From Streptomyces sp. NBC_01707 (GTDB lineage: Bacteria; Actinomycetota; Actinomycetes; Streptomycetales; Streptomycetaceae): a stretch of DNA of 64,000 nt. The stretch's first letter is position 1; every line of letters begins with the position of its first letter. Under the pieces are notes generated by a model. The model was not told where the DNA came from and did no database searches. It was given only the letters and a program-made list of their open reading frames with translations. This document shows, piece by piece, positions 1 to 64,000 of this stretch. Made by a program: the position numbers and the translations under genes. Location: the NCBI RefSeq assembly GCF_041438805.1, contig NZ_CP109190.1, positions 8,308,001 to 8,372,000 of the forward strand, read 5' to 3'.

Positions 1-237
1 CTGCCGGTAGGCGCGGGTGGTCGGGTGCGAGGGCCAGAGCACCCAGCCGCCGTTGTCGACCACCTCCTGGTTGGAGGCGAGGCTGGTGGAGACGATCACC
101 AGGAAGGGAATCAGGACCAGGACGAGCAGGACGGCGACGGCGACGGCCTTGCCCGCCTGGGTGACGGGCCTGGGCTTCTCCGCCCAGGCGGGACGGACGT
201 GCCGGGCCGGACGTGCGTGATGTGCGGCGGTGGTCAC
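1..237 (-). CDS. Sugar ABC transporter permease, second CUT1 subunit (N-terminal part)
   Basis: Only the first 79 codons are in the window; the gene runs off the left edge. The reading begins VTTAAHHARPARHVRPAWAE, then has a hydrophobic segment (about residues 30-50, AVAVAVLLVLVLIPFLVIV) followed by SLASNQEVVDNGGWVLWP, the typical start of a MalG/LplC-type second permease of a carbohydrate ABC importer. It would form half of the membrane channel. Its GTG start overlaps the TGA stop of the upstream permease gene in a GTGA arrangement, so the two are probably translationally coupled. The EAA loop is outside the window, so the family is inferred from the N-terminus and the neighbour. Confidence 0.8.
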   Translation of the reverse strand, partial: MTTAAHHARPARHVRPAWAEKPRPVTQAGKAVAVAVLLVLVLIPFLVIVSTSLASNQEVVDNGGWVLWPSHPTTRAYRQ

Positions 238-1229
238 TTGTAGATCCCCTGCTCTCCGAGCCGGTGTGCGACCTTGTTGGCCGCGAAGACGAGGGCCGCG
301 CCGACGACTCCCTTGAAGAGGCCCGCCGCGGCCGCGTAGCCGGTGTCGCCGCCGACCAGGCCCTGCCAGAAGACGAAGGTGTCGAGGATCTCTCCGGCGC
401 CGGGTCCCACCGTGGACCGTTGCAGCAGCATCTGCTCGAAACCGACGGACAGTACGTCGCCGAGTCGCATGATCAGCAGCAGCACGATGACGGGTCTGAT
501 GGACGGCAGGGTGACGTGCCAGAAGCGGCGCCAGGGGCCGGCGCCGTCGATGGCGGCCGCTTCGTAACTCTGCTCGTCGACCTGCATCAGGGCGGCGAGG
601 AAGATGATCGTGCCCCAGCCGGCGTCCTTCCAGACGACCTGGGCGACGACGAGCGGCTTGTATGCGTCGGGGTTGCCGATGATGTCGACGGCGTGCAGCC
701 CGGCATCGCCCAGAGCACTGTTCAACAGGCCCGTCGAACCGAGAACTTGCTGGAAGAGGGCGACGACGATGACCCAGGACAGGAAGTGCGGCAGGTAGAC
801 CACGGACTGCACGAAGCGGCGCAGCAGGTCCGAGGTGAGGCCGTGCAGCAGCAGGGCGATGGCCAGCGGTACGGGAAAGAAGAAGATCAGTTGGAGCAGG
901 GCGATCGCCAGGGTGTTCCAGGTGGCGTGCCAGAAGTCCGGGTCACCGAACATCCGGCTGAAGTTCTCGACGCCGACCCAGGGGCTGGCCCACAGTCCGT
1001 CGAACGGCACGTACTCCTTGAACGCCACGACGTTGCCGATGAAGGCGCCGTAGTGGAAGAGCAGGAAGTACGCCAGCCCCGGGAGCATCAGCAGCACGAG
1101 GGTACGACTCGACTGGAAACGCTTCCACCACTGACTCTCTGAAGGAATGGCCGAGTTGAGGTGATACGTCCGCTCGATGGGTGGCTCAACCGCTCCGCCG
1201 TCGGTCCGATTCTCTGTCACCGTGGGCAC
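234..1229 (-). CDS. Sugar ABC transporter permease, LplB-like
   Basis: 331-residue inner-membrane subunit of a CUT1-family carbohydrate importer, with about six hydrophobic segments and the permease EAA loop (YEAAAIDGAGPWRRFWHVTLP) that contacts the ATPase. The LplB/YtcP-like opening (MLPGLAYFLLFHYGAFIGNV) suggests an oligosaccharide or uronide-type substrate, but the substrate cannot be read from sequence. The GTG start at 1229 was chosen because GGAGGGG sits 5 nt upstream; the open frame extends to 1292 but would then overlap the promoter. It overlaps the next permease by 4 bp. The binding protein is not in the window and presumably lies to the left. Confidence 0.88.
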   Translation of the reverse strand: MPTVTENRTDGGAVEPPIERTYHLNSAIPSESQWWKRFQSSRTLVLLMLPGLAYFLLFHYGAFIGNVVAFKEYVPFDGLWASPWVGVENFSRMFGDPDFWHATWNTLAIALLQLIFFFPVPLAIALLLHGLTSDLLRRFVQSVVYLPHFLSWVIVVALFQQVLGSTGLLNSALGDAGLHAVDIIGNPDAYKPLVVAQVVWKDAGWGTIIFLAALMQVDEQSYEAAAIDGAGPWRRFWHVTLPSIRPVIVLLLIMRLGDVLSVGFEQMLLQRSTVGPGAGEILDTFVFWQGLVGGDTGYAAAAGLFKGVVGAALVFAANKVAHRLGEQGIYK

Positions 1230-1263
1230 GGCAACCCCTCCGTCGTGGGAACAAGGTGCGAGG

Positions 1264-1292
1264 AATCTAAAGCGGTTACATGAGGGGGTCAA
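1264..1292 (-). promoter_or_regulatory. Sigma70-type promoter of the ABC permease operon, with operator-like site
   Basis: On the minus strand TTGACC (1292-1287) and TAGATT (1269-1264) are separated by exactly 17 bp. The sequence TAAAGCGGTTACA (plus strand, 1268-1280) covers the -10 and spacer and resembles the LacI-family AACCGSTT half-site type. Repression by occlusion is inferred; no regulator gene is adjacent. Confidence 0.55.
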
Positions 1293-1313
1293 CCCATCGC
1301 GCCCTTACTGCTC

Positions 1314-1370
1314 TTGACCTCTTGGGAGAAACCGCTCTAACCTCCTGCACTGTTGTGGAACCGGTTACAG
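1314..1370 (+). promoter_or_regulatory. Promoter and two operator-like sites upstream of the hydroxyacid dehydrogenase
   Basis: TTGACC (1314-1319) and TAACCT (1338-1343) are 18 bp apart. GAAACCGCTCTAA (1328-1340) overlaps the -10, and GTGGAACCGGTTACAG (1355-1370), with the perfect core AACCGGTT, lies just after the likely start point. Both resemble the site in the divergent promoter, so one regulator probably controls both directions. Confidence 0.5.
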
Positions 1371-1387
1371 GCAAGGAGTGGGCATTC

Positions 1388-2389
1388 GTGGCCGACCGAC
1401 CAACCGCCGTGCTGGCCATGGGACTTGACGTCGCCCCAGCGGTGTTCCCGCCCGGGCTGCGTGAACGGCTCCGGCGCTGCGTCGATTTGACGGACGAGCC
1501 GCTGACCGGATCGCTCACCGGAACGGAAGCGGGCGCCGTCCTCGCCGATACCCAGCTCCTGATCACCGGCTGGGGCTGCCCGCCGCTCGCCGCGGACGTA
1601 CTGGCCCTGGCACCACGGCTGCAGGCGATCGTCCACTCCGCGGGGTCGGTCAAGAGCCTGGTCACGGAGGCGGTGTGGGAGCGCGGTCTGCTCGTCTCCT
1701 CGGCGGCGGACGCCAACGCGGGCCCCGTCGTGGACTACACGGTCGCCGTCATCACCCTCGCCTCGAAGCGTGCTCTGTCCACCGCCGCGCGCTATGGGGA
1801 GAGTTGGCCCGCGTTCTCGGAGCGGGAGGGTGCGGACGGCCGGACGGTCGGCATCATCGGCGCCTCCCGTATCGGCCGCGGCGTGCTCGCCCGGCTCTCC
1901 GCTTCGGACAGCGACTACCGGCTTCTGCTCGCCGACCCGTACGTCACCCGGCGGGAGGCCGCGTCTCTGGGTGCTGAGCTGGTCCCGCTCGACGAACTCT
2001 GCGGCCGTAGCTCGGTGGTGAGCATCCACGCCCCCCAACTCCCCGAAACGCTGCATCTGATGGACGCTGCGATGCTGGCGCTCGTCCCGGACGGTGCGAC
2101 CGTCGTCAACACGGCCCGTGGCAGCCTGCTCGACACCGACGCCCTGACCCGCGAGTGCGCCTCGGGCCGTCTGGACGCCTTCCTGGACGTCACCGACCCG
2201 GAGCCGCTCCCCGCCGGCCATCCGCTCCTCACGCTCCCCAACGTCCTGACCACCCCGCATCTTGCGGGTGCCCAGGGCAGCGAGGTGCGCCGCCTCGGCG
2301 TCTACGCCGTCGAGGAGGCGGAGCGCTTCGCTCGCGGGGAGCCCCTGCGCGGCGGTCTCGGGCGAGCCGACCTGACTCGGCTCGCCTGA
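1388..2389 (+). CDS. D-isomer-specific 2-hydroxyacid dehydrogenase
   Basis: 333-residue NAD(P)-dependent 2-keto acid/2-hydroxy acid oxidoreductase. A nucleotide-binding loop is visible at residues 155-164 (GIIGASRIGR). The family's catalytic triad is present: Arg244 in NTARGSLLD, Glu272 in TDPEPLP and His291 in TTPHLAG. Start is GTG 1388, with AAGGAG at 1373-1378. It is divergent from a sugar ABC transporter operon and shares operator-like sites with it, so a role in catabolism of the imported sugar or sugar acid is likely. The exact substrate (glycerate, phosphoglycerate or other) is not determinable. Confidence 0.88.
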   Translation: MADRPTAVLAMGLDVAPAVFPPGLRERLRRCVDLTDEPLTGSLTGTEAGAVLADTQLLITGWGCPPLAADVLALAPRLQAIVHSAGSVKSLVTEAVWERGLLVSSAADANAGPVVDYTVAVITLASKRALSTAARYGESWPAFSEREGADGRTVGIIGASRIGRGVLARLSASDSDYRLLLADPYVTRREAASLGAELVPLDELCGRSSVVSIHAPQLPETLHLMDAAMLALVPDGATVVNTARGSLLDTDALTRECASGRLDAFLDVTDPEPLPAGHPLLTLPNVLTTPHLAGAQGSEVRRLGVYAVEEAERFARGEPLRGGLGRADLTRLA

Positions 2390-2689
2390 GGCCGCTCACC
2401 GGCGAGGTGGCATGCGGGAACGGTGGAGCGGGCCGGCTCGGTGAATTGCTCGGGCGGATGGTCGGGCGGCGGTTTCGCCTCCGTGGAGCGTCCGCGGGCC
2501 GGCGCTTTTGTGCGTCCTGGGTCTTTACGCCGTCGTCATGGATGGTCTAGAACGACAGTCATCCGATGTTATGCGAGCCCAGCGCCTGATTTCTGCACGC
2601 TGCAGTGCAGTCATGCATGAAGGCAGATGCATTCATCGGACCACTACGTCAACACCGTTGACTGTGAGCCGTACGCCCTGGAGGGCATC
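2390..2689. other. Intergenic region and leader of the GH95-like gene
   Basis: No gene seen. Around 2596-2640 there are clustered short palindromes: CTGCAC and GTGCAG arms flanking GCTGCA, then two ATGCAT cores about 14 bp apart. These could be an operator for the downstream secreted hydrolase, but no known consensus is recognised. Confidence 0.3.
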
Positions 2690-5600
2690 GTGCAGAAATT
2701 CCCCCGCCGTCGCCGGCGGGTTCCGTACAGACGGGTCGTCGCGCTCTGCTCGGCGGCGCTCACCGCCCTCGCGGCCACCGCCGTGGTCGACGGCGGCACC
2801 GCCGCCGCGGCCGCGGGACCGACCACCGCCTGGAAGCACGGAGACTTCGCGCTCGACCCGGCAGGTGTCGTCAGCCGCTCCGACATCGTGCTCGGTTCGC
2901 CGAACTCCGACCCGACCGCGTCCATGCCGCTGGGCAACGGATCGCTCGGCGTGGCGGCCTGGGCAGCGGGCGGCTTCACCGCCCAGCTGAACCGCTCCGA
3001 CACCATGCCGGACCGCAAGTCGCCCGGCAGGCTCAACATCCCCGGCCTGTCCGTCATTTCACATGCCGCCGACTTCCGCGGGCAGCTGGACCTGACCGAC
3101 GGCGTGCTGCGTGAGTCCGGCGGCGGCATGTCGATGAAGGCCTGGGTCGCGGCGGAGAAGGACGAGCTGATCGTCGACGTCTCCGGCGCGGACCCGGACG
3201 TCGCGCAGACCGCCACCATCAACCTGTGGTCGCCGCGCAAGCCCACCGCCGCCGTGTCCGGCACCGTCGGCACCCTGGCCGAGACCTGGGCCGACGGCAG
3301 TCCGCCGATCGGCAGCGGAAGGACCTTCGGCTCGCTCGCCGCCATCACCGCGGGCGGACGTCGGGTGAGCACCGTCGTCAGCGGCCCGACACAGGTCAAG
3401 GTCAGCTTCACCCCGCACGCCGACGGCACCTTCCGGGTCGTCGTCGCCTCGCCGGGCTGGACGGGCGGCGACGCCGCCAAGACCGCCGCCAAGGTGATCG
3501 GCCATGACGCGACCGCGTCCGTACGGAACCTGACGTCCACGCAGGACCGCTGGTGGGACGACTTCTGGGCGCATTCGGGCCTGATCGCGATGAGTTCGGC
3601 GGACGGCAGCGCCGAATACATCGAGAACCTGCGCACGCTGTACCTCTACGAAGAGGCGGCGTCGATGAAGAAGGGCATCTACCCGGGCAGTCAGGCCGGC
3701 GAGGCCGACATGTTCGCCTGGAACAAGGACGCCCAGACCTGGACGCCGTCCGCGTACTGGCTGTGGAACCTGCGCACCCAGATCGCAGCGAACATGAGCT
3801 CGGGCAACTACCAGCTCAACACCCCGATCTTCGACATGTACGCCGACGACCTGCCCGCCATCGAGGCGTGGACCAAGCAGCAGATGGGCGGCCGTCCTGG
3901 CGCCTGTCTGCCGGAGACGATGCGCTTCAACGGCAACGGCATCTCTCCCGGGGTCGGCGAGAACGGCTCGTGCAGCGAGCCGGGAAGCCCCAACTGGAAC
4001 GCCCTGGACATCTCCTCGGGTCCTGAGGTCGCGCTCTACATGTGGGAGCAGTACCAGGGCACCGGCGACAAGGCCGCGCTGAAGCGGTACTGGCCGTTCA
4101 TCAAGTCGGTCACCGAATTCCAGCTGGCCTACCAGACCGTGGGCGCCGACGGCCTGCTGCACGCCGACGCCAACGCCCACGAGACCCAGTGGGCGGTCCA
4201 TGACCCGACCACCGACATCGCGCTCGACCAGGCGGTCTTCCCCTTGATCGGCAAGATCGCGCGTGTGCTCGGCACCGACCGCGGCGCGGACAAGGCCCTG
4301 GTGGCCCGCGTCGCCACCGCGCAGACGCAGATCCCGCCCTACCCGCGCACCGACCAGGCCACCCGCGGCCGGCTGCTCAACCCCGGCTACACCGCGGCCG
4401 AGACCGCCGCCGCGGACGCCACCGGCACGGACATGATCGCGATCTCGTACGAGCCGGCGGCCGAGCGCAGGAACGGCGAGAACATCGAACTGGAGCCGCT
4501 GTGGCCGTGGAACACCATCAGTGACCAGGACGCCGACCTGTTCTCGCTCGAGCAGCGCAGCTACGCGCACCGGCCCAACAAGGGCGGCAACGACTGGTCG
4601 ATGGACGCCATCGACGCGGCCCGGCTGCAGAACCCCGCCGAGGTGCGCACCAACCTGATCTCGCTGACCGAAGGGCACCAGGTCTACCCCAACGGCTTCG
4701 CCGACCTCGGCAACTCGGTCGGCTTCCAGCCCTATATCGAGCAGGAGTCCGGCGTCGCGACCGCGGTCGGCGAGGCGCTGGCCCAGGAATACGACGGCAT
4801 CGTCCGCTTCGCCCCGGCCTGGCCGGCCGAGTGGAACGGCGCGGGCAGCGTCTACATCCAGGGCAGGAGCAAGGTGGACGTGCAGGTACAGGGCGGCAAG
4901 CTGGTCACCGCCGCGATCGAGGCCGGCACCTCAGGCACTCTGCGGGTGAAGAACCCGTGGCCGGGGAAGCCCACCGAGGTCGTGGACGGCAAGAGCGGCC
5001 ATGTCGTCGTCCGTGCGAGCACCGCGGACCTGCTGAGCGTCCCCGTGAAGTCCGGCAAGTCCTACCTGGTGCAGCAGGTCGCCGCTCCCACCACCGCTCT
5101 GCCGTTCGCGCAGGTCACCGGTAGCGCGCCGGCCACGGCCCGGCACCTGGGCGGCGTACAGCTCGGCCTGGACGCGGCCGGCCGGTCCGGCAGCGCCACC
5201 GTCGGCACCGTGCTGGGCGGCACCAACCGGGACTACGGCCTCGGCCAGACCGAGGACGCCGGCTCCCCCACCACCGCGGGTGACGTGGCCGGGCTCACCG
5301 CCCGGACCACAGAAGGCGACCTGTCCTTCGACGTCGCCGACGACGTGGCCGCGAGCGGGTCCTACGACGCCAAGGTCACGGTGTCGTACTACGACTCCGG
5401 CACCGGGTCGCTGTCCGTGCAGTACGACGCCGGGGCCAAGGACCGCTACCACGAGGCCGGCACCATCGCGCTGACCGGCACCGACACCTGGAAGACCGCG
5501 GACGTCACCCTCAAAGGTGCCTGGTTCGGCGGGCTGCAGAGCGCGGGCGGCGACCTGCGGCTGCACTCGGCGGCCGGGCCTTTCACCGTGCACAGCGTGG

Positions 5601-6661
5601 GCCTGACGGTCACCGGCGCCTGGGTGCCCGACCGGCGCGCCTTCCCGCCGGCCCCGGCGATCACCACCCCGCGCGGCGGCGCGACCGTCAAACTGGGCTC
5701 GGCGGTGTCCGGTACGGCGATCCCCGACGGCACGGTGACCGTGCGCGAGGTGTCACGGGTGCTGTGCACCTCCACCGCGGACGACGGCGGCGCCTGGAGC
5801 TGCGCCCCCGACGGTGGCTTCACCCCGGGGCGGCAGACCGCCACGGCGACGGTCGCCGACCCGGGCGGCATGGTCAGCGACGCCTCGGCCGGGGTCGCCT
5901 TCGACGCCTCCGACCTGCCGCCCGGCACCGCCGTGGTCGGCGCGGTCGTCGGCGCCACCGACCACGCGTACGGGATGACCGAGGACGAGCGGCCCTCGGG
6001 CGGCTTCGACGGCCCGACGACCGCCTCGGTGGTCGACGGCCTGTCCGCGCGCACCAGCACCCAGGGCAACATCTACTTCGACGTCGACGACTCGATCGCG
6101 CACGCCGGGTACTACACGGCGACCTTCACCCTCTCCTACTACGACCAGGGCACCGGTTCGTTCTCCGTGCAGTACGACAACGGCGGCTCCGACCCGTACA
6201 AGTCCACCGCGGGAATCACGCTGACCGGCAGCAACACCTGGAAGACCGCGACCGTGACGGCCACCGACGCCTACTTCGGCGGCCAGCAGCACTCGGCGGC
6301 CGACTTCCGGCTGCGTAACGGCAGTGGTCAACTGACGGTGCACAGTGTGGCGGTGAAGATCAGCGGTGACGGCGTCCCGAACGTCACCGACTTCGCGCCG
6401 GCGGTGAAGGTCGCCTCGCCCGCGGCGGGCGGCACCGTCGGTGCCGCCCCGGACGTGTCGGGGTCCGCGGAGCCAGGTGCGACGGTCACCGTGACGTCCG
6501 ACGATGCGGCGCTGTGCAAGGCCGTGGTCTCCGACAACGGCAGTTGGACCTGCACCGGGTCAGGCGAACTTGCCGCGGGACCGCACACGTTCGAAGCCAC
6601 CGCGGCCGACCCGACCGGCACCCCGGCGGAATCGGCCATCGTAAAGGTGACGGTGGCGTAA
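2690..6661 (+). CDS. Secreted GH95-like / DUF5703-type glycoside hydrolase with two CBM-like modules
   Basis: 1323-residue exported protein. An Arg-rich N-region and hydrophobic core (residues 1-43, ending GGTAAAAAG) form a signal peptide. The next part (LGNGSLGVAAWAAGG, RSDTMPDRKSPG) resembles DUF5703/GH95 N-terminal domains. A six-hairpin-like catalytic region follows (about 300-740; DMFAWNKDAQTWTPSAYWLW, DANAHETQWAVHD, GHQVYPNGFADLGNS), then a GH95-like C-terminal beta-domain. Residues about 836-975 and 1081-1226 are two copies of one beta-module, each followed by a bacterial Ig-like domain with a Cys pair. Alpha-fucosidase or related exo-activity is plausible but the catalytic residues were not assigned. 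Start GTG 2690 has GGAGG upstream; the frame opens earlier at 2627 without a ribosome site. Confidence 0.8.
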   Translation: MQKFPRRRRRVPYRRVVALCSAALTALAATAVVDGGTAAAAAGPTTAWKHGDFALDPAGVVSRSDIVLGSPNSDPTASMPLGNGSLGVAAWAAGGFTAQLNRSDTMPDRKSPGRLNIPGLSVISHAADFRGQLDLTDGVLRESGGGMSMKAWVAAEKDELIVDVSGADPDVAQTATINLWSPRKPTAAVSGTVGTLAETWADGSPPIGSGRTFGSLAAITAGGRRVSTVVSGPTQVKVSFTPHADGTFRVVVASPGWTGGDAAKTAAKVIGHDATASVRNLTSTQDRWWDDFWAHSGLIAMSSADGSAEYIENLRTLYLYEEAASMKKGIYPGSQAGEADMFAWNKDAQTWTPSAYWLWNLRTQIAANMSSGNYQLNTPIFDMYADDLPAIEAWTKQQMGGRPGACLPETMRFNGNGISPGVGENGSCSEPGSPNWNALDISSGPEVALYMWEQYQGTGDKAALKRYWPFIKSVTEFQLAYQTVGADGLLHADANAHETQWAVHDPTTDIALDQAVFPLIGKIARVLGTDRGADKALVARVATAQTQIPPYPRTDQATRGRLLNPGYTAAETAAADATGTDMIAISYEPAAERRNGENIELEPLWPWNTISDQDADLFSLEQRSYAHRPNKGGNDWSMDAIDAARLQNPAEVRTNLISLTEGHQVYPNGFADLGNSVGFQPYIEQESGVATAVGEALAQEYDGIVRFAPAWPAEWNGAGSVYIQGRSKVDVQVQGGKLVTAAIEAGTSGTLRVKNPWPGKPTEVVDGKSGHVVVRASTADLLSVPVKSGKSYLVQQVAAPTTALPFAQVTGSAPATARHLGGVQLGLDAAGRSGSATVGTVLGGTNRDYGLGQTEDAGSPTTAGDVAGLTARTTEGDLSFDVADDVAASGSYDAKVTVSYYDSGTGSLSVQYDAGAKDRYHEAGTIALTGTDTWKTADVTLKGAWFGGLQSAGGDLRLHSAAGPFTVHSVGLTVTGAWVPDRRAFPPAPAITTPRGGATVKLGSAVSGTAIPDGTVTVREVSRVLCTSTADDGGAWSCAPDGGFTPGRQTATATVADPGGMVSDASAGVAFDASDLPPGTAVVGAVVGATDHAYGMTEDERPSGGFDGPTTASVVDGLSARTSTQGNIYFDVDDSIAHAGYYTATFTLSYYDQGTGSFSVQYDNGGSDPYKSTAGITLTGSNTWKTATVTATDAYFGGQQHSAADFRLRNGSGQLTVHSVAVKISGDGVPNVTDFAPAVKVASPAAGGTVGAAPDVSGSAEPGATVTVTSDDAALCKAVVSDNGSWTCTGSGELAAGPHTFEATAADPTGTPAESAIVKVTVA
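5200..6370 (+). repeat. Duplicated module within the GH95-like protein
   Basis: Two copies of one about 140-residue module (about 5200-5625 and 5935-6370) share the order TVGTVLGGTNRDYG / VVGAVVGATDHAYG, then SYYD-GTGS-SVQYD, then TWKTA-VT, then a closing TVHSV. They are clearly homologous but diverged, so this is an old intragenic duplication. A carbohydrate-binding role is inferred from position only. Confidence 0.7.
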
Positions 6662-6676
6662 CCAGCAGCGCGGCAG

Positions 6677-6708
6677 GGAGCGGTCCGGCCGAACGGCCGG
6701 GCCGCTCC
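6677..6708 (+). terminator. Rho-independent-like hairpin after the GH95-like gene
   Basis: Arms GGAGCGGTCCGGCC and GGCCGGGCCGCTCC with a 4-nt GAAC loop; 14 bp with one G-T pair, 15 bp after the stop codon. No U tract, as is usual in Streptomyces. Confidence 0.75.
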
Positions 6709-7479
6709 TGTCTGTCGGGCCCTGCGGGCTTCCGCGAATCCGACGATGCCGCGTGGGCTGCAGCGCTCCTGGAGGCGCCCGCACTCGTCGTCGCTCACCG
6801 CAGGTCGACCTGTGCCTCCGCTCGCGAAGGGGTGAGGCCTTGTCAGGACTCCTCTTCCTGGATAGGACTGTCGTGGGGTGATCACCGGAACTCGCGCGTG
6901 CCGTGAGGGAGGTCATCCGGTCATGGTTGCCGGGCGCTTGGTGGAGGTGACGATCAGGGTGATGACCGTGGGCGCCATCTCGGGGGGACGACCAAGGGTG
7001 TCGGGCCGAGCGGCGTTGCAGCGTCAGGTCGCCGACACGCGTTTCCGGGACCGGCGTGATGTGCCTGTCGACGGGCCGGCCTGCCCTGCCGCCGCCGTGG
7101 CTGAGGTTGTGGGCGACCGAGGTGAGATCCCGGCGGAGCCCCGCGAGCGACGGGCGTCCTCGTGACCGTGGACGGCGACCACTCCGTTCGCCTCGAAGGC
7201 GTCGGCAGCGATGGGTCGTCCCGCATCCGAGCCACGCATGGCGGATGCGCGTCCGGTCGCGGGCCGTGAGGAGCGCATGCGCACGGATCGGGTCAGGGCT
7301 TCATGGCGCGAGGACGCCGAGCTCATCGCGCCCGGTCGGGCGGTGCGGCGACGTGGCGGTCCGACAGGCATGCCGTGCCGGCCGGACAGGGCGTCACGGT
7401 GCCGGCGGCTGGCCCCTGCCCCGTCCACAAGATCACGTGAAGCTGCACGGATTCCCCTCGAAGGAAGAAGGAGCCACTC
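6709..7479. other. Long intergenic region without a recognisable gene
   Basis: About 770 bp. Open frames exist on both strands but none has a convincing ribosome site, codon pattern or recognisable product. AAGGAAGAAGGAG at its right end is the ribosome site for the acylase gene. It may hold a decayed gene on the minus strand (7020-7250), which I could not identify. Confidence 0.4.
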
Positions 7480-9708
7480 ATGAGCCATGCGCAGAACCCC
7501 GGACCGAGCCGACGCCGCGTCCTGGGCGGAGCCGCCGGGCTGGCCGTTGCCGCCGCGGGGCTGCCGTCCGGCACCGCGTTCGCCGCATCGGCGCCGAATT
7601 CGGCCGATGAGGCCAGCTGGCGCAGGCATGCCGCCCGGGTGACGATCACGCGGGACGACTGGGGCGTTGCGCACGTCGTGGGCGAGACCGATGCCGACGC
7701 GGTGTTCGGGATGATGTACGCGCAGGCGGAGGACGACTTCAACCGGATCGAGCAGAACTACCTCGTTGCCCTGGGACGTCTTGCCGAGGCCGAGGGCGCG
7801 ATCTGGCAGGACCTGCGTCAGCGGCTGTTCCTCGACCCCGAGGCTCTGAAGAAGGAGTACGCGAAGTGCCCGGCGTGGCTGCGCACGTTGATGCAGGCGT
7901 GGGCGGGCGGACTCAACTACTACCTCGCGACGCACCCTGAGGTGCGCCCGCGTGTGCTCGACCGATTCGAGCCGTGGATGCCGTTGAGCTTCTCGGAAGG
8001 CAGCATCGGCGGCGACATCGAGTCGGTGCTGCTCACCCAACTCGAGGCCTTCTACGGTGAGCGGGACGTCCCGATGACCGACGAGGAGCGTGGGCTGGTG
8101 CTGCGTGAACCCACGGGGTCGAACGGCATGGCCATCGCGCCGAGTCACACGCGGGACGGCCATGCGCTGCTGCTGATCAACCCGCACACCAGCTTCTTCT
8201 TCCGTGCGGAGCAGCATGTGACGAGCCGCGAGGGGCTGAATGTCTATGGCGCCGCCACCTGGGGGCAGTTCTTCATCTATCAGGGCTTCAACGCGCACAC
8301 GGGCTGGATGCACACGACGAGCGGCGTCGACAACATCGATGAGTTCGCCGAGACGATCGTGACGAGGGCCGACGGAACCCGGTCCTACCGATACGGCCGC
8401 GAACTGCGCCCCGTCACCACGAAGACGATCACCCTGTCCTTCCGCACCGAGAAGGGCGGGCAGGAGGAGCGCAGCTTCACCACGTTCGCCACCCACCACG
8501 GCCCGATCGTGCGCGAGGCGGACGGCAAGTGGATCGCGTGTGCGCTGATGAACAAGCCGGTGGCGGCGCTCGAGCAGAGCTTCCTGCGCACCACGACGCA
8601 GAACTACACGCAGTACCTGAAGATCGCGGGACTGAAGGCGAACAGCTCGAACAACACACTCTTCGCGGACTCGAAGGGTGATATCGCCTTCCTGATGCCG
8701 CAGTTCATGCCGGTGAGGGACGCCCGATTCGACCGTCTCAAGCCCGTCGACGGCAGTGATCCGGCGACCGACTGGCATGGACTGCACAGCCTGGACAGCA
8801 TGCCGAAGGCCGTGAACCCGAAGAACGGCTGGGCCTTCAACACCAACAACTGGCCCTGGACCGCCGCCGGCGCGGACAGCCCTGTCGCGGCCGACTACCC
8901 ACGCTACTTCGACCGGGTCGGTGAGAACCCGCGCGGGCCGCAGGCGGTCCGGGTGCTGACCGCACGCGACGACTTCACTCCGCAGTCGCTGATCAAGGCC
9001 GCGTTCGATCCGTACCTCACCGCCTTCGCGCGGCTGGTGCCGGACCTCGTCGCCGCCTGGTACCAACTACCGGTGAGCGACGGGCAGAAGACGAGGCTGG
9101 CCGGTCCTATCGGCCTGCTCCGAGACTGGGACCACCGGTGGGGCGCGGAGTCGACGGCGACGTCGGTGGCCGTGTTCTGGGGTGAGGACCTGTGGGCGCT
9201 CACCTCCCAGGCGGCGGCGGACGCCGGGATGTCGGTATGGGACTACATGGCCGACCGCGCCACGGACGCGCAGCGGCTCGGCGCGCTCGAGACGGCGACG
9301 AAGCGGCTGCAGCGGGACTTCGGCAGCTGGAAGGTGCCGTGGGGCGAGATCAACCGCTACCAGCGCAACGACGGTGCGATCGTCCAGGAGTTCAACGACG
9401 CCAAGCCGAGCATCCCCGTGCCCTTCACCTCGTCGCGATGGGGCTCCCTCGCCTCGTTCGGAGCCAAGGCCTACCCGGGGACGAAGCGCTACTACGGCAC
9501 CAGCGGCAACAGTTTCGTGGCGGTGGTGGAGTTCGGGCCGCGACTGCGCGCCTGGGCGGTGACGGCGGGCGGGGTGAGCGGGCATCCCGACTCGCCGCAC
9601 TTCGACGACCAGGCCGAGCGCTACGCCGACGGCGACCTGCGGCGCGTCTACTTCTATCCCGATGACCTCGAGGGCCATGTCGAGCGGAGGTACCGGCCGG
9701 GTAGGTGA
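7480..9708 (+). CDS. Secreted penicillin-acylase-family Ntn hydrolase
   Basis: 742-residue precursor with a Tat-like signal (SRRRVLGGAAGLAVAAAG, residues 10-27). It belongs to the penicillin acylase / acylhomoserine lactone acylase / aculeacin acylase family, which cleave amides after self-processing into alpha and beta subunits. The processing site is readable: residues 211-216 are PTGSNG, so Ser214 would become the N-terminal nucleophile of the beta subunit. Other hallmarks are ITRDDWGVAHVVGETDADAVFGMMYAQAEDD near the mature N-terminus (split here as ITRDDWGV and FGMMYAQAED), GWMHTTSGVDNIDEF and YYGTSGNSFVAVVEF. Strong AAGGAG site. It is monocistronic, with a terminator after it. Substrate unknown. 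Confidence 0.88.
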   Translation: MSHAQNPGPSRRRVLGGAAGLAVAAAGLPSGTAFAASAPNSADEASWRRHAARVTITRDDWGVAHVVGETDADAVFGMMYAQAEDDFNRIEQNYLVALGRLAEAEGAIWQDLRQRLFLDPEALKKEYAKCPAWLRTLMQAWAGGLNYYLATHPEVRPRVLDRFEPWMPLSFSEGSIGGDIESVLLTQLEAFYGERDVPMTDEERGLVLREPTGSNGMAIAPSHTRDGHALLLINPHTSFFFRAEQHVTSREGLNVYGAATWGQFFIYQGFNAHTGWMHTTSGVDNIDEFAETIVTRADGTRSYRYGRELRPVTTKTITLSFRTEKGGQEERSFTTFATHHGPIVREADGKWIACALMNKPVAALEQSFLRTTTQNYTQYLKIAGLKANSSNNTLFADSKGDIAFLMPQFMPVRDARFDRLKPVDGSDPATDWHGLHSLDSMPKAVNPKNGWAFNTNNWPWTAAGADSPVAADYPRYFDRVGENPRGPQAVRVLTARDDFTPQSLIKAAFDPYLTAFARLVPDLVAAWYQLPVSDGQKTRLAGPIGLLRDWDHRWGAESTATSVAVFWGEDLWALTSQAAADAGMSVWDYMADRATDAQRLGALETATKRLQRDFGSWKVPWGEINRYQRNDGAIVQEFNDAKPSIPVPFTSSRWGSLASFGAKAYPGTKRYYGTSGNSFVAVVEFGPRLRAWAVTAGGVSGHPDSPHFDDQAERYADGDLRRVYFYPDDLEGHVERRYRPGR

Positions 9709-9810
9709 CCGGTCGCCCGGGAACGGGCGCGGTCGGGTGTGCGGTGTGCTCTGTGCGATCTGAGCTGCCGGGCATCGCTGAGTTTCCCTGAGCGGAGCGG
9801 CGCGGTTGTC

Positions 9811-9846
9811 TGCGTCAGGGGCCGTCTTCGGACGGCCCCTGACGCA
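9811..9846 (+). terminator. Perfect 16-bp hairpin with UUCG loop
   Basis: TGCGTCAGGGGCCGTC and its exact reverse complement flank TTCG. It lies between the acylase gene and the convergent hydrolase gene and could stop transcription from both sides. Confidence 0.88.
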
Positions 9847-9948
9847 TGGAGACCGTACGTGTGGCCGCCCCCGTCTTCGGTTCGCCACCGGCAGCGACTT
9901 GCCGCGCTCGGGCACGGATGGCAGGTCGAGTGATCGGGTGGGCCGGGC

Positions 9949-10911
9949 TCAGGAACAGGCGGTGAGGAATTCGATGAGCGCCGCGTTCACCTCGGCCGGG
10001 CGCTCCTGCTGTGTCCAGTGTCCGCAGCCCGCCAGCTTGAGTGGCTTGCGCCGCAGGTCGGGCATCAGGCCGGGGAGACGTTCGATGAGTTCGGGCGTGC
10101 CTGGAAAGGCGGGAACAGGGTCGCGGTCGCCGTAGATGTACAGGGCGGGACGGGTGACGACCGAGCCTTGCCATGGAGCGGTCAGTTCCCAGTTGCGGTC
10201 GAGGTTGCGGTACCAGTTGAGAGCACCGGTGAAGCCCTTGGAGAAGCTTTCGGTGAGCGTGTCGAGATCGTCCTCGGTGAACCACTCCGGGAGTGCCTCG
10301 GGGTCCGGCATGTCCGCGAGCCAGCCGCGCTCGGGGTCGACCAGCGGTTGCTTCCCCGCGTCGGCGCCGGGAGCGTCACCGGAAGCCGAGTAGAAGAATT
10401 TCCGCAGGGTGGTTCGCGTGTCCTTCGCGAACTCGGCGTCGGCGACACCGGGACGGTTGAAGTAGTTCCAGTAGAAGCGGCCGCCGAACCTCTTGTCCAT
10501 GGCGACCAGCGGAGGTTCGGTACCCCGGAAGGGGGGTGGCACGCTCAGGCCGGCCACCCCGAGGACCATGTCCGGTCGGAGCAGCGCGGTGTGCCAGGCG
10601 ACCGGCGCGCCCCAGTCGTGTCCGACGACGTACGCCTTCTCCTCGCCCAGTGCCTGGATCAGGCCGACGACGTCGCCGACCAGGTGGAGGATGCTGTACG
10701 CATCGACGGCGTCGGGACGGTCGCTACGCCCGTATCCACGCTGGTCAGGGGCGACTGCTCGGAAGCCCGCATCGGCCAGCGGACCGAACTGGTGGTGCCA
10801 GGAGTGCCATGACTCCGGGAAGCCGTGCAGGAGCACCACGAGGGGGCCTTCGCCTTCCTCGGCGATGTGCAGTCGGACCCCGTTCGTGTCAATCATCCGA
10901 TGCTCAACCAT
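9949..10911 (-). CDS. Alpha/beta hydrolase, epoxide-hydrolase type
   Basis: About 320 residues, cytoplasmic. HGFPE (residues 29-33) is the oxyanion-loop motif of epoxide hydrolases and dehalogenases; GHDWGAPVAW carries the nucleophile Asp99 rather than Ser, which separates it from esterases. The later YGDRDP and GCGHWTQQERP supply the acid and catalytic His. The likely reaction is hydrolysis of an epoxide to a diol, or a related C-halogen or ester cleavage. The start is uncertain: in-frame ATGs at 10932, 10911 and 10896 all lack a strong ribosome site; 10911 fits the usual family length. A TATACG just upstream could allow leaderless transcription. Confidence 0.82.
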   Translation of the reverse strand: MVEHRMIDTNGVRLHIAEEGEGPLVVLLHGFPESWHSWHHQFGPLADAGFRAVAPDQRGYGRSDRPDAVDAYSILHLVGDVVGLIQALGEEKAYVVGHDWGAPVAWHTALLRPDMVLGVAGLSVPPPFRGTEPPLVAMDKRFGGRFYWNYFNRPGVADAEFAKDTRTTLRKFFYSASGDAPGADAGKQPLVDPERGWLADMPDPEALPEWFTEDDLDTLTESFSKGFTGALNWYRNLDRNWELTAPWQGSVVTRPALYIYGDRDPVPAFPGTPELIERLPGLMPDLRRKPLKLAGCGHWTQQERPAEVNAALIEFLTACS

Positions 10912-11142
10912 GTGCTTGAGCGTATACGTCATGACCTTCCGACAGCGTCTCCACTGCGCGGCGGCGCAGGTCATCGGTCTGCTGGGAGCCCGCCCCTTTC
11001 GTCTCGCCGTGGGTCGGCGCGGTGCCGTCCGGAGAGCGCATCGTGGGCCGTGCGGCAACCACCAGGGATGACCCGATGGAACGCGTTGTCGCGGTCGGAT
11101 GCGATGTCGGTGAAGGGGGAATTCGCCATACGGGACTCCGCC

Positions 11143-11178
11143 GGGGTGCGGCCCTCCTTGTGGGAGGGACCGCACCCC
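11143..11178 (-). terminator. Hairpin after the GH92 gene
   Basis: GGGGTGCGGCCCTCC pairs with GGGAGGGACCGCACCCC across TTGT with one bulged base, starting 7 bp beyond the stop codon of the minus-strand GH92 gene. Confidence 0.7.
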
Positions 11179-11184
11179 ACAACC

Positions 11185-13548
11185 TCAGCCCTGCGAGGCC
11201 ATGGCGGGCGGGGCGGCGTCGACGCCCCAGCTCGTCGGCTTGTCGGAAAGCTTGATCCTGATCGTGCCGGAGCGGAGCAGGTCCTTGTGAGAGAGCCAGT
11301 TCTGGCGCAGCTTGCCCTTGTCCGTGTCCACGGAGGACACGTACTGGAGCTTCGACGCGTTGGCGCCCGGGGCCTCGATGCCGATCCTGCGTCCGTGCTC
11401 AGGCCGGATCTCGACCTTCTCGAACATGGGCGCGGTGACTATGTAGTCGGCGGAGCCCGGCTGGGCCTCGAAGATGCCGGTCATGGCGAAGACGAGCAGC
11501 GACGAGGTGGCGCCGAGGTCGTCGTTGCCGGGCATGCCGTACACGTCGTCGGTGAAGAGCGTCCGCATGGCCCGCAGCACGGCCGAGGTCTTCCACGGTG
11601 CGCCGGTCCACGCGTACATCCATGGCGTGTGGAAGTCGGGCTCGTTGTTGGGGTTGAAGGCGAAGTTGTTGTGGTAGTCGTACGCGCCGGTCACCCATGA
11701 CTCCGAAGCGGCCTTCGCCGGGTCGGTGAGCACGGTCGGCATGTCGAAGAACTTGTCGAGCCGCTGCTCGGCCTTCGCCTGGCCGCCCATGAGCCCGAAA
11801 AGGGTCTGCGGGTCCTGCTGGGCGAGCCATTCGTACTGCCATGCGGTGCCCTCGTGGAACGCGCCGGCCTGGGCCGGGTCGGGGTCGCCCGCGACGGTGC
11901 CGTCCGCGTTCTTCGTGACCGGGAACCCTGAGAAGCCCTGCGACGTGACGTCGGGGTCCCAGAGCTTGGTGAAGTTGTCGCAGCGCGAGGCGAGCGTCGC
12001 GGCCTTGTCCTTGTAGCCGAGGCGGCCGGCCATCGTGGACAGCGCGCAGTCGGCGAGGGAGTATTCGAGCGTGGCCGAGCCCGCCTGGCGACTGTCGCCG
12101 TACTTGTAACCGGGCAGGTTCTGGTAGCCGACCCAGCCGTTCTTGACGTACGTCGGGTTGCCGTCACGCCCGCGGAAGATCGACTGGTCCGCGGGGACCT
12201 CATTGACGTTCTTCCAGAGCGCGTCGAACAGCCGGCGCGAGGTGCGGTTGTCGAGCAGGCCGCGGTTGTAGATGTCGACGATCCACGGGGTGATGGGATC
12301 ACCGCTCATCACGTTGGTCTCGCCGTTGCCGAGACCCCAGCGCGGCAGCCAGCCGCTGTCCTCGTAGATGCGCAGTACGGACTTTGCCATGTCCGCGGCC
12401 TTGTCCGGGTGCAGCAGGGCCACCAGTTGGTTCTGCGAGCGGTAGGTGTCCCAGAGCGAGAACATCTGGTAGTAGGTGGAATCCGCGCGATGCACCTGGT
12501 CGTCGAAGCCGCGGTAGCGGTTGTCGACATCGGACCCGATCGACGGGTGCAGCAGCGAGTGGTAGAGCGCGCTGTAGTACGTGCGCTGGTCGGCGGTGCT
12601 GCCACCGGCCACGCGCATGCGGTTCAGCTCGTCCTGCCAGGCGTCGTGCGCGCCGGTGCGGGCCTTGTCGAACGACTTGGGCTGCTCGGCCTTGCGGTTG
12701 AGCCGCGCGCCGTCGACCGAGGTGTAGGAGAGGCCCACCGAAGTGCCGACCTGGTCACCCTTGGCCGGGTCGAACGTCACCCAGGCGCCGGCACGCTTGG
12801 CGCCGCGCGATGCTTCGCGCCGGTCCGGGGTGAGGGTGCCGTCGGTCCAGGTTCCGAAGTTCGAGAACTTCCGGTCGAACTTGGCGCTGAAGAATATCCG
12901 GTAGCGTTCCTTGCCGGTCTCACCGCAGAAGTTGCCCCCCTGGACCCAGCCTTCCACGGTGTCGTCGCCGACCACCTCCACGTCGCCGGCGTAGGTGCTG
13001 CCGTTGCTCTCGCCGGCCTCGATGAGGACGTTCTGGGGGCCCGATCCGGCGGGGTAGGTGTAGCGGTGTTGGCCGGTCCGCTGCGTTGCGGTGAGCTCGG
13101 CCCTGATGCCGTTGTCGAACTTCACGCCGTAGTAGCCCGGCGCGCGGGTCTCGTTGTCATGGCTGAACTTCGCACCGGACTGCGCAGGGTCGGACGATGT
13201 GACCGCACCGGTGGTCGGCATGAAACGGAAGTTACCCATCGTCTGGCAGCCGACGCCCGAGAGGTGCGTGTGGCTGAAGCCGAGGATGGTGTCCTGCTCG
13301 TAGTCGTAGGAAGCGTACTTGTTCAGCTGCGTGTCAGGGCTCAACTGCACCATGCCGAACGGGGCGGCGGCACCCGGGAAGGTGGTCCCGTCACCGTTGT
13401 TGCCGATCGACGTGTCGACCAGTGTGGTGGGGTCATCGGCGAACTTCGGTCCCCGCTCCTCGGCGTTCGCGACGCCGGAGGTGACGGAAGCCGCGGCCAC
13501 GGTGGTGGCTATCAACAGGGCGGTGACCACGCGTTTCAACGCTCTCAT
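11185..13548 (-). CDS. Secreted GH92 alpha-mannosidase
   Basis: 787 residues. Signal peptide MRALKRVVTALLIATTVAAA, ending near SGVANAEE. The family pattern is present throughout: VDTSIGNNGDGTTFPGAAAP and FGMVQLSPDT at the N-terminus, GFSHTHLSGVGC, the AAGESNG-type sugar domain, TYYSALYHSLLHP, FSLWDTYRSQN, then GDPITPWIVDIYNRG, EGTAWQYEW, PGNDDLGATSSL in the (alpha/alpha)6 domain. GH92 enzymes are Ca2+-dependent exo-acting alpha-mannosidases that attack mannans or N-glycans. ATG 13548 has GAGAGGA 5 nt upstream; the open frame reaches 13620 but that part reads through an operator. A LacI-type palindrome precedes it. Confidence 0.92.
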   Translation of the reverse strand: MRALKRVVTALLIATTVAAASVTSGVANAEERGPKFADDPTTLVDTSIGNNGDGTTFPGAAAPFGMVQLSPDTQLNKYASYDYEQDTILGFSHTHLSGVGCQTMGNFRFMPTTGAVTSSDPAQSGAKFSHDNETRAPGYYGVKFDNGIRAELTATQRTGQHRYTYPAGSGPQNVLIEAGESNGSTYAGDVEVVGDDTVEGWVQGGNFCGETGKERYRIFFSAKFDRKFSNFGTWTDGTLTPDRREASRGAKRAGAWVTFDPAKGDQVGTSVGLSYTSVDGARLNRKAEQPKSFDKARTGAHDAWQDELNRMRVAGGSTADQRTYYSALYHSLLHPSIGSDVDNRYRGFDDQVHRADSTYYQMFSLWDTYRSQNQLVALLHPDKAADMAKSVLRIYEDSGWLPRWGLGNGETNVMSGDPITPWIVDIYNRGLLDNRTSRRLFDALWKNVNEVPADQSIFRGRDGNPTYVKNGWVGYQNLPGYKYGDSRQAGSATLEYSLADCALSTMAGRLGYKDKAATLASRCDNFTKLWDPDVTSQGFSGFPVTKNADGTVAGDPDPAQAGAFHEGTAWQYEWLAQQDPQTLFGLMGGQAKAEQRLDKFFDMPTVLTDPAKAASESWVTGAYDYHNNFAFNPNNEPDFHTPWMYAWTGAPWKTSAVLRAMRTLFTDDVYGMPGNDDLGATSSLLVFAMTGIFEAQPGSADYIVTAPMFEKVEIRPEHGRRIGIEAPGANASKLQYVSSVDTDKGKLRQNWLSHKDLLRSGTIRIKLSDKPTSWGVDAAPPAMASQG

Positions 13549-13564
13549 CGCGATCCTCTCGTAC

Positions 13565-13576
13565 GACAACGTTGTC
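13565..13576. promoter_or_regulatory. LacI-type operator GACAACGTTGTC before the GH92 gene
   Basis: Perfect 12-bp palindrome with the central CG typical of LacI-family sites, 17 bp upstream of the GH92 start codon. No regulator gene is nearby, so control in trans is inferred. Confidence 0.6.
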
Positions 13577-13741
13577 AATTCAAGCTCGACGATCTTTTCT
13601 CTTCCGCGGTGTTCCGTCAATCCACGGTTGCCGACGGCCTGTTAGCCGTGCCGTCGGTGCCGGCTGTGAAGCACACGAGGCGTACGGGCGTCGGGTGACA
13701 TGGCCGAGGTGTGGCGGCCGGCCCGCGGCCACCGTCGTCGT

Positions 13742-13786
13742 GGGTGCAGGGGATCACCGGGAAAGAGGTCGGAATCCCCTGCACCC
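13742..13786 (-). terminator. Hairpin after the saccharopine-dehydrogenase-like gene
   Basis: GGGTGCAGGGGAT and ATCCCCTGCACCC form a perfect 13-bp stem with a 19-nt loop, just beyond the stop codon of the minus-strand gene at 13794. Confidence 0.75.
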
Positions 13787-13793
13787 AGGACGG

Positions 13794-15014
13794 TCACTGC
13801 TCCCGCATCCCCCACGGAGAGCCGTACGCGCTGAGCAGGTCCAGGAAGGGGCGGGCGGGGAAGGCCTCCGGGCCGAGGACTCCCGAGCCGGTCCATGCAC
13901 CCGTGGCCAGGAGTTCGAGGGCGACGACCGGGTTGACGGCCGTCTGCCACACCACCGCCTGGGAGCCGTACTCGGCCATCGACCACTGGTTGTCGACCAC
14001 GTGGTAGAGGTAGACCTCGCGCGGCGCACCGTCCTTGGTGCCACGCACCCAGGTGCCCGCGCAGGTCTTGCCGTGCATGCGCTCGCCCAGTGTCGCCGGG
14101 TCCGGCAGACAGGCGGCCACGACGTCGCGGGGGGACACACCCACCGGCCCCGCAGCGCTCGGCACGGTCACCGGGTCGGTGCGGTCAAGACCGAGGAGGT
14201 GCAGTGTCCTGAGGGTCTGGATGAACTCCTCACCCAGGCCGTACTTGAAGGTCACGCGCCGCGCGTCGATCCAACGGGGGACGAGCAGAACCTCCTCGTG
14301 CTCCACGTTCACGCACTCCACCGGGCCGATGCCCTCCGGGAAGTCGAACACCTCCGGGTCGCTGAAGGGCGCGGTGGTGAACCAGCCGCGGTCCGCCTCG
14401 TAGACGACCGGCGGATTGAGGCACTCCTCGATGGTGGTCCAGATGCTGAAGGAAGGGGCGAACTCATAGCCGTCGACGGTGAGGTTCGCGCCGTCGCGGA
14501 TGCCGATCTCGTCGATCTCGTCGAAGAGTTCATCGGCTGCGTACCGCGCGAAGACGTCGGACAGCCCCGGCTCCACACCCATGCCGACGAGGGCCAGCGC
14601 GCCCGCCTTCTCCCACTCGGCGGCCCGCGCGAACTGCTCGTCGCCGAGCATGACCCCGCACTCCTCGTACGGCCGATCGGAGTGCGGGCGCGACAGGGAC
14701 ATCGCCATGTCGAGGTAGGTCGCGCCGGCCGCGAGCGCCGCCTGGAAGAGGGGCATCACGAACCGAGGGTCGGTGGCGTTGAGCAGGACGTCGCACCCGT
14801 GCCGCTTCAGCAGCGCCGTCACCGCCGCCTGATCGGACGCGTCGACGTGCTCGGCACGGAAGCGGCCCGCGGCACCCGCGAGGGCGGCGACCGCCGCCTC
14901 GGCCCGGCTCAGGTCGTAGTCGGCCACGACCATCTCGTCGAAGAACGTGCGCCGGGCCGCGATCCGGGTGATCGCGGTGCCCACACCGCCGGCTCCCACA
15001 AGCAGAACACGCAT
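13794..15014 (-). CDS. Saccharopine dehydrogenase-family oxidoreductase
   Basis: 406 residues. The N-terminus MRVLLVGAGGVGTAITRIAA is a dinucleotide-binding fold; NATDPRFVMPLFQAALAAG and YLDMAM match the saccharopine / carboxynorspermidine reductase family (Lys1/Lys9-like), followed by GMGVEPGLSDVFARYAADEL. These enzymes reductively couple or split an amino acid and a keto acid or aldehyde. The precise substrate is not clear; polyamine or lysine metabolism is possible. Start ATG 15014 has GAGAGGAAG 8 nt upstream. A TetR regulator is encoded divergently 135 bp away and is a likely controller. Confidence 0.85.
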   Translation of the reverse strand: MRVLLVGAGGVGTAITRIAARRTFFDEMVVADYDLSRAEAAVAALAGAAGRFRAEHVDASDQAAVTALLKRHGCDVLLNATDPRFVMPLFQAALAAGATYLDMAMSLSRPHSDRPYEECGVMLGDEQFARAAEWEKAGALALVGMGVEPGLSDVFARYAADELFDEIDEIGIRDGANLTVDGYEFAPSFSIWTTIEECLNPPVVYEADRGWFTTAPFSDPEVFDFPEGIGPVECVNVEHEEVLLVPRWIDARRVTFKYGLGEEFIQTLRTLHLLGLDRTDPVTVPSAAGPVGVSPRDVVAACLPDPATLGERMHGKTCAGTWVRGTKDGAPREVYLYHVVDNQWSMAEYGSQAVVWQTAVNPVVALELLATGAWTGSGVLGPEAFPARPFLDLLSAYGSPWGMREQ

Positions 15015-15149
15015 GACACGGACTTCCTCTCTGGAGACAGGGCGTGACCGCGCGCACCGGAGGTGCGGGCGCCCTGCCGGGAGATCCAACGCCGGGTGCT
15101 CGGATAAGGTCAATGGTGTTGGCATAAGGAGCGCGGCGAGGAGGCGGCG

Positions 15150-15863
15150 ATGGCGAAGGCCGTGGTGCCCGAGGAGAAGCGGCGGCGTCGCCGTCCGACC
15201 AGGAGCGGCACCGTGCTGTCCGAGCAACTGATTCTCGAGACCGCCCTGCGGATGCTCCGTGAACACGGCAGCACGGGACTCACCGCCCGGCGTCTCGGCC
15301 TGGCCCTGGACGCCGATCCCAGCACGCTCTACCGGTACTTCCGCGGCATGGACGATCTGACCCTCGCCATCGGCGACGCGCTCATCGGGCAGGCCCTGCA
15401 GGGCTGGCGGCCCACGGGGGAGTGGCGGTCAGACCTGCGTGGCCTCGGGCTGCGTATCCACGCCGTGTACGTCGGGCATCCGCAGGCGGCACTGCTGACA
15501 GCGAACCGGGTCACCGGCCGGGCGCACGAGCTGGCCGCCGACGAGGCCATCCTCGACGTGCTTCGCACCGCGGGGTTCCCCCTGCCGGACACGGTGCGGA
15601 TCTACCAGGCCTTCATCGACCAGACCCTGGCGTTCGCCGCACTCGACGCCGCCTCGCTGGCTCTGCCACGCGAAAGTCTCAGAGCCGACGAGGACATGTG
15701 GCGGTCGACGTACGCCCGCCTGCCGCACAGCACACACCCCCGGATCGCCGAGGCGGCGCCCCTCCTGGCGACCCGCATGGTCGACAGCGCCTATCCCATC
15801 GCCCTCGAGATGCTCCTGGACGGCGCCGCGGCGCAGTGGGAGGCCCTGCGCGCCCGGCGATAG
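15150..15863 (+). CDS. TetR-family transcriptional regulator
   Basis: 237 residues. A basic tail (EEKRRRRRPTRSG) precedes the TetR HTH: LSEQLILETALRMLREHGST, then GLTARRLGLALDADPSTLYRYF. The remaining helices form a ligand-binding domain of the TetR_C type. ATG is preceded by GAGGAGG. Being divergent from the saccharopine-dehydrogenase-like gene, it probably represses that gene and itself. The short intergenic stretch has GATAAGG (15103-15109) and CATAAGG (15123-15129) as direct repeats, possibly part of the operator. Confidence 0.9.
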   Translation: MAKAVVPEEKRRRRRPTRSGTVLSEQLILETALRMLREHGSTGLTARRLGLALDADPSTLYRYFRGMDDLTLAIGDALIGQALQGWRPTGEWRSDLRGLGLRIHAVYVGHPQAALLTANRVTGRAHELAADEAILDVLRTAGFPLPDTVRIYQAFIDQTLAFAALDAASLALPRESLRADEDMWRSTYARLPHSTHPRIAEAAPLLATRMVDSAYPIALEMLLDGAAAQWEALRARR

Positions 15864-16023
15864 AGGATCGTCCGCCGCCGCTGCGGGGCGGCCCCGTCCC
15901 GTGCGGCCGATCCCGACGCCTTCCGGGTACCCCGGGTCCCCCGACCGTGCGGCTCAACCGCCGTGCGGGGGCTTCGGGTCGAGGGACGGGCCCGGTCCGT
16001 GAGTGGTGCGGAGCCTGGTGGCG

Positions 16024-18501
16024 TCACATCGTGTGGGGCGTGGCGAGTTCGGTCCAGATGGTCTTGCCGTTCGGGGTGTAACGGGTGCCCCAGCGTTGGG
16101 TGAGCTGGGCGACGAGGAACAGACCACGGCCGCCCTCGTCGTCCGCTCCGGCGCGACGCAGACGAGGTGAGGTGCTGCTGCTGTCGGAGACCTCACAGAT
16201 GAGGTCGGTGCCGCGGATCAGCCGGAGCCGGATCGGCGGAAGGCCGTAGCGGATGGCGTTGGTGACCAGTTCGCTGACCACCAGTTCGGCGATGAACGAG
16301 ATCTCCTTCAGACCCCACTCGGTCAGCTTCCGTGCGGCCAGGGACCGGGCCTCCACGACGAGCGCCGGGTCGGCGGCCAGGTCCCAGGACGCGACGCGGT
16401 CTGCCCCCAGGGCGTGGGTGCGGGCCACCAGGAGCGCGACGTCGTCCGGTGGCCGGAGGGGGAGCAGGGTGGCGGCCACCTGGTCGCAGATCTGCTCGAG
16501 CGGGCGGTCGGGATGGGACAGGCTGCGCCGCAGTGCCTGAAGCCCGACGTCGATGTCGGGGTCCCGTCCCAGGAGGAGTCCGTTGGTGAAGAGGGCGAGC
16601 ACCGTTCCGTCCGCGAGATCCAGCTCGGTGGTCTCGAAGGGCATGCCGCCCAGGCCCAGTGGCGGCCCCGCGGGCAGGTGCGGGAACTCGACGTTGCCGT
16701 CGGGGTGCACCACCGCGGGCGGGTAGTGGCCGGCGGAGGCCAGGGTGCAGCGTCGCTCGACCGGGTCGTAGACCGCGTACAGGCAGGTGGTCCCTGTGAC
16801 GGTGCCGGCGGTCGGCGGGGAGCCGGAGGAACCGTCCTCCTCGGCGAGCCGGACCACCAGGTCGTCGAGGTGCGTGAGCAGCTCGTCCGGGGGGACGTCG
16901 AGGTCGGCGAGGGTGTTCACGGCGGTACGCAGCCGCCCCATGGTGGCGGAGGCGTGGATGCCGTGTCCGGGGACGTCGCCGACGACCAGGGCGACTCGGG
17001 CGCCGGAGAGCGGGATGACATCGAACCAGTCGCCTCCCACGTCGCTCTCCGCGCCGGCCGGTCGGTAGCGTGCGGCGACCTCGACGGCGTGGAGTTCGGG
17101 CAGCTCGCTGGGGAGCAGTCTGCGTTGCAGGGCCAGGGAGGCGGCGCTTTCACGGGTGTAGCGGCGGGCGTTGTCGATGCACACGGCGGCCCGGGAGGCC
17201 AGTTCCGCCGAGAGGGTGAGGTCCTCGTCGTCGAACGGGTCCGGTTGCTGCCACCGGTAGAAGCTGGCCACGCCCATCAGGACGTTCCGGGCGGCCAGAG
17301 GAACCACCATCAGGGAGTGCGCGCCGGCGGCTCGGAGTCCCACCACCCGCCGGGCATCGTCCCGCAACCAGTCGGCGGTGTAGTCCAGTCTGGCGACGAG
17401 GCGGGATTCGAGGTCGGCCATGCAACGGGCCTGCGGCGAGGAAGAGGCGAACCGGCTCAGCTCGCCGACCGCGTACGCCGCCCGGGAGTGCCCGCGCCAG
17501 GTGGACCGAAATGCCGCCCGGCGGAGCGTGACGCTGTCTTCGACCGGACCCGGCTCGGGTGCCTCGCCCTCCACGACGGCGTCCAGCAGATCGACGGCGA
17601 CGGTGTCGGCCAACCGGGGGACGGCCACCTCGGCCAGTTCCTGCGCGGTCCGCATGACGTCCAGGGTGGTGCCGATGTGCAGACTGGCCTCGTTGAGCAG
17701 AGTTCTCCGTTCCTGGGCCCGGTAACTGGCGGTGACGTCGATGACCGCGTGGCACAGCCCGAGGACGGCTCCGGCCGGGTCCTGGAGCCGGAAGGTACTG
17801 GTGGACCACACATGCTCGTGTTCCGGGTCGGCGACGGTGCGCCCGCGGTGCACAAAGTCCATGGTCGGTACGCCGGTGTCCAGGACCTGCTGCATCTGCG
17901 TCTCGATGGCCTCGGCGCTCAGGCCCGGCAGTGCCTCACCGATCCGTTTGCCCAGCCGTTCCGTCGTCGGTATGCCGGTCATGCGTTCCAGGGCCACATT
18001 GCGCCGTACGCATCGCAATTCGGTATCGGTGACCAGCAGGCCGACGGGTGACTGGGAGAAGAGTCCCTCCATGACCGCCTGGTCGCCTTCCCAGCGGCGC
18101 ATCTGGGCAGCCTCGACGGCCAGGACCACCCAGTGCGGCGCGGCCCCGGGGCCTTCGGGGCCGGTCGAGGGGTACGCCCACAGGACCAGCTCCAGCAGTC
18201 GGCCGTCCCCGCAGCGCACGGTCACGTCCGCGGACCGTACCTCCGGCACCCCTCGCAGCGCGCGCCGTGTTGCGGCGACCACGGCCGGCTCGGGCCGGGC
18301 GAGCAGTTCGAGGGCGGGCCGGCCCAGAACCTGGGCCGCCGGACGGCCCAGCAGCCGTTCGGCAGCCGGGCTCCACCGGACAACGACACCTCGGGAATCC
18401 AGCACAGCGGTCGCCGCCACCTCGGCGCCGACGACCGCATCACTCCCCTGGCTGCCTCCGGTGTTCCGTGCCATCCGCGCCGTCCCACAACTTTCGATCA
18501 T
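16024..18501 (-). CDS. PAS-PAS-GAF-SpoIIE phosphatase with C-terminal anti-sigma-type ATPase domain
   Basis: 825-residue multidomain regulator, with no membrane segment seen. Order: PAS 1 (about 20-130, AVLDSRGVVVRWSPAAERLL), PAS 2 (about 145-270, LFSQSPVGLLVTDTELRCVR), GAF (about 280-430, around SLHIGTTLDV), PP2C/SpoIIE phosphatase (about 445-680, EVAARYRPAGAESDVGGDWF and VGDVPGHGIHASATMGRLR), HATPase_c of the RsbW type (about 690-825, VVSELVTNAIRYG and DEGGRGLFLVAQL). Such proteins control partner-switching circuits by dephosphorylating anti-anti-sigma factors and phosphorylating them through the ATPase domain. ATG 18501 (GAGGG upstream) was chosen; ATG 18474 is an alternative. No partner gene is adjacent. 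Confidence 0.9.
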   Translation of the reverse strand: MIESCGTARMARNTGGSQGSDAVVGAEVAATAVLDSRGVVVRWSPAAERLLGRPAAQVLGRPALELLARPEPAVVAATRRALRGVPEVRSADVTVRCGDGRLLELVLWAYPSTGPEGPGAAPHWVVLAVEAAQMRRWEGDQAVMEGLFSQSPVGLLVTDTELRCVRRNVALERMTGIPTTERLGKRIGEALPGLSAEAIETQMQQVLDTGVPTMDFVHRGRTVADPEHEHVWSTSTFRLQDPAGAVLGLCHAVIDVTASYRAQERRTLLNEASLHIGTTLDVMRTAQELAEVAVPRLADTVAVDLLDAVVEGEAPEPGPVEDSVTLRRAAFRSTWRGHSRAAYAVGELSRFASSSPQARCMADLESRLVARLDYTADWLRDDARRVVGLRAAGAHSLMVVPLAARNVLMGVASFYRWQQPDPFDDEDLTLSAELASRAAVCIDNARRYTRESAASLALQRRLLPSELPELHAVEVAARYRPAGAESDVGGDWFDVIPLSGARVALVVGDVPGHGIHASATMGRLRTAVNTLADLDVPPDELLTHLDDLVVRLAEEDGSSGSPPTAGTVTGTTCLYAVYDPVERRCTLASAGHYPPAVVHPDGNVEFPHLPAGPPLGLGGMPFETTELDLADGTVLALFTNGLLLGRDPDIDVGLQALRRSLSHPDRPLEQICDQVAATLLPLRPPDDVALLVARTHALGADRVASWDLAADPALVVEARSLAARKLTEWGLKEISFIAELVVSELVTNAIRYGLPPIRLRLIRGTDLICEVSDSSSTSPRLRRAGADDEGGRGLFLVAQLTQRWGTRYTPNGKTIWTELATPHTM

Positions 18502-19007
18502 GGCCGCAGCCCTCGTCGGCAGCGTATTCCCGATCCGATGGAAGCGCTCCGTACGGGCCGTGCCCGGAGTGCACGGCCAGGGCACGCACGGCTGCGACCG
18601 GACGGCGCCCGGTGCACCGGTCGAGCGCCGAATGATCAGTGGTGGTCATGGCCGCCCCAGAGGTCTTCGTGGCTGACCGGGCGTGGGGCGGGGCACGGGA
18701 GACACCCGCCGGCCGTCCGAGCGGACGGCCGGCGGGCCCACAACCCGCGGAGCGCCCCACCTGCCGGCACGGGCCCCGGTCCCGGTGAGCGCGCGGCCGA
18801 CGCGCCTCTTCCGTGGCACACCCGCACTGCTGCCCGGCTGCGAGCCGAACCCTCGAACCCGGACCAAGTCCCGCTGCGCCTCTCAGACTTTGACGTTTCT
18901 TTACAACCCGATGCTGGGCCGCGTCGTCTCTGTTCGCGAATCCCGGATCGGCCGGCCCGGTCTCCGCCCATGGGGCCGGCGGCCGCCCTGAGGAGAGGGA
19001 GCAGGAC
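18502..19007. other. Divergent intergenic region before the sortase operon
   Basis: 506 bp with no gene seen. It must hold the promoters of the phosphatase gene and of the DUF4232-sortase-sigma operon; the latter has GGAGAGGGAGCAGG as ribosome site. A TTTGACG followed by an A/T-rich stretch lies at 18889-18905. Confidence 0.5.
18905..18928 (+). promoter_or_regulatory. Candidate ECF-sigma promoter of the sortase operon
   Basis: AACC (18905-18908) and CGTC (18925-18928) are 16 bp apart, the layout of many ECF promoters (AAC motif at -35, CGTC at -10), about 80 bp before the first gene. This would make the operon's sigma factor autoregulatory. The motif is short and could be chance. Confidence 0.3.
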
Positions 19008-19730
19008 ATGCGCAAGGGACCACTCGCCGCCGGTGCGGCGGCCGCAGCCGTCGCCGTGTTCACCGTCGTCCCCGCGACGGCGGCCGTGCCCGGACAAGAG
19101 ACATCCAGCACGCCGATGTGCGCGACCTCGCAGTTGACGGGCTCGCTCGGCGCCGGCGACGCCGGCGCGGGGAACCTCTACCGCTACCTGGTGCTGACCA
19201 ACCGCAGTTCGACGACCTGCCACCTCACCGGCTTCCCCGGTGTGTCACTGCTGGACGCCTCCGGCCGGCAGATCGGTCCGGCCGCGACCCGCGAGCACAC
19301 GTCGTACGAGCCGGTGACTCTGAAGCCGGGCGGCTCGGCCAGCGACACCGTCCACACCGTCAACCATCAGGGCACCTGCCTGCCCACCTCCACCCGGGTG
19401 CGGGTCTACCCACCCGGCAACACCGCGTCACTGGTCCTCGTCGGCGCGATCACCAACTGCCACAGCGTGCTGAGCATCACGCCGCTCGCCGCGGGCACCG
19501 GCGGCAACCCCGCGGGTTCCTCGCCGAGCAGCGGCGCCACCGCCGGAGCAGGATCCGGCGGGCAGGTCACCGCTGTGCCCAGCGGCGCACCGGACACCGG
19601 GACGGCCGCCATCTCCACCGGCGGGGCCCGTCCCGGCAGGGCCCTCGGTGCAGCAGCGGGTGGAGTGCTGGCACTCGGCGGTGCCGGTTTCGCGGTGGCG
19701 CTGCGGCGTCGGGCGTGGGGCCGGGGCTGA
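19008..19730 (+). CDS. Exported DUF4232 protein with sortase-like C-terminal signal
   Basis: 240 residues. Signal peptide 1-26. The DUF4232 domain covers about 36-165 with four cysteines (38, 71, 124, 151), likely two disulfides. A Gly/Ser/Ala/Thr-rich linker follows, containing APDTG at 194-198, an LPXTG-like motif, then a hydrophobic segment (about 213-231) and a basic tail ALRRRAWGRG. This is the shape of a sortase substrate, though the motif is 14 residues from the membrane segment and starts with Ala. It is the first gene of a four-gene operon; the next gene, 3 bp away, is a class F sortase. Its domain is closely similar to the one in the fourth gene. Ligand unknown. Confidence 0.82.
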   Translation: MRKGPLAAGAAAAAVAVFTVVPATAAVPGQETSSTPMCATSQLTGSLGAGDAGAGNLYRYLVLTNRSSTTCHLTGFPGVSLLDASGRQIGPAATREHTSYEPVTLKPGGSASDTVHTVNHQGTCLPTSTRVRVYPPGNTASLVLVGAITNCHSVLSITPLAAGTGGNPAGSSPSSGATAGAGSGGQVTAVPSGAPDTGTAAISTGGARPGRALGAAAGGVLALGGAGFAVALRRRAWGRG

Positions 19731-19733
19731 GCG

Positions 19734-20387
19734 TTGAGCGCCCTCGCCCCACCCGTGTACCGGCTCCGTGGCCGTACGGCGATCGCGCTCACCGCGGCCG
19801 CTCTCACCCTCATCAGCGGCTGCACGCCGACTGCGCCCGCCCCCGAGGCGTCCTCCAGCAGTGCCGCGGTCTCCGCGCCGCCCGGCACCACCGCCTCGGC
19901 CCAGCCGGCCGCGGTCCGCGCCATGGCGCGCTCACTCCCCGAGCGGCTGCGCATCCCGCTGATCGGCGTCGACACCGCCGTGATGTCTTTGGGCCTGCTC
20001 GCCGACGGTGAGGTGGCCGTGCCGCCGATCGCCGCGCACGCACCCGCGGGCTGGTACGACGGCTCGCCGACGCCCGGCCAGACGGGGCCGTCGGTGATCC
20101 TCGGCCACGTCACCGTCGGCAGGTACGGGGACGGGGTCTTCAAGCAGCTGCCCCGATTGCGTGCGGGCGACCGGGTGTCGGTCACCCGCATGGACGGCTC
20201 GGAGGCGACGTTCGCCGTGGACTCGGTGCAGACGGTGGCCAAGACAAGATTCCCGACGCAGCGTGTGTACGGGAACGTCGACCACCCCGCGCTGCGTCTC
20301 ATCACCTGCGGCGGCACCCGGGTCGGCGCAGCCGGCGGCTACTCGGACAACGTCATCGTCTACGCCTCGCTGGTCGCCGCGTCGTGA
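19734..20387 (+). CDS. Class F sortase
   Basis: 217 residues, extracytoplasmic and lipid- or membrane-anchored: a hydrophobic N-terminus ends in the lipobox-like LISGC (Cys30). The sortase core is complete: His125 in ILGHVTVG, Cys192 in LITCGG and Arg196 before GYSDNVIVY. Class F sortases are the stand-alone actinobacterial type that cleave LPXTG-like signals and join proteins to the wall or another acceptor. The TTG start lies 3 bp after the upstream stop codon, so coupling is likely; no better start is visible. The stop overlaps the sigma gene by 4 bp (GTGA). Confidence 0.9.
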   Translation: MSALAPPVYRLRGRTAIALTAAALTLISGCTPTAPAPEASSSSAAVSAPPGTTASAQPAAVRAMARSLPERLRIPLIGVDTAVMSLGLLADGEVAVPPIAAHAPAGWYDGSPTPGQTGPSVILGHVTVGRYGDGVFKQLPRLRAGDRVSVTRMDGSEATFAVDSVQTVAKTRFPTQRVYGNVDHPALRLITCGGTRVGAAGGYSDNVIVYASLVAAS

Positions 20388-20941
20388 GCGGGGAGCGGGC
20401 AGTCGCCTTGCCGGCCGGCACGACGGGTGTCACGACAGGAGGGAGGCGAGCGGCCATCCGGTCTCAAGAGCGCGCGGCTTCCGAACTGTTCGCGGCCGTC
20501 TACCCGCGGCTGGCGGGCTGGGTGCGCCGGCTGGTGGAGGACGACGAGACCGCGCACGAGATAGCCGCGGAGGCGTTCACCCGCTTGTGGGCACGCTGGG
20601 CCAGGGTCGAGGAGCCCCGCGGCTTCCTCTATGTGACCGCGGCGAACCTGGTCCGCGACCACTGGCGCAAACTGGAGCGTGAACGCGGGGCCATGCGCCG
20701 TGTCACCGCCCAGGAACAGCGGAAGCAGCACGACGAGACCGATCCTTCCGTACGCATGCTGGTGCAGTCGCTGCCCGCGCGGCTGCGCAACCCCGCCCTG
20801 CTGTACTACTACGCCGATCTGCCGGTACGTGAGGTGGCCAGGCTGCTGGGTCGCAGGGAAGGAACCGTCAAGGCCGATCTGCACGCGGCCCGCGAACTGC
20901 TCCGCGCCGAGCTCGGGGGACACCATGACCGGATCGCCTGA
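20384..20941 (+). CDS. ECF-type RNA polymerase sigma factor
   Basis: 185 residues. Region 2 is recognisable: ELFAAVYPRLAGWVRRLVED, HEIAAEAFTRLWARW, PRGFLYVTAANLVRDHWRK. Region 4 has SLPARLRNPALLYYYADL, then EVARLLGRREGTVKADLHAA, the -35-binding HTH. GTG start overlaps the sortase stop codon (GTGA). The following membrane DUF4232 gene overlaps its end by 17 bp, the typical position for an anti-sigma factor. Sequence is consistent with an ECF group that responds to an envelope signal; target promoters are unknown apart from the candidate at 18905-18928. Confidence 0.9.
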   Translation: MSGERAVALPAGTTGVTTGGRRAAIRSQERAASELFAAVYPRLAGWVRRLVEDDETAHEIAAEAFTRLWARWARVEEPRGFLYVTAANLVRDHWRKLERERGAMRRVTAQEQRKQHDETDPSVRMLVQSLPARLRNPALLYYYADLPVREVARLLGRREGTVKADLHAARELLRAELGGHHDRIA

Positions 20942-21785
20942 CGACCGTGAGGACGGCGACCTGACCGGACGGCTGGATGCCGGCCGGGCCGACCCGCTGG
21001 AGCCGCTGCTGCGGCCGCCGGCCACCTACCTGGCCACTCCGCCCGGCACCTTCCACCGCATCCGCCGCCGGGCCGCGCGCCGCAGGCGGGCCCGGGCGGT
21101 GATGGTGGCTGCGGCGGCCGCCGCGGTGCTCGGCGGGGCGCCGTACCTGTTCGGGGTGATGTCCACGAACGGTGGCGACGAGCTGGTCGTACCCACCGTC
21201 ACCGGTACGCGGACCGGCCCGCACCCGTCCTTGCCCAGCCCCTCCACCTCTCCTTCCGCCCCTTCGCACCCGACCGACCCGACCCCCACCCACCACGCGC
21301 CGAGTGCCCCGTCCGCCGGCACGACCGGTGCTTCCGGCCGCACAGTCGGCCCGTCCGGTCGCACGCCGGGTACCTCACCGATGTGCACCGCTTCGCAGCT
21401 CACCGCCTCGCTCGGCGGCGGCGACGCCGGTGCGGGCAACCTCTACCGGTACCTCGTGCTCACGAACCGTACGTCCGGTGCGTGCCAGGTCTCCGGATAC
21501 CCGGGGCTGTCCCTGCTGGACGCGGGCGGAAAGCAGATCGGCGCACCGGCGACACGCGACCGCAGGACGTACGCACCGGTGGTCCTGGAGCCCGGCGGCT
21601 CCGCGAGCGTCACGATCCACACCATCAATCGGCAGGGGGAGTGCCTGCCCACGTCGGCGCGGTTGCGGGTCTACCCCCCGGGCGACACCGCATCGCTGGT
21701 GATCCCGGGAGAGATCACCACTTGCGACGACCGGTTCAGCGTCACGCCGTTCGCCGACGGTACGTCAGGGAACCCGCCGGCGTGA
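20925..21785 (+). CDS. Membrane DUF4232 protein, candidate anti-sigma factor/sensor
   Basis: 286 residues. The N-terminal 57 residues are cytoplasmic and charged (DPLEPLLRPPATYLATPPGT, then an RIRRRAARRRRAR stop-transfer-like stretch), followed by one membrane segment (about 58-78), a Pro/Ser/Thr-rich stalk to about 150 and an external DUF4232 domain with four cysteines (154, 187, 240, 267). The external domain is almost collinear with that of the first gene (both read GNLYRYLVLTNR). There is no visible zinc-finger anti-sigma motif, so the anti-sigma role is inferred from position and topology. ATG 20925 has GGGGGA upstream. Confidence 0.78.
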   Translation: MTGSPDDREDGDLTGRLDAGRADPLEPLLRPPATYLATPPGTFHRIRRRAARRRRARAVMVAAAAAAVLGGAPYLFGVMSTNGGDELVVPTVTGTRTGPHPSLPSPSTSPSAPSHPTDPTPTHHAPSAPSAGTTGASGRTVGPSGRTPGTSPMCTASQLTASLGGGDAGAGNLYRYLVLTNRTSGACQVSGYPGLSLLDAGGKQIGAPATRDRRTYAPVVLEPGGSASVTIHTINRQGECLPTSARLRVYPPGDTASLVIPGEITTCDDRFSVTPFADGTSGNPPA

Positions 21786-21810
21786 CGCAGCTGCATCCGA
21801 TCGGGCACGG

Positions 21811-21846
21811 GGCCCTCGCGTCCCGGCCCAGGGTCCGTCGAGGGCC
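21811..21846 (+). terminator. Hairpin after the sortase-sigma operon
   Basis: GGCCCTCG and CGAGGGCC form a perfect 8-bp stem around a 20-nt G/C-rich loop, 26 bp after the last stop codon. The loop is longer than usual, hence moderate confidence. Confidence 0.45.
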
Positions 21847-22184
21847 GGTCAGCAGGACGCCGTTGGTCACGCGCCGCGGCGAACGAGGTGCGGGGACGCA
21901 CACAATCCGGGTGGCACGTCTGCGCGTCGCCGGCGTGCCGGGCGGTCACGGAATGCGTCGGTGGTCCGGCGAGCGCGGCACAGGGACACTGGCCGCCCTA
22001 CATGCCGTCGCTCAACCCCCAGCCCTGCCCTCGCACTTGATGACACGGGAGGTGACCGTACCGCCCTGGTACGACAGCCAAGGCGTCGGTGCAGCGTTCG
22101 GAATGATCAGGTGCGGCACGGTCCGGTGTGTCCGGCCCCGTCGGTCCCGGACCGGCCGATGAGCGGGGGGATCAGGGGCTCACC
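21847..22184. other. Intergenic region, no gene recognised
   Basis: 338 bp between the sigma operon and the convergent methyltransferase gene. A short plus-strand frame starting at the ATG at 22039 (MTREVTVPPWYDSQG) has no ribosome site and no recognisable product. Confidence 0.35.
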
Positions 22185-22925
22185 TCAAGCCGGCTTGCGC
22201 CACACCGAGATGTGCTTCGCGGAGTCCTGGGTGAACGGCGCCCTGTCCCAGTCCGCGACGCGCAGGTCCAGCTCCAGACCCGCGATCCGTGCCATGAGGT
22301 CGAGCTCCGCCGGCCACGCGTACCGGTGCCGGGAACTGCCGCGGCGGTAGCGGCCGTCGTCGCCGTCGCGGGTGAGGTGGTGCGAGACGAGGATCTGCTC
22401 GACCAGATCGAAGGTGTCGAAGCCGAGATGCCGCTCGGAGACGTCGAACGGTACCGCGACCTGTCCAGGCGGCAGGAACCGCAGCGGCGGCACGCCCAAC
22501 TCGATGACGAATCGGCCGCCGGGCGTCAGGTGACGCGCGGCGTTTCGGAAGCACTCGACCTGCTCGTCCTGCGTGAGCAGGTTCGTGATGGTGTTGTAGA
22601 CGAGATAGACCACGGTGAACTTGCCGGGGACGGTGGTCGCGGCCATGTCCCCGATGGTGACCGGGAGCGCGTCCTCGTCGATCTTGCGCCGCAGAACAGC
22701 TGCCATGTGTTCGGACAGTTCGATGCCCACCACGGGCACGCCGCGCTTCCGGAGCGGGACACCCACGCGTCCGGTTCCGATGGCGAATTCCAGTGCCCGG
22801 CCGTCTCCGGCGAGTTCGGCGAGAAAGTCGAGAGTCGGACCGAGAACAGCGCCCGAGGACATCTCGTCCTCCTCGGCGTCGTAGCGGTCGGCGGTCGCAC
22901 GGGTCCACAGTTCACTGCTCGTCAC
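22185..22925 (-). CDS. Class I SAM-dependent methyltransferase
   Basis: 246 residues, cytoplasmic. Motif I is ALEFAIGTGRVGVPL; the post-I acidic residue is in VVGIELSEHM; motif IV region is VVYLVYNTITNLL, followed by HLTPGGRFVIELG. This places it in the Methyltransf_25/11 group of small-molecule or unspecified methyltransferases. The start is uncertain: GTG 22925 gives VTSSELWTRATADRYD, matching how relatives begin, but the ribosome site is weak. The open frame continues 88 codons upstream in low-quality sequence. Substrate not inferable. Confidence 0.82.
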   Translation of the reverse strand: MTSSELWTRATADRYDAEEDEMSSGAVLGPTLDFLAELAGDGRALEFAIGTGRVGVPLRKRGVPVVGIELSEHMAAVLRRKIDEDALPVTIGDMAATTVPGKFTVVYLVYNTITNLLTQDEQVECFRNAARHLTPGGRFVIELGVPPLRFLPPGQVAVPFDVSERHLGFDTFDLVEQILVSHHLTRDGDDGRYRRGSSRHRYAWPAELDLMARIAGLELDLRVADWDRAPFTQDSAKHISVWRKPA

Positions 22926-23534
22926 GAGCGTGCACTTTGCCGGGCGCGACAGGGCGCTGTCGACGTATTTACCTTCCACCGGCTCCGGGCACGCGGTTCC
23001 GGCCCGCGTCGCCGACCTGATGGTGGCCGTCGGCGCCGCGGATGAGCCGGAGGTCCGGTCGTCCACCGAAGGGGCACCTGGCCGAGAAGGGTCTTCCGAC
23101 GGCCGCACCACGCCGGCTGGCCATTTCGTCGAGGACGATCCGGAGACACGCTCCCCGCAGCCACCGCCATGGCGAGCTGCCCGATGCATGCCTGACGCAC
23201 GGCCTGCTGGTATCGGGGAAGCGACCGGTCGGCCTGCGAGGACACCGCGCGCGTCTCCAGGACTGCCCGCGATTGAGCCGTCGGAGTGAAGTTGACGGGC
23301 GCTCCCGAGTACGCCAGAACTCCCTGGATGAAGGGGAGATGAGAGAAATTCACCCGCCGTGCCGACGTGTGGTCCCCTTCGGACGAACTCTTCTCAGAGG
23401 ATCTTCATCCTGGGCGCCCGGATGCAGTACCGGCGGGGCGGCGCGCCGCGATCCCCGGCAGGACCGCTCCGAACGAGGTCACGGGACATCGTGATTTTGC
23501 GCCGGAACGCCCGGCACGGAAGGGAAGAACGAAA
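22926..23534. other. Intergenic region with REP-like core, no gene recognised
   Basis: 609 bp. Open frames on both strands give no recognisable product; a decayed gene is possible. CCTTCC...GGGCACG at 22972-22993 resembles the core of dispersed REP-type palindromes (a frame across it reads CPEPVEG). The ribosome site GGAAGGGAAG at the right end serves the next gene. Confidence 0.35.
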
Positions 23535-23810
23535 ATGAACCTCACCATCAAGCGCGCAGTCGTCACCGCGGTCGCCGCGATCTCGGTACTCGCGGGATCG
23601 GCGACCGTCGCGAGCGCCGACTCCCCGCACGGCGGCCCGAAGCACCACTGCAAGCACGAGAAGTTCAACCGGCACGGGAAGTTCAACCAGCACGGGAAGT
23701 CCAACAAGATCCGCTACGGCGTCCGGCACCACCGCACGATGCACCTGAAGGGTCACCGACTGCCCGTCAAGTTCCTCGTGACGAAGGGGCTCGCACACAG
23801 GTCTCACTGA
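23535..23810 (+). CDS. Small secreted His/Lys-rich protein
   Basis: 91 residues. Signal peptide MNLTIKRAVVTAVAAISVLA, with likely cleavage after VASA. The mature part is about 65 residues, strongly basic and rich in His (13), with an imperfect six-residue repeat K-F-N-x-H-G seen as KFNRHG, KFNQHG and KSNK, and one Cys in KHHCKHEK. No known family is recognised. Metal binding, nucleic-acid or wall-polymer binding, or antimicrobial action are all possible from composition. ATG has GGAAGGGAAG upstream, and a strong hairpin ends the gene, so it is probably a monocistronic expressed gene. Confidence 0.72.
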   Translation: MNLTIKRAVVTAVAAISVLAGSATVASADSPHGGPKHHCKHEKFNRHGKFNQHGKSNKIRYGVRHHRTMHLKGHRLPVKFLVTKGLAHRSH

Positions 23811-23827
23811 TTCCGGCCCTCCTCACT

Positions 23828-23858
23828 GCGCCCCTGTGCGAGCTGCGCACAGGGGCGC
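23828..23858 (+). terminator. Perfect 13-bp hairpin
   Basis: GCGCCCCTGTGCG and CGCACAGGGGCGC flank AGCTG, 17 bp after the stop codon of the His-rich protein gene. Confidence 0.85.
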
Positions 23859-24220
23859 CGCCGTGTCCCGACATGGCATGCGGCGGCAGCTTTGAACGGC
23901 GCCCGTCATGCGCTCGCCAGGGCCCTGCTGGAGGGCGGGAGCCCGCCAGGTGTCGGCGCCCCGGTGGCCGTCGGAGGTGGTGGCCTTGTCGATGCGGTGC
24001 CGCCCGGCGGCGATCGACGCGCACCCGGCCGCCACGAAGAATCCGCTGCCGATTCCGACCCACCGGTACGGCCTCGACCGGCACGTCGGAGCCAGGTCGG
24101 CTGATCAGGTGCCGATACCGCGATTCTGCGTAATCCCTTCGAGTAATGCGTTACCCGTAAAGGGCGAACCGGAACAATAAGGGACGGGTGGCGGAAGGGA
24201 GACCGACGGGAGAGTGGTGC
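23859..24220. other. Intergenic region upstream of the qcrB-like gene
   Basis: 362 bp with no gene recognised. Its right part (24120-24180) is locally A/T-richer (GAGTAATGCGTTACC, GGAACAATAAGG) and probably holds the promoter of the cytochrome b gene. Confidence 0.4.
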
Positions 24221-25861
24221 ATGCCCCTGCGGAAACGTAAGGCGCAGCTGAAGACCCGGGCCGGGAAGGCGGCGGTCGACGGATACGGTGCGATGGATGC
24301 GCGCCTGCCCGTCAGCGAGCTGGCCAAGCAGTTGGTGCGCAAGGCCTTTCCCGACCACTGGTCCTTTCTCCTCGGCGAGATCGCCCTCTACTCGTTCGTC
24401 GTCCTGCTCCTCACCGGCGTGTACCTCACCCTGTTCTTCGACCCGAGCATGACGGAGAGCGTCTACACCGGTTCCTACGCGCCCCTGCAGGGCGTGAGGA
24501 TGACGCAGGCCTACACCACCACCCTCGCCATCAGCTTCGACGTGCGAGGAGGCCTGCTGATCCGTCAGATCCACCACTGGGCGGCACTCGTGTTCGTCGC
24601 CGCGATCTCCGTCCATTTGCTGCGGATCTTCTTCACCGGCGCCTTCCGTAAGCCGCGAGAGGCCAATTGGATCGTGGGCGTGACACTGTTCGTACTCGCG
24701 CTCCTCGAGGGATTCGCGGGCTACTCGCTGCCCGACGATCTGCTGTCCGGTACGGGCCTGAGGACGGCAGCCACCATTGTGGGGTCGATCCCCGTCGTCG
24801 GAACCTACGTGGAGATGTTCGTCTTCGGAGGGCAGTTCCCGGGCAACGACGTGATCCCTCGTCTGTACGCCGTGCACATCCTGCTCGTGCCCGGCCTGAT
24901 CGTGGCGCTGATCACCGCCCATCTCATGCTGGTGGCCTACCTCAAACACACCCACTGGGCGGGGCAGGGGAGGACCAACAGGAACGCCGTCGGTTCACCG
25001 GCCTTCCCGCAGTTCACCGCGAAGACCACGGGTTTCCTCCTCATGGTGTTCGGCGTACTGGCCCTGCTGGGCGGGCTCGCCCAGATCAACCCGGTATGGA
25101 ACTACGGTCCGTACCGCGCCGACCAGGTCTCCGGCGATGCGCAGCCGGACTGGTATGTCGGGTTCCTGGAGGGCGCGCTCCGGTTGATGCCGCCATGGGA
25201 GACCGACATCGCGGGTCACACCGTCATGTGGAATGTGTTCATTCCGACGCTCGTGCTGCCGGGCGTGGTCTTCACGCTGCTCTTCCTCTATCCCTTCTTC
25301 GAGCAGTGGGTGACGGGTGATCGCGGGGAGCACCATCTGTGCGACCGACCGCGCAACCGGCCGACCCGCACCGGGCTCGGCGTGGCGGCCATCGTCTTCT
25401 ACGCCGTTCTCCTGGTCGCCGGCGGCAACGACGTCGTCGCCTTCTCGTTCAGGGTTTCCATCGAGGTCATGACATGGATCCTCAGGATCGCGCTGGTCGT
25501 CGCCCCGCTCCTGGCGTTCGCGCTGACCAAGCGCCTCTGCCTCGCGCTTCAGATGCGGGACCGCCGCCGGCTGACCGAGGGCGAGGAGACCGGCCAGGTG
25601 ACCCAATCGGTGAACGGCGACCTCGCGGAGAGCCACCGCGGCCTGAGCCCGACAGCCCGCTACCGCATCCTGATGCGTGACGTCCCGACGCCCCTGGAGC
25701 TCCCGACGGAGGGCCCGGTCTCGCGTCGGCGACGGGTTCGGACCGCACTGAGCGGGTGGTACTACAGGGACTTCGTGGAGTTGCCGGCCACGGACGAGCA
25801 GCGGTCCCGGATCGCCGAGCGGACCGCGCCGCCGGATCCGGTTCGCGGGCCCGAGGACTGA
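24221..25861 (+). CDS. qcrB: Cytochrome b (QcrB-like) of a cytochrome bc complex
   Basis: About 546 residues with eight or nine membrane segments. Both haem b His pairs are visible: RQIHHWAALVFVAAISVHLL and YAVHILLVPGL with LITAHLMLVAYLKH. The Qo motif is PDWY in QPDWYVGFLEGALRLMP, the actinobacterial form of PEWY. The long C-terminal extension beyond the core (RYRILMRDVPTPLELP onward) is also typical of actinobacterial QcrB. It would oxidise menaquinol. No qcrC or qcrA gene is adjacent, so this is an orphan or second copy. Start uncertain: ATG 24221 has GGGAGAG upstream; GTG 24188 is also open. It converges on ctaF with only 9 bp between stops. Confidence 0.88.
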   Translation: MPLRKRKAQLKTRAGKAAVDGYGAMDARLPVSELAKQLVRKAFPDHWSFLLGEIALYSFVVLLLTGVYLTLFFDPSMTESVYTGSYAPLQGVRMTQAYTTTLAISFDVRGGLLIRQIHHWAALVFVAAISVHLLRIFFTGAFRKPREANWIVGVTLFVLALLEGFAGYSLPDDLLSGTGLRTAATIVGSIPVVGTYVEMFVFGGQFPGNDVIPRLYAVHILLVPGLIVALITAHLMLVAYLKHTHWAGQGRTNRNAVGSPAFPQFTAKTTGFLLMVFGVLALLGGLAQINPVWNYGPYRADQVSGDAQPDWYVGFLEGALRLMPPWETDIAGHTVMWNVFIPTLVLPGVVFTLLFLYPFFEQWVTGDRGEHHLCDRPRNRPTRTGLGVAAIVFYAVLLVAGGNDVVAFSFRVSIEVMTWILRIALVVAPLLAFALTKRLCLALQMRDRRRLTEGEETGQVTQSVNGDLAESHRGLSPTARYRILMRDVPTPLELPTEGPVSRRRRVRTALSGWYYRDFVELPATDEQRSRIAERTAPPDPVRGPED

Positions 25862-25870
25862 GAGCCGCCC

Positions 25871-26260
25871 TCAGCCCTGCACACGCGCGTACTGGAAGAC
25901 CATTCCGAACACCCCCGCCAGGGCCACGCCCATCCCGATCAGGAAGAGCCACAGACCGAACACCACACCGAGCGCGAGCAGGGCCGCCCCCGCGGCGGTC
26001 AGCGACGGCCAGATGCTGTGCGGAGAGAAGAAGTCCACCGGGCCGGACCGCTCATGGACCCTCCCGTCCCCGCGGTCCTCGGGGCGAAGTCCCTTCCTCC
26101 GGTAGTTGGTGGCGAAGAAGAACGCGACCAGCAGCGCCATGAGGAACGAGATGGTGAGCGCCGCCGTGCCCGTCGGATCCCGGGACCACACGGCGTAGAG
26201 AACATCGGTCACGAGAAAGAACCCCGCGACTCCGGCGAACAGAGTGGCCTCGATCTTCAT
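25871..26260 (-). CDS. ctaF: Cytochrome c oxidase subunit IV (CtaF-like)
   Basis: 129 residues with four hydrophobic segments (two near the N-terminus around [14 protein letters not shown] and [20 protein letters not shown], two near the C-terminus). The centre reads [19 protein letters not shown] and FFSPHSIWP, hallmarks of the actinobacterial subunit IV. It is an accessory subunit of the aa3 oxidase. Its ATG overlaps the ctaD stop in ATGA, so the two are translationally coupled. Confidence 0.9.
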
Positions 26261-27966
26261 TCGCCCGACTCCTCCTCGGCGCCCGAGACGGAGTGGTACC
26301 CGCCTCGGGCGAGGACCGGCTTCTCGGTCAGGGGGTGGTGCAGGTCGAAGGCCGGCGAGTCGGAACGTACGCGGGGCAAAGCCCGGAAATTGTGCCTCGG
26401 GGGTGGACAGGAGGTCGCCCACTCCAGCGAACGGCCGAACCCCCACGGGTCGTCCACGTGAACCTTCGGTGCGTAACGGGTGGTGTGCCACACGTTGTAC
26501 AGGAACGGCAGTGTCGACAGGCCCAGCACGAAGGAGCCGATGGACGAGATCGTATTGAGCAAGGTGAAGCCGTCCGCTGCCAGATAGTCGGCGTAACGAC
26601 GAGGCATTCCGGCTTCCCCCAGCCAGTGCTGGACCAGAAAGGTCAGTTGAAAGCCGACGAACAAGGTCCAGAAATGGATACGCCCGATCCGTTCGTCCAG
26701 CATGCGGCCGGTGAACTTGGGCCACCAGAAATAGAAACCGCCGAACATCGCGAAGACCACTGTGCCGAAGAGCACGTAATGGAGGTGGGCGACGATGAAG
26801 TACGAGTCGGTGAGGTGGAAGTCCAGCGGGGGCGAGGCGATCAGTACCCCGCTGAGGCCGCCGAGGAGAAATGTCACGAGGAAGCCGATCGCCCAGAGCA
26901 TGGGTGTCTCGAACGTGATGCTGCCGTGCCACATGGTGCCGATCCAGTTGAAGAACTTGACACCGGTGGGCACGGCGATGATGAACGACATGGCGGAGAA
27001 GAACGGCAGGAGAACGGCTCCCGTGGCGAACATGTGATGAGCCCAGACAACCGCCGAGAGCATGGTGATGCTGATCGTGGCCATCACCATTCCGAAATAC
27101 CCGAACATCGGCTTCCGGCTGAACGCGGGAATGATCTCGCTCACCACTCCGAAGAAGGGCAACGCGACGATGTAGACCTCGGGATGGCCGAAGAACCAGA
27201 ACAGGTGCTGCCACAGCAGTGCCCCGCCGTTGGCGGAGTCGAAGACATGCGCACCGAACTTCCGGTCGGCTTCGAGGACGAGCAGCGTGGCGGCGAGCAC
27301 CGGAAACGCGAGCAGCGCGAGGATCGAGGTGAACAGAACGTTCCAGGTGAAGATCGGCATCCGGAACATGGTCATACCGGGAGCGCGCAGACAGACGATC
27401 GTGGTGATGAAATTGACCGATGCCAGGGTCGTGCTGACCCCCGACAGCACCAGGCCCATGGTCCAGAGATCGCCGCCGGCGCCGGGCGAGAAGACGGCAC
27501 TGTTCAGCGGGGCGTAGGCGAACCAGCCGAAGTGCGCCGCGCCGCCGGGCACCACGAATCCGGACACCACGATGATTCCGCCGAACAGGAAGAGCCAGTA
27601 GGTGAGCGCGTTCAGGCGGGGGAAGGCCACGTCGGGCGCGCCGATCTGCAGCGGCATGATGGCGTTCGCGAAGCCGCCGAACATCGGCGTGGCGAACAGC
27701 AGCATCATGATGGTGCCGTGGATCGTGAACAGCTGGTTGTACTGTTCCGCGCTGACCATCTGAAGTCCTGGCCGGGCCAGCTCCGCCCGCATGAGCATGG
27801 CCAGCACTCCGCCCAGCAGGAAGAACCCGAACGCGGTGACCATGTAGAGATTGCCGATGACCTTGTGGTCCGTGGTCGTCAGCCACCCCATGAGTCTCAC
27901 ACCGGCAGCGATGCGCTTGTTGGCCACCGGCGCGGCCGGTGCGGCGTCCTGCAGGTCTTGCGCCAT
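26257..27966 (-). CDS. ctaD: Cytochrome c oxidase subunit I
   Basis: 569 residues, 12 membrane segments expected. Haem and copper ligands are in conserved blocks: [15 protein letters not shown] (low-spin haem His), [16 protein letters not shown] (CuB His and Tyr), [13 protein letters not shown] (CuB His pair), and [11 protein letters not shown] (haem a and a3 His). It reduces O2 to water while pumping protons. The ATG has GGAG 5 nt upstream. It pairs with ctaF, but ctaC (subunit II, CuA) and ctaE (subunit III) are absent here, so it must borrow them from elsewhere or act as a paralogue with changed partners. Confidence 0.95.
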
Positions 27967-28193
27967 CGGTTCTCCGTCCCTCCCGGTTGACTCGATGGTG
28001 GAGCCTGCGGGCAGGGACGGCCGTACGACTGGCGGTGTCACCCTCGAATTTCACCGGATCACCGGTGCTCCGCGCGGGCGTCCCGGGGTCCTGCCGGACG
28101 CTCCCGACGGATCTCGTCACCGGGCGAAGTCCGATGTGACACGCGGAACTGATCGGTGGCCGCCTCGTTCCGCGCAACCGGCACCGCAAGGAC

Positions 28194-29687
28194 TCATCGC
28201 CGTGGGGATGCCAGGTAGACGGCGAGGTCCGTGCCCCCGCGCAGCGGCGGCACGGTCTCGGGCCGCCAGGCGCGGGCGTAGGAGGGTGGCTTGTGCCCGG
28301 GAGCGACGATCACCGCGACAGGCGTGTGACGGGCTGCCGCGCGCAGACCTTCGGCGGTGATGCTCCCGTCGTGGCCGCCGATCTGTCGTGACGCGCAGCC
28401 GGCGTAGTAGCCGATCGGCACCGCGTCGAAGCCGGTGACCACGCAGGGTGGGCGTACTCCCAGAACGTGCAGCCGGTCGGCGATCGCCGTGTACTCCTGT
28501 CGTGCCACCCGGCTGCGTGCGACGACATGGCCGAGTACCCAGTACTGGACGGCGAAGTGACCGGCCAGGGCGTACGCGAGCAACACGGCGACCGTCGGCC
28601 GCCACCCGGGTCGGGCGGAGGTGTACAGACCGCGCAGGCACTCGGCGACGGGAAGCGCCAGCAGAGCGTAGGTGGGAAGCAGGAACCGGGGGGCGGCGTA
28701 GTCGATCATGAACAGGTAGGGGGTCGCCATGGACGCCGCGACCAGGGTCGTGAGGACGGCGGCGGAGCGGCGCGGCCCGGCGGCGATGATGCCGCCGGCC
28801 GTGAGCAGCGGCAGCGCGAACCACCACGCCGCGGTGACCGGGTGCTTCCAGGGCACATCGCACGGCCGGCACAGAGTCCGCCCGTCCAAGGCTCGAATCT
28901 GATCGTCGACGGCGAGGTGCCGGCCCAGGCCGCCCTGGATCTCGCTGGCGCGGTGCAACCGGGCTGACACGCCGCCGTAGTGCAGCTGGGCTTCGATGAT
29001 CCACGGCGCCGAGCCGAGGAGAAGGGCGGCCACGAGCACGGCGAGCACGGCCGGACGCCGCCAGCCCGGGACCGCCACGGCTGCCACGGCCAGCGGCAGG
29101 ACCAGGTAGCAGGCGTCCGAAGGTCGCATGAGGGCGACCAGGACCACACCGGCGCCGAGGCCGGCGAGCGCCTTGCCGTCGGTCGTCTCCCTGACGGCGC
29201 GTAGGAAGCAGCCCACCGCCGCCAGCGAACCCAGGGCGCACCACAGGTTGGGCATCGCCATCGGGCCGTAGTAGAGGGTGATCCACAGCCCGGCGAACAT
29301 CGCACCCGCCCCGGCGAGAACCGCGGGTGGCAGAAGGCGACGCCAGACCCACAGGGCGACGAAGAGCCCGAATCCGGAGCACAGCGCCAGATAGACGTGG
29401 AGTGCGGTCGTGGAGGAGGTCAGCGCGGCCACCGGAGCGACCAGATACGAAATTCCCCGGGCCCGGGGCGCACTGAAGAACGCGGCCGGAACATCCCGGC
29501 TGACCTGGCTGACGTAGACGGTCTCGTCCCAGCCGAGTCCGGAGCCGGGCACCACCAGCACCAACTGGACCAGAACGAAGGCGGCGGCGACGGACGCCAG
29601 CCAGGGAAAGGCACGGCTGTGCGCGTTGTCGGCATGGCTGAGCCGCATCTGCGCCACTCGCGGGCCGACGGCGAGTCGGTCAGGCAT
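28194..29687 (-). CDS. GT-C-type polytopic membrane glycosyltransferase
   Basis: 497 residues with about 10-12 membrane segments. The first external loop has GWDETVYVSQVSRD, with the acidic pair typical of GT-C glycosyltransferases (PMT/ArnT/DPM-dependent type). A soluble C-terminal domain follows the last membrane segment (from about residue 385; GVRPPCVVTGFDAVPIGYY). Such enzymes move sugar from a polyprenyl-phosphate donor to an acceptor outside the membrane. The acceptor is unknown. ATG 29687 is preceded by GGAGGA at 7 nt. It is separate from its neighbours and no polysaccharide genes are nearby. Confidence 0.75.
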   Translation of the reverse strand: MPDRLAVGPRVAQMRLSHADNAHSRAFPWLASVAAAFVLVQLVLVVPGSGLGWDETVYVSQVSRDVPAAFFSAPRARGISYLVAPVAALTSSTTALHVYLALCSGFGLFVALWVWRRLLPPAVLAGAGAMFAGLWITLYYGPMAMPNLWCALGSLAAVGCFLRAVRETTDGKALAGLGAGVVLVALMRPSDACYLVLPLAVAAVAVPGWRRPAVLAVLVAALLLGSAPWIIEAQLHYGGVSARLHRASEIQGGLGRHLAVDDQIRALDGRTLCRPCDVPWKHPVTAAWWFALPLLTAGGIIAAGPRRSAAVLTTLVAASMATPYLFMIDYAAPRFLLPTYALLALPVAECLRGLYTSARPGWRPTVAVLLAYALAGHFAVQYWVLGHVVARSRVARQEYTAIADRLHVLGVRPPCVVTGFDAVPIGYYAGCASRQIGGHDGSITAEGLRAAARHTPVAVIVAPGHKPPSYARAWRPETVPPLRGGTDLAVYLASPRR

Positions 29688-29879
29688 GGATCAGTCCTCC
29701 ACGGCAACGGACAGCGGGCCGGGCTCTGTGCGCAACTCTGCGAGTGCCTGGAGCGACCGGCCAACGTTGATCGGCCATGTGGAGCACACGCCGTGCCGGG
29801 CGTGCGGTGGAGGAGTGGCTGACGGCTCACCCGGCGGTCACGGGGTCATCCGTCGGGCGGCGGGACGGGGCCCGCCCGG

Positions 29880-29999
29880 CTCGGTGGACCTGTTCGACCC
29901 GGAGGCGGTCGTCCTGGGCGGGATGTTGCGAGGGCTCATGCCGTGGCGCGATGGTCCTCGGACGTCCGCTCACCGCCCGGGTGGTGCACGGGGACCCCG
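29880..29999 (+). pseudogene. Remnant of a ROK-family repressor (C-terminal fragment)
   Basis: One frame reads VDLFDPEAVVLGGMLRGLMP, the conserved C-terminal LVNLFDPEVVVLGG block of ROK regulators and sugar kinases, with nothing recognisable either side in the same frame. No start or ribosome site. It sits at the outer edge of the xylose/xyloglucan locus, where ROK XylR-type regulators are often found. Confidence 0.5.
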
Positions 30000-30000
30000 T

Positions 30001-30033
30001 CGCCGGACAGGCCTGCATCAGGCCCGTCCGGCG
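30001..30033 (-). terminator. 15-bp hairpin after the GH1 gene
   Basis: CGCCGGACAGGCCTG and CAGGCCCGTCCGGCG flank CAT with a single mismatch, 7 bp beyond the stop codon of the minus-strand beta-glucosidase gene. It terminates the importer operon. Confidence 0.85.
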
Positions 30034-30040
30034 ACAGCGT

Positions 30041-31420
30041 CTAGGACCGGTGCGCGGCGATCAGCCGCTGATACCAGCGATAGCTGTCCTTCGGGGTCCG
30101 CTCCTGGGTGTCGTAGTCGACCCGGATGATCCCGAACCGCTTCGCGTAGCCCAGTGCCCACTCGAAGTTGTCCAGCAGCGACCAGACGTAGTAGCCGCGT
30201 ACGTCGACACCGGCGTCCATCGCCGCCTTCAGAGCCGTCAGGTGACTCTGCAGGTAGCTCACCCGGTCGGCATCGCGGACGGCACCGTCCGGGCCGACGG
30301 TGTCGAACTCGGCGGAGCCGTTCTCGGTGATGTGCACCGGCGGAAGGGCGTCACCGTACGTCCGCTTCAGCGCGGTCAGCAGATCGGTGAAGGACTCGGG
30401 GACGACCGGCCAGCCCATCGCCGTGCGCCGGACGCCCGGGTACTCCGTCTCGGTGTACCGGTTGTCCGTGGCGACCCGCAGCGCCGGGTCGGCCTCGCGG
30501 TAGGGGGCGGCGGCGACCACGATGGGGCGGTAGTAGTTGATGCCCAGGAAGTCCAGCGGCTGGGAGATCAGCTCCAGGTCGCCCTCACGGCGGAAGTCCT
30601 GCGCGGTGATCAGCTCGCCCCAAGTCTCCTCGTCGGTCGCCGGGTAGCGGCCGGCGAGGATCGGCTCGGTCCACACCAGGTTGTGCTGGGTGTCGGCGCG
30701 GACGACGGCGGCGAGGTCGGCGTCCGATTCGGTGGCCGGGACGTTGCGGTCCAGGTTGAGTGTGATCCCTGCCTCGCGGACACCCGCGGCGCGCAGTGCG
30801 TTCATAGCCAGGCCGTGACCGACGAGCAGATGGTGCGCGGCGGCCAGCGCCCCGGTGCCCTCCTTGGCACCCGGTGCGTGCCTGCCCACGGAGTAGCCGA
30901 GGAAGGCGCTGCACCACGGCTCGTTGAGCGTGATCCAGCGCGGCACCCGGTCGCCGAGGTGCTCGGCGACGATCGACGCGTACTCACCGAACCGCTCCGC
31001 GGTCTCCCGTACCCGCCAGCCGCCCCGGTCCTCCAGCGCCTGGGGCAGGTCCCAGTGGTAGAGGGTGGCGGCCGGCTCGATGCCGGCTTCGAGCAGTGAA
31101 TCGACGAGCCGGGAGTAGAAGTCCAGGCCCTTCCGGTTGGCCGGCCCGCTGCCGTCGGGCTGGATCCGCGGCCAGGCGATGGAGAAGCGGTACGACTCCA
31201 CTCCCAGGTCGCGAAGGAGCGCGATGTCCTCGGGGTAGCGGTGGTAGTGGTCGCAGGCCACGTCACCTGTGTCGCCGCCGTCCGTCCTGCCGGGCGTGTG
31301 ACTGTAGGTGTCCCAGATGGAGGGGCCGCGGCCGTCCTCCTGCGCGGCACCTTCGATCTGGTACGAAGCCGTTGCCGCGCCGAAGACGAATCCGGGCGGG
31401 AAGGCGGGGAACTCACTCAT
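30041..31420 (-). CDS. GH1 beta-glucosidase
   Basis: 459 residues, no signal peptide, hence cytoplasmic. The GH1 signature FVFGAATASYQIEGA is at the N-terminus; acid/base Glu167 is in TLNEPW and the nucleophile Glu366 in ITENGS; YYVWSLLDNFEWALGY is the C-terminal GH1 block. It hydrolyses beta-glucosides imported by the three genes upstream in the same operon. With the divergent GH31 alpha-xylosidase it could strip and then cut xylosylated cello-oligosaccharides. Cellobiose (ceb-bglC type) use is an alternative reading of the same gene order. ATG 31420 is preceded by AAGG at 6 nt; a GTG one codon earlier is possible. Confidence 0.93.
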   Translation of the reverse strand: MSEFPAFPPGFVFGAATASYQIEGAAQEDGRGPSIWDTYSHTPGRTDGGDTGDVACDHYHRYPEDIALLRDLGVESYRFSIAWPRIQPDGSGPANRKGLDFYSRLVDSLLEAGIEPAATLYHWDLPQALEDRGGWRVRETAERFGEYASIVAEHLGDRVPRWITLNEPWCSAFLGYSVGRHAPGAKEGTGALAAAHHLLVGHGLAMNALRAAGVREAGITLNLDRNVPATESDADLAAVVRADTQHNLVWTEPILAGRYPATDEETWGELITAQDFRREGDLELISQPLDFLGINYYRPIVVAAAPYREADPALRVATDNRYTETEYPGVRRTAMGWPVVPESFTDLLTALKRTYGDALPPVHITENGSAEFDTVGPDGAVRDADRVSYLQSHLTALKAAMDAGVDVRGYYVWSLLDNFEWALGYAKRFGIIRVDYDTQERTPKDSYRWYQRLIAAHRS

Positions 31421-31428
31421 CACGGACC

Positions 31429-32286
31429 TTACTTGACGGAGCCGCCGGAGATACCGGCAGCGATGTACTTCTGGGCGAGGACGAGCAGGATCGCCGCGGG
31501 GATCGCGGACAGCACGGCCGCGGCCATGACCGAACCCCAGTCACCGACGTGCGCGCCGATGTACTGGTAGATGCCCAGAGTGATCGGCTTGACGTCGTCG
31601 GTCGTGTTCAGCGTGAGGGCGAACATGAAGTCGCTCCACGCGTAAAGGAACGAGAACAGACCGGCGGTGATCAGCGAGTTGCGGCTCATCGGCAGCACGA
31701 CCTGGACGAAGGTACGGAAGCGTCCCGCACCGTCGACCTCGGCGGCCTCGATGACCTCGCGCGGGATGGCCACCATGAACGAGCGCATCAGCACGATTGC
31801 GAACGGGATGCCCAGCGAGGAGTCCGCCAGCATGAGGCCGAAGTACGAGTTGACCAGCCCGAGGTCCACGTATGCGCTGTAGAGGGCGTTGGCGATGACG
31901 ATGCCCGGGACCATCTGGGTGATGAGCGTGCCGAAGACGATCAACTTGGTGCCCGGCAGCTTGAACTGGGCGAGCGCGTAGGCGGCGGGCGCGGAGATGG
32001 CCAGACAGATGACGACGGCGCCGAGTGCGACGGCCAGCGAGGTCAGCAGGTTGGTGCCCTGCTCACCGATGGCCGAGCTGAATCCGGACAGATCCAGACT
32101 GTGCGGGATCGCGTCCACCTCCAGCAGCCCGGACTCGGGTTGCAGCGCGGTGTTGATCATCCAGTAGAGCGGGAAGAGCATCACGCAGAGGATGGCGAGG
32201 CCCGCGATCATGGAGCCCCAGCGGCGCCTCGGCCTGTTCCGGTCGGCCTGCGACGGGACGGCGGGGGTGTGGGTGATGGTCGCCAT
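31429..32286 (-). CDS. Sugar ABC transporter permease, MalG-type
   Basis: 285-residue membrane subunit with about six hydrophobic segments. The permease loop is VIEAAEVDGAGRFRTFVQVV. It pairs with the upstream permease to form the channel of a CUT1 importer. ATG 32286 has GGGGAAG 8 nt upstream and begins 5 bp after the stop of the partner gene. An ATPase gene is absent, as usual for actinobacterial CUT1 systems that share the MsiK ATPase encoded elsewhere. Confidence 0.92.
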   Translation of the reverse strand: MATITHTPAVPSQADRNRPRRRWGSMIAGLAILCVMLFPLYWMINTALQPESGLLEVDAIPHSLDLSGFSSAIGEQGTNLLTSLAVALGAVVICLAISAPAAYALAQFKLPGTKLIVFGTLITQMVPGIVIANALYSAYVDLGLVNSYFGLMLADSSLGIPFAIVLMRSFMVAIPREVIEAAEVDGAGRFRTFVQVVLPMSRNSLITAGLFSFLYAWSDFMFALTLNTTDDVKPITLGIYQYIGAHVGDWGSVMAAAVLSAIPAAILLVLAQKYIAAGISGGSVK

Positions 32287-32291
32287 TCCGG

Positions 32292-33239
32292 TCACTTCCC
32301 CTCGTTGCGGTTGGCCCGCAGGTAGAACACCGCGAAGACGGCGGATATCAGGATCAGGATGTTGCCGACCACGGCACCGGCTCCGAAGTCCAGCGAGACG
32401 AAGGAGTTCTGATAGGTCAGGGTGCCCAGGGTCTGGGTGGAGTCGGCGGGTCCGCCGTCGGTGAGGGCCAGGATCAGATCGAGGATCTTGACGGTGGACA
32501 TGAAGCCGAGCACCAGGACCACGGTGATGACGGGCTTGAGCAGCGGCAGGGTGATGGACCGGAAGGTCCGCCACGCGGATGCGCCGTCGAGCGCGGCGGC
32601 CTCGTACAGCTCCTTGGGTACCTCTTGGAGTCCGCCGTAGAGGATCACCATGTTGAACGGGATGCCGATCCAGATGTTGACCAGGACGACGGAGACCAGG
32701 GCCATGCTCGTGCTGGTCAGCCACGGTGTGTCACCGAGGCCGAAGATACCGAGGAAGGAGTTGAGGACACCGGTGTCCTGGTCGAGGATGCGCCGCCAGA
32801 CGATGCCGGAGACGACCATCGGGACCAGCCACGGCAGCAGGATCAGTGAGCGCAGCACGCCGTTGAGCGGGAACCGCTTGGTGAAGAACACCGCCAGCGC
32901 CAGACCGATGCAGAACTGGCCGATCAGCGAACCGATGGTGAAGAGGATGGTCTGCAGGAGAGCCTTGCCGAACAGGTCGTCCTGGAAGACGTTCTTCCAG
33001 TTGTCGAACCCGTTGAACGGGGCCTTGCCGGTGAAGAAGGTGGACGGCGAGTAGTCCTGGAAACTCATCACGACGTTGCGGACGAGCGGGTAGCCGAAGA
33101 ACAGCAGCATGAACACGACCGCGGGGGCGAGGAAGCCCCACTGGGCGAGCTTCCTGCGGCGCTTGGCCCTCAGCGGGTCAGGAGTCCTCGTCCTCGTGGC
33201 GATCGGCGCGACGGGCGCGGGAGCAGTGGTGGTCGACAT
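32292..33239 (-). CDS. Sugar ABC transporter permease, MalF-type
   Basis: 315-residue membrane subunit. A basic N-terminal stretch (PLRAKRRRKLAQWG) precedes the first hydrophobic segment FLAPAVVFMLLFFGYPLV, the usual MalF-type opening. The ATPase-contact loop is LYEAAALDGASAWRTFRSIT. It partners the permease encoded next. It sits 11 bp after the binding-protein gene, so all three are in one transcript. Confidence 0.93.
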   Translation of the reverse strand: MSTTTAPAPVAPIATRTRTPDPLRAKRRRKLAQWGFLAPAVVFMLLFFGYPLVRNVVMSFQDYSPSTFFTGKAPFNGFDNWKNVFQDDLFGKALLQTILFTIGSLIGQFCIGLALAVFFTKRFPLNGVLRSLILLPWLVPMVVSGIVWRRILDQDTGVLNSFLGIFGLGDTPWLTSTSMALVSVVLVNIWIGIPFNMVILYGGLQEVPKELYEAAALDGASAWRTFRSITLPLLKPVITVVLVLGFMSTVKILDLILALTDGGPADSTQTLGTLTYQNSFVSLDFGAGAVVGNILILISAVFAVFYLRANRNEGK

Positions 33240-33250
33240 GTTCAGTTACC

Positions 33251-34513
33251 TCAGTTCCCGCTCTCGACACGCTGCTGTGCGTGCTTGAGGACGCTCTCGC
33301 TGGACTGGCCGGTGAGAGCGGCCTGGAAGGCGCTCTGCAGAGCGAGCGACACCGAGGACCAGCCCGCGCCGAGTTTGGCGGTGCGCGACCGGGCGGTGGC
33401 GACCTGGTCGGCCAGCGAGCTCAGCTCGGGAACCTTCTTGCGCCAGGTGTCGGCGGCCTTCTGGTTGGCAGGAATCATCCAGCTGTTCAGCGCGTAGGTG
33501 ATCTCTTCCTGCTCGCTGGTCATGCAGTTGATGATGCGGGCGGAGGTCTTCTCCCGGACGGTGTCACCGATGTCGGGGATGGTCAGCATGCCGCCGCCCA
33601 GCGGACCGACCGAGTCGTCACCGGCCTCGGGGACGGGGATCTGCGCGATGCCCCAGTTGAGCCCCTTCTTGGTGTTGAGGGTCTCGACCTGCCAGGGACC
33701 GTTGATCATCATGGCGGCGTTGCCGGCCATGAACTGGTCGTTGACGTCCGCCTGGGTCCAGTTGACCGTGGACTTGGACAGCGAGCCGTCCTTGAGCAGC
33801 GCCTTCCAGTAGTCCAGCGCCTCGACGACCTGCTTGCTGCCGAGATCGGTCTCGCTTCCGCCGTTGGACCACATGAACGGCGTGAACTGGTAGACGCCGT
33901 CCTCCGCGCCGCCCGCGCTCAGGGCGATGCCGTACCGGCTGCCCTGGGTGAGCTTCTTGGCGCTCTCCTGCATCTCGGCCCAGGTGGTGGGCACTTCCAG
34001 GCCGGCCTTGTTCAGGATGTCCTTGTTGTAGAACAGCGCGAGAGTGTTCACCGTGCGCGCCGCGCCGTAGTACGTGCCCTTGTACGAGCCGTAGTCGAAG
34101 ATGCCCCGGGGTATGTCGGCGGTGGAGACGCCCAGCTTCTCGAGGTCCTTCAGTCCGCCGGTCTCGGCGAACGTCGGCATCTCGGAGCCGTCGAACTGGA
34201 TGATGTCCGGGAGCGACTTCGAGGAGGCCATGCGCAGCGACTTCGTCATGACCTGGGCGGCCGGAACGCTCTGCTGCTCGATGGTCACGCCGAGCTTCGT
34301 GCTGCACCGCGACAGGGTGGCGGCGTCCCAGCTGTGGTACGAGTCGTCGGTCGAGGAGTTCAGGACGGTGTACACATTGTCGTCCCGCTGCTGGCCACAC
34401 CCTGAGAGAGCTGTGCCGACGACGATCGCGGAGACGACGGTGAGCGGGACGATAACCCGCCTGTTGCGACGACGGCGCCGATGGCGCAGGCCGTCCGGGG
34501 ATGATGCTGTCAC
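33251..34513 (-). CDS. Sugar ABC transporter substrate-binding lipoprotein
   Basis: 420 residues. A basic N-terminus (RHRRRRRNRRVIVP) and hydrophobic stretch end in the lipobox ALSGC, so it is a membrane-tethered external lipoprotein. SBP_bac_1 features follow: PDIIQFDGSEMPTFAETGGL, ALFYNKDILNKAGLEVPTTW and the MINGPW loop. It binds the oligosaccharide and delivers it to the two permeases. The GTG start at 34513 was chosen because AAGGG lies 7 nt upstream and the frame above it reads low-complexity sequence. Substrate is inferred as a xylosylated or plain cello-oligosaccharide from the enzymes of the locus. Confidence 0.9.
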   Translation of the reverse strand: MTASSPDGLRHRRRRRNRRVIVPLTVVSAIVVGTALSGCGQQRDDNVYTVLNSSTDDSYHSWDAATLSRCSTKLGVTIEQQSVPAAQVMTKSLRMASSKSLPDIIQFDGSEMPTFAETGGLKDLEKLGVSTADIPRGIFDYGSYKGTYYGAARTVNTLALFYNKDILNKAGLEVPTTWAEMQESAKKLTQGSRYGIALSAGGAEDGVYQFTPFMWSNGGSETDLGSKQVVEALDYWKALLKDGSLSKSTVNWTQADVNDQFMAGNAAMMINGPWQVETLNTKKGLNWGIAQIPVPEAGDDSVGPLGGGMLTIPDIGDTVREKTSARIINCMTSEQEEITYALNSWMIPANQKAADTWRKKVPELSSLADQVATARSRTAKLGAGWSSVSLALQSAFQAALTGQSSESVLKHAQQRVESGN

Positions 34514-34659
34514 GTGCGTGCCCTTGCATGAGAGGGGTGCCGACCCGGCGGGACCTCTCTGTCCCGGCCAGGAGATGCATACGCCTCGGTACGGGTCGGC
34601 AGGTCCGTAGGGGCGGGAGGGGGTGTCCGGCGGCAGTACGTCGGTACACCCCCGTGGGC

Positions 34660-35829
34660 TCAGCGGACGCCGAGCAGGTGTTCCATGGCGAGCTGGTCGA
34701 GGGCTTCGAAGGCCATCGAGCGTTCGGCGGCGGTGGTGACGTCGAACTCCTCGAACGCGGTGGTGTCGGCGAGGAGGCTCTTGAGGCCGTCCTCGGCGGT
34801 GGGCTGTGCGAGTTCGTCGAGGCGGGAGGCGGCCAGTGCCTCCTGGACGGCGGGGTCGGCGCGGAACGCGAGGGCGCGCTCCTTGAGGATGAGGTAGTTG
34901 CGCATGCAGTTCTTCGCGGACTCCCAGACGCCGTCGATGCCGTCGGTGCGCACCGGCTTGAAGTCGAAGTGGCGCGGGCCGTCGTAGTCGGAGGTCTCGA
35001 GGAGGTCGACGAGCCAGAAGGCCTGGCGCAGGTCGCCGGCGCCGAAGCGGAGGTCCTGGTCGTACTTGATGCCGGACTGGCCGTTGAGGTCGATGTGGTA
35101 GAGCTTGCCGGCCCACAGGGCCTGCGCGATGCCGTGCGGGAAGTTCAGCCCGGCCATCTGCTCGTGGCCGACCTCGGGGTTGACGCCGTACATCTGCGGG
35201 CGTTCCAGGCGCTCGATGAACGCGAGGGCGTGGCCGACGGTGGGCAGCAGGATGTCGCCGCGCGGCTCGTTCGGCTTGGGCTCGATCGCGAACCGCAGGT
35301 CGTAGCCCTGCTCGACGACGTACTCACCGAGCAGGTCGAAGGCCTCCTTCATCCGGTCCAGCGCGACCCGTACGTCCTTGGCGCCGCCGGACTCCGCGCC
35401 CTCGCGGCCGCCCCAGGCCACGTATGTGGTGGCGCCGAGCTCGACGGCGAGGTCGATGTTGCGGATGACCTTGCGCAGCGCGTAGCGGCGCACGTCGCGG
35501 TCGTTGGAGGTGAAGCCGCCGTCCTTGAACACCGGGTGGGTGAACAGGTTCGTCGTCGCCATCGGGACCTTGAGACCGGTGCGGTCCAGGGCGTCCTTGA
35601 ACCGGGTGATGATCGCGGCCCGCTCGCTGTCCGAGGAGCCGAACGGGATCAGGTCGTCGTCGTGGAAGGTCACACCGTGCGCACCGAGCTCCGCGAGCCG
35701 CTCGACGGACTCGACCGGGTCGAGCGCGGGACGGGTGGCGTCACCGAAGGGGTCGTTGCCGCGCCAGCCGACGGTCCAGAGACCGAAGGTGAACTTGTCC
35801 GCGGAGGTGGGAGTGAAGCGCTTCGACAT
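34660..35829 (-). CDS. xylA: Xylose isomerase
   Basis: 389 residues, close to the 388 of other Streptomyces enzymes. Converts D-xylose to D-xylulose in the cytoplasm. Catalytic and metal residues are all present, each shifted by +2 from the well-studied Streptomyces numbering: His56 and Asp59 in TFHDDDL, Glu183 and Lys185 in [11 protein letters not shown], Glu219, His222, Asp247, Asp257, Asp259 and Asp289. ATG 35829 has AGAGGCAG upstream. A CTTGTCGACAAG palindrome lies in its leader. It is the first gene of the minus-strand run and probably transcribed with the importer, or from its own promoter facing away from GH31. Confidence 0.96.
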
Positions 35830-36026
35830 GAATCTGCCTCTTGTCGACAAGGGACCGGACGGCTGCATCGCCGACCGACCGATTTGTTGGCTGGCAGTAC
35901 TAATACGGCATCTTGACGTTTGTTTCTAGAGCATCCATGTGACACACACGTCACATCCAGACAACCTGACCGCTTTCCATGAGGATCCTGCGCTTGATCG
36001 GGGCGGGTTCGGAGGGGGTTGGTGCG

Positions 36027-36067
36027 TTGTCGAAGCGCTTCGACAAAATTTTTGTTTTGTGTACGAT
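36027..36067 (+). promoter_or_regulatory. Operator and promoter before the GH31 gene
   Basis: TTGTCGAAGCGCTTCGACAA (36027-36046) is a 20-bp perfect palindrome with a central GC, like LacI-family sites. It overlaps a likely -35 TTCGAC (36039-36044), followed after 17 bp by TACGAT (36062-36067). Binding there would block polymerase. The palindrome may also serve xylA on the other strand. Confidence 0.65.
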
Positions 36068-36099
36068 CAAAATCGGGATTCAGTGGAACGAGGTACGTC

Positions 36100-36228
36100 A
36101 TGCCGCCGCGACCAGCCACGGCCACCGCACCGGTGCCGGCCGTCCTCGGGGTGGGCAGCCCCGCTCCGTCCACCAGGGCCGTGATCGTCGACGCCCGGCC
36201 GCCACGGCGCCCGCGAGAGCTCCCGTGA
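36100..36228 (+). pseudogene. N-terminal remnant of xylulokinase (xylB)
   Basis: A 42-codon frame with its own ribosome site (GAGG, 6 nt before ATG) reads MPPRPATATAPVPA then VLGVGSPAPSTRAVIVDAR. Xylulokinases begin with GVDSSTQST-K/R-xxVVDA; the order and spacing match, but the phosphate-loop Asp, Thr and Gln are lost. The frame ends at TGA after RPRELP. Position divergent from xylA is where xylB normally lies. It is probably transcribed as the leader of the GH31 gene. Confidence 0.55.
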
Positions 36229-36293
36229 CCCGGTTGCCCGCGCCACCCCGTCACTTCTGAACACGCACTCCTGACCGGCTAAGGAAGACCCCC

Positions 36294-38549
36294 ATGAAGT
36301 TCACCGACGGCTTCTGGCAGATGCGAGACGGTGTGCACGCCTCGTACGCCACCGAAATCCGCGACCTCCAGCTCGGCGCCGACCGTCTCACGGCCTACGC
36401 CGCCGTCAAGCGCGTCGAACGGCGCGGTGACACCCTCAACGCGCCCCTGATCACGGTGGAGGCGTACGCGGCCGCCGAAGGTGTCATCGGCGTGCGGGTC
36501 ACCCACCTCGCGGGCAAGCGGAACCTCGGGCCCGACTTCGCCCTGCCGGGCGCGACCGGCACGACTGCCGCCGCCACACGTACGGAGGGCCGGGCCGCCG
36601 AACTGACCACCGGCCCCCTCACCCTGCGGCTGCCCACGGAGGGTGCCTTCGGCCTGGAGTTCCTGGATGCGGACGGCCACCTGCTGACCTCCGCCGGACA
36701 CAAGGGCACCGCCTTCGCCACCGTCCAGGACGGCGGCCACCACATGTTCGCCCAGCTCGGCCTCGGAGTCGGCGAAACCATCCACGGCCTGGGCGAACGC
36801 TTCACCCCGTACGTCAAGAACGGCCAGGTCGTCGACATGTGGCAGGCGGACGGAGGGACCAGCAGCGAGCAGGCGTACAAGAACATTCCGTTCTATCTCT
36901 CGTCGCGCGGCTACGGCGTCTTCGTCAACCACCCCGGCAAGGTCTCCTTCGAGGTCGGTTCCGAGGCCGTCGGCCAGGTCCAGTTCAGCGTCGAGGACCA
37001 GACGCTGGAGTACTTCGTCGTTGCAGGTCCCAGCCCCAAGGACGTCCTCACCCGCTACACCGCACTCACCGGCCGTCCGGCCCTGCCCCCGGCCTGGTCG
37101 TTCGGCCTCTGGCTGACCACCTCGTTCACCACCTCCTACGACGAGGCGACCGTCACCTCCTTCGTGGACGGCATGGCCGAGCGCGGCATCCCGCTGTCGG
37201 TGTTCCACTTCGACTGCTTCTGGATGCGCGAGTACCAGTGGTGCGACTTCGAATGGGACCCGAATACCTTCCCCGACCCGGTCGGCATGCTCGCCCGGCT
37301 CAAGAAGAAGGGCCTGAAGATCTGCGTGTGGATCAACCCCTACATCGCGCAGAAGAGCCCCCTGTACGCGGAGGGCGCGGCGAAGGGTTACTTCGTGCAC
37401 ACGCCCGAGGGCGACATCTGGCAGTGGGACCGCTGGCAGGCCGGCATGGCGCTGGTGGACTTCACCAACCCCGAGGCGACCGCCTGGTTCCAGAGCAAGC
37501 TGAAGGTCCTGCTCGACCAGGGTGTCGACGGCTTCAAGACCGACTTCGGCGAGCGCATCCCCACCGACGTCGTCTGGCACGACAACGCCGACCCCGAGCG
37601 GATGCACAACTACTACACGCACCTCTACAACAAGGCCGTCTTCGAACTCCTGGAGAAGGAACGTGGTCAGGGCGACGCGGTCCTCTTCGCCCGCTCGGCC
37701 ACTGCCGGCGGCCAGCAGTTCCCCGTCCACTGGGGCGGCGACTGCTGGTCCTCCTTCGGCGCGATGGCCGAGTCCCTGCGCGGCGGACTCTCACTTTCCC
37801 TGTCCGGCTTCGGCTTCTGGAGCCACGACATCGGCGGCTTCGAGGGCACCCCCGACCCCGCCGTCTTCAAGCGCTGGCTCGCCTTCGGCCTGCTCTCCTC
37901 GCACAGCCGACTGCACGGATCCTCGTCCTACCGGGTGCCGTGGGAGTTCGGCGACGAGGCGGTCGACGTCGCCAAGCAGTTCACCGAGCTGAAGCACCGC
38001 CTCATGCCATATCTGTACGGGGCAGCCGTCGAGGCCCATCGCACGGGTGTCCCGACGATGCGGCCCATGCTCCTGGAGTTCCCCGACGACCCGGCCACCC
38101 GTACCGTCGACCGCCAGTATCTGCTGGGCCCGGATCTCCTGGTGGCCCCGGTCTTCAGCGAGGACGGCCAGGTCGAGTACTACGTCCCGGAAGGCACCTG
38201 GACCCACCTGCTTTCCGGTGAGACCGTCACCGGCCCGGCCTGGCGCCACGAGATCCACGGCTTCGACAGCCTCCCGCTGCTGGTCCGCCCGGGCGCGGTC
38301 CTGGCCCTGGGCGCTGACACCTCCCGGCCCGACGGCGACTGGCCGGACGACCTGGAGCTGCGGGTCCACGCCCCCGAGGGGATCGGTGACTTCACCCGCA
38401 CGGTGACGGTCCCCGACCTCACGGGTGCGCCCGCCGCGACGTACGAGGTGGTCCGCGAGGGCGACACGGTCCGTGTCACGGCGGACACGGACCGGCCGTA
38501 CGAGGTGACGGTCGTGGGTGAGAACGGCCTGAAGGTCGTGAAGGCCTGA
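36294..38549 (+). CDS. GH31 alpha-xylosidase (YicI-like)
   Basis: 751 residues, no signal peptide. Closely follows E. coli YicI in length and motifs: Asp417 in GFKTDFGERIPTDVVWHD is the nucleophile, Asp483 in VHWGGDCWSSFGA the acid, and FHFDCFWMREYQWCDFEWDP is the xylosidase-type loop before them. It removes alpha-xylose from isoprimeverose or the non-reducing end of xyloglucan oligosaccharides. AAGGAAG precedes the ATG. Released xylose would feed the divergent xylose isomerase, and the remaining glucosides the GH1 enzyme. It is transcribed from the promoter at 36027-36067. Confidence 0.93.
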   Translation: MKFTDGFWQMRDGVHASYATEIRDLQLGADRLTAYAAVKRVERRGDTLNAPLITVEAYAAAEGVIGVRVTHLAGKRNLGPDFALPGATGTTAAATRTEGRAAELTTGPLTLRLPTEGAFGLEFLDADGHLLTSAGHKGTAFATVQDGGHHMFAQLGLGVGETIHGLGERFTPYVKNGQVVDMWQADGGTSSEQAYKNIPFYLSSRGYGVFVNHPGKVSFEVGSEAVGQVQFSVEDQTLEYFVVAGPSPKDVLTRYTALTGRPALPPAWSFGLWLTTSFTTSYDEATVTSFVDGMAERGIPLSVFHFDCFWMREYQWCDFEWDPNTFPDPVGMLARLKKKGLKICVWINPYIAQKSPLYAEGAAKGYFVHTPEGDIWQWDRWQAGMALVDFTNPEATAWFQSKLKVLLDQGVDGFKTDFGERIPTDVVWHDNADPERMHNYYTHLYNKAVFELLEKERGQGDAVLFARSATAGGQQFPVHWGGDCWSSFGAMAESLRGGLSLSLSGFGFWSHDIGGFEGTPDPAVFKRWLAFGLLSSHSRLHGSSSYRVPWEFGDEAVDVAKQFTELKHRLMPYLYGAAVEAHRTGVPTMRPMLLEFPDDPATRTVDRQYLLGPDLLVAPVFSEDGQVEYYVPEGTWTHLLSGETVTGPAWRHEIHGFDSLPLLVRPGAVLALGADTSRPDGDWPDDLELRVHAPEGIGDFTRTVTVPDLTGAPAATYEVVREGDTVRVTADTDRPYEVTVVGENGLKVVKA

Positions 38550-38563
38550 CGCCGCCGTCCGAC

Positions 38564-38607
38564 GGGCCGGTCCGGCCCTCGACCGTACGTGAAGCCGGAC
38601 CGGACCC
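38564..38607 (+). terminator. Hairpin after the GH31 gene
   Basis: GGGCCGGTCCGG pairs with CCGGACCGGACCC over a 19-nt loop with a single bulged base, 14 bp after the stop codon. Confidence 0.6.
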
Positions 38608-38987
38608 GGCGCACGCGGCGAGGGCCCAGGCCGGGTGCGCCCGCTCGGGAAGCGTGCGGGCCGTCACCTCGCCCGCCTCCACCACCTTCTGGAGGCACTT
38701 GCCGAGACGGGTCCATTCCTGCTCGAACCTGACGACCGCGATGGCGTGGGCGTTCATGGCCGCACGACGCAAGTCCATCATCGGCAACGAGAAGGGGAGC
38801 CACGCCTATCGGGTGATGTTCGGCCGCCTCGGGATCGTGGGGGAGTGTCCGAAATGGCGATACGAGTAAGCGGTACGCGGCGGTGCCCCGTCGACTTCAC
38901 TTCGGAGGACACCGGCGGGCCGATGCCCGCCTCCGTACCATCGACACCCGAGTCGATGTCGCCTGACACCACCTGAAAGCAGGGAAG
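38608..38987. other. Intergenic region with a possible decayed minus-strand gene
   Basis: 380 bp. On the minus strand (about 38780 down to 38610) a frame with coding-like third-position bias reads MDLRRAAMNAHAIAVVRFEQ then WTRLGKCLQKVVEAGEVTAR. It has no ribosome site, no family I recognise, and runs on through the GH31 terminator without a sensible end, so it looks like a truncated gene. Confidence 0.35.
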
Positions 38988-39830
38988 ATGACCACACGGA
39001 CGGACCGCGTCGACCATGAACTGATCCGGGCCGCAGCTCACGTCGCCGGCACACGCTGCCGCGGCGACAACCACACGATGGCGGCGGCGGCCCGCGCCGG
39101 AGACGGCCGGATCGTCACCGCTGTGAATGCCTACCACTTCACCGGAGGCCCGTGCGCGGAGCTGGTCCTCATCGGCACGGCTGCCACCCAGGGTGTCTAC
39201 GACCTGGACACCGTCGTCGCGGTGGGCGACCGCGACCGAGGCGTCGTACCGCCGTGCGGCCGCTGCCGCCAGGTCCTCGTCGACTACTTCCCCGCCCTCA
39301 AGGTCATCGTCGGTACGAGCACCGGCCTCAGAACCGTCTCCATCACCGACCTGCTTCCCGAAAGCTACGTCTGGGCGGACCACCAGCTCGACACCGAGGA
39401 AAGCGCATCACTCGGCACCAGCTGCCCCCCCCCCCGGGCGGCCGACGGGGCGAACATGTACGGACGATCCGAGGGGAACCTGATGCAGGACGAAGCGTGG
39501 AATCGTGTGGAGCGGCTGCGGACCTGGCTGGACGAGAACGCCGTCCAGGCCTCGGACAGCGACGTGCGGCTGCTGCGCGTACTCAAGATCGGCGAGGAGT
39601 TCGGTGAGGTCGCCGAGGCGTTGCACGGCGTGATGGGCGCCAATCCGCGCAAGGGGGCGTCCCATACGTGGGACGACGTCAACAAGGAGTTGTGCGACGT
39701 CATCGTGACAGGCATGGTCGCGCTCGCGTCGTGCACGCCCGACGCGCGCAAGCTCCTGGACGAGCGGCTGCGACACCTGGTGGACCGTGTGCTGCCGCCC
39801 GGTGACGGGACCGGGGCCGACGTGGTGTGA
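38988..39830 (+). CDS. Cytidine/blasticidin-deaminase-like domain joined to MazG-like domain
   Basis: As read, a 280-residue fusion. Residues 1-145 are a small zinc deaminase of the cytidine/blasticidin S type, with Cys56-Ala-Glu58 and PCGRCRQ (Cys90, Cys93) as zinc and proton-transfer residues. Residues 166-280 are a MazG-like nucleotide pyrophosphohydrolase. The joint is an 11-C tract (39425-39435). With one C fewer, the deaminase would end at TGA 39481-39483, overlapping the MazG ATG in TGATG, which is how two coupled genes would look. So the fusion may be a sequencing error, a phase-variable junction or real. Both activities would act on the nucleotide pool or on a nucleoside-like compound. 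Confidence 0.75.
   Translation: MTTRTDRVDHELIRAAAHVAGTRCRGDNHTMAAAARAGDGRIVTAVNAYHFTGGPCAELVLIGTAATQGVYDLDTVVAVGDRDRGVVPPCGRCRQVLVDYFPALKVIVGTSTGLRTVSITDLLPESYVWADHQLDTEESASLGTSCPPPRAADGANMYGRSEGNLMQDEAWNRVERLRTWLDENAVQASDSDVRLLRVLKIGEEFGEVAEALHGVMGANPRKGASHTWDDVNKELCDVIVTGMVALASCTPDARKLLDERLRHLVDRVLPPGDGTGADVV
39425..39435 (+). repeat. Homopolymeric tract of 11 C
   Basis: Longest homopolymer noticed in the window. It lies exactly between the deaminase and MazG-like coding parts. Length changes of one base switch the reading between fused and separate products. Confidence 0.9.
39483..39830 (+). CDS. MazG-like nucleotide pyrophosphohydrolase (internal start)
   Basis: 115 residues if translated on its own from ATG 39483, which has GAGGGG 6 nt upstream, a better ribosome site than an internal codon should show by chance. 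The MazG-type helices are LKIGEEFGEVAEALHGVMGA and KELCDVIVTGMVALASC, which supply the acidic Mg2+ ligands. It would hydrolyse an NTP or dNTP to the monophosphate and pyrophosphate. This entry is the alternative to the fused reading; both could be made. Confidence 0.65.
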   Translation: MQDEAWNRVERLRTWLDENAVQASDSDVRLLRVLKIGEEFGEVAEALHGVMGANPRKGASHTWDDVNKELCDVIVTGMVALASCTPDARKLLDERLRHLVDRVLPPGDGTGADVV

Positions 39831-39832
39831 GA

Positions 39833-39874
39833 GGACATGGGTCACCTCGGCCCGCTGATCCCGCGCCCATGTCC
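39833..39874 (+). terminator. Hairpin after the MazG-like gene
   Basis: GGACATGGG and CCCATGTCC, perfect 9-bp stem with a 24-nt loop, starting 3 bp after the stop codon. Confidence 0.5.
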
Positions 39875-40058
39875 GCAGCACCGACCTGTGTGGGTCCGGG
39901 GCCCCACGGCCTCCCCGGGGCGTGACTGACCGCCCTCGATCCGGCGCAAGCGGTCAGCTGCTGACAGACCGGCCCGGTCACCTCCGGGGGAGGGCGACGT
40001 GCAGGTGATGAGGGTCCGATTCTTCCCCGAGCTCTCTTCTTACACGCATCTGCCGGCG

Positions 40059-41027
40059 TCAGGCGGCGACGCTCGTTCGCAGGGCGTCGATGGCGAGGTG
40101 GCGCGCGACGTTGGTGGCGTTGCAGTCGCGGAGGCTGTCGAGCATGAGGAAATCGTGCAGCATGCCCTCGACGCGCACTGCGGTGACGTCCACGCCGGCT
40201 TCTCGCAGCTTCGCGGCGTAGGCCTCACCCTCGTCGCGCAAGGGGTCCGCCTCGTCGGTGATGACCAGGGTGGGCGGCAGGCCCTTCAACTGATCCAGGC
40301 CGGCCCGCAGGGGTGCGGCGTAGGGCTCCATCCGCTGGCTGGGGTCCGCGTACTGGTCCCAGAACCACATCATGCCGTCGCGCGTGAGGTAGTAGCCGTC
40401 GGCGAACTGCAGATAGGACGCCGTATTGAAGTCGGCGTCGGTGACGGGGTACAGAAGCACCTGGCCCTTGACGTCGATCTCGCCGCGTTCCTTGGCCATC
40501 AGGGCGAACACGGCAGCCATGTCTCCGCCCACCGAGTCACCGCTGACAGCCAGGCGTGAGGCGTCCAGGCCGTGTTCGGCACCGTGCTGGACGATCCAGC
40601 GGCCGACCGCGTAGTTCTGCTCGATCTGGGTCGGGTACCTCGCTTCCGGTGCCCGGTCGTAGACCGGGAACACACAGGCCATGTCTGCGCCTGTCGCCAG
40701 CTCGCGGACCAGGCGGTCGTGCGTGTTCTCGTCTCCGAGGACCCAGCCTGCGCCGTGGATGTAGAGCATGACAGGCAGCGGTTCGATCGCCCCGGCCGGT
40801 TTGATGATGCGCGTACGCACCTGCCCGTACCGGCCGGCGTCGACGGTCACCCATTCTTCGTCGACGTCGGGCTTCTCGACGCCTTCTCCGGTCTGGAGGC
40901 CGGCGAGGATGTCACGTCCCTGCTCGGGCGGGACCTCGTAGATGCGCGGGTGAGGGCTGGTCGCGTCGGCCAGTTCCTGGGCAGCCGACTCGAGACGGGG
41001 AGAGGGAGGATCAGGCAGGTCAACCAT
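40059..41027 (-). CDS. Alpha/beta hydrolase, HSL-type esterase
   Basis: 322 residues, cytoplasmic. The oxyanion motif is HGAGWVLG (91-98), a variant of the hormone-sensitive-lipase HGGG; the nucleophile is Ser165 in GDSVGGDMA; the acid is in DEADPLRDEG and the His in MLHDF. It probably hydrolyses short-chain esters. ATG 41027 is preceded by GGAGGC at 7 nt; the frame upstream to 41066 has no ribosome site. No close functional partner is evident among the neighbours. Confidence 0.9.
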   Translation of the reverse strand: MVDLPDPPSPRLESAAQELADATSPHPRIYEVPPEQGRDILAGLQTGEGVEKPDVDEEWVTVDAGRYGQVRTRIIKPAGAIEPLPVMLYIHGAGWVLGDENTHDRLVRELATGADMACVFPVYDRAPEARYPTQIEQNYAVGRWIVQHGAEHGLDASRLAVSGDSVGGDMAAVFALMAKERGEIDVKGQVLLYPVTDADFNTASYLQFADGYYLTRDGMMWFWDQYADPSQRMEPYAAPLRAGLDQLKGLPPTLVITDEADPLRDEGEAYAAKLREAGVDVTAVRVEGMLHDFLMLDSLRDCNATNVARHLAIDALRTSVAA

Positions 41028-41432
41028 GGAAGTGCCTCCAGGTCGGACTCGCCGAAACGAATCCATTCGCTCGTTGCCTACTCATCCGTGTTCTCACGGA
41101 AGGGACCGGCGTGCAACGGGATCTTCCGGCGAACGCACACGGACAGCAGGCGCCACGGCCAGTAGCTGACGCGCGGGCGGGATGAGCCGCACCCGCGCGA
41201 AGATCACCTGCGCGGACGGCTCCCGGCCTGATGATCCGGGCCGTGCAGTCCGTCCGTGCCGGGCGGCGTAGCGGTGACCGGTACGCACGCCGGTGGGCGT
41301 GGTGCGTGGACGTGGGGTCAGGTCGGCGGGTCGGACGGCCGCCGGCGCCGCCGCATGTGAGGATCGCCGCACGTTGAACCGGCGACGCACAGGGTGCGGG
41401 GCTCGCCGACGTCAAGAGAGAAAGACATCCGC
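41028..41432. other. Intergenic region, nothing recognised
   Basis: 405 bp between two divergent genes. It must contain both promoters. Minus-strand frames are Arg/Ala-rich with no recognisable product. Confidence 0.4.
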
Positions 41433-41906
41433 ATGGACCTGAAACTCGAAGTCATCGTGCTGCCCGTCTCCGACGTCGACCGGGCCAAGGGCTTCTACGA
41501 GGCGGCGGGCTTCCGGATGGACATCGACCACGTCGCCGGTGAGGACTACCGGGTGGTGCAGTTCACGCCGCCCGGCTCCGAGTGCTCGATCATCCTGGGC
41601 AAGGGGGTCACTTCCGCAGCGCCCGGCTCGGCCCAGGGCCTGTACCTCGTCGTCCCCGACGTCGAGGCGGCCCGCGCGGAACTCGTCGGCCGTGGCGTCG
41701 AAGTGGGCGAGGTGTTCCACGATGCCGGAGGAGTCTTCCACCATGGTCACGATGGCGGCGGTGTCTCCTACGGCGCCGGGGGCGACGGACGGGTGGGTGG
41801 CCCGCATCCCGATCGTGCCGACTACGGCTCCTACGCCACCTTCAGTGACCCCGATGGCAACGGCTGGGTGCTCCAGGAAGTGAGGAAGAGGGCCCCCGGC
41901 CGCTGA
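41433..41906 (+). CDS. VOC-family (glyoxalase-like) protein
   Basis: 157 residues, two babaabbb half-modules in one chain. The opening KLEVIVLPVSDVDRAKGFYE and the closing SYATFSDPDGNGWVLQEV are characteristic of VOC-fold metalloenzymes. The middle (about 100-135) carries a Gly/His-rich insertion, FHHGHDGGGVSYGAGGDG. Substrate unknown; such stand-alone proteins are annotated as glyoxalases, dioxygenases or antibiotic-binding proteins. ATG 41433 with GAGAGAAAG upstream. An SDR gene follows 178 bp downstream. Confidence 0.87.
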   Translation: MDLKLEVIVLPVSDVDRAKGFYEAAGFRMDIDHVAGEDYRVVQFTPPGSECSIILGKGVTSAAPGSAQGLYLVVPDVEAARAELVGRGVEVGEVFHDAGGVFHHGHDGGGVSYGAGGDGRVGGPHPDRADYGSYATFSDPDGNGWVLQEVRKRAPGR

Positions 41907-42084
41907 CATCACATCAGTGACCCGGGGCGGGACGGGCGTGGAGTGCCGGCAGCCGGGTCGACAGGCAAGCGATCTGCGGTCTGAAGCGCGACTGCGGAAC
42001 CAGAGACTGATACCCGGAGGTACGGATGGCGGGCAGCAGACCCCACGGCTGTGGCATGACGGTTCCGGGCGGCGGTGGTTCGTC

Positions 42085-42846
42085 ATGAGTGCCGCACCCG
42101 GCGACCCCGGCGCCCGACGCCGGCCCGATCTCGCCGACCAGACCGTCGTGGTGATCGGCGCCAGCGCGGGTATCGGACTGGAGACGGCCCGTCAGGTACG
42201 CGCATGCGGCGGCCAGGTCGTCCTGGTCGGCCGCAACCCCGAACGGCTGCAGCAGGTCGCACTCGAGCTCCACCCTCTCGGCACAGCAGCGTTCGACGCC
42301 ACCGACACCGACCGTCTCAAGCAGTTCTTCCAGGATCTGCCCGGCCCGGTCGACCATGTGATGGTCACGGCCGGTGGCCCGTTCTACCTGCCCTTGGAAA
42401 GCATGGACCTCGCAGACGCCCGCCGCGCCTTCGACGAGCGCCTGGCCATGACACTCGCGGTCGCCCTCTACAGCCGTGACAAGGTGCGAGCCGGAGGCAC
42501 ACTGCTGTTCATCGGCGGCACCGGCGGTCGGCGCCCCGGTGTCGGCATGACCGTCATGTCCGCCGTCACCGCGGCTCTGCCGGCCCTCACCGCGAACCTG
42601 GCGCTGGAACTGGCGCCGATCCGGGTCAATCTCATCGCTGCCGGATTCGTCGACACACCCCTGTCGGCCTCGCTCCTGGGCGATCAGCTCGACGCCCGGC
42701 GCGAGGAGCTGCGCGCCACGCTTCCCATCCGACGGGTCGTCGTCCCGGCCGACGTGGCTGCTCTGGCCGTGCACATCATGTGCAACGACGCGCTCACGGG
42801 TGGAACGTACGACGTCGACGGCGGCCAGCAGCTCCTCTCCCACTGA
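42085..42846 (+). CDS. SDR-family protein with degenerate active site
   Basis: 253 residues. The Rossmann motif GASAGIGLETARQV and the LAPIRVNLIAAGFVDTPLSA block place it among classical short-chain dehydrogenases. The expected YxxxK is missing: the corresponding stretch is MTVMSAVTAALPALTANLAL, without Tyr or Lys. It may therefore bind NAD(P)H without ordinary dehydrogenation, or use other residues. The start ATG 42085 follows GGTGG; longer frames upstream lack support. The neighbour on the other strand is a normal SDR, ending 57 bp away. Confidence 0.83.
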   Translation: MSAAPGDPGARRRPDLADQTVVVIGASAGIGLETARQVRACGGQVVLVGRNPERLQQVALELHPLGTAAFDATDTDRLKQFFQDLPGPVDHVMVTAGGPFYLPLESMDLADARRAFDERLAMTLAVALYSRDKVRAGGTLLFIGGTGGRRPGVGMTVMSAVTAALPALTANLALELAPIRVNLIAAGFVDTPLSASLLGDQLDARREELRATLPIRRVVVPADVAALAVHIMCNDALTGGTYDVDGGQQLLSH

Positions 42847-42903
42847 CCACCAGGGAGGAGTGCCTCTGGGGAGGGCAGGCGAAAAGACCCGTGGACAAGG
42901 TGA

Positions 42904-43623
42904 TCAGACCAGCGCCGGGCGGCCCGCGAGTTGCGGATACAGCGCCTCCGGGCCCGAGGACAGCGCTGCCTGGACCTGCTTGCTGACGTCGTCGGCGAGC
43001 ACCTCGTGCAGTCCGGCGTCGACACCGTCGAGGGCCGCGCGGGCCACCATGGCGGGCTCGGCCTTCGGACCGGTCAGATGCGCGACCATGTCCGTCGCCA
43101 TGTAGCTGACGTGCAGGGCGGTGACCTGCGTGCCCTGTTCCGCAAGAGCCACCCGCAAGGCGTTGGTCACCGACCATTCGGCGGCCTTGGCCGCGCCGTA
43201 TCCGGAGCTGGCCGGGATCGATATCCAGGACATCACGGACAGGACATTGACCAGCGCGCCACCGCCGTTGCGTCCGAGAACGGGGGCGAAGGCCCTGCTC
43301 ATGGCGAGGGTGCCGACCACGTGCGTCTCGAATTCCTTCCGGAACGAGTCCAGGTCGGACCCGAGCACGTCCGCGCGAGTCGTCGAACCGGCGTTGTTGA
43401 CGAGGAGCGTCACGTCCTGGGCCTGGGCTGCTGCCGCGCTCACGGATTCGTGGTCGGTGATGTCGACCTGGACCGGGATCGCCCCGGGCACGGTGATCTT
43501 TCCGGGGTCACGCGCTCCCGCGTAGACCTTGGCCGCCCCGGCATCGAAGAGCGCCCGGACGAATTGCTCACCGAGGCCGCGGTTGGCTCCGGTGACGAAA
43601 GCGACAGACCCTTGGACCTTCAT
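42904..43623 (-). CDS. SDR-family oxidoreductase
   Basis: 239 residues, cytoplasmic NAD(P)-dependent enzyme. TGANRGLGEQFVRAL is the cofactor motif, NNAG is present in LLVNNAGSTTRAD, and the catalytic set is Ser in VLSVMSW, Tyr and Lys in SGYGAAKAAEWS. ATG 43623 is preceded by GGGGAGG. The substrate is not inferable. It converges with the degenerate SDR gene. Confidence 0.92.
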   Translation of the reverse strand: MKVQGSVAFVTGANRGLGEQFVRALFDAGAAKVYAGARDPGKITVPGAIPVQVDITDHESVSAAAAQAQDVTLLVNNAGSTTRADVLGSDLDSFRKEFETHVVGTLAMSRAFAPVLGRNGGGALVNVLSVMSWISIPASSGYGAAKAAEWSVTNALRVALAEQGTQVTALHVSYMATDMVAHLTGPKAEPAMVARAALDGVDAGLHEVLADDVSKQVQAALSSGPEALYPQLAGRPALV

Positions 43624-44357
43624 GGGAGAACCTCCCCGACGGTGCGTTGCAGGGCCGAGGACCGGCCGTCGCGACGTGTGCGACGGCGCAGCGCAGCCCG
43701 CTCCGAACGTATATCGCCCGGGTGTCCGCCACCACCCGAACCGCGGCCGGCCCGGTGGGTCCGGGCCGTGCTCCACAGGATGATCGCCAATGGCCGCTGA
43801 TGCCGATCGAGTCCTCGGAGGCCCCGGCCGGGCGCCGGCTGAGGTGGGTCGACGGAGCCCTGGTCGGGCGGCTCCCGGGCGCCAAACGCCGCTCGCTCGC
43901 GTCGGCCGTTCCTTGGCCCGTCGGGCGGGCGACGGCCGGCTGCGGCGTCAGTCGGAGTCTTCGATCCGGTGGCGGAGGATGCGCGGTCACACGGGCCGGG
44001 GTCCGTCCGATTTTCGGTGGCGGCCGGGACCCTGGTGAACATTCACCGGCGATTTTGTGTGCGGTGTCCGATATCCGAGCATGAGGTGATCCCCCGGCGA
44101 CTCCCGCAGCAGGCGTGCGCCCGCACGCCTGGCAGTCGCTGCACGGGCAGGGGGCCGTGGCGCTGCCCCGCGGGGCAGGCGACGCCACCCAGCACGATGA
44201 AAGGCGCACCATCCTCATGCACGACACCGGAACCGTCTCGCGTTCGGCTCCGGCTGTCTTTGTCTCTCTTCGCTCTGACCTGCAAGTATCGATATAACTT
44301 GGCTGGTTCAAACGGGTGGCTGGGAAAACGGTGGGAAAACGTAACTGGTCTCCCGCC
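43624..44357. other. Long intergenic region before the integrase remnants
   Basis: 734 bp, no gene recognised on either strand. Near its right end TGGGAAAACG occurs twice with an 11-bp period (44321-44330, 44332-44341), just before the integrase fragment; it may be part of a recombinase binding site. G/C content drops at 44250-44350 relative to surroundings. Confidence 0.45.
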
Positions 44358-44744
44358 ATGGCAAGCATCGTTCCGCGTAGGAACAAGGCCGGGGCATCCA
44401 CAGCTACCAGGTGAAGTGGAAGGACGGCGGCGCACGGTCCGATAGGTGGCAGTCGGAGCGCTTCGACGACGAGGACTCGGCCAAGGTCTTCAAGGATGCC
44501 GTCGACGAGGCCGGGCAGCACTGGCCCCCCGGCTGGGTGAAAGGCCGGGGCTACATCGATCCGACAGCCGCGAACACGCTGCGCTACCGCTTCGATCGAT
44601 GGGCGCTTGAGCCCGTCGAGAACCGCACCGCGAGCAAGCGCTACAAAGTGCAGTGCATCCGGGTGCTGGAGATGTACATGTTCCCTACCTTCGGGAACTG
44701 CGACATCCGCTCCGCCGAGCACTTCAGCAAGGCAACAATCGCCG
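44358..44744 (+). pseudogene. Truncated tyrosine integrase (N-terminal arm and core-binding part)
   Basis: ATG 44358 gives MASIVPRRNKAG, then a one-base loss after GCCGG moves the reading to SYQVKWKDGG, FDDEDSAKVFKDAVDEAGQH and WPPGWVKGRGYIDP. This is the N-terminal part of actinomycete site-specific integrases. The similarity ends at about AEHFSKATIAG (44744). The catalytic domain is missing, so it is non-functional. Confidence 0.72.
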
Positions 44745-44755
44745 GCTCCCTCCTG

Positions 44756-44928
44756 TCAAGCCCCGGTGAACGCCGGAGCCAGTGCCTTGTGCAGGGAAGT
44801 GTTCATGAAGTCGTCGCTGACGTGCGTGTGGATGGCCAGGGAGCTGTCGCACTCATGGCCGACCTGCTGCTGGACCGGCGGTCGACTCCGTCCTCGGTCA
44901 GATGCGTGACGTAAGAGTGACTTGTGTC
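44756..44928 (-). pseudogene. Truncated tyrosine integrase (catalytic C-terminal end)
   Basis: Minus-strand reading SYVTHLTEDGVDR, a frameshift, then VQQQVGHECDSSLAIHTHVS and DDFMNTSLHKALAPAF. This is the box II end of actinomycete tyrosine recombinases; the catalytic Tyr of IYTHVS is His here (IHTHVS). Frameshift, truncation and loss of the nucleophile all show decay. It points at the other fragment tail to tail. Confidence 0.7.
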
Positions 44929-45084
44929 CGCAGAGGCCGTGTGCGGGTGATCCCGTGTGGCGATTGAGTAGGCGTGTGGTTGCGGACCACTTTCGCGACG
45001 CAGGTAGCCGGAGGTGTTGCATTCCGAGACCGTCGATGTGATGCGTATCACTCTCCGGGTGCCTCGGATCGGGCATGCGCGATC

Positions 45085-45795
45085 ATGACCGGAATGGACA
45101 CTCGTTTCCTTGGCATCGCCGATCTGGTCGAAGCCCCGTCCGTGGCGGTCGTAGTCGACGTCATGCGTGCTTTCACCGTGGCTGCCTGGGCCTTTGCCCA
45201 GGGGGCGGAGAAGATCGTTCTTGCTGAGTCGCTGGACGAGGCCCTGGCGCTCAAGGCTCGCCACCCGGATTGGGCGGCGCTCAAAGACGGTCCGCCCGCG
45301 CCCGGGTTCGAGATGGTCAACTCGCCGGGCCTGCTGAGGTCCGTTGACCTTGGCGGACGGACCGTTGTGCAGAAGACCACGGCAGGGACGGTCGGCGCCC
45401 TTGCGGTCAAGGAGTCGTCGCTGGTGCTGTGCGCCGGCTTCGTGGTGGCCGAAGCAACGGCTCGGCTCTTGCGGACACGCAAGAGTGACGGTGTCACGTT
45501 CGTGGTCACTGGCGAAGATGGGCAGGCCGATGAGGATCTGGCGTGTGCTCAATACATCGCTCGGAGGGCCACCGAGGCTGGGACGGATGCTGCTGAGTTC
45601 CTCCGTCGCGCTGCCGAGTCCCGCGCCGCCGCCGAGCTGGCGGAGGGGGTGCGTCAAGGAGTCCATCCTGATGACGTTGCACTCTGCCTTGAGCTCGACC
45701 GATTCCCCTTTGCCATGGCGGCGACCTTGGAAGGCTCGCTCATGGTCCTCCGTCCGTGCGCCGTGCCTTCGCTGAGCGAAGATGCGTCGGTTTGA
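45085..45795 (+). CDS. 2-phosphosulfolactate phosphatase-family (ComB-like) protein
   Basis: 236 residues. [20 protein letters not shown], the central [12 protein letters not shown] and [14 protein letters not shown] match the ComB family, Mg2+-dependent phosphatases first known from coenzyme M synthesis but common in bacteria with unknown substrates. ATG 45085 is chosen; ATG 45094 ([11 protein letters not shown]) is equally possible as neither has a strong ribosome site. Its base composition is less biased than the flanking core genes (more A/T at third positions). It lies between integrase and DUF6262 remnants, so it may be cargo of a lost element or the host gene next to the insertion point. 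Confidence 0.85.
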
Positions 45796-45854
45796 TCGCT
45801 GGTGAAGTCCGACTGTCACTGGGCGAGGGCCAGTACCCGGTCGGGTATGCGGCA

Positions 45855-46103
45855 TCAACTGCGTGTCCCGATGACGGTTGTTGACGATCGGGCTGCGGGA
45901 AGTCGCGCGACACGGCTCGCGGTGGCCGTGGTCTGACGCAGGTGGACGATTTCCTCGTGCTGGGCGGCGAGCCGGGCCAGGGCCTGGGCGCGGAAGTCGG
46001 TGAGTGCGTCGATCGTCTGTTCCGACTGGGCCAGCCGCTCTTTGAGCTTGGAGTTCTCCGCCTTGAGCCGGGCGACCTGAGCCTCGCGAGGATCGGGGAT
46101 CTC
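45855..46103 (-). pseudogene. C-terminal fragment of a DUF6262-like protein
   Basis: About 82 residues remain, reading EAQVARLKAENSKLKERLAQ and ARLAAQHEEIVHLRQTT, a coiled-coil C-terminus like the DUF6262 proteins encoded beside site-specific integrases in actinomycete mobile elements. The N-terminal half is missing; upstream frame reads low-complexity sequence. Confidence 0.5.
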
Positions 46104-46117
46104 GCCAGCATCTTGGA

Positions 46118-46320
46118 GTGCCTGGAGGCGCCGCGTTCTACGGCACCCGCCCCTACGCCCATCTCCGCACCGAGTTCGAGCGGCACCGGGCCGGATCTCT
46201 CCGCGCAGGAGCCGGTCCATGGCGGCTTGTCCGGACACATGCCGACCTGCACGAACGCCAGCACGCGGACACCGGCCCGGACACTGTCCGGACAGCCATC
46301 CGGACAGTGTCCGGACAGAG
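46118..46320 (+). pseudogene. Fragment of an unidentified mobile-element protein
   Basis: A frame with coding-like composition reads AAFYGTRPYAHLRTEFERHR and GPWRLVRTHADLHERQHAD, without a start codon in good context. It ends in the TGTCCGGACA repeats. I do not recognise the family; the style matches small proteins of actinomycete conjugative elements. Confidence 0.35.
46228..46318. repeat. Three copies of the palindrome TGTCCGGACA
   Basis: At 46228-46237, 46287-46296 and 46309-46318. The last two are 22 bp apart, two helical turns, and sit 14 bp before the next ATG, where a repressor would act. An operator or partition-like site of the former element is likely. Confidence 0.6.
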
Positions 46321-46331
46321 AGGACACCCTC

Positions 46332-46490
46332 ATGACCACCACGCCCCACGCCCCGGAGTTCGTCGTCGTGATCCCGTGCTTGGGCAAGAAGCTCCCCGTG
46401 GCCGCCCCGGCCGGCGAGCTCTACCTCGGCAGCTACGTACTCGTTGAACAGAGCGGAGCCGTCATACGGCTGATTGGCGCTCCGCGGTGA
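46332..46490 (+). pseudogene. Truncated DUF6884-like protein
   Basis: 52 codons with a good ribosome site (AGAGAGGA, 6 nt). It reads VVVIPCLGKKLPVAAPAGEL then YLGSYV, the N-terminal pattern of DUF6884 proteins (CGxKK...APAxELYxGSYH), and then departs from the family (LVEQSGAVIRLIGAPR). The rest of the domain is lost. The stop lies inside the convergent LysR gene. It may still be translated. Confidence 0.5.
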
Positions 46491-47388
46491 GTCCGGTGAT
46501 CTCGTCGCGCATGGCTTGGAGCATGGCTCGCGCGCCGGCCGACGCGTCGGCTGCCGTGACCATCGCGGTCTGTCTCTTTGGTACGAACGCGGGATCCTCG
46601 ACACGCAGCCACTTCACATCCTTCGGGACGATGTCCGCGGCCAACCCAGGTACCACTGAGATACCCAATCCTGCGGCGACGAGCCCCAGACGCGTCTGCC
46701 AGCCGCGCGCCTCGTAGGCCACACGCGGAGATTCAAGGGTGGGCCAAGCACCAAACTGGGGTGCGCCCTCCTCGCCGGCTCCCACGATCCAGGCCTCCTG
46801 CGCCAGCTCGTCGACGTGCACCTCGTCCCGGGAAGCCAGCGGATGGGACGCGTGGACGGCCACGCCCATGCCTCGGCCGGCGCCGATGACCTCGATGCGC
46901 AGCCCGGTGAAGTCGTAGTCGGGAAGTCCTTCCCCGATTGCCACTACAGCCATCTCGATGCGTCCCGCGCGAAGGCGGCGCAGCTGGGCGGGGCTGCCCG
47001 TCTCCCAGAGGCTCACGGTGAGGGCCGGGTGTGCCTTTTGCAAGCGAGCGATGGCCCGGGGTACCAGCGCAGCCGCCGCGGTGGGGTACGCGCCGACGGC
47101 CAGACGGCCGGCGAGGCGGTCGCGGAGCCCGGCGATCTCCAGCTCGGCCGCTTCCGCATGCGCCAACATGCGGCGCGCGTGCCGCAGCAGCGTCTCCCCG
47201 GAGAGTGTCGGCCGAACCCCGCGGGCAAGGCGCTCGAACAGCGGGGCTCCCACCGCCGCTTCCGTGGCGATGATCTGGCGAGACACTGCGGACTGCGTGT
47301 AGCCGAGCGCTTCGGCCGCCGCGGTGAAAGATCCGCGCTGAGCTACTTCGAGCGTGACCCGCAAGCCCGTCAGCGTCAGTTCTGGCAT
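46462..47388 (-). CDS. LysR-family transcriptional regulator
   Basis: 308 residues. The winged HTH is at the N-terminus (LRVTLEVAQRGSFTAAAEAL, GYTQSAVSRQIIATEAAVGA), and the rest is the LysR effector domain (GRLAVGAYPTAAAALVPRAI). ATG 47388 is supported by the family start MPELTLTGLR; its ribosome site is weak. The open frame runs upstream into a broken SDR gene, which is not part of the protein. A second, decayed LysR copy lies at 48697-48875. The genuine target may have been the lost SDR gene. Confidence 0.88.
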   Translation of the reverse strand: MPELTLTGLRVTLEVAQRGSFTAAAEALGYTQSAVSRQIIATEAAVGAPLFERLARGVRPTLSGETLLRHARRMLAHAEAAELEIAGLRDRLAGRLAVGAYPTAAAALVPRAIARLQKAHPALTVSLWETGSPAQLRRLRAGRIEMAVVAIGEGLPDYDFTGLRIEVIGAGRGMGVAVHASHPLASRDEVHVDELAQEAWIVGAGEEGAPQFGAWPTLESPRVAYEARGWQTRLGLVAAGLGISVVPGLAADIVPKDVKWLRVEDPAFVPKRQTAMVTAADASAGARAMLQAMRDEITGLTAERQSAV

Positions 47389-47500
47389 GGCCTGACGATA
47401 TGCGTGAACCGAGGGGCAGGCAAAGAACGACTCTTCATGCCGCGCATGGCGCGGCGACGCGACAGCGGGCTGTGTGCCGACCACGACCGGAGGTCGGAGT

Positions 47501-47800
47501 TCAGAACAGGCAGTGAGGGTCGTCGGACAACACCGCCTCGATGGTGGCGTGTGCGACGCCGGACTGGCTGTCGCCCATATCCCCCAACGCTTGGCTGGTG
47601 AGCGTCCGAAGGACCGCCACGGTATGGCGCGTTCAGCGGAGCCCGCTCCAGCGTCGTAGGAACTCATCCGCATCACCCCCGGCTCGATGTGCACCGTTTT
47701 GATCCCGAACGGTGCGAACTCCGCCGTCAGCGTCGCGAAGTGCCCCTCCCACGACCCAACTTGAAAGCGTGGTAGACCGTGAAGCCTGGGAAGGTGGTGT
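47501..47800 (-). pseudogene. Broken SDR gene
   Basis: Three consecutive pieces in different frames: GFTVYHAFK, then GHFATLTAEFAPFGIKTVHI with EPGVMRMSSYD, then LGDMGDSQSGVAHATIEAVL and DDPHCLF before a stop. Together they cover the C-terminal half of a classical SDR starting at the YxxxK site. Two frameshifts and the missing N-terminus make it non-functional. Confidence 0.65.
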
Positions 47801-48089
47801 GGCAGTCGATGCTTTATAGCTGGACAAACACGCCGCCGTCCTGTGCACGACGGCGCTGGACCGCCCGGCGGGCGAGCTGGAGCGAATCCGGTGAGATTCG
47901 TGGCGATCGTATGGGTGTTTCCCCGCTCCGTGCGAGGACGGCGGGCCATGCGCGCAGGTCAATGCGAGAAGGGTTTTGTGGGCCTCGCTCGGGTGATCGG
48001 GCCGGGTGGCGCCAGCCATGCGGTTTTCGCATGGCAGGGATGAAAAGACGTCGCTAGTCGAATGGCTTCAACGGTGCAACGCTGTCTAC

Positions 48090-48647
48090 ATGAACGAAAC
48101 AGTGCAGAAGCTCACCGCTTTCGACCTCGCTCGCCCGGCACAAAACCAGTTGGCCCAGGGATTCCTTCAGTGGTGCGTCGTCGCGCCGGATCTGGAGTCG
48201 AAGTGTGCCGAACTGGAGCGGGTGTACGGCCCCGCAGGATTCTGGATCATGGAAAATGCCCCTCTGCTAGAGACGACCTACCGCGGTGAGCCGATCGACC
48301 TGCGCGTGGACATGGCGCTTGGTTACATCGGCGACACCAATATCGAGGTCATCAGCCCTCGCCGGGATGGGGATGCAAATCTCTACACCGAGTTCCTCGA
48401 AGCGCAGCCGGAAGGCGGCCTTCACCATCTGGGATTCCAGGTACACGACTTCGACACGACGGCCGCAGACTTGACTGCCAAGTTTGGTCCCGCCGTGCAA
48501 GCCGGAAACTTCTCCACCGGTGGAAGTCACTTCGCCTACTTCGATTCCCGCCCGGTGACCGGGGTCCACACCGAGATTCTCTGGTTCGACACCGAAACAG
48601 TTGCGGCGATGGCGGACCTGCGTGCCGGCAAGCCTCCAGTCATTTGA
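48090..48647 (+). CDS. VOC-family protein
   Basis: 185 residues. FLQWCVVAPDLESKCAELER and GLHHLGFQVHDFDTTAADLT are the two VOC half-modules with the metal-type His, and HTEILWFD supplies the C-terminal Glu. The class is glyoxalase/dioxygenase-like, substrate unknown. Codon usage is more relaxed than in the flanking core genes, consistent with acquisition. ATG 48090 lacks a strong ribosome site. A perfect hairpin follows. The neighbours are LysR, SDR and SnoaL-like genes or remnants, a set often seen in small-molecule modification loci. Confidence 0.82.
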   Translation: MNETVQKLTAFDLARPAQNQLAQGFLQWCVVAPDLESKCAELERVYGPAGFWIMENAPLLETTYRGEPIDLRVDMALGYIGDTNIEVISPRRDGDANLYTEFLEAQPEGGLHHLGFQVHDFDTTAADLTAKFGPAVQAGNFSTGGSHFAYFDSRPVTGVHTEILWFDTETVAAMADLRAGKPPVI

Positions 48648-48657
48648 TCTGACACAA

Positions 48658-48694
48658 GCCGGGTCGGAAGCGCCCGCGGTGCCTCCGACCCGGC
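48658..48694 (+). terminator. Perfect 11-bp hairpin after the VOC gene
   Basis: GCCGGGTCGGA and TCCGACCCGGC around a 15-nt loop, 10 bp after the stop codon. Confidence 0.75.
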
Positions 48695-48696
48695 AC

Positions 48697-48875
48697 ACGT
48701 GCGACACGTGCTTGCGCACATGGAAGCAGTCGACCCGAGATGGCGGGACTCCGCGACCGAATCCGGGGACGCGTGGTCGTCGGTACGTATCCGGCAATGG
48801 CTACGAGTCCGGCGCTCCGGGCGATCGCGCGCCTGCGCAAGGCGGACCTCAGCCTCAGCGTGGGCCCCATAGGTA
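48697..48875 (+). pseudogene. Fragment of a second LysR gene
   Basis: VRHVLAHMEAVD, a frameshift, then MAGLRDRIRGRVVVGTYPAM and LRAIARLRKADLSLSV. These align in order with LAHAEAAELEIAGLRDRLAG and RLAVGAYPTAAAALVPRAIA of the intact LysR at 46462-47388, in the opposite orientation. Only about 55 residues remain. Confidence 0.65.
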
Positions 48876-49124
48876 GCGGGCAGCGCCGACGCGCCGCACC
48901 CCCATGCCGTCGGCCGGGCCACAGGTGGACCGAGCACTCTATGAAAGGAAAAGCAGTGTAAGCGAAACGTGTGAGCAAGAAGCTCTCGGCGAGTTTGTGG
49001 CTAGAACATCTGCGCTCGGCATTCATTGCTGGACTGCGCGGAGTCCTTCCCTGCAAATCTTCTGACCCGGAAGCTGACTCCAGGTTCCACAATTGCACCT
49101 TCAGCCTGATCCAGAGGAAACAAC

Positions 49125-49592
49125 ATGTCTAATTTCATCTCTCCCGATGACACCCGCTACGACGAGCGCTCCCGCGCGCTCATCCGCATTGGACGGGACG
49201 CCATCTCCAAGGAGAACCCAAGCGCACTGCGCAGCTATTTCAGTGAAGACTTCAAGTTCCATGGCCCCGACGGTGACCTCGGGTTCGAGCAGCTGGAAAT
49301 CTTCTTCAGTCAGATGCGCGACGCATTCGCAAACTACTACTGCGAGCGATATGAGATCGTCTCTGCTGGGAATGTGATCGGTTGCCGAACGGAGATGGGC
49401 GGTGTCTTTATTAGGCCTTTTGACCCGACGCCGATCGGAACTGTGCAGCCGCACGGCAAGCAGGTGACGCTGACGCTGATCAATGTCTTCCGCTACGACG
49501 AGGATGGCAGGCTGGCGGAAGAGTGGGTCCAGTACGACAACTTGGAGTGGCTGCGCCAGCTTGGCGTTGAGCTCGTCCCCGCCTCTCGCTGA
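49125..49592 (+). CDS. SnoaL-like / NTF2-fold protein
   Basis: 155 residues. IRIGRDAISKENPSALRSYF, then SEDFKFHGPDGDLGFEQLEI and the C-terminal VFRYDEDGRLAEEWVQYDNL follow the SnoaL polyketide-cyclase / ester-cyclase pattern, an alpha+beta barrel with a polar pocket. Function may be isomerisation, cyclisation or hydrolysis of a small molecule. AGAGGAA precedes the ATG. Codon usage is less G/C-biased than in core genes, matching the nearby VOC gene; the two may have arrived together. Confidence 0.82.
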   Translation: MSNFISPDDTRYDERSRALIRIGRDAISKENPSALRSYFSEDFKFHGPDGDLGFEQLEIFFSQMRDAFANYYCERYEIVSAGNVIGCRTEMGGVFIRPFDPTPIGTVQPHGKQVTLTLINVFRYDEDGRLAEEWVQYDNLEWLRQLGVELVPASR

Positions 49593-50077
49593 CCACCTGA
49601 CCGCGCCAGCCCGCGACCAGTCTCGCGAGTCGTGCGTCGAGTTCGACCCGACGTGGCGTTTGCGGTGCGCGCGCCCTGTTCCGGGTGCGGCACTCCACCG
49701 CGTGGCTGTGGTGACGATGCAGTGCACCGAGCCGGAGTCGGGGGGCCGAGACCAGGAGCCGGGCGAGCCCCACCGCGGCCGGCGACCGCCCGATGACCGG
49801 CGTCGCGAACTACGGCTCGCGAGTCCGCGAGGACCCGCCCACGCCCGAGCCCCCGGCGGCCGAGCCCCAGCCGGAGCCCGCGCCCGAGCTGCCCCCGGTC
49901 GGCTCCGTCGCGAGCAGGTTCCTCGCACCGGTCGGCGAACGGGTCAGGTGGCGTCGGGCGTATCGGAACGCATGTGCTCGATGTGACACCAGGTCATCAG
50001 GCTCAGTCCTGCTCAGCCGCGTGCGGGCACCGGGGCGGCGGCATGGTGTCGGCCCCGCCGGCGCATGGGCTCCCGTT
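49593..50077. other. Intergenic region, nothing recognised
   Basis: 485 bp. One plus-strand frame is Pro/Glu-rich (PPTPEPPAAEPQPEPAPELP) without a good start; it may be a decayed coding end. No hairpin or promoter stands out. Confidence 0.35.
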
Positions 50078-50119
50078 CAGCGCACCGAAGCGGCCGGTCA
50101 GCGCACCGAAGCGGCCGGC
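50078..50119. repeat. 21-bp tandem duplication at the end of the monooxygenase gene
   Basis: CAGCGCACCGAAGCGGCCGG occurs twice in direct succession (50078-50098, 50099-50119). One copy encodes the last residues PAASVR and stop of the flavin monooxygenase; the other lies just after it. Confidence 0.85.
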
Positions 50120-51369
50120 GGGCGTTCGCGTAGGGCGCCGTAGGCGAGGAAGTAGGCCGGCAGCCGGTTCAGCCACCTTGAGCTCGTGATGAGTTCGCTC
50201 AGCCGCTGGGCGCGCTTCCGGCTGCCGAACGCCGGGCGGCCCGACAGGACCGGTTCGATGACGTTCGCGTGGGCGAAGCGCTGCAGGGCCTGTGTCACGG
50301 CGGTGGTCGGCCGGCGGCGGCGCTGGACGCGGCGCACGGTCCGCAGGCCGACCGTGCCCGCGCGCAGCGGTTCGACGAGATACCGGGCGGCGGCCACCGC
50401 GTCCTCGACGGCGAGGTTGATGCCGATGCCGAAGACCGGAGACATCGCGTGTGCCGCGTCGCCGATGCACAGCAGTCCCGGGCGGTGCCAGCGGCGCAGT
50501 CGATCCAGCTGTACGTCGAGCAGCTTCACGTCGTCCCACGACCCGAGCGCGTGCACCCGGTCCGCGAGCCAGGGGACGGCAGCCGTGAATTCGCCCATGA
50601 ACCGGCCGAGACCGGCGGCTCTGCGCCGGGTGTCGGATCCCTTGGGGATCAGTGCGGCGCACTGCCAGTAGTCCCCGCGGTCGATCATGGCGCTGACGAA
50701 CCGGTCGCCGACGCCTCCCACGAGGCCGTGCGGGTCGTCCTCCCGCCGCGGCAGCCGGAACCACCAGGCGTCCATCGGGCAGGTGAACCTCCGGAGTCCC
50801 AGTTCGGGCAGTGCCCTGGCCAGCGAGGACCGACCGTCACAGGCAACGGTGAGGGTGGCGCGCAGCTCACCGGTACGGCCGTCGGACGTGCGGTACCGGA
50901 CCCCTGTGACCCTCCCGCGAGCTCGCGGCTTCGCTCGACCAGGAGGGGCCTCCATGCGTTCCATCAGAAAGGCGGTCGCCTCGGTGTTCATCCGCACGGA
51001 GAAGGAGGGCTCCCGTGCGGCCTCGTCGACGAGGAGATCGAGCAGATCCCACTGGGGCACCATCGCGATGTAGTTGTACTTGCCCCGCAGCGCGCCGATG
51101 TCTCCGACGGTGACCAGCGAACGGTTCGGGCCGAGCGGCAGCTGGACCGTTCTCACTCGGCGCTGTGGCAGCCTGCCGAATCGCTCGGCCAGCCCCAGGT
51201 CCTCCAGCAGCGCCAGGGTGGACGGATGCACAGTGTCACCGCGGAAGTCGCGCAGGAAGTCGCCGTGCTTCTCCAGGACCGTGACCGCCACCCCCGCCCG
51301 GGCCAGCAACAGCCCGAGGACCATGCCGGCGGGGCCACCGCCCACCACGCAGCACGTGGTCCGCTCCAT
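50098..51369 (-). CDS. FAD-dependent monooxygenase (PHBH/aromatic hydroxylase type)
   Basis: 423 residues. The FAD-binding GxGxxG is VVGGGPAGMVLGLLLARAGV; the DG motif is VACDGRSSLAR; the GD motif is LLCIGDAAHAMSPVFGIGIN. This is the pattern of single-component aromatic hydroxylases and of epoxidases or Baeyer-Villiger-like relatives used in polyketide tailoring. ATG 51369 has AAAGGAG 8 nt upstream; an earlier ATG at 51408 lacks one. It is divergent from a P450 gene 107 bp away, so the two may share control and act on one substrate. Confidence 0.9.
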   Translation of the reverse strand: MERTTCCVVGGGPAGMVLGLLLARAGVAVTVLEKHGDFLRDFRGDTVHPSTLALLEDLGLAERFGRLPQRRVRTVQLPLGPNRSLVTVGDIGALRGKYNYIAMVPQWDLLDLLVDEAAREPSFSVRMNTEATAFLMERMEAPPGRAKPRARGRVTGVRYRTSDGRTGELRATLTVACDGRSSLARALPELGLRRFTCPMDAWWFRLPRREDDPHGLVGGVGDRFVSAMIDRGDYWQCAALIPKGSDTRRRAAGLGRFMGEFTAAVPWLADRVHALGSWDDVKLLDVQLDRLRRWHRPGLLCIGDAAHAMSPVFGIGINLAVEDAVAAARYLVEPLRAGTVGLRTVRRVQRRRRPTTAVTQALQRFAHANVIEPVLSGRPAFGSRKRAQRLSELITSSRWLNRLPAYFLAYGALRERPPAASVR

Positions 51370-51476
51370 CGGAACCGCTCCTTTCGGCGAAATCCCCGGA
51401 TTAGTCATATCGGGAGATATACCCTCAGTTCCGACAAGTCCGTACTAAGGGGTCGCAACGTATCCCTGGAGGCATC

Positions 51477-52703
51477 ATGAGCCAGCAGCCGGTCCTTCTG
51501 CCCTACGCCGACCCGGCCTTCGTCTCGGATCCCTTCCCGCTCTTCCGGCAGTTGCGCGAGGAGGGGCCGGTACGCCGCGCCGTGATCGCCGGCGGTCTGG
51601 AGGCGTGGCTGGTCACGCGGTACGACGACGGTCTCGCGGCCTTGGCGGACCCCCGGTTGAGCAGCGACGTCCGCGACGCCTCGGATCCCCGGTTGCTGCG
51701 ACAGCTGCCCGTGACGGAACGGGAGTCGATGATCAGCAACATGCTCCGCTCCGACCCGCCCGACCACACCCGCCTGCGCCGTCTGGTCTCCAAGGCGTTC
51801 ACGGCGCGCCGGGTGGCCGAGCTGCGGCCACGTATCCAGGAGATCAGCGACCGGCTGCTCGACGCGGTCGCGCCGGCCGGCCGGGCCGAACTAGTCGCGG
51901 ACTTCGCGCTTCCGCTGCCGGTCACCGTGATCAGCGAACTGCTCGGCGTGCCCGTGGAGGACCGGCACGACTTCCAGCGGTGGACGGACGACATGCTCCT
52001 GCGAGGGGCGGAACTTCCGGACCCGGCACTCGTGGACGAATCATGGCAGCGGATGCACTCGTACCTGACCAAGCTCCTGGAGACCAAACGGGCCCGGCCC
52101 GGGGATGATCTGCTCGGCGCGCTGATCACCGCCAAGGACGAGGAGCAGCAGCTGAACGAGGACGAGCTGATCGCCATGTCCTTCCTGCTGCTGGTGGCGG
52201 GATACATCACGACCGTCAACCTGATCGGCGGCGGCATCGCGGCGCTGCTGGCCAACCCCCGTCAGCTCGGGATGCTGCGGGACGATCCGGAGCTGCTGCC
52301 GGGCGCGATCGAGGAGTTCCTGCGCTACGACGGACCGGTCAACCCCGGCATCGCCCGGTTCGCGCGCGAGGACGTCGAGATCGCGGGCGTGAACATCCCG
52401 TGCGGCGCGACCGTGCTGATCGCCTCCGCCATCGCGGACCGCGACCCGGCGCGGTTCGCCGATCCGGACCGGCTGGACATCACCCGACGGGACACCGCCC
52501 ACCTTGCGTTCGGGCACGGCATCCACTACTGCCTGGGGGCGCCGCTGGCCAGACTGGAGGGTCAGATCGCCATCGGAACCGCCCTGCGCCGCCTCCCGGA
52601 CCTCGCGCTTGCCGTGCCGCCGGGCGAGCTGCGCTGGCGGCCGGGCGGGCTGCGGGGCCCCGAGCGTCTGCCTGTCACCTTCGCCTCCGGTGGCGCCGGC
52701 TGA
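51477..52703 (+). CDS. Cytochrome P450
   Basis: 408 residues, soluble bacterial CYP. The haem loop is FGHGIHYCLGAPLAR with Cys352; the ExxR motif is in IEEFLRYDGP; the C-helix has DPPDHTRLRRLVSKAFT. The I-helix reads AGYITT at 241-246, where the usual motif is AGxE/DTT: the acidic residue that relays protons is Ile244. This suggests unusual oxygen activation or a non-hydroxylating reaction. GGAGG lies 5 nt before the ATG. It needs ferredoxin and reductase, which are encoded at 61.6-63.2 kb. Confidence 0.93.
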   Translation: MSQQPVLLPYADPAFVSDPFPLFRQLREEGPVRRAVIAGGLEAWLVTRYDDGLAALADPRLSSDVRDASDPRLLRQLPVTERESMISNMLRSDPPDHTRLRRLVSKAFTARRVAELRPRIQEISDRLLDAVAPAGRAELVADFALPLPVTVISELLGVPVEDRHDFQRWTDDMLLRGAELPDPALVDESWQRMHSYLTKLLETKRARPGDDLLGALITAKDEEQQLNEDELIAMSFLLLVAGYITTVNLIGGGIAALLANPRQLGMLRDDPELLPGAIEEFLRYDGPVNPGIARFAREDVEIAGVNIPCGATVLIASAIADRDPARFADPDRLDITRRDTAHLAFGHGIHYCLGAPLARLEGQIAIGTALRRLPDLALAVPPGELRWRPGGLRGPERLPVTFASGGAG

Positions 52704-52743
52704 GAGCACCGGAATCCGAGAGCGTCCTGGCGCACAGCCCCTC

Positions 52744-52784
52744 CGCACCGTCTCCCGGCACCACCTCAGCAGTCGCACGGTGCG
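52744..52784. terminator. Possible bidirectional hairpin between P450 and murE-like genes
   Basis: CGCACCGT and ACGGTGCG, perfect 8-bp stem with a 25-nt loop, in the 109-bp gap between the convergent genes. Confidence 0.4.
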
Positions 52785-52812
52785 AGCGAGGGCGACCTGA
52801 GACCGCCGTACG

Positions 52813-54303
52813 TTACGCCTGCGCGGCCGCGAGTTCGCGCACCGTGGCCATGTCGCTGAACGGAATCAGCTGTTCGCCGACGATCTGGTACGGCTCACTG
52901 CCCTTGCCCGCAACCAGGACGATGTCTTCCGGACCGGCGGCGGACAAGGCGAAGGCGATGGCCCGGCGGCGGTCTGCGAACCTCTCGAACGGGGTGCCGG
53001 TGGCCACGAGCCCAGGCGTGATCTGGTCCATGATCGCCTCGGGGTCCTCGTTCCGTGGGTTGTCCGAGGTGAGGACACACAGATCGGAGTGGGTCCCGGC
53101 GATCTCGCCCATCTGCGCGCGTTTGGTGGCGTCCCGGTCGCCCCCGCAGCCGAACACGGTGATGACCCGGCCCGGCGCGAAGTCCCGGATGGCGGAGAGC
53201 GCCTTTTCCAGGGCGTCGGGGGAGTGTGCGTAATCCACGATCACGGACGAGCCGTGGGGGGTCTCGAAGCGTTCGAGTCGCCCGGGGACCGGGGGCATTC
53301 GGTCGAGTGCGGCAACCAGACCCGCCAGGTCGTGCCCCAGGAGGTGGCAGGCCGCCACCGCGGCCAGCGCATTGGCCACCGAGAACCGGCCGGGCACAGG
53401 GATCGCCGCGGGGTACTTGCTCCCCGCGTGGTGGAGGGTGAAACGCGTACCGAAGGCGTTCATGATCAGGTCCGTCGCCCGGTAATCGGCCTCCGCGTCG
53501 ATACCGTACGTGGTGACCGGGCCCGGCATGATCCGCTTGATCCCGGCCCCCACGGAGTCGTCGGCGTTGACCACGGCGAGCCGGCAAAGCCCCTGGAAGA
53601 GGCGGAGCTTGGCATCGCGGTAGTTCTCCATGGTGCCGTGGTCGTCCAGGTGGTCCTGCGTGAGGTTGGTGAAGACCCCCACGTCGATGAACGCACGGTC
53701 CACCCGGTGGTTCAGCAGGCCCATCGAGGTGGCCTCCAGGACGACCGTGCCCACGTCGTGGTCGCGCATGTGGCCCAACAGGTACTGGAAGTCCGGCGAT
53801 TCCGGTGTGGTCAGCACTGAGCGCGGCATCGGGATCAGTTCGTCGCCGATGCGGCTGCCTGATGTCCCGATCACGCCCACCTTCGCGCCTTCGGCGATCC
53901 TCAGGACGGACTCGACCATGTACGACACCGAGGTCTTCCCATTGGTACCGGTCACGGCCACCATGTCCATATCCCGACCGGGTTCGCCGTAGTAGCGCGA
54001 GGTGACGACCGCCGCCGCCACCCGGGTGTCCGGCACGCGGACGACGCATGCATCGCCTGCCGATGCCCATACTCCCGCCGGGAGATCGGGCGCCGCCCTG
54101 TCGACGAGTACCGCCACGGCGCCGCGTGCCAGTGCCGAGCCGACGGCCTCGGGACCCCCTTCCCGATGACCGGGCACGGCGATGAACAGCGAACCCGGTG
54201 AAACGCGATGGGCGTCGAAACAGGTCCCTGCGCTGATCCTCGTATCCGGATCGCCGAGGAGGACCTCGTGATCGTGACCGGCCAGCAACTCCCTCAACTT
54301 CAT
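52813..54303 (-). CDS. murE: UDP-N-acetylmuramyl-tripeptide synthetase-like ligase
   Basis: 496 residues, typical Mur ligase length. P-loop GTNGKTS at 119-125, TTPESPDF at 165-172 and the carbamylated Lys232 in YRDAKLRLF are present; DNPRNEDP (DNPR at 414-417) is the motif of the diaminopimelate-adding enzymes. It would add an amino acid to UDP-MurNAc-L-Ala-D-Glu. No other dcw or cell-wall genes are near, so it is probably an additional copy and not the housekeeping one; a role in modified wall or in a peptide ligation is possible. ATG 54303 has GAGAGGA at 7 nt. Confidence 0.88.
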   Translation of the reverse strand: MKLRELLAGHDHEVLLGDPDTRISAGTCFDAHRVSPGSLFIAVPGHREGGPEAVGSALARGAVAVLVDRAAPDLPAGVWASAGDACVVRVPDTRVAAAVVTSRYYGEPGRDMDMVAVTGTNGKTSVSYMVESVLRIAEGAKVGVIGTSGSRIGDELIPMPRSVLTTPESPDFQYLLGHMRDHDVGTVVLEATSMGLLNHRVDRAFIDVGVFTNLTQDHLDDHGTMENYRDAKLRLFQGLCRLAVVNADDSVGAGIKRIMPGPVTTYGIDAEADYRATDLIMNAFGTRFTLHHAGSKYPAAIPVPGRFSVANALAAVAACHLLGHDLAGLVAALDRMPPVPGRLERFETPHGSSVIVDYAHSPDALEKALSAIRDFAPGRVITVFGCGGDRDATKRAQMGEIAGTHSDLCVLTSDNPRNEDPEAIMDQITPGLVATGTPFERFADRRRAIAFALSAAGPEDIVLVAGKGSEPYQIVGEQLIPFSDMATVRELAAAQA

Positions 54304-54510
54304 GCAGGGTCCTCTCGAAAATGCGCCACGCCCCTTCGGCCGTCGCCGAAGGGGATGCCGGCGGCACGCCGAGGAGCTGCGCGAGTGCGGGGTGCTGCGG
54401 AACGCACAGCGAAGGGGGTGGAGAAGCGCTCCATGGGCGGAGCGGAAGCGATGGGAGAACGTGCGGATCAGACCATCGGGACTGAAACCGAGAAGTCCGT
54501 GAGTGCCTGG

Positions 54511-54987
54511 CTAACCGTGACCGTGCAGCGCGCGGCAGAGCGCCTTGGGCGCGACTGGTCCCAGCACGTGAGGGGCCTGTCGCAGGCACTCCCTCACTGC
54601 ATGTGTGTCGCCCATGGGTGGAGTGTACGTCCCATGGAGCGGCCCCGAATCCGCACTGCTCGCCTCGATCGGTTCGCGTTCGCGGCTGCCTTTCGGTTCG
54701 GTGCGCATCCGGGGCTGATCGTGCACCCATGCGCCCGGCGAAGCGGTGGCGTCGCTCAGCGGGAGGTCACCGATGTGGGTCTTTCGCCGGGCACCACCGC
54801 GGCGACGCCGGGCGACGAGATCCCGGGCGACGGACGCGGAATCGCCAGAGGTCCTGTTCGGCGATCTTGCTCGGGTGACGTGGTCTGCCAGGTCCACCAA
54901 CTCTTCGGCTGCCACTGGCACTCGAGCGACACCGGGCATGCGCTGCACAACCCCCTTCACATATTCATCACCTTTTAGACACCCCAT
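54511..54987 (-). CDS. Hypothetical protein, doubtful
   Basis: About 158 residues if real. The frame (MGCLKGDEYVKGVVQRMPGV, EELVDLADHVTRARSPNR) has mixed third-position composition, no signal or membrane segment and no family I recognise. The start is unclear; a GTG at about 54963 has AAAAGG upstream. It fills most of a 740-bp gap between murE and the lamin-tail gene. It could be a lineage-specific or decaying gene or only chance. Confidence 0.22.
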   Translation of the reverse strand: MGCLKGDEYVKGVVQRMPGVARVPVAAEELVDLADHVTRARSPNRTSGDSASVARDLVARRRRGGARRKTHIGDLPLSDATASPGAWVHDQPRMRTEPKGSREREPIEASSADSGPLHGTYTPPMGDTHAVRECLRQAPHVLGPVAPKALCRALHGHG

Positions 54988-55046
54988 CGTCACGGATTGT
55001 GTATGCTCCAGGCGCTCTGTCCGCACCACCACTGGGGGGATTCCTC

Positions 55047-55541
55047 ATGCGCATACGCCATGTCATATCCACTGTTGTCGCCGTCGGGACCCTCGCGGTC
55101 GTCGTCGCAGCTCCGGCACAGGCAGCCGAGTATTCGTCGGCGCTGAAGATCAAGGGTGTCCAGTACGACGCGCCCGGCACGGACTCCAACAAGTGCTCCA
55201 CCGGGAACAGCAAGGACGAGTACCTGACGATCAAGAACTACTCGTCGACGGCGACCGTCAATCTCAAGGGCTACGTAGTCAAGGACGCCACCGGCAATCG
55301 CTTCACCTTCTCGGCCAGCCACTATCTCCAGCCCGGCGACTACGTGAAGCTGCGGGGCGGCCACGGCACCGACTCCGACGCCAAGAACGTCGTCTACCGG
55401 CAGAACTGCAACTTCATCTGGAACAACGACAAGGACACCATCTACCTGTACAAGCCGTCGGGAAGCCGGGCGGACGTCCACTCCTACACCAAGACCGGCA
55501 ACGACCGCGACCGCAACGGCTACATCACGTACCACGGCTGA
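55047..55541 (+). CDS. Secreted lamin-tail-domain protein
   Basis: 164 residues. Signal peptide 1-32 (MRIRHVISTVVAVGTLAVVV, ending APAQA). The mature part is a single lamin-tail (LTD) immunoglobulin-like fold: DEYLTIKNYSSTATVNLKGY, then HYLQPGDYVKLRGGHG, then NNDKDTIYLYKPSG. Two Cys (in NKCSTG and QNCNF) could pair. LTDs are found on secreted nucleases and surface proteins; here the domain stands alone, so a binding role is plausible. ATG 55047 has GGGGGGA upstream; the open frame from 54999 includes promoter sequence. A hairpin follows. Confidence 0.83.
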   Translation: MRIRHVISTVVAVGTLAVVVAAPAQAAEYSSALKIKGVQYDAPGTDSNKCSTGNSKDEYLTIKNYSSTATVNLKGYVVKDATGNRFTFSASHYLQPGDYVKLRGGHGTDSDAKNVVYRQNCNFIWNNDKDTIYLYKPSGSRADVHSYTKTGNDRDRNGYITYHG

Positions 55542-55568
55542 CGCACTCCTGCTGACCACCGATGGGAA

Positions 55569-55599
55569 CGGCGGCAGAGGGGCGAGTGCTCTGCCGCCG
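55569..55599 (+). terminator. Perfect 11-bp hairpin after the lamin-tail gene
   Basis: CGGCGGCAGAG and CTCTGCCGCCG around a 9-nt loop, 27 bp after the stop codon. Confidence 0.8.
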
Positions 55600-55842
55600 G
55601 TTCGGGCGTCCCGCTGTCATCCGGCGTGCCGGTCGGCGGTCGGGGCGCTCTTGTCACGACAGGCGTCCGAAGCGGCGCCGGTGACCCCGTGGAACAGGCC
55701 TGCGCCGGTCATCGCGGCCATCCGGTTCGAGGCCTGGCCGTTCCACGGCTCGCTTCCACATCGTCCACTGCGGACCGGGCGGTGTGCTCAGGGGCGGCGC
55801 TGCCGCACTGCCCGGTCCGGCCACCGCGCTTACGGTGGTGGG

Positions 55843-57102
55843 ATGGCAGTGATCAACGGTTGGAGGAGGGAAGCACGAGCCCGGCCCGGCGCGGTGGACG
55901 CGCTGCTGGCGGCCGTGCTGTTCGCGCTGTCGGGACTGGCTTCTGCCGTGGTGCCGGACGAGCACCGGATTGCGTTCCGGTGGCCGGGCGTGGTGCTGGC
56001 GGCGATCGGCTGCGCGGCGTTGATGTGGCGACGTCGCCACCCGTTCGGCGTACTGGCTGTCGCGGTCGGCTGCGGCGTGGCGTTTCAGGTGCTCGGATTC
56101 CGGGAGAGTCCGCTGGTGTCCAGCCCGGTCGTGGTGTCCCTCTACACCGTTGCCGTGCGGACCGACCGGCGCACCACCTGGACCACGGCGGCGGCCACGG
56201 CTGCCGTCCTGGTGGGCACGGCCCTGTTGTTCACCCCCGGATCGTGGCTTGAGCCGGAGAAGGCGGTGATGCTGGCGTGGACGGCTCTGGCTGCCGCCAT
56301 CGGCGACGCGGTGCGGTCACGCCACGCCTATGTGGCGGCCGTGGAGGAACGGGCCGAGCACGCGGAGCGGACCCGTGAGCAGGAGGCACAACAGCGGGTG
56401 GCGGCCGAACGGGTCCGGATCGCGCGCGAACTGCACGACGTCGTCGCGCACCACATCGCCCTGATCAATGCTCAGGCGGGTGTCGCCGTCCATCTCGCGG
56501 AGCGGCAGCCGGAGCAGACACTCGCCGCCCTGGAGACCATCCGGGACACCAGCCGGTCGGCACTGGACGAACTGCGGGCGACCGTAGGTCTGTTGCGGCA
56601 GACCGACGATCCGGCGGCGCCACGCGATCCGATGCCGGGTCTGACACAGCTGCCGGACCTGCTCGCGTCGTTCGAAGGTGCCGGACTGGCTGTCAGGCAC
56701 AGCCAGCGCGGTGTCAGCGAACCGCTGGCGCCGGCGGTGGACCTGGCCGCGTACCGCATCGTGCAGGAGGCCCTGACCAATGTGCACAAGCACGCCGGCG
56801 CGGACCACGCCCGATTGTTTCTGCATTACCGCCCCGAATGGCTGACGATCACCGTCGAGGACGACGGATGCGTCGGCCCGCACCACCACCGACCCCGCCA
56901 GGGGACCGGCCACGGGCTGATCGGGATGCGCGAGCGTGCGGCCATCGTCGGAGGCACGCTGTACGCGGGAGCCCGCCCGCAGGGCGGCTTCGCCGTGACT
57001 GCCGATCTGCCCCTGCGAGCCGGCACCGCAACGGTCGGTCCGGCAGGGGACGGACCGTCGAGGAGAGATGGGTATGACGACCCGCGTACTGCTGGCCGAT
57101 GA
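55843..57102 (+). CDS. Sensor histidine kinase, NarX/DesK type
   Basis: 419 residues. Four to six hydrophobic segments fill the first 160 residues, followed by a linker helix and the HisKA_3 dimerisation box with phospho-acceptor His198 in IARELHDVVAHHIAL. The ATPase part has VQEALTNVHKHAGADHARLF (N box), VEDDGCV and GHGLIGMRERA (G boxes). The sensor has no recognisable ligand domain, as in envelope-stress or antibiotic-sensing kinases. The response regulator overlaps its end by 29 bp. The ABC exporter downstream is the likely regulon member. Confidence 0.93.
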   Translation: MAVINGWRREARARPGAVDALLAAVLFALSGLASAVVPDEHRIAFRWPGVVLAAIGCAALMWRRRHPFGVLAVAVGCGVAFQVLGFRESPLVSSPVVVSLYTVAVRTDRRTTWTTAAATAAVLVGTALLFTPGSWLEPEKAVMLAWTALAAAIGDAVRSRHAYVAAVEERAEHAERTREQEAQQRVAAERVRIARELHDVVAHHIALINAQAGVAVHLAERQPEQTLAALETIRDTSRSALDELRATVGLLRQTDDPAAPRDPMPGLTQLPDLLASFEGAGLAVRHSQRGVSEPLAPAVDLAAYRIVQEALTNVHKHAGADHARLFLHYRPEWLTITVEDDGCVGPHHHRPRQGTGHGLIGMRERAAIVGGTLYAGARPQGGFAVTADLPLRAGTATVGPAGDGPSRRDGYDDPRTAGR

Positions 57103-57769
57103 CCAGGCCCTGCTACGGGGCACCTTCAGGATGCTGTTCGACGCCGCGGACGACATGGAGACCGTGGGCGAGGCGTCCAACGGATGCGAGGCGGTGGAGC
57201 TGGCGCATGCCCAGCACCCCGATGTGCTCCTGATGGACATCCGCATGCCCGAGATGGACGGTCTCGCCGCGACGCGGCTGATCAGCGAATCGGAAGACCT
57301 CGCGGGGGTCAAGGTCCTCATCCTGACCACCTTCGAGGACGACGAGTACGTAGCCGAGGCGCTGCGTGCGGGTGCGAGTGGCTTTCTCGGCAAGGGCGCG
57401 CGGCCCGAGGAGCTTCTCGACGCCGTGCGCACGGTCGCCGGCGGGGAGGCGCTGCTGTGCCCGTCGGCCGCCCGAGCGCTGATCACACGATTTCTGACGC
57501 AGCCGGAAGCGTGCCCGGCAGTCATGCACGAGCGGCTGGCGTGCCTGACGCCACGGGAACGCGATGTCCTGGCACTCGTCGCACTGGGGTTGTCGAACGA
57601 CGAGATCGCCGATCGCCTGTTCATCAGCCCGCTGACCGCCAAGACCCATGTCAACCGGGCCATGACCAAGCTGGACGCTCGTGACCGGGCCCAGCTCGTG
57701 GTCATCGCCTACCAGTGCGGTCTGGTGAGCCCGGCGATGGAGCCGAGCGGTCCGTCGACACCCGTGTAG
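57074..57769 (+). CDS. NarL/LuxR-type response regulator
   Basis: 231 residues. Receiver: VLLADDQALLRG, phospho-acceptor Asp55 in VLLMDIRMPEMDGL, then LTTFEDDEYV and LGKGARPEELL. Output: LuxR HTH LTPRERDVLALVALGLSNDE and SPLTAKTHVNRAMTKL. ATG 57074 is preferred because GAGGAG lies 8 nt before it; ATG 57068 would be too close to that site. It overlaps the kinase gene, so it is the cognate partner. Confidence 0.94.
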   Translation: MTTRVLLADDQALLRGTFRMLFDAADDMETVGEASNGCEAVELAHAQHPDVLLMDIRMPEMDGLAATRLISESEDLAGVKVLILTTFEDDEYVAEALRAGASGFLGKGARPEELLDAVRTVAGGEALLCPSAARALITRFLTQPEACPAVMHERLACLTPRERDVLALVALGLSNDEIADRLFISPLTAKTHVNRAMTKLDARDRAQLVVIAYQCGLVSPAMEPSGPSTPV

Positions 57770-57918
57770 TCGCCGGCGCGGGTACGTGCGGGGTTCTGTC
57801 CCAGCCGTAGGCCGATGCGCCCAGTACCGCGGACGTGGTAGCCGGGAATCGCTGCACGGAGACGATGTGCGAGGGGTCGGTCACGAGCGAGAGTGAGGTG
57901 GTGAACGGAGGTTTCGCA

Positions 57919-58857
57919 ATGATCGAAGCCCACTGCCTTACCAAGAGGTACGGCAGCAAGACAGCCGTCGAGGATGTGTCCTTCACGGTCCGCCCCGGCA
58001 TCGTGACGGGGTTCCTCGGCCCCAACGGGGCCGGGAAATCCACCACCATGCGGCTGATCCTCGGCCTGGACGCCCCTACCGCCGGATATGCCACCGTCAA
58101 CGGCCGCCCTTACGCGCACCACGCAGCGCCGTTGCACGAGGTCGGGGCGATGCTGGAGGCCCGCGCGACCCACACCGGCCGTACCGCCTACCACCACCTG
58201 CTGGCCCTGGCCGCCACCACCGGCATCCCCCGACGGCGCGTGAACGAGGTCATCGACCTCGTCGGCCTGCGCGAGGTCGCCGACAAGAGGGCCGGCGGTT
58301 TCTCTCTGGGCATGGGCCAGCGCCTCGGTATCGCCAGCGCGCTGCTCGGTGACCCCGCCACTGTCATTCTCGACGAGCCGGTCAACGGCCTCGATCCGGA
58401 GGGTATCCGGTGGATCCGGAATCTTCTCAAGGGCCTGGCGGGGGAGGGGCGAACGGTGTTCGTCTCGTCGCATCTGATGAGTGAGATGGCGGTCACCGCC
58501 GAACATCTTGTCGTCATCGGCCGCGGCCGGCTCATCGCCGACACCTCGGTCGAGGAATTCACCCGTAGCGCGGCCCGCACCGTGGTGCGCGTGCGCTGCC
58601 CGGACATCGACCGCTTGAAAGGTCTGCTGGCGGGGCCGGACGTCACCCTTACCACCTGTGGGCCGTACACCTTGGATGTAGTGGGCCTGACGACCGACCA
58701 GATCGGCTTCACGGCCGCCGACCACGGGCTCACCCTGCTCGAACTCTCTCCCCAGCGGGTCTCCCTGGAGGAGGCATTCATGGAACTGACCCGGGACGCG
58801 GTCGAGTACCGCTCCACCACCCCCGGCGAAACGGTCGCAGCAAGGAGCGCGTCATGA
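57919..58857 (+). CDS. ABC transporter ATP-binding protein
   Basis: 312 residues, one nucleotide-binding domain with Walker A GPNGAGKST (34-42), signature FSLGMGQRLGIA and Walker B VILDEPVNGLDP, then the H-loop SSHLMSEM. The C-terminal extension (from about 220) is of the CcmA/DrrA-like drug-export type. ACGGAGG is 7 nt before ATG 57919. It is coupled to the permease by an ATGA overlap. The two-component system just upstream probably controls it; export of a lipid or antimicrobial is the usual role of this architecture (bacitracin-type export or immunity). Confidence 0.93.
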   Translation: MIEAHCLTKRYGSKTAVEDVSFTVRPGIVTGFLGPNGAGKSTTMRLILGLDAPTAGYATVNGRPYAHHAAPLHEVGAMLEARATHTGRTAYHHLLALAATTGIPRRRVNEVIDLVGLREVADKRAGGFSLGMGQRLGIASALLGDPATVILDEPVNGLDPEGIRWIRNLLKGLAGEGRTVFVSSHLMSEMAVTAEHLVVIGRGRLIADTSVEEFTRSAARTVVRVRCPDIDRLKGLLAGPDVTLTTCGPYTLDVVGLTTDQIGFTAADHGLTLLELSPQRVSLEEAFMELTRDAVEYRSTTPGETVAARSAS

Positions 58858-59672
58858 CCACGATCCTCACGCGCCCGCTCGGCGCGACAGTGCGCCCCGG
58901 CAAGGTGACCCCGCTCCGGGTGCTCAGGTCCGAATGGATCAAGCTGCGCACCGTGCGCTCCACGTCGATCACCTTGCTGACCGCCGTGGCAGCGATGGTC
59001 GGGCTGGGCATGCTGGTCACCCACCTGCGGGCAGGCGACCTCAACACGCGGGACCTGGCGCACTTCAACGGAGCCGAGGTCAGCCTGAGCATGTACAGGC
59101 CCGCACAGTTGGCCATCGGTGTCCTCGGCGTCCTGATGTTCACGGGTGAGTACTCCACCGGATTGATCCGCGCCACCCTCACAGCCGTCCCCAGGCGGCT
59201 GTCCATGCTGGCGGCCAAGGCAGCCGTCTTCACCGGCGTCGTCCTCGTCCTGATGACCGCGGCCTCTTTCGCCGCCTTCTTCGGTGGCCAGGCCGTCCTG
59301 TCCTCCGCTCACGCTCACCTGTCCATGCGTCTCTCCGACCCCGGGGTCATCCGCGTGGTCTTCGGTACCGCCCTCTACCTCACCGTCGTCGGACTGCTCG
59401 GCGTCGCCCTGGGCGCCATCATCCGCAGCTCAGCGGGAGCCATTGCCACACTGGTGGGCATCCTGCTCGTCCTGCCCGGACTGGGAGCCCTGCTTCCGGC
59501 CGACTGGGCTCAGCACATCGACCCCTACCTGCCCAGCAACGCAGGACAGGCCGTGCTCTCAATCGTCCCCGATCCCGCGATGGCTCCCTGGACGGGCCTG
59601 GCACTCTTCGCCGGATACACCGTCGCCCTCCTGGGCATCGCCGCCTGGCTCCTCAAGCGACGCGACGCCTGA
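58854..59672 (+). CDS. ABC transporter permease (ABC-2 type)
   Basis: 272 residues with six hydrophobic segments (around TSITLLTAVAAMVGLGML, AQLAIGVLGVLMFTGEY, AVFTGVVLVLMTAASFAAFF, ALYLTVVGLLGVALGAII, LVGILLVLPGLGALLP and GLALFAGYTVALLGIAAWLL). The N-terminus PLRVLRSEWIKLRTVRSTS is the ABC-2 opening. It forms the export channel with the preceding ATPase. Confidence 0.92.
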   Translation: MTTILTRPLGATVRPGKVTPLRVLRSEWIKLRTVRSTSITLLTAVAAMVGLGMLVTHLRAGDLNTRDLAHFNGAEVSLSMYRPAQLAIGVLGVLMFTGEYSTGLIRATLTAVPRRLSMLAAKAAVFTGVVLVLMTAASFAAFFGGQAVLSSAHAHLSMRLSDPGVIRVVFGTALYLTVVGLLGVALGAIIRSSAGAIATLVGILLVLPGLGALLPADWAQHIDPYLPSNAGQAVLSIVPDPAMAPWTGLALFAGYTVALLGIAAWLLKRRDA

Positions 59673-59913
59673 CCGGCGTTGCAGGAAGCCGCCGCGCTGC
59701 GGACGGAGCCCGCCCACCGTACTCCCGGTCCATGGCCGAAACCGCCGACCCCCATCGGGCTCGTGCACACACCGAAGGCGACCCCACGCCTCAGGACAGC
59801 ACCGTAGAACAGGCACCGCCCTGGACGTCACCGAGCGAAACCACGATGACGCCCGCGCCTGAACCCGTGGCCGCGCCGACCGCGTGGACCACCCAGCACG
59901 GAGAGGACCCATC

Positions 59914-60381
59914 ATGTTCACCTCGCCCCAGGAATGCCGCACGATCCGTGAACTGCTCGCCGGATACGCCCTCAACTCCCTCGCGCCCGAGGAAGCCGCT
60001 CAGGTCTGCGCCCACCTGACCACCTGCCCCGCCTGCCGGGACGAGTACGACTGCCTCGCAGCCGTGTCCGCACACCTGCCCCTGCTCCGTGAAGCTCTGG
60101 CCCACGACATCAAGCGCCGGCAGCAGAGGTACGTGCCCGCCCCGGCCGAGAGCTGCCACCCCTCACGTCAGCAGCTCCGTCGGCGTCGTCCGACCCGCGC
60201 GATCCTGGGCACGCCGCTCACCGTCACCCAGTTGCTGAGCAGGATGCGGGCGTCAGGTGAGCCGGGCGAGCGAGCGGCCAGAAATGCCCCGGCCCCCCGG
60301 GCAACGGCAGACGGGGTGGAGGGGCGGGCGACGCCTCAGTCCCTCCGCCCGGTGGTCACACCGTGGCCGTCCGCCGGCTGA
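59914..60381 (+). CDS. Zinc-finger (zf-HC2) anti-sigma-like protein
   Basis: 155 residues. The N-terminal part is a ZAS/zf-HC2 module: ELLAGYALNSLAPEEAAQVC with His34, Cys38 and Cys41 in AHLTTCPACRDEY, the H-x3-C-x2-C pattern of zinc anti-sigma factors. No membrane segment follows; the C-terminal half is Arg/Pro-rich and has no recognisable fold. No sigma gene is adjacent. GGAGAGGA is 6 nt before ATG 59914. The family role is to bind and silence a sigma factor; here the partner must be elsewhere. Confidence 0.75.
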   Translation: MFTSPQECRTIRELLAGYALNSLAPEEAAQVCAHLTTCPACRDEYDCLAAVSAHLPLLREALAHDIKRRQQRYVPAPAESCHPSRQQLRRRRPTRAILGTPLTVTQLLSRMRASGEPGERAARNAPAPRATADGVEGRATPQSLRPVVTPWPSAG

Positions 60382-60709
60382 GGCCGACGCGATCGACGCC
60401 CACGTCCGGGCCGCGGGGAACAGCGGAGGCGGTGAGTGCCGCGGCGCCGGGTCCGACTCGGGCGCACGCGCCCGGCAGCACGGCGACGAGCGAGGTCGCG
60501 GACGTACCGTAGGCCCGCACGAGTGCCTGTTCATGGCCTTCGCCGACGTCGGCCGGGAAATGTTCCGGACGACTGGGCCGTACACGTCCGCCGTACCGTT
60601 CATCGCTCTCCCGACGGATACGGCGGACTGCCGTTCGGCCGCCTCCCGGTGGCGCCGTCGCACAGCCGGCTGCTTGCTGGTCCCAGGGTCCCCCGGGGAG
60701 AGGAAGCGA
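60382..60709. other. Intergenic region, nothing recognised
   Basis: 328 bp between the zinc-finger gene and the membrane-protein gene; open frames on both strands are of poor quality. GGAGAGG at its right end is the ribosome site for the next gene. Confidence 0.4.
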
Positions 60710-61393
60710 GTGCTCATGGCGACGCAGAGGACGAAGGGGCACCCGCTGCAGACTCCGCGGGCGGCAGGACTGGCCGGGGTCGTCTTCGCGGTGCTGCTCG
60801 CAGCCGCCATCATCCTGATCCGGCTGGCGATCCCCGAAGGCGCCGACGCGGTCACGGTCCGGGGGTTCGACGACTCCTCACGCCGGAACGCGGTGAAGAC
60901 GGCGCTCGCGCTCGTCCCCTTCGCGGGCATCTTCTTCCTGTGGTTCGTGGGCGTGCTGCGCGCGCACGTCGGGGACGCGGAGGACAAGTTCGTCGCCACC
61001 GTCTTCCTGGGCAGCGGTCTGATCTTCGTGGCTTCGCTGTTCGCGGCGGCCGCGGCCGCAGGGGGCGTGCTGTCCGTCGGGGTTCCGTCCGGGAACGACC
61101 CGGGGCTGCCGTCCTGGGACTTCGGCCGCCACTTCGCGTACACGCTGCTGACGGACTATGCGATGCGGATGGCCGCGGTGTTCACGCTCACCACGTCGAC
61201 CTTGGGGTACCGCCTCGGGATCTTCTCCCGGTGGCTCACCCTGCTCGGCCTCCTGGTCGCCCTGACGCTGCTCTTCGTGGCGGCCACCGTCGCCTGGTCC
61301 GAGCTGGTCTTCCCGTTCTGGTCACTGATCGTCAGCATCTACATTCTCGTGGTCAGCCGCGCCCCCGGGCCCGAAGCGGCGAAGGTGGCCTGA
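60710..61393 (+). CDS. Integral membrane protein of unknown function
   Basis: 227 residues, five hydrophobic segments (AAGLAGVVFAVLLAAAIILI, VKTALALVPFAGIFFLWFVG, TVFLGSGLIFVASLFAAAAA, WLTLLGLLVALTLLFVAAT, LVFPFWSLIVSIYILVVS). A soluble loop holds IPEGADAVTVRGFDDSSRRN. No family is recognised. GTG 60710 is chosen because GAGAGG lies 6 nt before it; ATG 60716 is possible. It precedes the ferredoxin gene but is 168 bp away and has no evident link to it. Confidence 0.7.
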   Translation: MLMATQRTKGHPLQTPRAAGLAGVVFAVLLAAAIILIRLAIPEGADAVTVRGFDDSSRRNAVKTALALVPFAGIFFLWFVGVLRAHVGDAEDKFVATVFLGSGLIFVASLFAAAAAAGGVLSVGVPSGNDPGLPSWDFGRHFAYTLLTDYAMRMAAVFTLTTSTLGYRLGIFSRWLTLLGLLVALTLLFVAATVAWSELVFPFWSLIVSIYILVVSRAPGPEAAKVA

Positions 61394-61561
61394 CCGCGGC
61401 TGCGGCCCCAGGTTCCGGGCACGCTCACTCCTTCGGCTCTCCTGAGCGAGCGCCGAACCGGCCTGTCCTTCGATGCTGGCGTGGGGGAGAAGACCCGCCG
61501 TCCCGTCGCCGAGAAGGCGCGGACGGCGCCGGATCAGGCTGCCGGAAGGGGCGGAGCGTCG

Positions 61562-61807
61562 ATGAGGATTGTCGTCGATCTCAACAAATGTCAGGGATAC
61601 GCGCAGTGCGCCTTCCTCGCGCCCGATGTCTTCGCCATGCACGGCGAAGAGGCGCTCATCTACAACCCACGGGCCGACGAGGACCAGCACGAGAACGTGG
61701 CGCGCGCCGTCGCGGCGTGCCCCGTCCAGGCCATTCTGGCCGACGCGCCGGACACACCGGGAGAGAGGGCTGCCGCGCCGGGCGAGGAGGAGTCCCATGG
61801 CCGCTGA
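61562..61807 (+). CDS. Ferredoxin, 3Fe-4S type
   Basis: 81 residues. Three cysteines fit a [3Fe-4S] cluster of the actinomycete P450-ferredoxin type: Cys10 and Cys16 in NKCQGYAQCAFLAPDVF and Cys53 in ACPVQAI. It carries electrons from the reductase to a P450. The reductase gene overlaps its end by 11 bp and a P450 gene follows, so the three form a redox module. Start ATG 61562 has GGGGCGGAG upstream. Confidence 0.93.
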   Translation: MRIVVDLNKCQGYAQCAFLAPDVFAMHGEEALIYNPRADEDQHENVARAVAACPVQAILADAPDTPGERAAAPGEEESHGR

Positions 61808-63191
61808 CGCATTCCTGGCGTGGCTCAGGCGCGAGGGCCGGATCGTGATCGTGGGTGCCTCGCTGGCCGGCCTGCGGGCGGCCGAGACGCTCCGCGACGA
61901 GGGCTTCGAGGGGTCGCTCACCATGATCGGTGACGAGCCGTACGAGCCGTACGACCGGCCGCCGCTCTCCAAGTCTGTGCTGCTGGGCAAGGCGTCGCCG
62001 GCCCATACCGAGCTGCCCCGGCGCCGATCGGTGGAAGCGAAGTGGCGGCTCGGTGTCGCGGCGACCGGGCTGGACATGGCGGCCAAGCGGGTGCTGCTGG
62101 CCGACGGCGACGAGGTGGAGTACGACCGGCTGCTCATCGCGACCGGTGTACGGGCCAGGCCGTGGCCGCGCCCGGCGGAGGCCGAGCTGGACGGCGTCTT
62201 CGTCCTTCGGACGCGCGACGACGCGGCCGGACTGCAGCGCCGGCTGATGGCCTCGCCCCGCAGGGTGTTCGTGATCGGCGCCGGCTTCACCGGCTCGGAG
62301 ATCGCGTCCGCCTGCCGCGCGCGTGACCTCCCGGTCACGGTGGCGGAGCGCGCCGACGCGCCCCTGGTGGGTGCGCTGGGAGGGGTGGTCGGTGCGGTCG
62401 CCGCGGAGCTGCACCGCGAGAACGGGGTGGACCTGCGCACCGGCGTCATGGTCACCGGCCTCGAAGGCGACTCGGTGGGGCGGGTGCGCGCCGCTCATCT
62501 GTCCGACGGCAGCACCGTCGAGACGGACGTGGTGGTCGTCTCGCTCGGCGCGACCCGCAACACCGAATGGCTGGCCGGATCCGGACTCGGCGCGGGACCC
62601 CGCGGGATCGCCTGCGACGCGGGATGCCGGGCCTTCGACTACCGGGGCATCGTGACCGACGACATCTTCGTCGCCGGAGATGTGGCCCGGTCCCCACATC
62701 CGCTCTTCGGCTATCAGTTCCTCTCCCTCGAACACTGGGGCAACGCCGTCACGCAGTCCGAGGTGGCGGCGCACAACATGATCAGCTCCAGCACGGACCG
62801 CCGTCCGCACATGTGGGTACCGGCCTTCTGGTCGTCCCAGTTCGGGGTGAACATCAAGTCGGTCGGAGTCCCGTCCATGGGCGAGGAGATCCTCATCGCG
62901 CAGGGGTCGCTCGCCGAGCGCCGCTTCACCGGTGCGTACGGCTATCAGGGCCGCGTCATCGGTGCGGTCACCTTCGACAACTCACGATGGCTGCAGTTCT
63001 ACCAGGGGCTGATCGAGACGGCCGCGCCGTTCCCGCCGGCGTTCCTCACCGTGGACCGCCGGCCCGAGGGCCGGCAACCCGTCCCGGCCGACTTCCCGGA
63101 CCCCTCGCTGCCCACCCACGGGCCGACCGTCACCCTCAGCGGCTACTCGCCCGCCGACCGACGTCTGGTCTTCAAGCCGGCCCACTCCTGA
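61797..63191 (+). CDS. FAD-dependent ferredoxin reductase
   Basis: 464 residues. Two nucleotide-binding motifs: IVIVGASLAGLRAAETLRDE (FAD) and VFVIGAGFTGSEIASACRAR (NAD(P)H), with the C-terminal FAD motif DIFVAGDVARSPHPLFG and a reductase C-domain. It is the BphA4/PdR type that transfers electrons from NAD(P)H to ferredoxin. GGAGGAG lies 4 nt before ATG 61797, which overlaps the ferredoxin gene by 11 bp, so the two are coupled. Confidence 0.94.
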   Translation: MAADAFLAWLRREGRIVIVGASLAGLRAAETLRDEGFEGSLTMIGDEPYEPYDRPPLSKSVLLGKASPAHTELPRRRSVEAKWRLGVAATGLDMAAKRVLLADGDEVEYDRLLIATGVRARPWPRPAEAELDGVFVLRTRDDAAGLQRRLMASPRRVFVIGAGFTGSEIASACRARDLPVTVAERADAPLVGALGGVVGAVAAELHRENGVDLRTGVMVTGLEGDSVGRVRAAHLSDGSTVETDVVVVSLGATRNTEWLAGSGLGAGPRGIACDAGCRAFDYRGIVTDDIFVAGDVARSPHPLFGYQFLSLEHWGNAVTQSEVAAHNMISSSTDRRPHMWVPAFWSSQFGVNIKSVGVPSMGEEILIAQGSLAERRFTGAYGYQGRVIGAVTFDNSRWLQFYQGLIETAAPFPPAFLTVDRRPEGRQPVPADFPDPSLPTHGPTVTLSGYSPADRRLVFKPAHS

Positions 63192-63266
63192 CCCCCGGCG
63201 GGGCCCGACAGCCCGCTGCCCGACGCCGAAACGGCCCCTTCTGCTCCCACGCCCCGAGGACCCGCC

Positions 63267-64000
63267 ATGACGCAAGCCCCGCTCCTGCGCCAGATCACCG
63301 ATTACGCCAACCGTGCCGACCCGTACCCGCTGTACGCGGAACTCCGCAGGACCCCGGTGTTCCAGGAGGAGGACGGTGGCCCGTTCGTCATCAGCACGTA
63401 CTGGGACATCCAGAGCCTGCTCCACGATCCGCGGATCAGCTCCGACGCCGCCAACCTCACCGCGCGCGGCGACGGCCAGTTGACCGAGCAGGAGGAGACG
63501 GCTCTGCCGCCCAGCTTCCTGCGGCTCGACCCTCCGGAGCACGACCGGCTGCGTCGGATGACCAACCGTCCGTTCGGCCCGCCGCACAGCCCCAGACGGG
63601 TCCACGACATGCGCGGCGAGCTCGACGGGATCGTCTCGGACCTGATCGCCGGCTTCGGGGACACGGACCGGATCGATGTGGTCGACCAGTTCTCGTATCC
63701 CTTTCCCGTGACCGTGATCTGCCGGCTGCTCGGGGTGCCGCGGGAGGACGAGGCCCGCTTCCACTCGTGGGCGGACACCATCGCCGCCGGCCTGGACCCG
63801 GTTCCGGGCGACGACCCCACCGAGCGGAACCGCGTCACGCACGAGGCCAGGACGCAGCTGGGCATGTATCTGGCGGGGCTGGTCGAGGAGCGCCGCAAGG
63901 CACCCGGTGACGACATGCTCTCCGAGCTGGTGACCAGCCATGGACCGGACGGTCCGATGACGACGATGGAGGTGCTCAGCACCGCTGCCCTGCTGCTGAT
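63267..64000 (+). CDS. Cytochrome P450 (N-terminal part, runs off the window)
   Basis: The first 244 residues are present. The opening MTQAPLLRQITDYANRADPY, then YPLYAELRR, FLRLDPPEHDRLRRMTNRPF and PFPVTVICRLLGVPREDEAR identify a soluble bacterial P450 through its B to G helices; the I-helix and haem loop lie beyond the edge. GAGGA is 6 nt before ATG 63267. It is the third gene of the ferredoxin, reductase and P450 run and the natural acceptor of those electrons. Confidence 0.92.
   Translation, partial: MTQAPLLRQITDYANRADPYPLYAELRRTPVFQEEDGGPFVISTYWDIQSLLHDPRISSDAANLTARGDGQLTEQEETALPPSFLRLDPPEHDRLRRMTNRPFGPPHSPRRVHDMRGELDGIVSDLIAGFGDTDRIDVVDQFSYPFPVTVICRLLGVPREDEARFHSWADTIAAGLDPVPGDDPTERNRVTHEARTQLGMYLAGLVEERRKAPGDDMLSELVTSHGPDGPMTTMEVLSTAALLL

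Follow-up and report, generated by a model that had tools for sequence, protein, structure and literature searches.

Why does an operon that encodes a class F sortase and an ECF sigma factor carry the same domain, DUF4232, twice, in an exported protein and in a membrane protein in the anti-sigma slot? The locus lies in the window, the whole analysed stretch of 64,000 nucleotides from Streptomyces sp. NBC_01707. ORF reading together with Pfam and NCBIfam profile searches confirms that the order A-B-C-D forms a tight operon, and coordinates and domain searches agree with the layout of an earlier note (four tightly packed genes for a DUF4232 protein, a class F sortase, an ECF sigma factor and a second DUF4232 protein). 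Position 18905, given there as the start, falls inside the predicted promoter at 18899–18931. The features are as follows.

18888..18894, + strand: conserved upstream box, CTTTGAC here and mostly CTTTGCC elsewhere (read directly; column counts)
18899..18908, + strand: predicted -35 element CTTTACAACC (relatives' promoters; unique in own genome; covaries with sigma residue 163)
18924..18931, + strand: predicted -10 element TCGTCTCT, after a 15-nt spacer (relatives' promoters; own-genome search)
19008..19730, + strand: gene A, encoding an exported DUF4232 protein whose C-terminus bears a sorting signal (Pfam; signal peptide by eye)
19119..19484, + strand: DUF4232 domain of A, residues 38–159 (Pfam)
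19578..19601, + strand: sorting motif PSGAPDTG of A; a hydrophobic stretch and a basic tail come next (only genome match to PxGAP[DN]TG)
19734..20387, + strand: gene B, class F sortase, TTG start (Pfam, NCBIfam)
19755, + strand: alternative GTG start of gene B, leaving 24 nt after A versus 3 with TTG
19812..19823, + strand: lipobox-like ISGC of the sortase (read directly)
20384..20941, + strand: gene C, ECF sigma factor, 4-nt overlap with B (Pfam, NCBIfam)
20870..20872, + strand: codon for K163 of the sigma factor, the residue that varies with the -35 class (covariation across loci)
20925..21785, + strand: gene D, predicted membrane anti-sigma factor, 17-nt overlap with C
21384..21752, + strand: DUF4232 domain of D, residues 154–276, predicted beta-sandwich (Pfam; structure prediction)

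Gene A shows the features of a sortase substrate. Its DUF4232 domain scores 107.4 bits (Pfam cut-off 27), and its C-terminus combines the motif, the hydrophobic stretch and the basic tail. PSGAPDTG sits 42 residues from the C-terminus of A. In 79 A proteins of related loci the motif lies 38–45 residues from the end; variants also occur. The genome-wide search with PxGAP[DN]TG finds a single match, A itself. Motif position and single occurrence make A a likely sortase substrate, and we predict that it is attached to the wall by the sortase of its own operon. No curated sorting-signal model matches A; NCBIfam gives nothing and Pfam gives DUF4232 alone. The sortase domain of B scores 85.1 bits in Pfam, and the NCBIfam class_F_sortase model NF033748 gives 191.5 bits, above its cut-off of 166. 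By pattern search the catalytic His and Cys motifs are present in all 97 related sortases, that of the window included. In the window sortase the Cys motif leads into an Arg (TCGGTR), where some relatives have His. The lipobox-like motif recurs in 77 of the 97 sortases by a strict pattern and in 93 by a looser one.

Gene C encodes a protein of 185 aa with regions 2 and 4 only (Sigma70_r2 and Sigma70_r4_2, both above Pfam cut-offs), which identifies it as an ECF sigma factor. Protein D has a cytoplasmic part of about 57 residues, then a single membrane helix, a Pro/Ser/Thr linker and a DUF4232 domain (110.6 bits, cut-off 27). Its N-terminal stretch is conserved across related loci, and this stretch and the operon position bear out its assignment to the anti-sigma slot. 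In 95 of 99 D genes the start lies 16 nt upstream of the final base of the sigma stop codon; a script took as start the first in-frame start codon from 22 nt before that base. No known anti-sigma model matches D (Pfam gives DUF4232 alone, NCBIfam is empty at E 0.01), and no class I (ZAS-type) anti-sigma domain is recognizable; an RsgI domain is likewise absent from its Pfam matches. Helices are predicted at residues 26–29 and 42–69, the second entering the membrane part, with low to middling model confidence, and fold matches in structure comparison are weak. D would hold the sigma factor by its short N-terminal part in a class II-like manner. In class II anti-sigma factors such as CnrY (PMC7406223), an ECF sigma is held by two helices of a short cytoplasmic part, as would be expected of D. 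D differs in having no sequence-model match and in its long linker and DUF4232 domain.

With up to 3 mismatches allowed over 18 bases, the promoter CTTTACAACC-N15-TCGTCTCT has one site in the 9.9 Mb genome. Because it is single, sigma C very likely drives its own operon. A looser pattern finds a second own-genome site, inside an apparent transposon-type reading frame. The upstream box shares its CTTT with the -35 element, where the same letters recur 11 nt further on, and two of its T columns are invariant in 93 of 93 promoters. Of 101 genomes from the same genus, 25 contain a single promoter site. This site adjoins the sigma gene in 24 of them, and the 25th (G063) precedes that genome's A and sortase genes on another contig. 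None of the 72 same-genus genomes without the sigma factor has a site. The exact pattern is absent from 4 of the 29 sigma-bearing genomes, three of which have AACG with K163 (G055, G096, G027). Two relatives have an extra site upstream of another exported DUF4232 protein; the looser pattern behind this and the off-contig search gave 1 control match in 20 genomes.

Conservation of the gene order, which the earlier note had suggested comparing across genomes, is far beyond chance. The sigma search gave 139 distinct matches (63 and 83, with 7 common). The main set comprises 101 loci (the window and L096–L195); 37 same-genus matches were excluded, some of them viewed with 1.5 kb flanks, and the second sigma match of genome G245 entered later as L278. 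Order counts exclude L176–L178, in which no sortase was found, leaving 98 loci. The sortase is present in 97 of these and a recognizable A in 95, the remaining three being cut by contig ends. The locus lacking the sortase, L164, is a second operon that keeps A, the sigma factor and the promoter. Among the 97 sortase loci, 31 carry DUF4232 in A as well as in D and 62 in neither protein (64 loci lack it when L164 and L178, without sortase, are included; A was read in part at L159 and L180, within the 62). The label is unreadable on one side at contig ends in four (L099, L111, L156 and L165), counted as DUF4232 type in the tree. Both copies are kept in 31 of 31 complete DUF4232 loci, including two other genera and the window. 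L176 and L177 carry sigma/D pairs with DUF4232 in D, and neither sortase nor A was found there. The DUF4232 type forms a single group on the tree, so its joint presence in A and D is one event rather than many.

The two DUF4232 domains of the window are nearly collinear, as the earlier note had read them. They are 67% identical in protein and 74% in DNA, the four Cys residues are aligned and GNLYRYLVLTNR is common to both. On domain trees of about 125 columns, whose bootstrap had not settled, the domains of A and D fall together in one clade that excludes 30 other DUF4232 rows (one of these is identical to D of L177). A single clade of D domains is rejected (p-AU 0.001), indicating sequence exchange between A and D. 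Identity within operons is 0.715 versus 0.643 across operons, for 30 operons (L121, with short, frame-split domains, was left out); 0 of 10000 permutations reached it, in a test that takes no account of relatedness or codon usage. The ectodomains are therefore a paired, homogenized couple. In the window, where the domains are about 2.3 kb apart, the longest identical DNA run is 13 nt, versus a cross-operon mean of 18.3, and no recent exchange is visible. Among the operons compared, the window's own D ranks 4th for its A and its own A ranks 17th for its D.

Sigma residue 163 covaries with the -35 element. The two classes agree in 92 of 92 main-set loci: AACC with Lys in 74, AATC or AATT with Met in 8 and AGCA with Arg in 10. 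On a tree built without column 163 each trait changes 4 times, matching in 4 of 4 independent pairs, for which the lowest p a sign test can reach is 0.125. Of the promoters of the 98 loci, 92 were readable at first and L164 was read afterwards. Those of L156 and L159 were taken from other contigs of G236 (presumed assignment) and that of L180 from another contig of G063; L111 and L165 gave no promoter reading. The promoter versions at issue for residue 163 are TTTACAAC, TTTACAAT and TTTACAGC. In the 21 genomes found with two sigma genes of this kind, the operon without DUF4232 carries the changed -35 element in all 21 (18 from the main reading, L164, L159 via the other contig of G236, and L278, which was read last and played no part in finding the rule). 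The change is seen in 0 of 43 single-copy operons without DUF4232; a Fisher test was set aside here because it takes no account of relatedness. Co-resident operons are apparently kept apart by the altered residue 163 and the altered -35 element.

Layout, promoter and motif uniqueness, covariation and domain pairing are observed. We lean, with modest confidence, towards a self-contained, autoregulated and insulated surface-display circuit whose sensor shares the domain of its product. Sigma C would act on a single promoter, the one in front of its own operon, and so yield A, the sortase, more sigma and D. The sortase would attach A to the wall, and D in the membrane would bind sigma through its short N-terminal part. 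The outside domain of D is a sister copy of that of A, the two being kept alike within the lineage by exchange. Since A and D share the domain, D may sense outside what A binds, or A itself, as in SigI/RsgI, and so match the supply of A to need. The different -35 elements used by operons of one genome, paired with different residues at 163, would provide insulation.

The pairing also suggests homotypic recognition, the proposal of the earlier note, in which wall-anchored A acts as a decoy that binds the D ectodomain, so that sigma activity depends on the state of sorting. The domains are sisters that exchange sequence, and neither is missing from any of the 31 complete DUF4232 operons. However, exchange fits a shared ligand equally well, and the 62 sortase loci free of DUF4232, with D lacking A at L176 and L177, argue against DUF4232 pairing as the core of the circuit. 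We consider recognition of this kind rather unlikely; a sensor of a shared ligand fits the data as well. Similarly doubtful is that the cell reads its own display, with the D ectodomain recognizing sorted A and a second circuit re-addressed by one residue of the sigma recognition helix and the -35 element. The additional sites upstream of exported DUF4232 proteins point to a DUF4232 theme and are neutral between decoy and ligand.

Those sites in two genomes do speak against a purely incidental match, as does the retention of both copies in every complete locus across genera. Here one duplication followed by passive gene conversion would explain the likeness, and D would sense the state of the envelope by way of its linker or membrane part. 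DUF4232 is missing from the majority of the operons examined, the DUF4232 type is a single tree group, conversion is easy over so short a distance, the window pair is without recent exchange, and Pro/Ser/Thr-rich versions of D offer such a sensing model; even so, we regard this as possible but not probable. Finally, D might detect unsorted A in the membrane, or substrate-loaded sortase, and thereby switch the operon on when display falls behind, with no outside ligand. An autoregulated unit that holds the sortase together with its only predicted substrate suits such a checkpoint, which would serve DUF4232-free operons too, but by eye D and the sorting signal have no common element, and L164 keeps A, sigma and promoter without a sortase. 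We find it improbable.

In SigI/RsgI circuits sensor and products share domain types. As described in part for Clostridium thermocellum (PMC12203970, PMC4711584), these have a single-pass anti-sigma factor with an outside sensor domain and a sigma factor that controls exported proteins. The surface-display circuit differs in that its sigma is of the ECF type, D has no RsgI match, and one promoter and one predicted sortase substrate are found instead of many enzymes. In Actinoplanes missouriensis, according to excerpts of PMC13251363, AMIS_11010 adjoins srtF1 and AMIS_36440 adjoins srtF4; the authors say that they may be substrates, and the paper did not take them as substrate candidates. The neighbor protein similarly has a signal peptide, a membrane region and a basic tail, but these excerpts mention no sigma/anti-sigma pair at those genes, and they report no phenotypic change in the quadruple srtF mutant. 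Orthogonal ECF sigma/promoter sets (PMC3817407, PMC8103513) are likewise insulated by -35/-10 specificity with residue-base rules. Here the insulation seems natural, repeated and between co-resident copies of one module.

Passages of PMC13251363 and PMC6998099 describe the roles of class F sortases as unknown. Here such a sortase can be tied to a single predicted substrate and its sorting motif, and also to a sigma factor and a promoter. A full-text search of one literature collection found no paper with DUF4232 by that name, and the shared ectodomain makes this domain of unknown function approachable via its regulation. The rule linking residue 163 to the -35 element is natural, repeated evidence on how sigma circuits may come to be insulated after they have been copied.

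Genes A to D form a tight operon, with all four genes on the + strand.

19008–19730, + strand: gene A, exported DUF4232 protein with a sorting signal (DUF4232, 107.4 bits)
19734–20387, + strand: gene B, class F sortase (NCBIfam, 191.5 bits, cut-off 166)
20384–20941, + strand: gene C, ECF sigma factor
20925–21785, + strand: gene D, predicted membrane anti-sigma factor (DUF4232, 110.6 bits)

These coordinates and the Pfam and NCBIfam scores confirm the four-gene operon described in the earlier note, with DUF4232 in both A and D. Each of the two proteins carries one such domain, out of six matches in the whole genome (three contigs, 9.9 Mb). A large PAS/GAF/SpoIIE phosphatase with an ATPase domain lies upstream and divergent (16024–18585, − strand). 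Downstream are a cytochrome b gene (24188–25861, + strand) and an open frame whose end is a cytochrome c oxidase subunit IV domain (25871–28189, − strand).

The sigma factor is present in 63 of 199 same-genus genomes (own genome counted) and in 62 of 150 family genomes, spread over 5 of 17 genera. Of 139 distinct sigma hits, 101 were analysed (the window and 100 fetched loci), and three loci with no sortase match (L176–L178) were taken out of the order counts, leaving 98. The proposed gene order recurs in these relatives: the sortase precedes sigma in 97, and A is recognisable in 95 through PxGAPxTG or near variants such as PRGAADTG, the other three all being cut by contig ends. In 95 of 99 D genes, the start lies 16 nt ahead of the final base of the sigma stop codon. 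The sole sortase-free locus of the 98, L164, has A, sigma (with Met163) and a changed promoter; the other operon of its genome, G270, has a sortase, which may serve both. The nearest named relatives of D are from Streptomyces, followed by Streptomyces and Actinacidiphila. Outside the family (L258–L268), sigma relatives often have after them a D-like protein whose ectodomain differs and looks like a propeller, and the 1.5 kb flanks then show no sortase. A further sigma relative (75.5% identity over 77% of P0003) is on a 927-kb plasmid of Streptomyces fungicidicus (NZ_CP023408.1, 697529–697957).

Among the 97 sortase loci, DUF4232 is found in both A and D in 31 and in neither in 62 (A being partly read in two of these, L159 and L180); four have it on one side only, owing to contig ends. 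L176 and L177 have DUF4232 in D, with no sortase match. In the DUF4232-free loci inspected by eye, A is exported, rich in Pro/Ser/Thr and has its sorting signal unchanged, and the outside part of D is also Pro/Ser/Thr-rich. The DUF4232 operons make one group on both trees (sigma plus sortase, and sigma alone). Most of their named carriers belong to Actinacidiphila and Streptacidiphilus, and some are records named Streptomyces. The DUF4232-bearing operon is a variant of a general layout.

In a pattern search covering PxGAP[DN]TG (the GAADTG form falls outside it), the motif occurs once genome-wide, in A. The sortase has a lipobox-like motif (19812–19823 in the window), a feature generally unusual in sortases; a strict pattern detects it in 77 of 97 loci and a looser one in 93, and a twin-arginine motif lies ahead of it in 34 of the 62 DUF4232-free loci. 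A paper on A. missouriensis gives the roles of its class F sortases as unknown and places two of them next to substrate-like genes, much as A adjoins B here (PMC13251363).

The promoter predicted upstream of A (18899–18931), CTTTACAACC-N15-TCGTCTCT, is kept in most loci. It gives one site in its own genome, even at 3 mismatches in 18 bases (control, 0), and a looser pattern adds only one, on contig 2, inside an apparently transposon-type frame. Exactly one exact site is found in each of 25 of 101 same-genus genomes; 24 adjoin sigma, and the remaining one (G063) precedes A and a sortase on another contig. None of the 72 genomes of this set that lack sigma has an exact site. Four of the 29 with sigma are also without it: in G027, G055 and G096 a close variant with an AACG end stands in its place, and G045 is of the sortase-free type. 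Because the site is unique and tracks sigma presence among genomes, the most likely reading is that sigma C governs its own operon and has few other targets in its own genome. A second conserved box, CTTTGCC-like, is found at 18888–18894 and in relatives, with a distance of 11 nt from it to the matching CTTT within the −35. It is unchanged when the −35 class switches in the loci inspected, and may serve another regulator.

A looser pattern gives 40 sites in 20 two-operon genomes (one control match): 16 genomes have two, two have one and two have three. In the three-site genomes, G252 and G236, the third site is just upstream of a DUF4232 gene (87.3 and 80.9 bits) whose product has a signal peptide by eye; the two are related, so this extra target represents one or two events. 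The two extra sites (L274, L275) are canonical, and each precedes a single DUF4232 gene in a genome of the Streptacidiphilus group. Their place ahead of exported-type DUF4232 genes suggests that DUF4232 proteins are the common theme of this circuit.

Alignment bears out the kinship of the two domains. On domain trees of few columns, the domains of A and D fall together in one supported clade, separate from 30 other DUF4232 rows, with no split into an A and a D clade; forcing the D domains together is rejected (p-AU 0.001). A–D likeness is 0.715 in the same operon versus 0.643 between operons, and identical DNA runs are 28.1 versus 20.2 nt (0 of 10000 permutations each, taking no account of relatedness or codon usage). 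We read this pattern as concerted evolution. The longest run in the window pair is 13 nt and own-partner ranks are 4 and 17; neither run length nor ranks indicate recent exchange in this pair.

In the proposed working, sigma C would use the promoter upstream of A, D would hold sigma C via its short N-terminal part, sortase B would anchor A, and the outside domain of D would sense what A binds, or A itself. D and A may bind the same ligand, on the model of RsgI, where sensing goes through a ligand shared with the product. Alternatively, D may recognise A directly, as the earlier note proposed; the layout and homology it described are confirmed and its circuit is partly supported, the data fitting A–D recognition and a shared ligand alike. 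Confidence in the structure model of D is concentrated in DUF4232, which it folds as a beta-sandwich, and structural matches are weak. The pairing is possibly incidental, because most operons examined do without DUF4232. Layout, unique promoter and motif, and paired domains come directly from computation, as does the covariation of sigma residue 163 with the −35.

All 21 genomes with two sigma hits have a changed −35 in the DUF4232-free operon, TTTRCAAT or TTTRCAGC instead of TTTRCAAC (18 from the main reading, plus L164, L159 via another contig, and, as a late check, L278, which was not used to find the −35 rule). For the DUF4232 copy, every promoter that could be read has AACC (19, plus L156 via another contig; G245 is left out of this count), and single-copy DUF4232-free operons have AACC in 43 of 43. 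Residue 163, Lys in the window (codon 20870–20872), sits in the helix that in this sigma family reads the −35. It is Lys with AACC (74/74), Met with AATC or AATT (8/8) and Arg with AGCA (10/10). L278, from G245, pairs AGCA with Arg163 like its kin. The sigma match of this second operon has one internal stop codon. A tree built without column 163 gives four promoter and four residue changes, agreeing in 4/4 independent pairs; promoter change and sharing a genome likewise agree in 4/4, the lowest p reachable with four pairs being 0.125. As the strongest result here, co-resident sigma circuits appear to have been naturally re-addressed through the −35 and residue 163.
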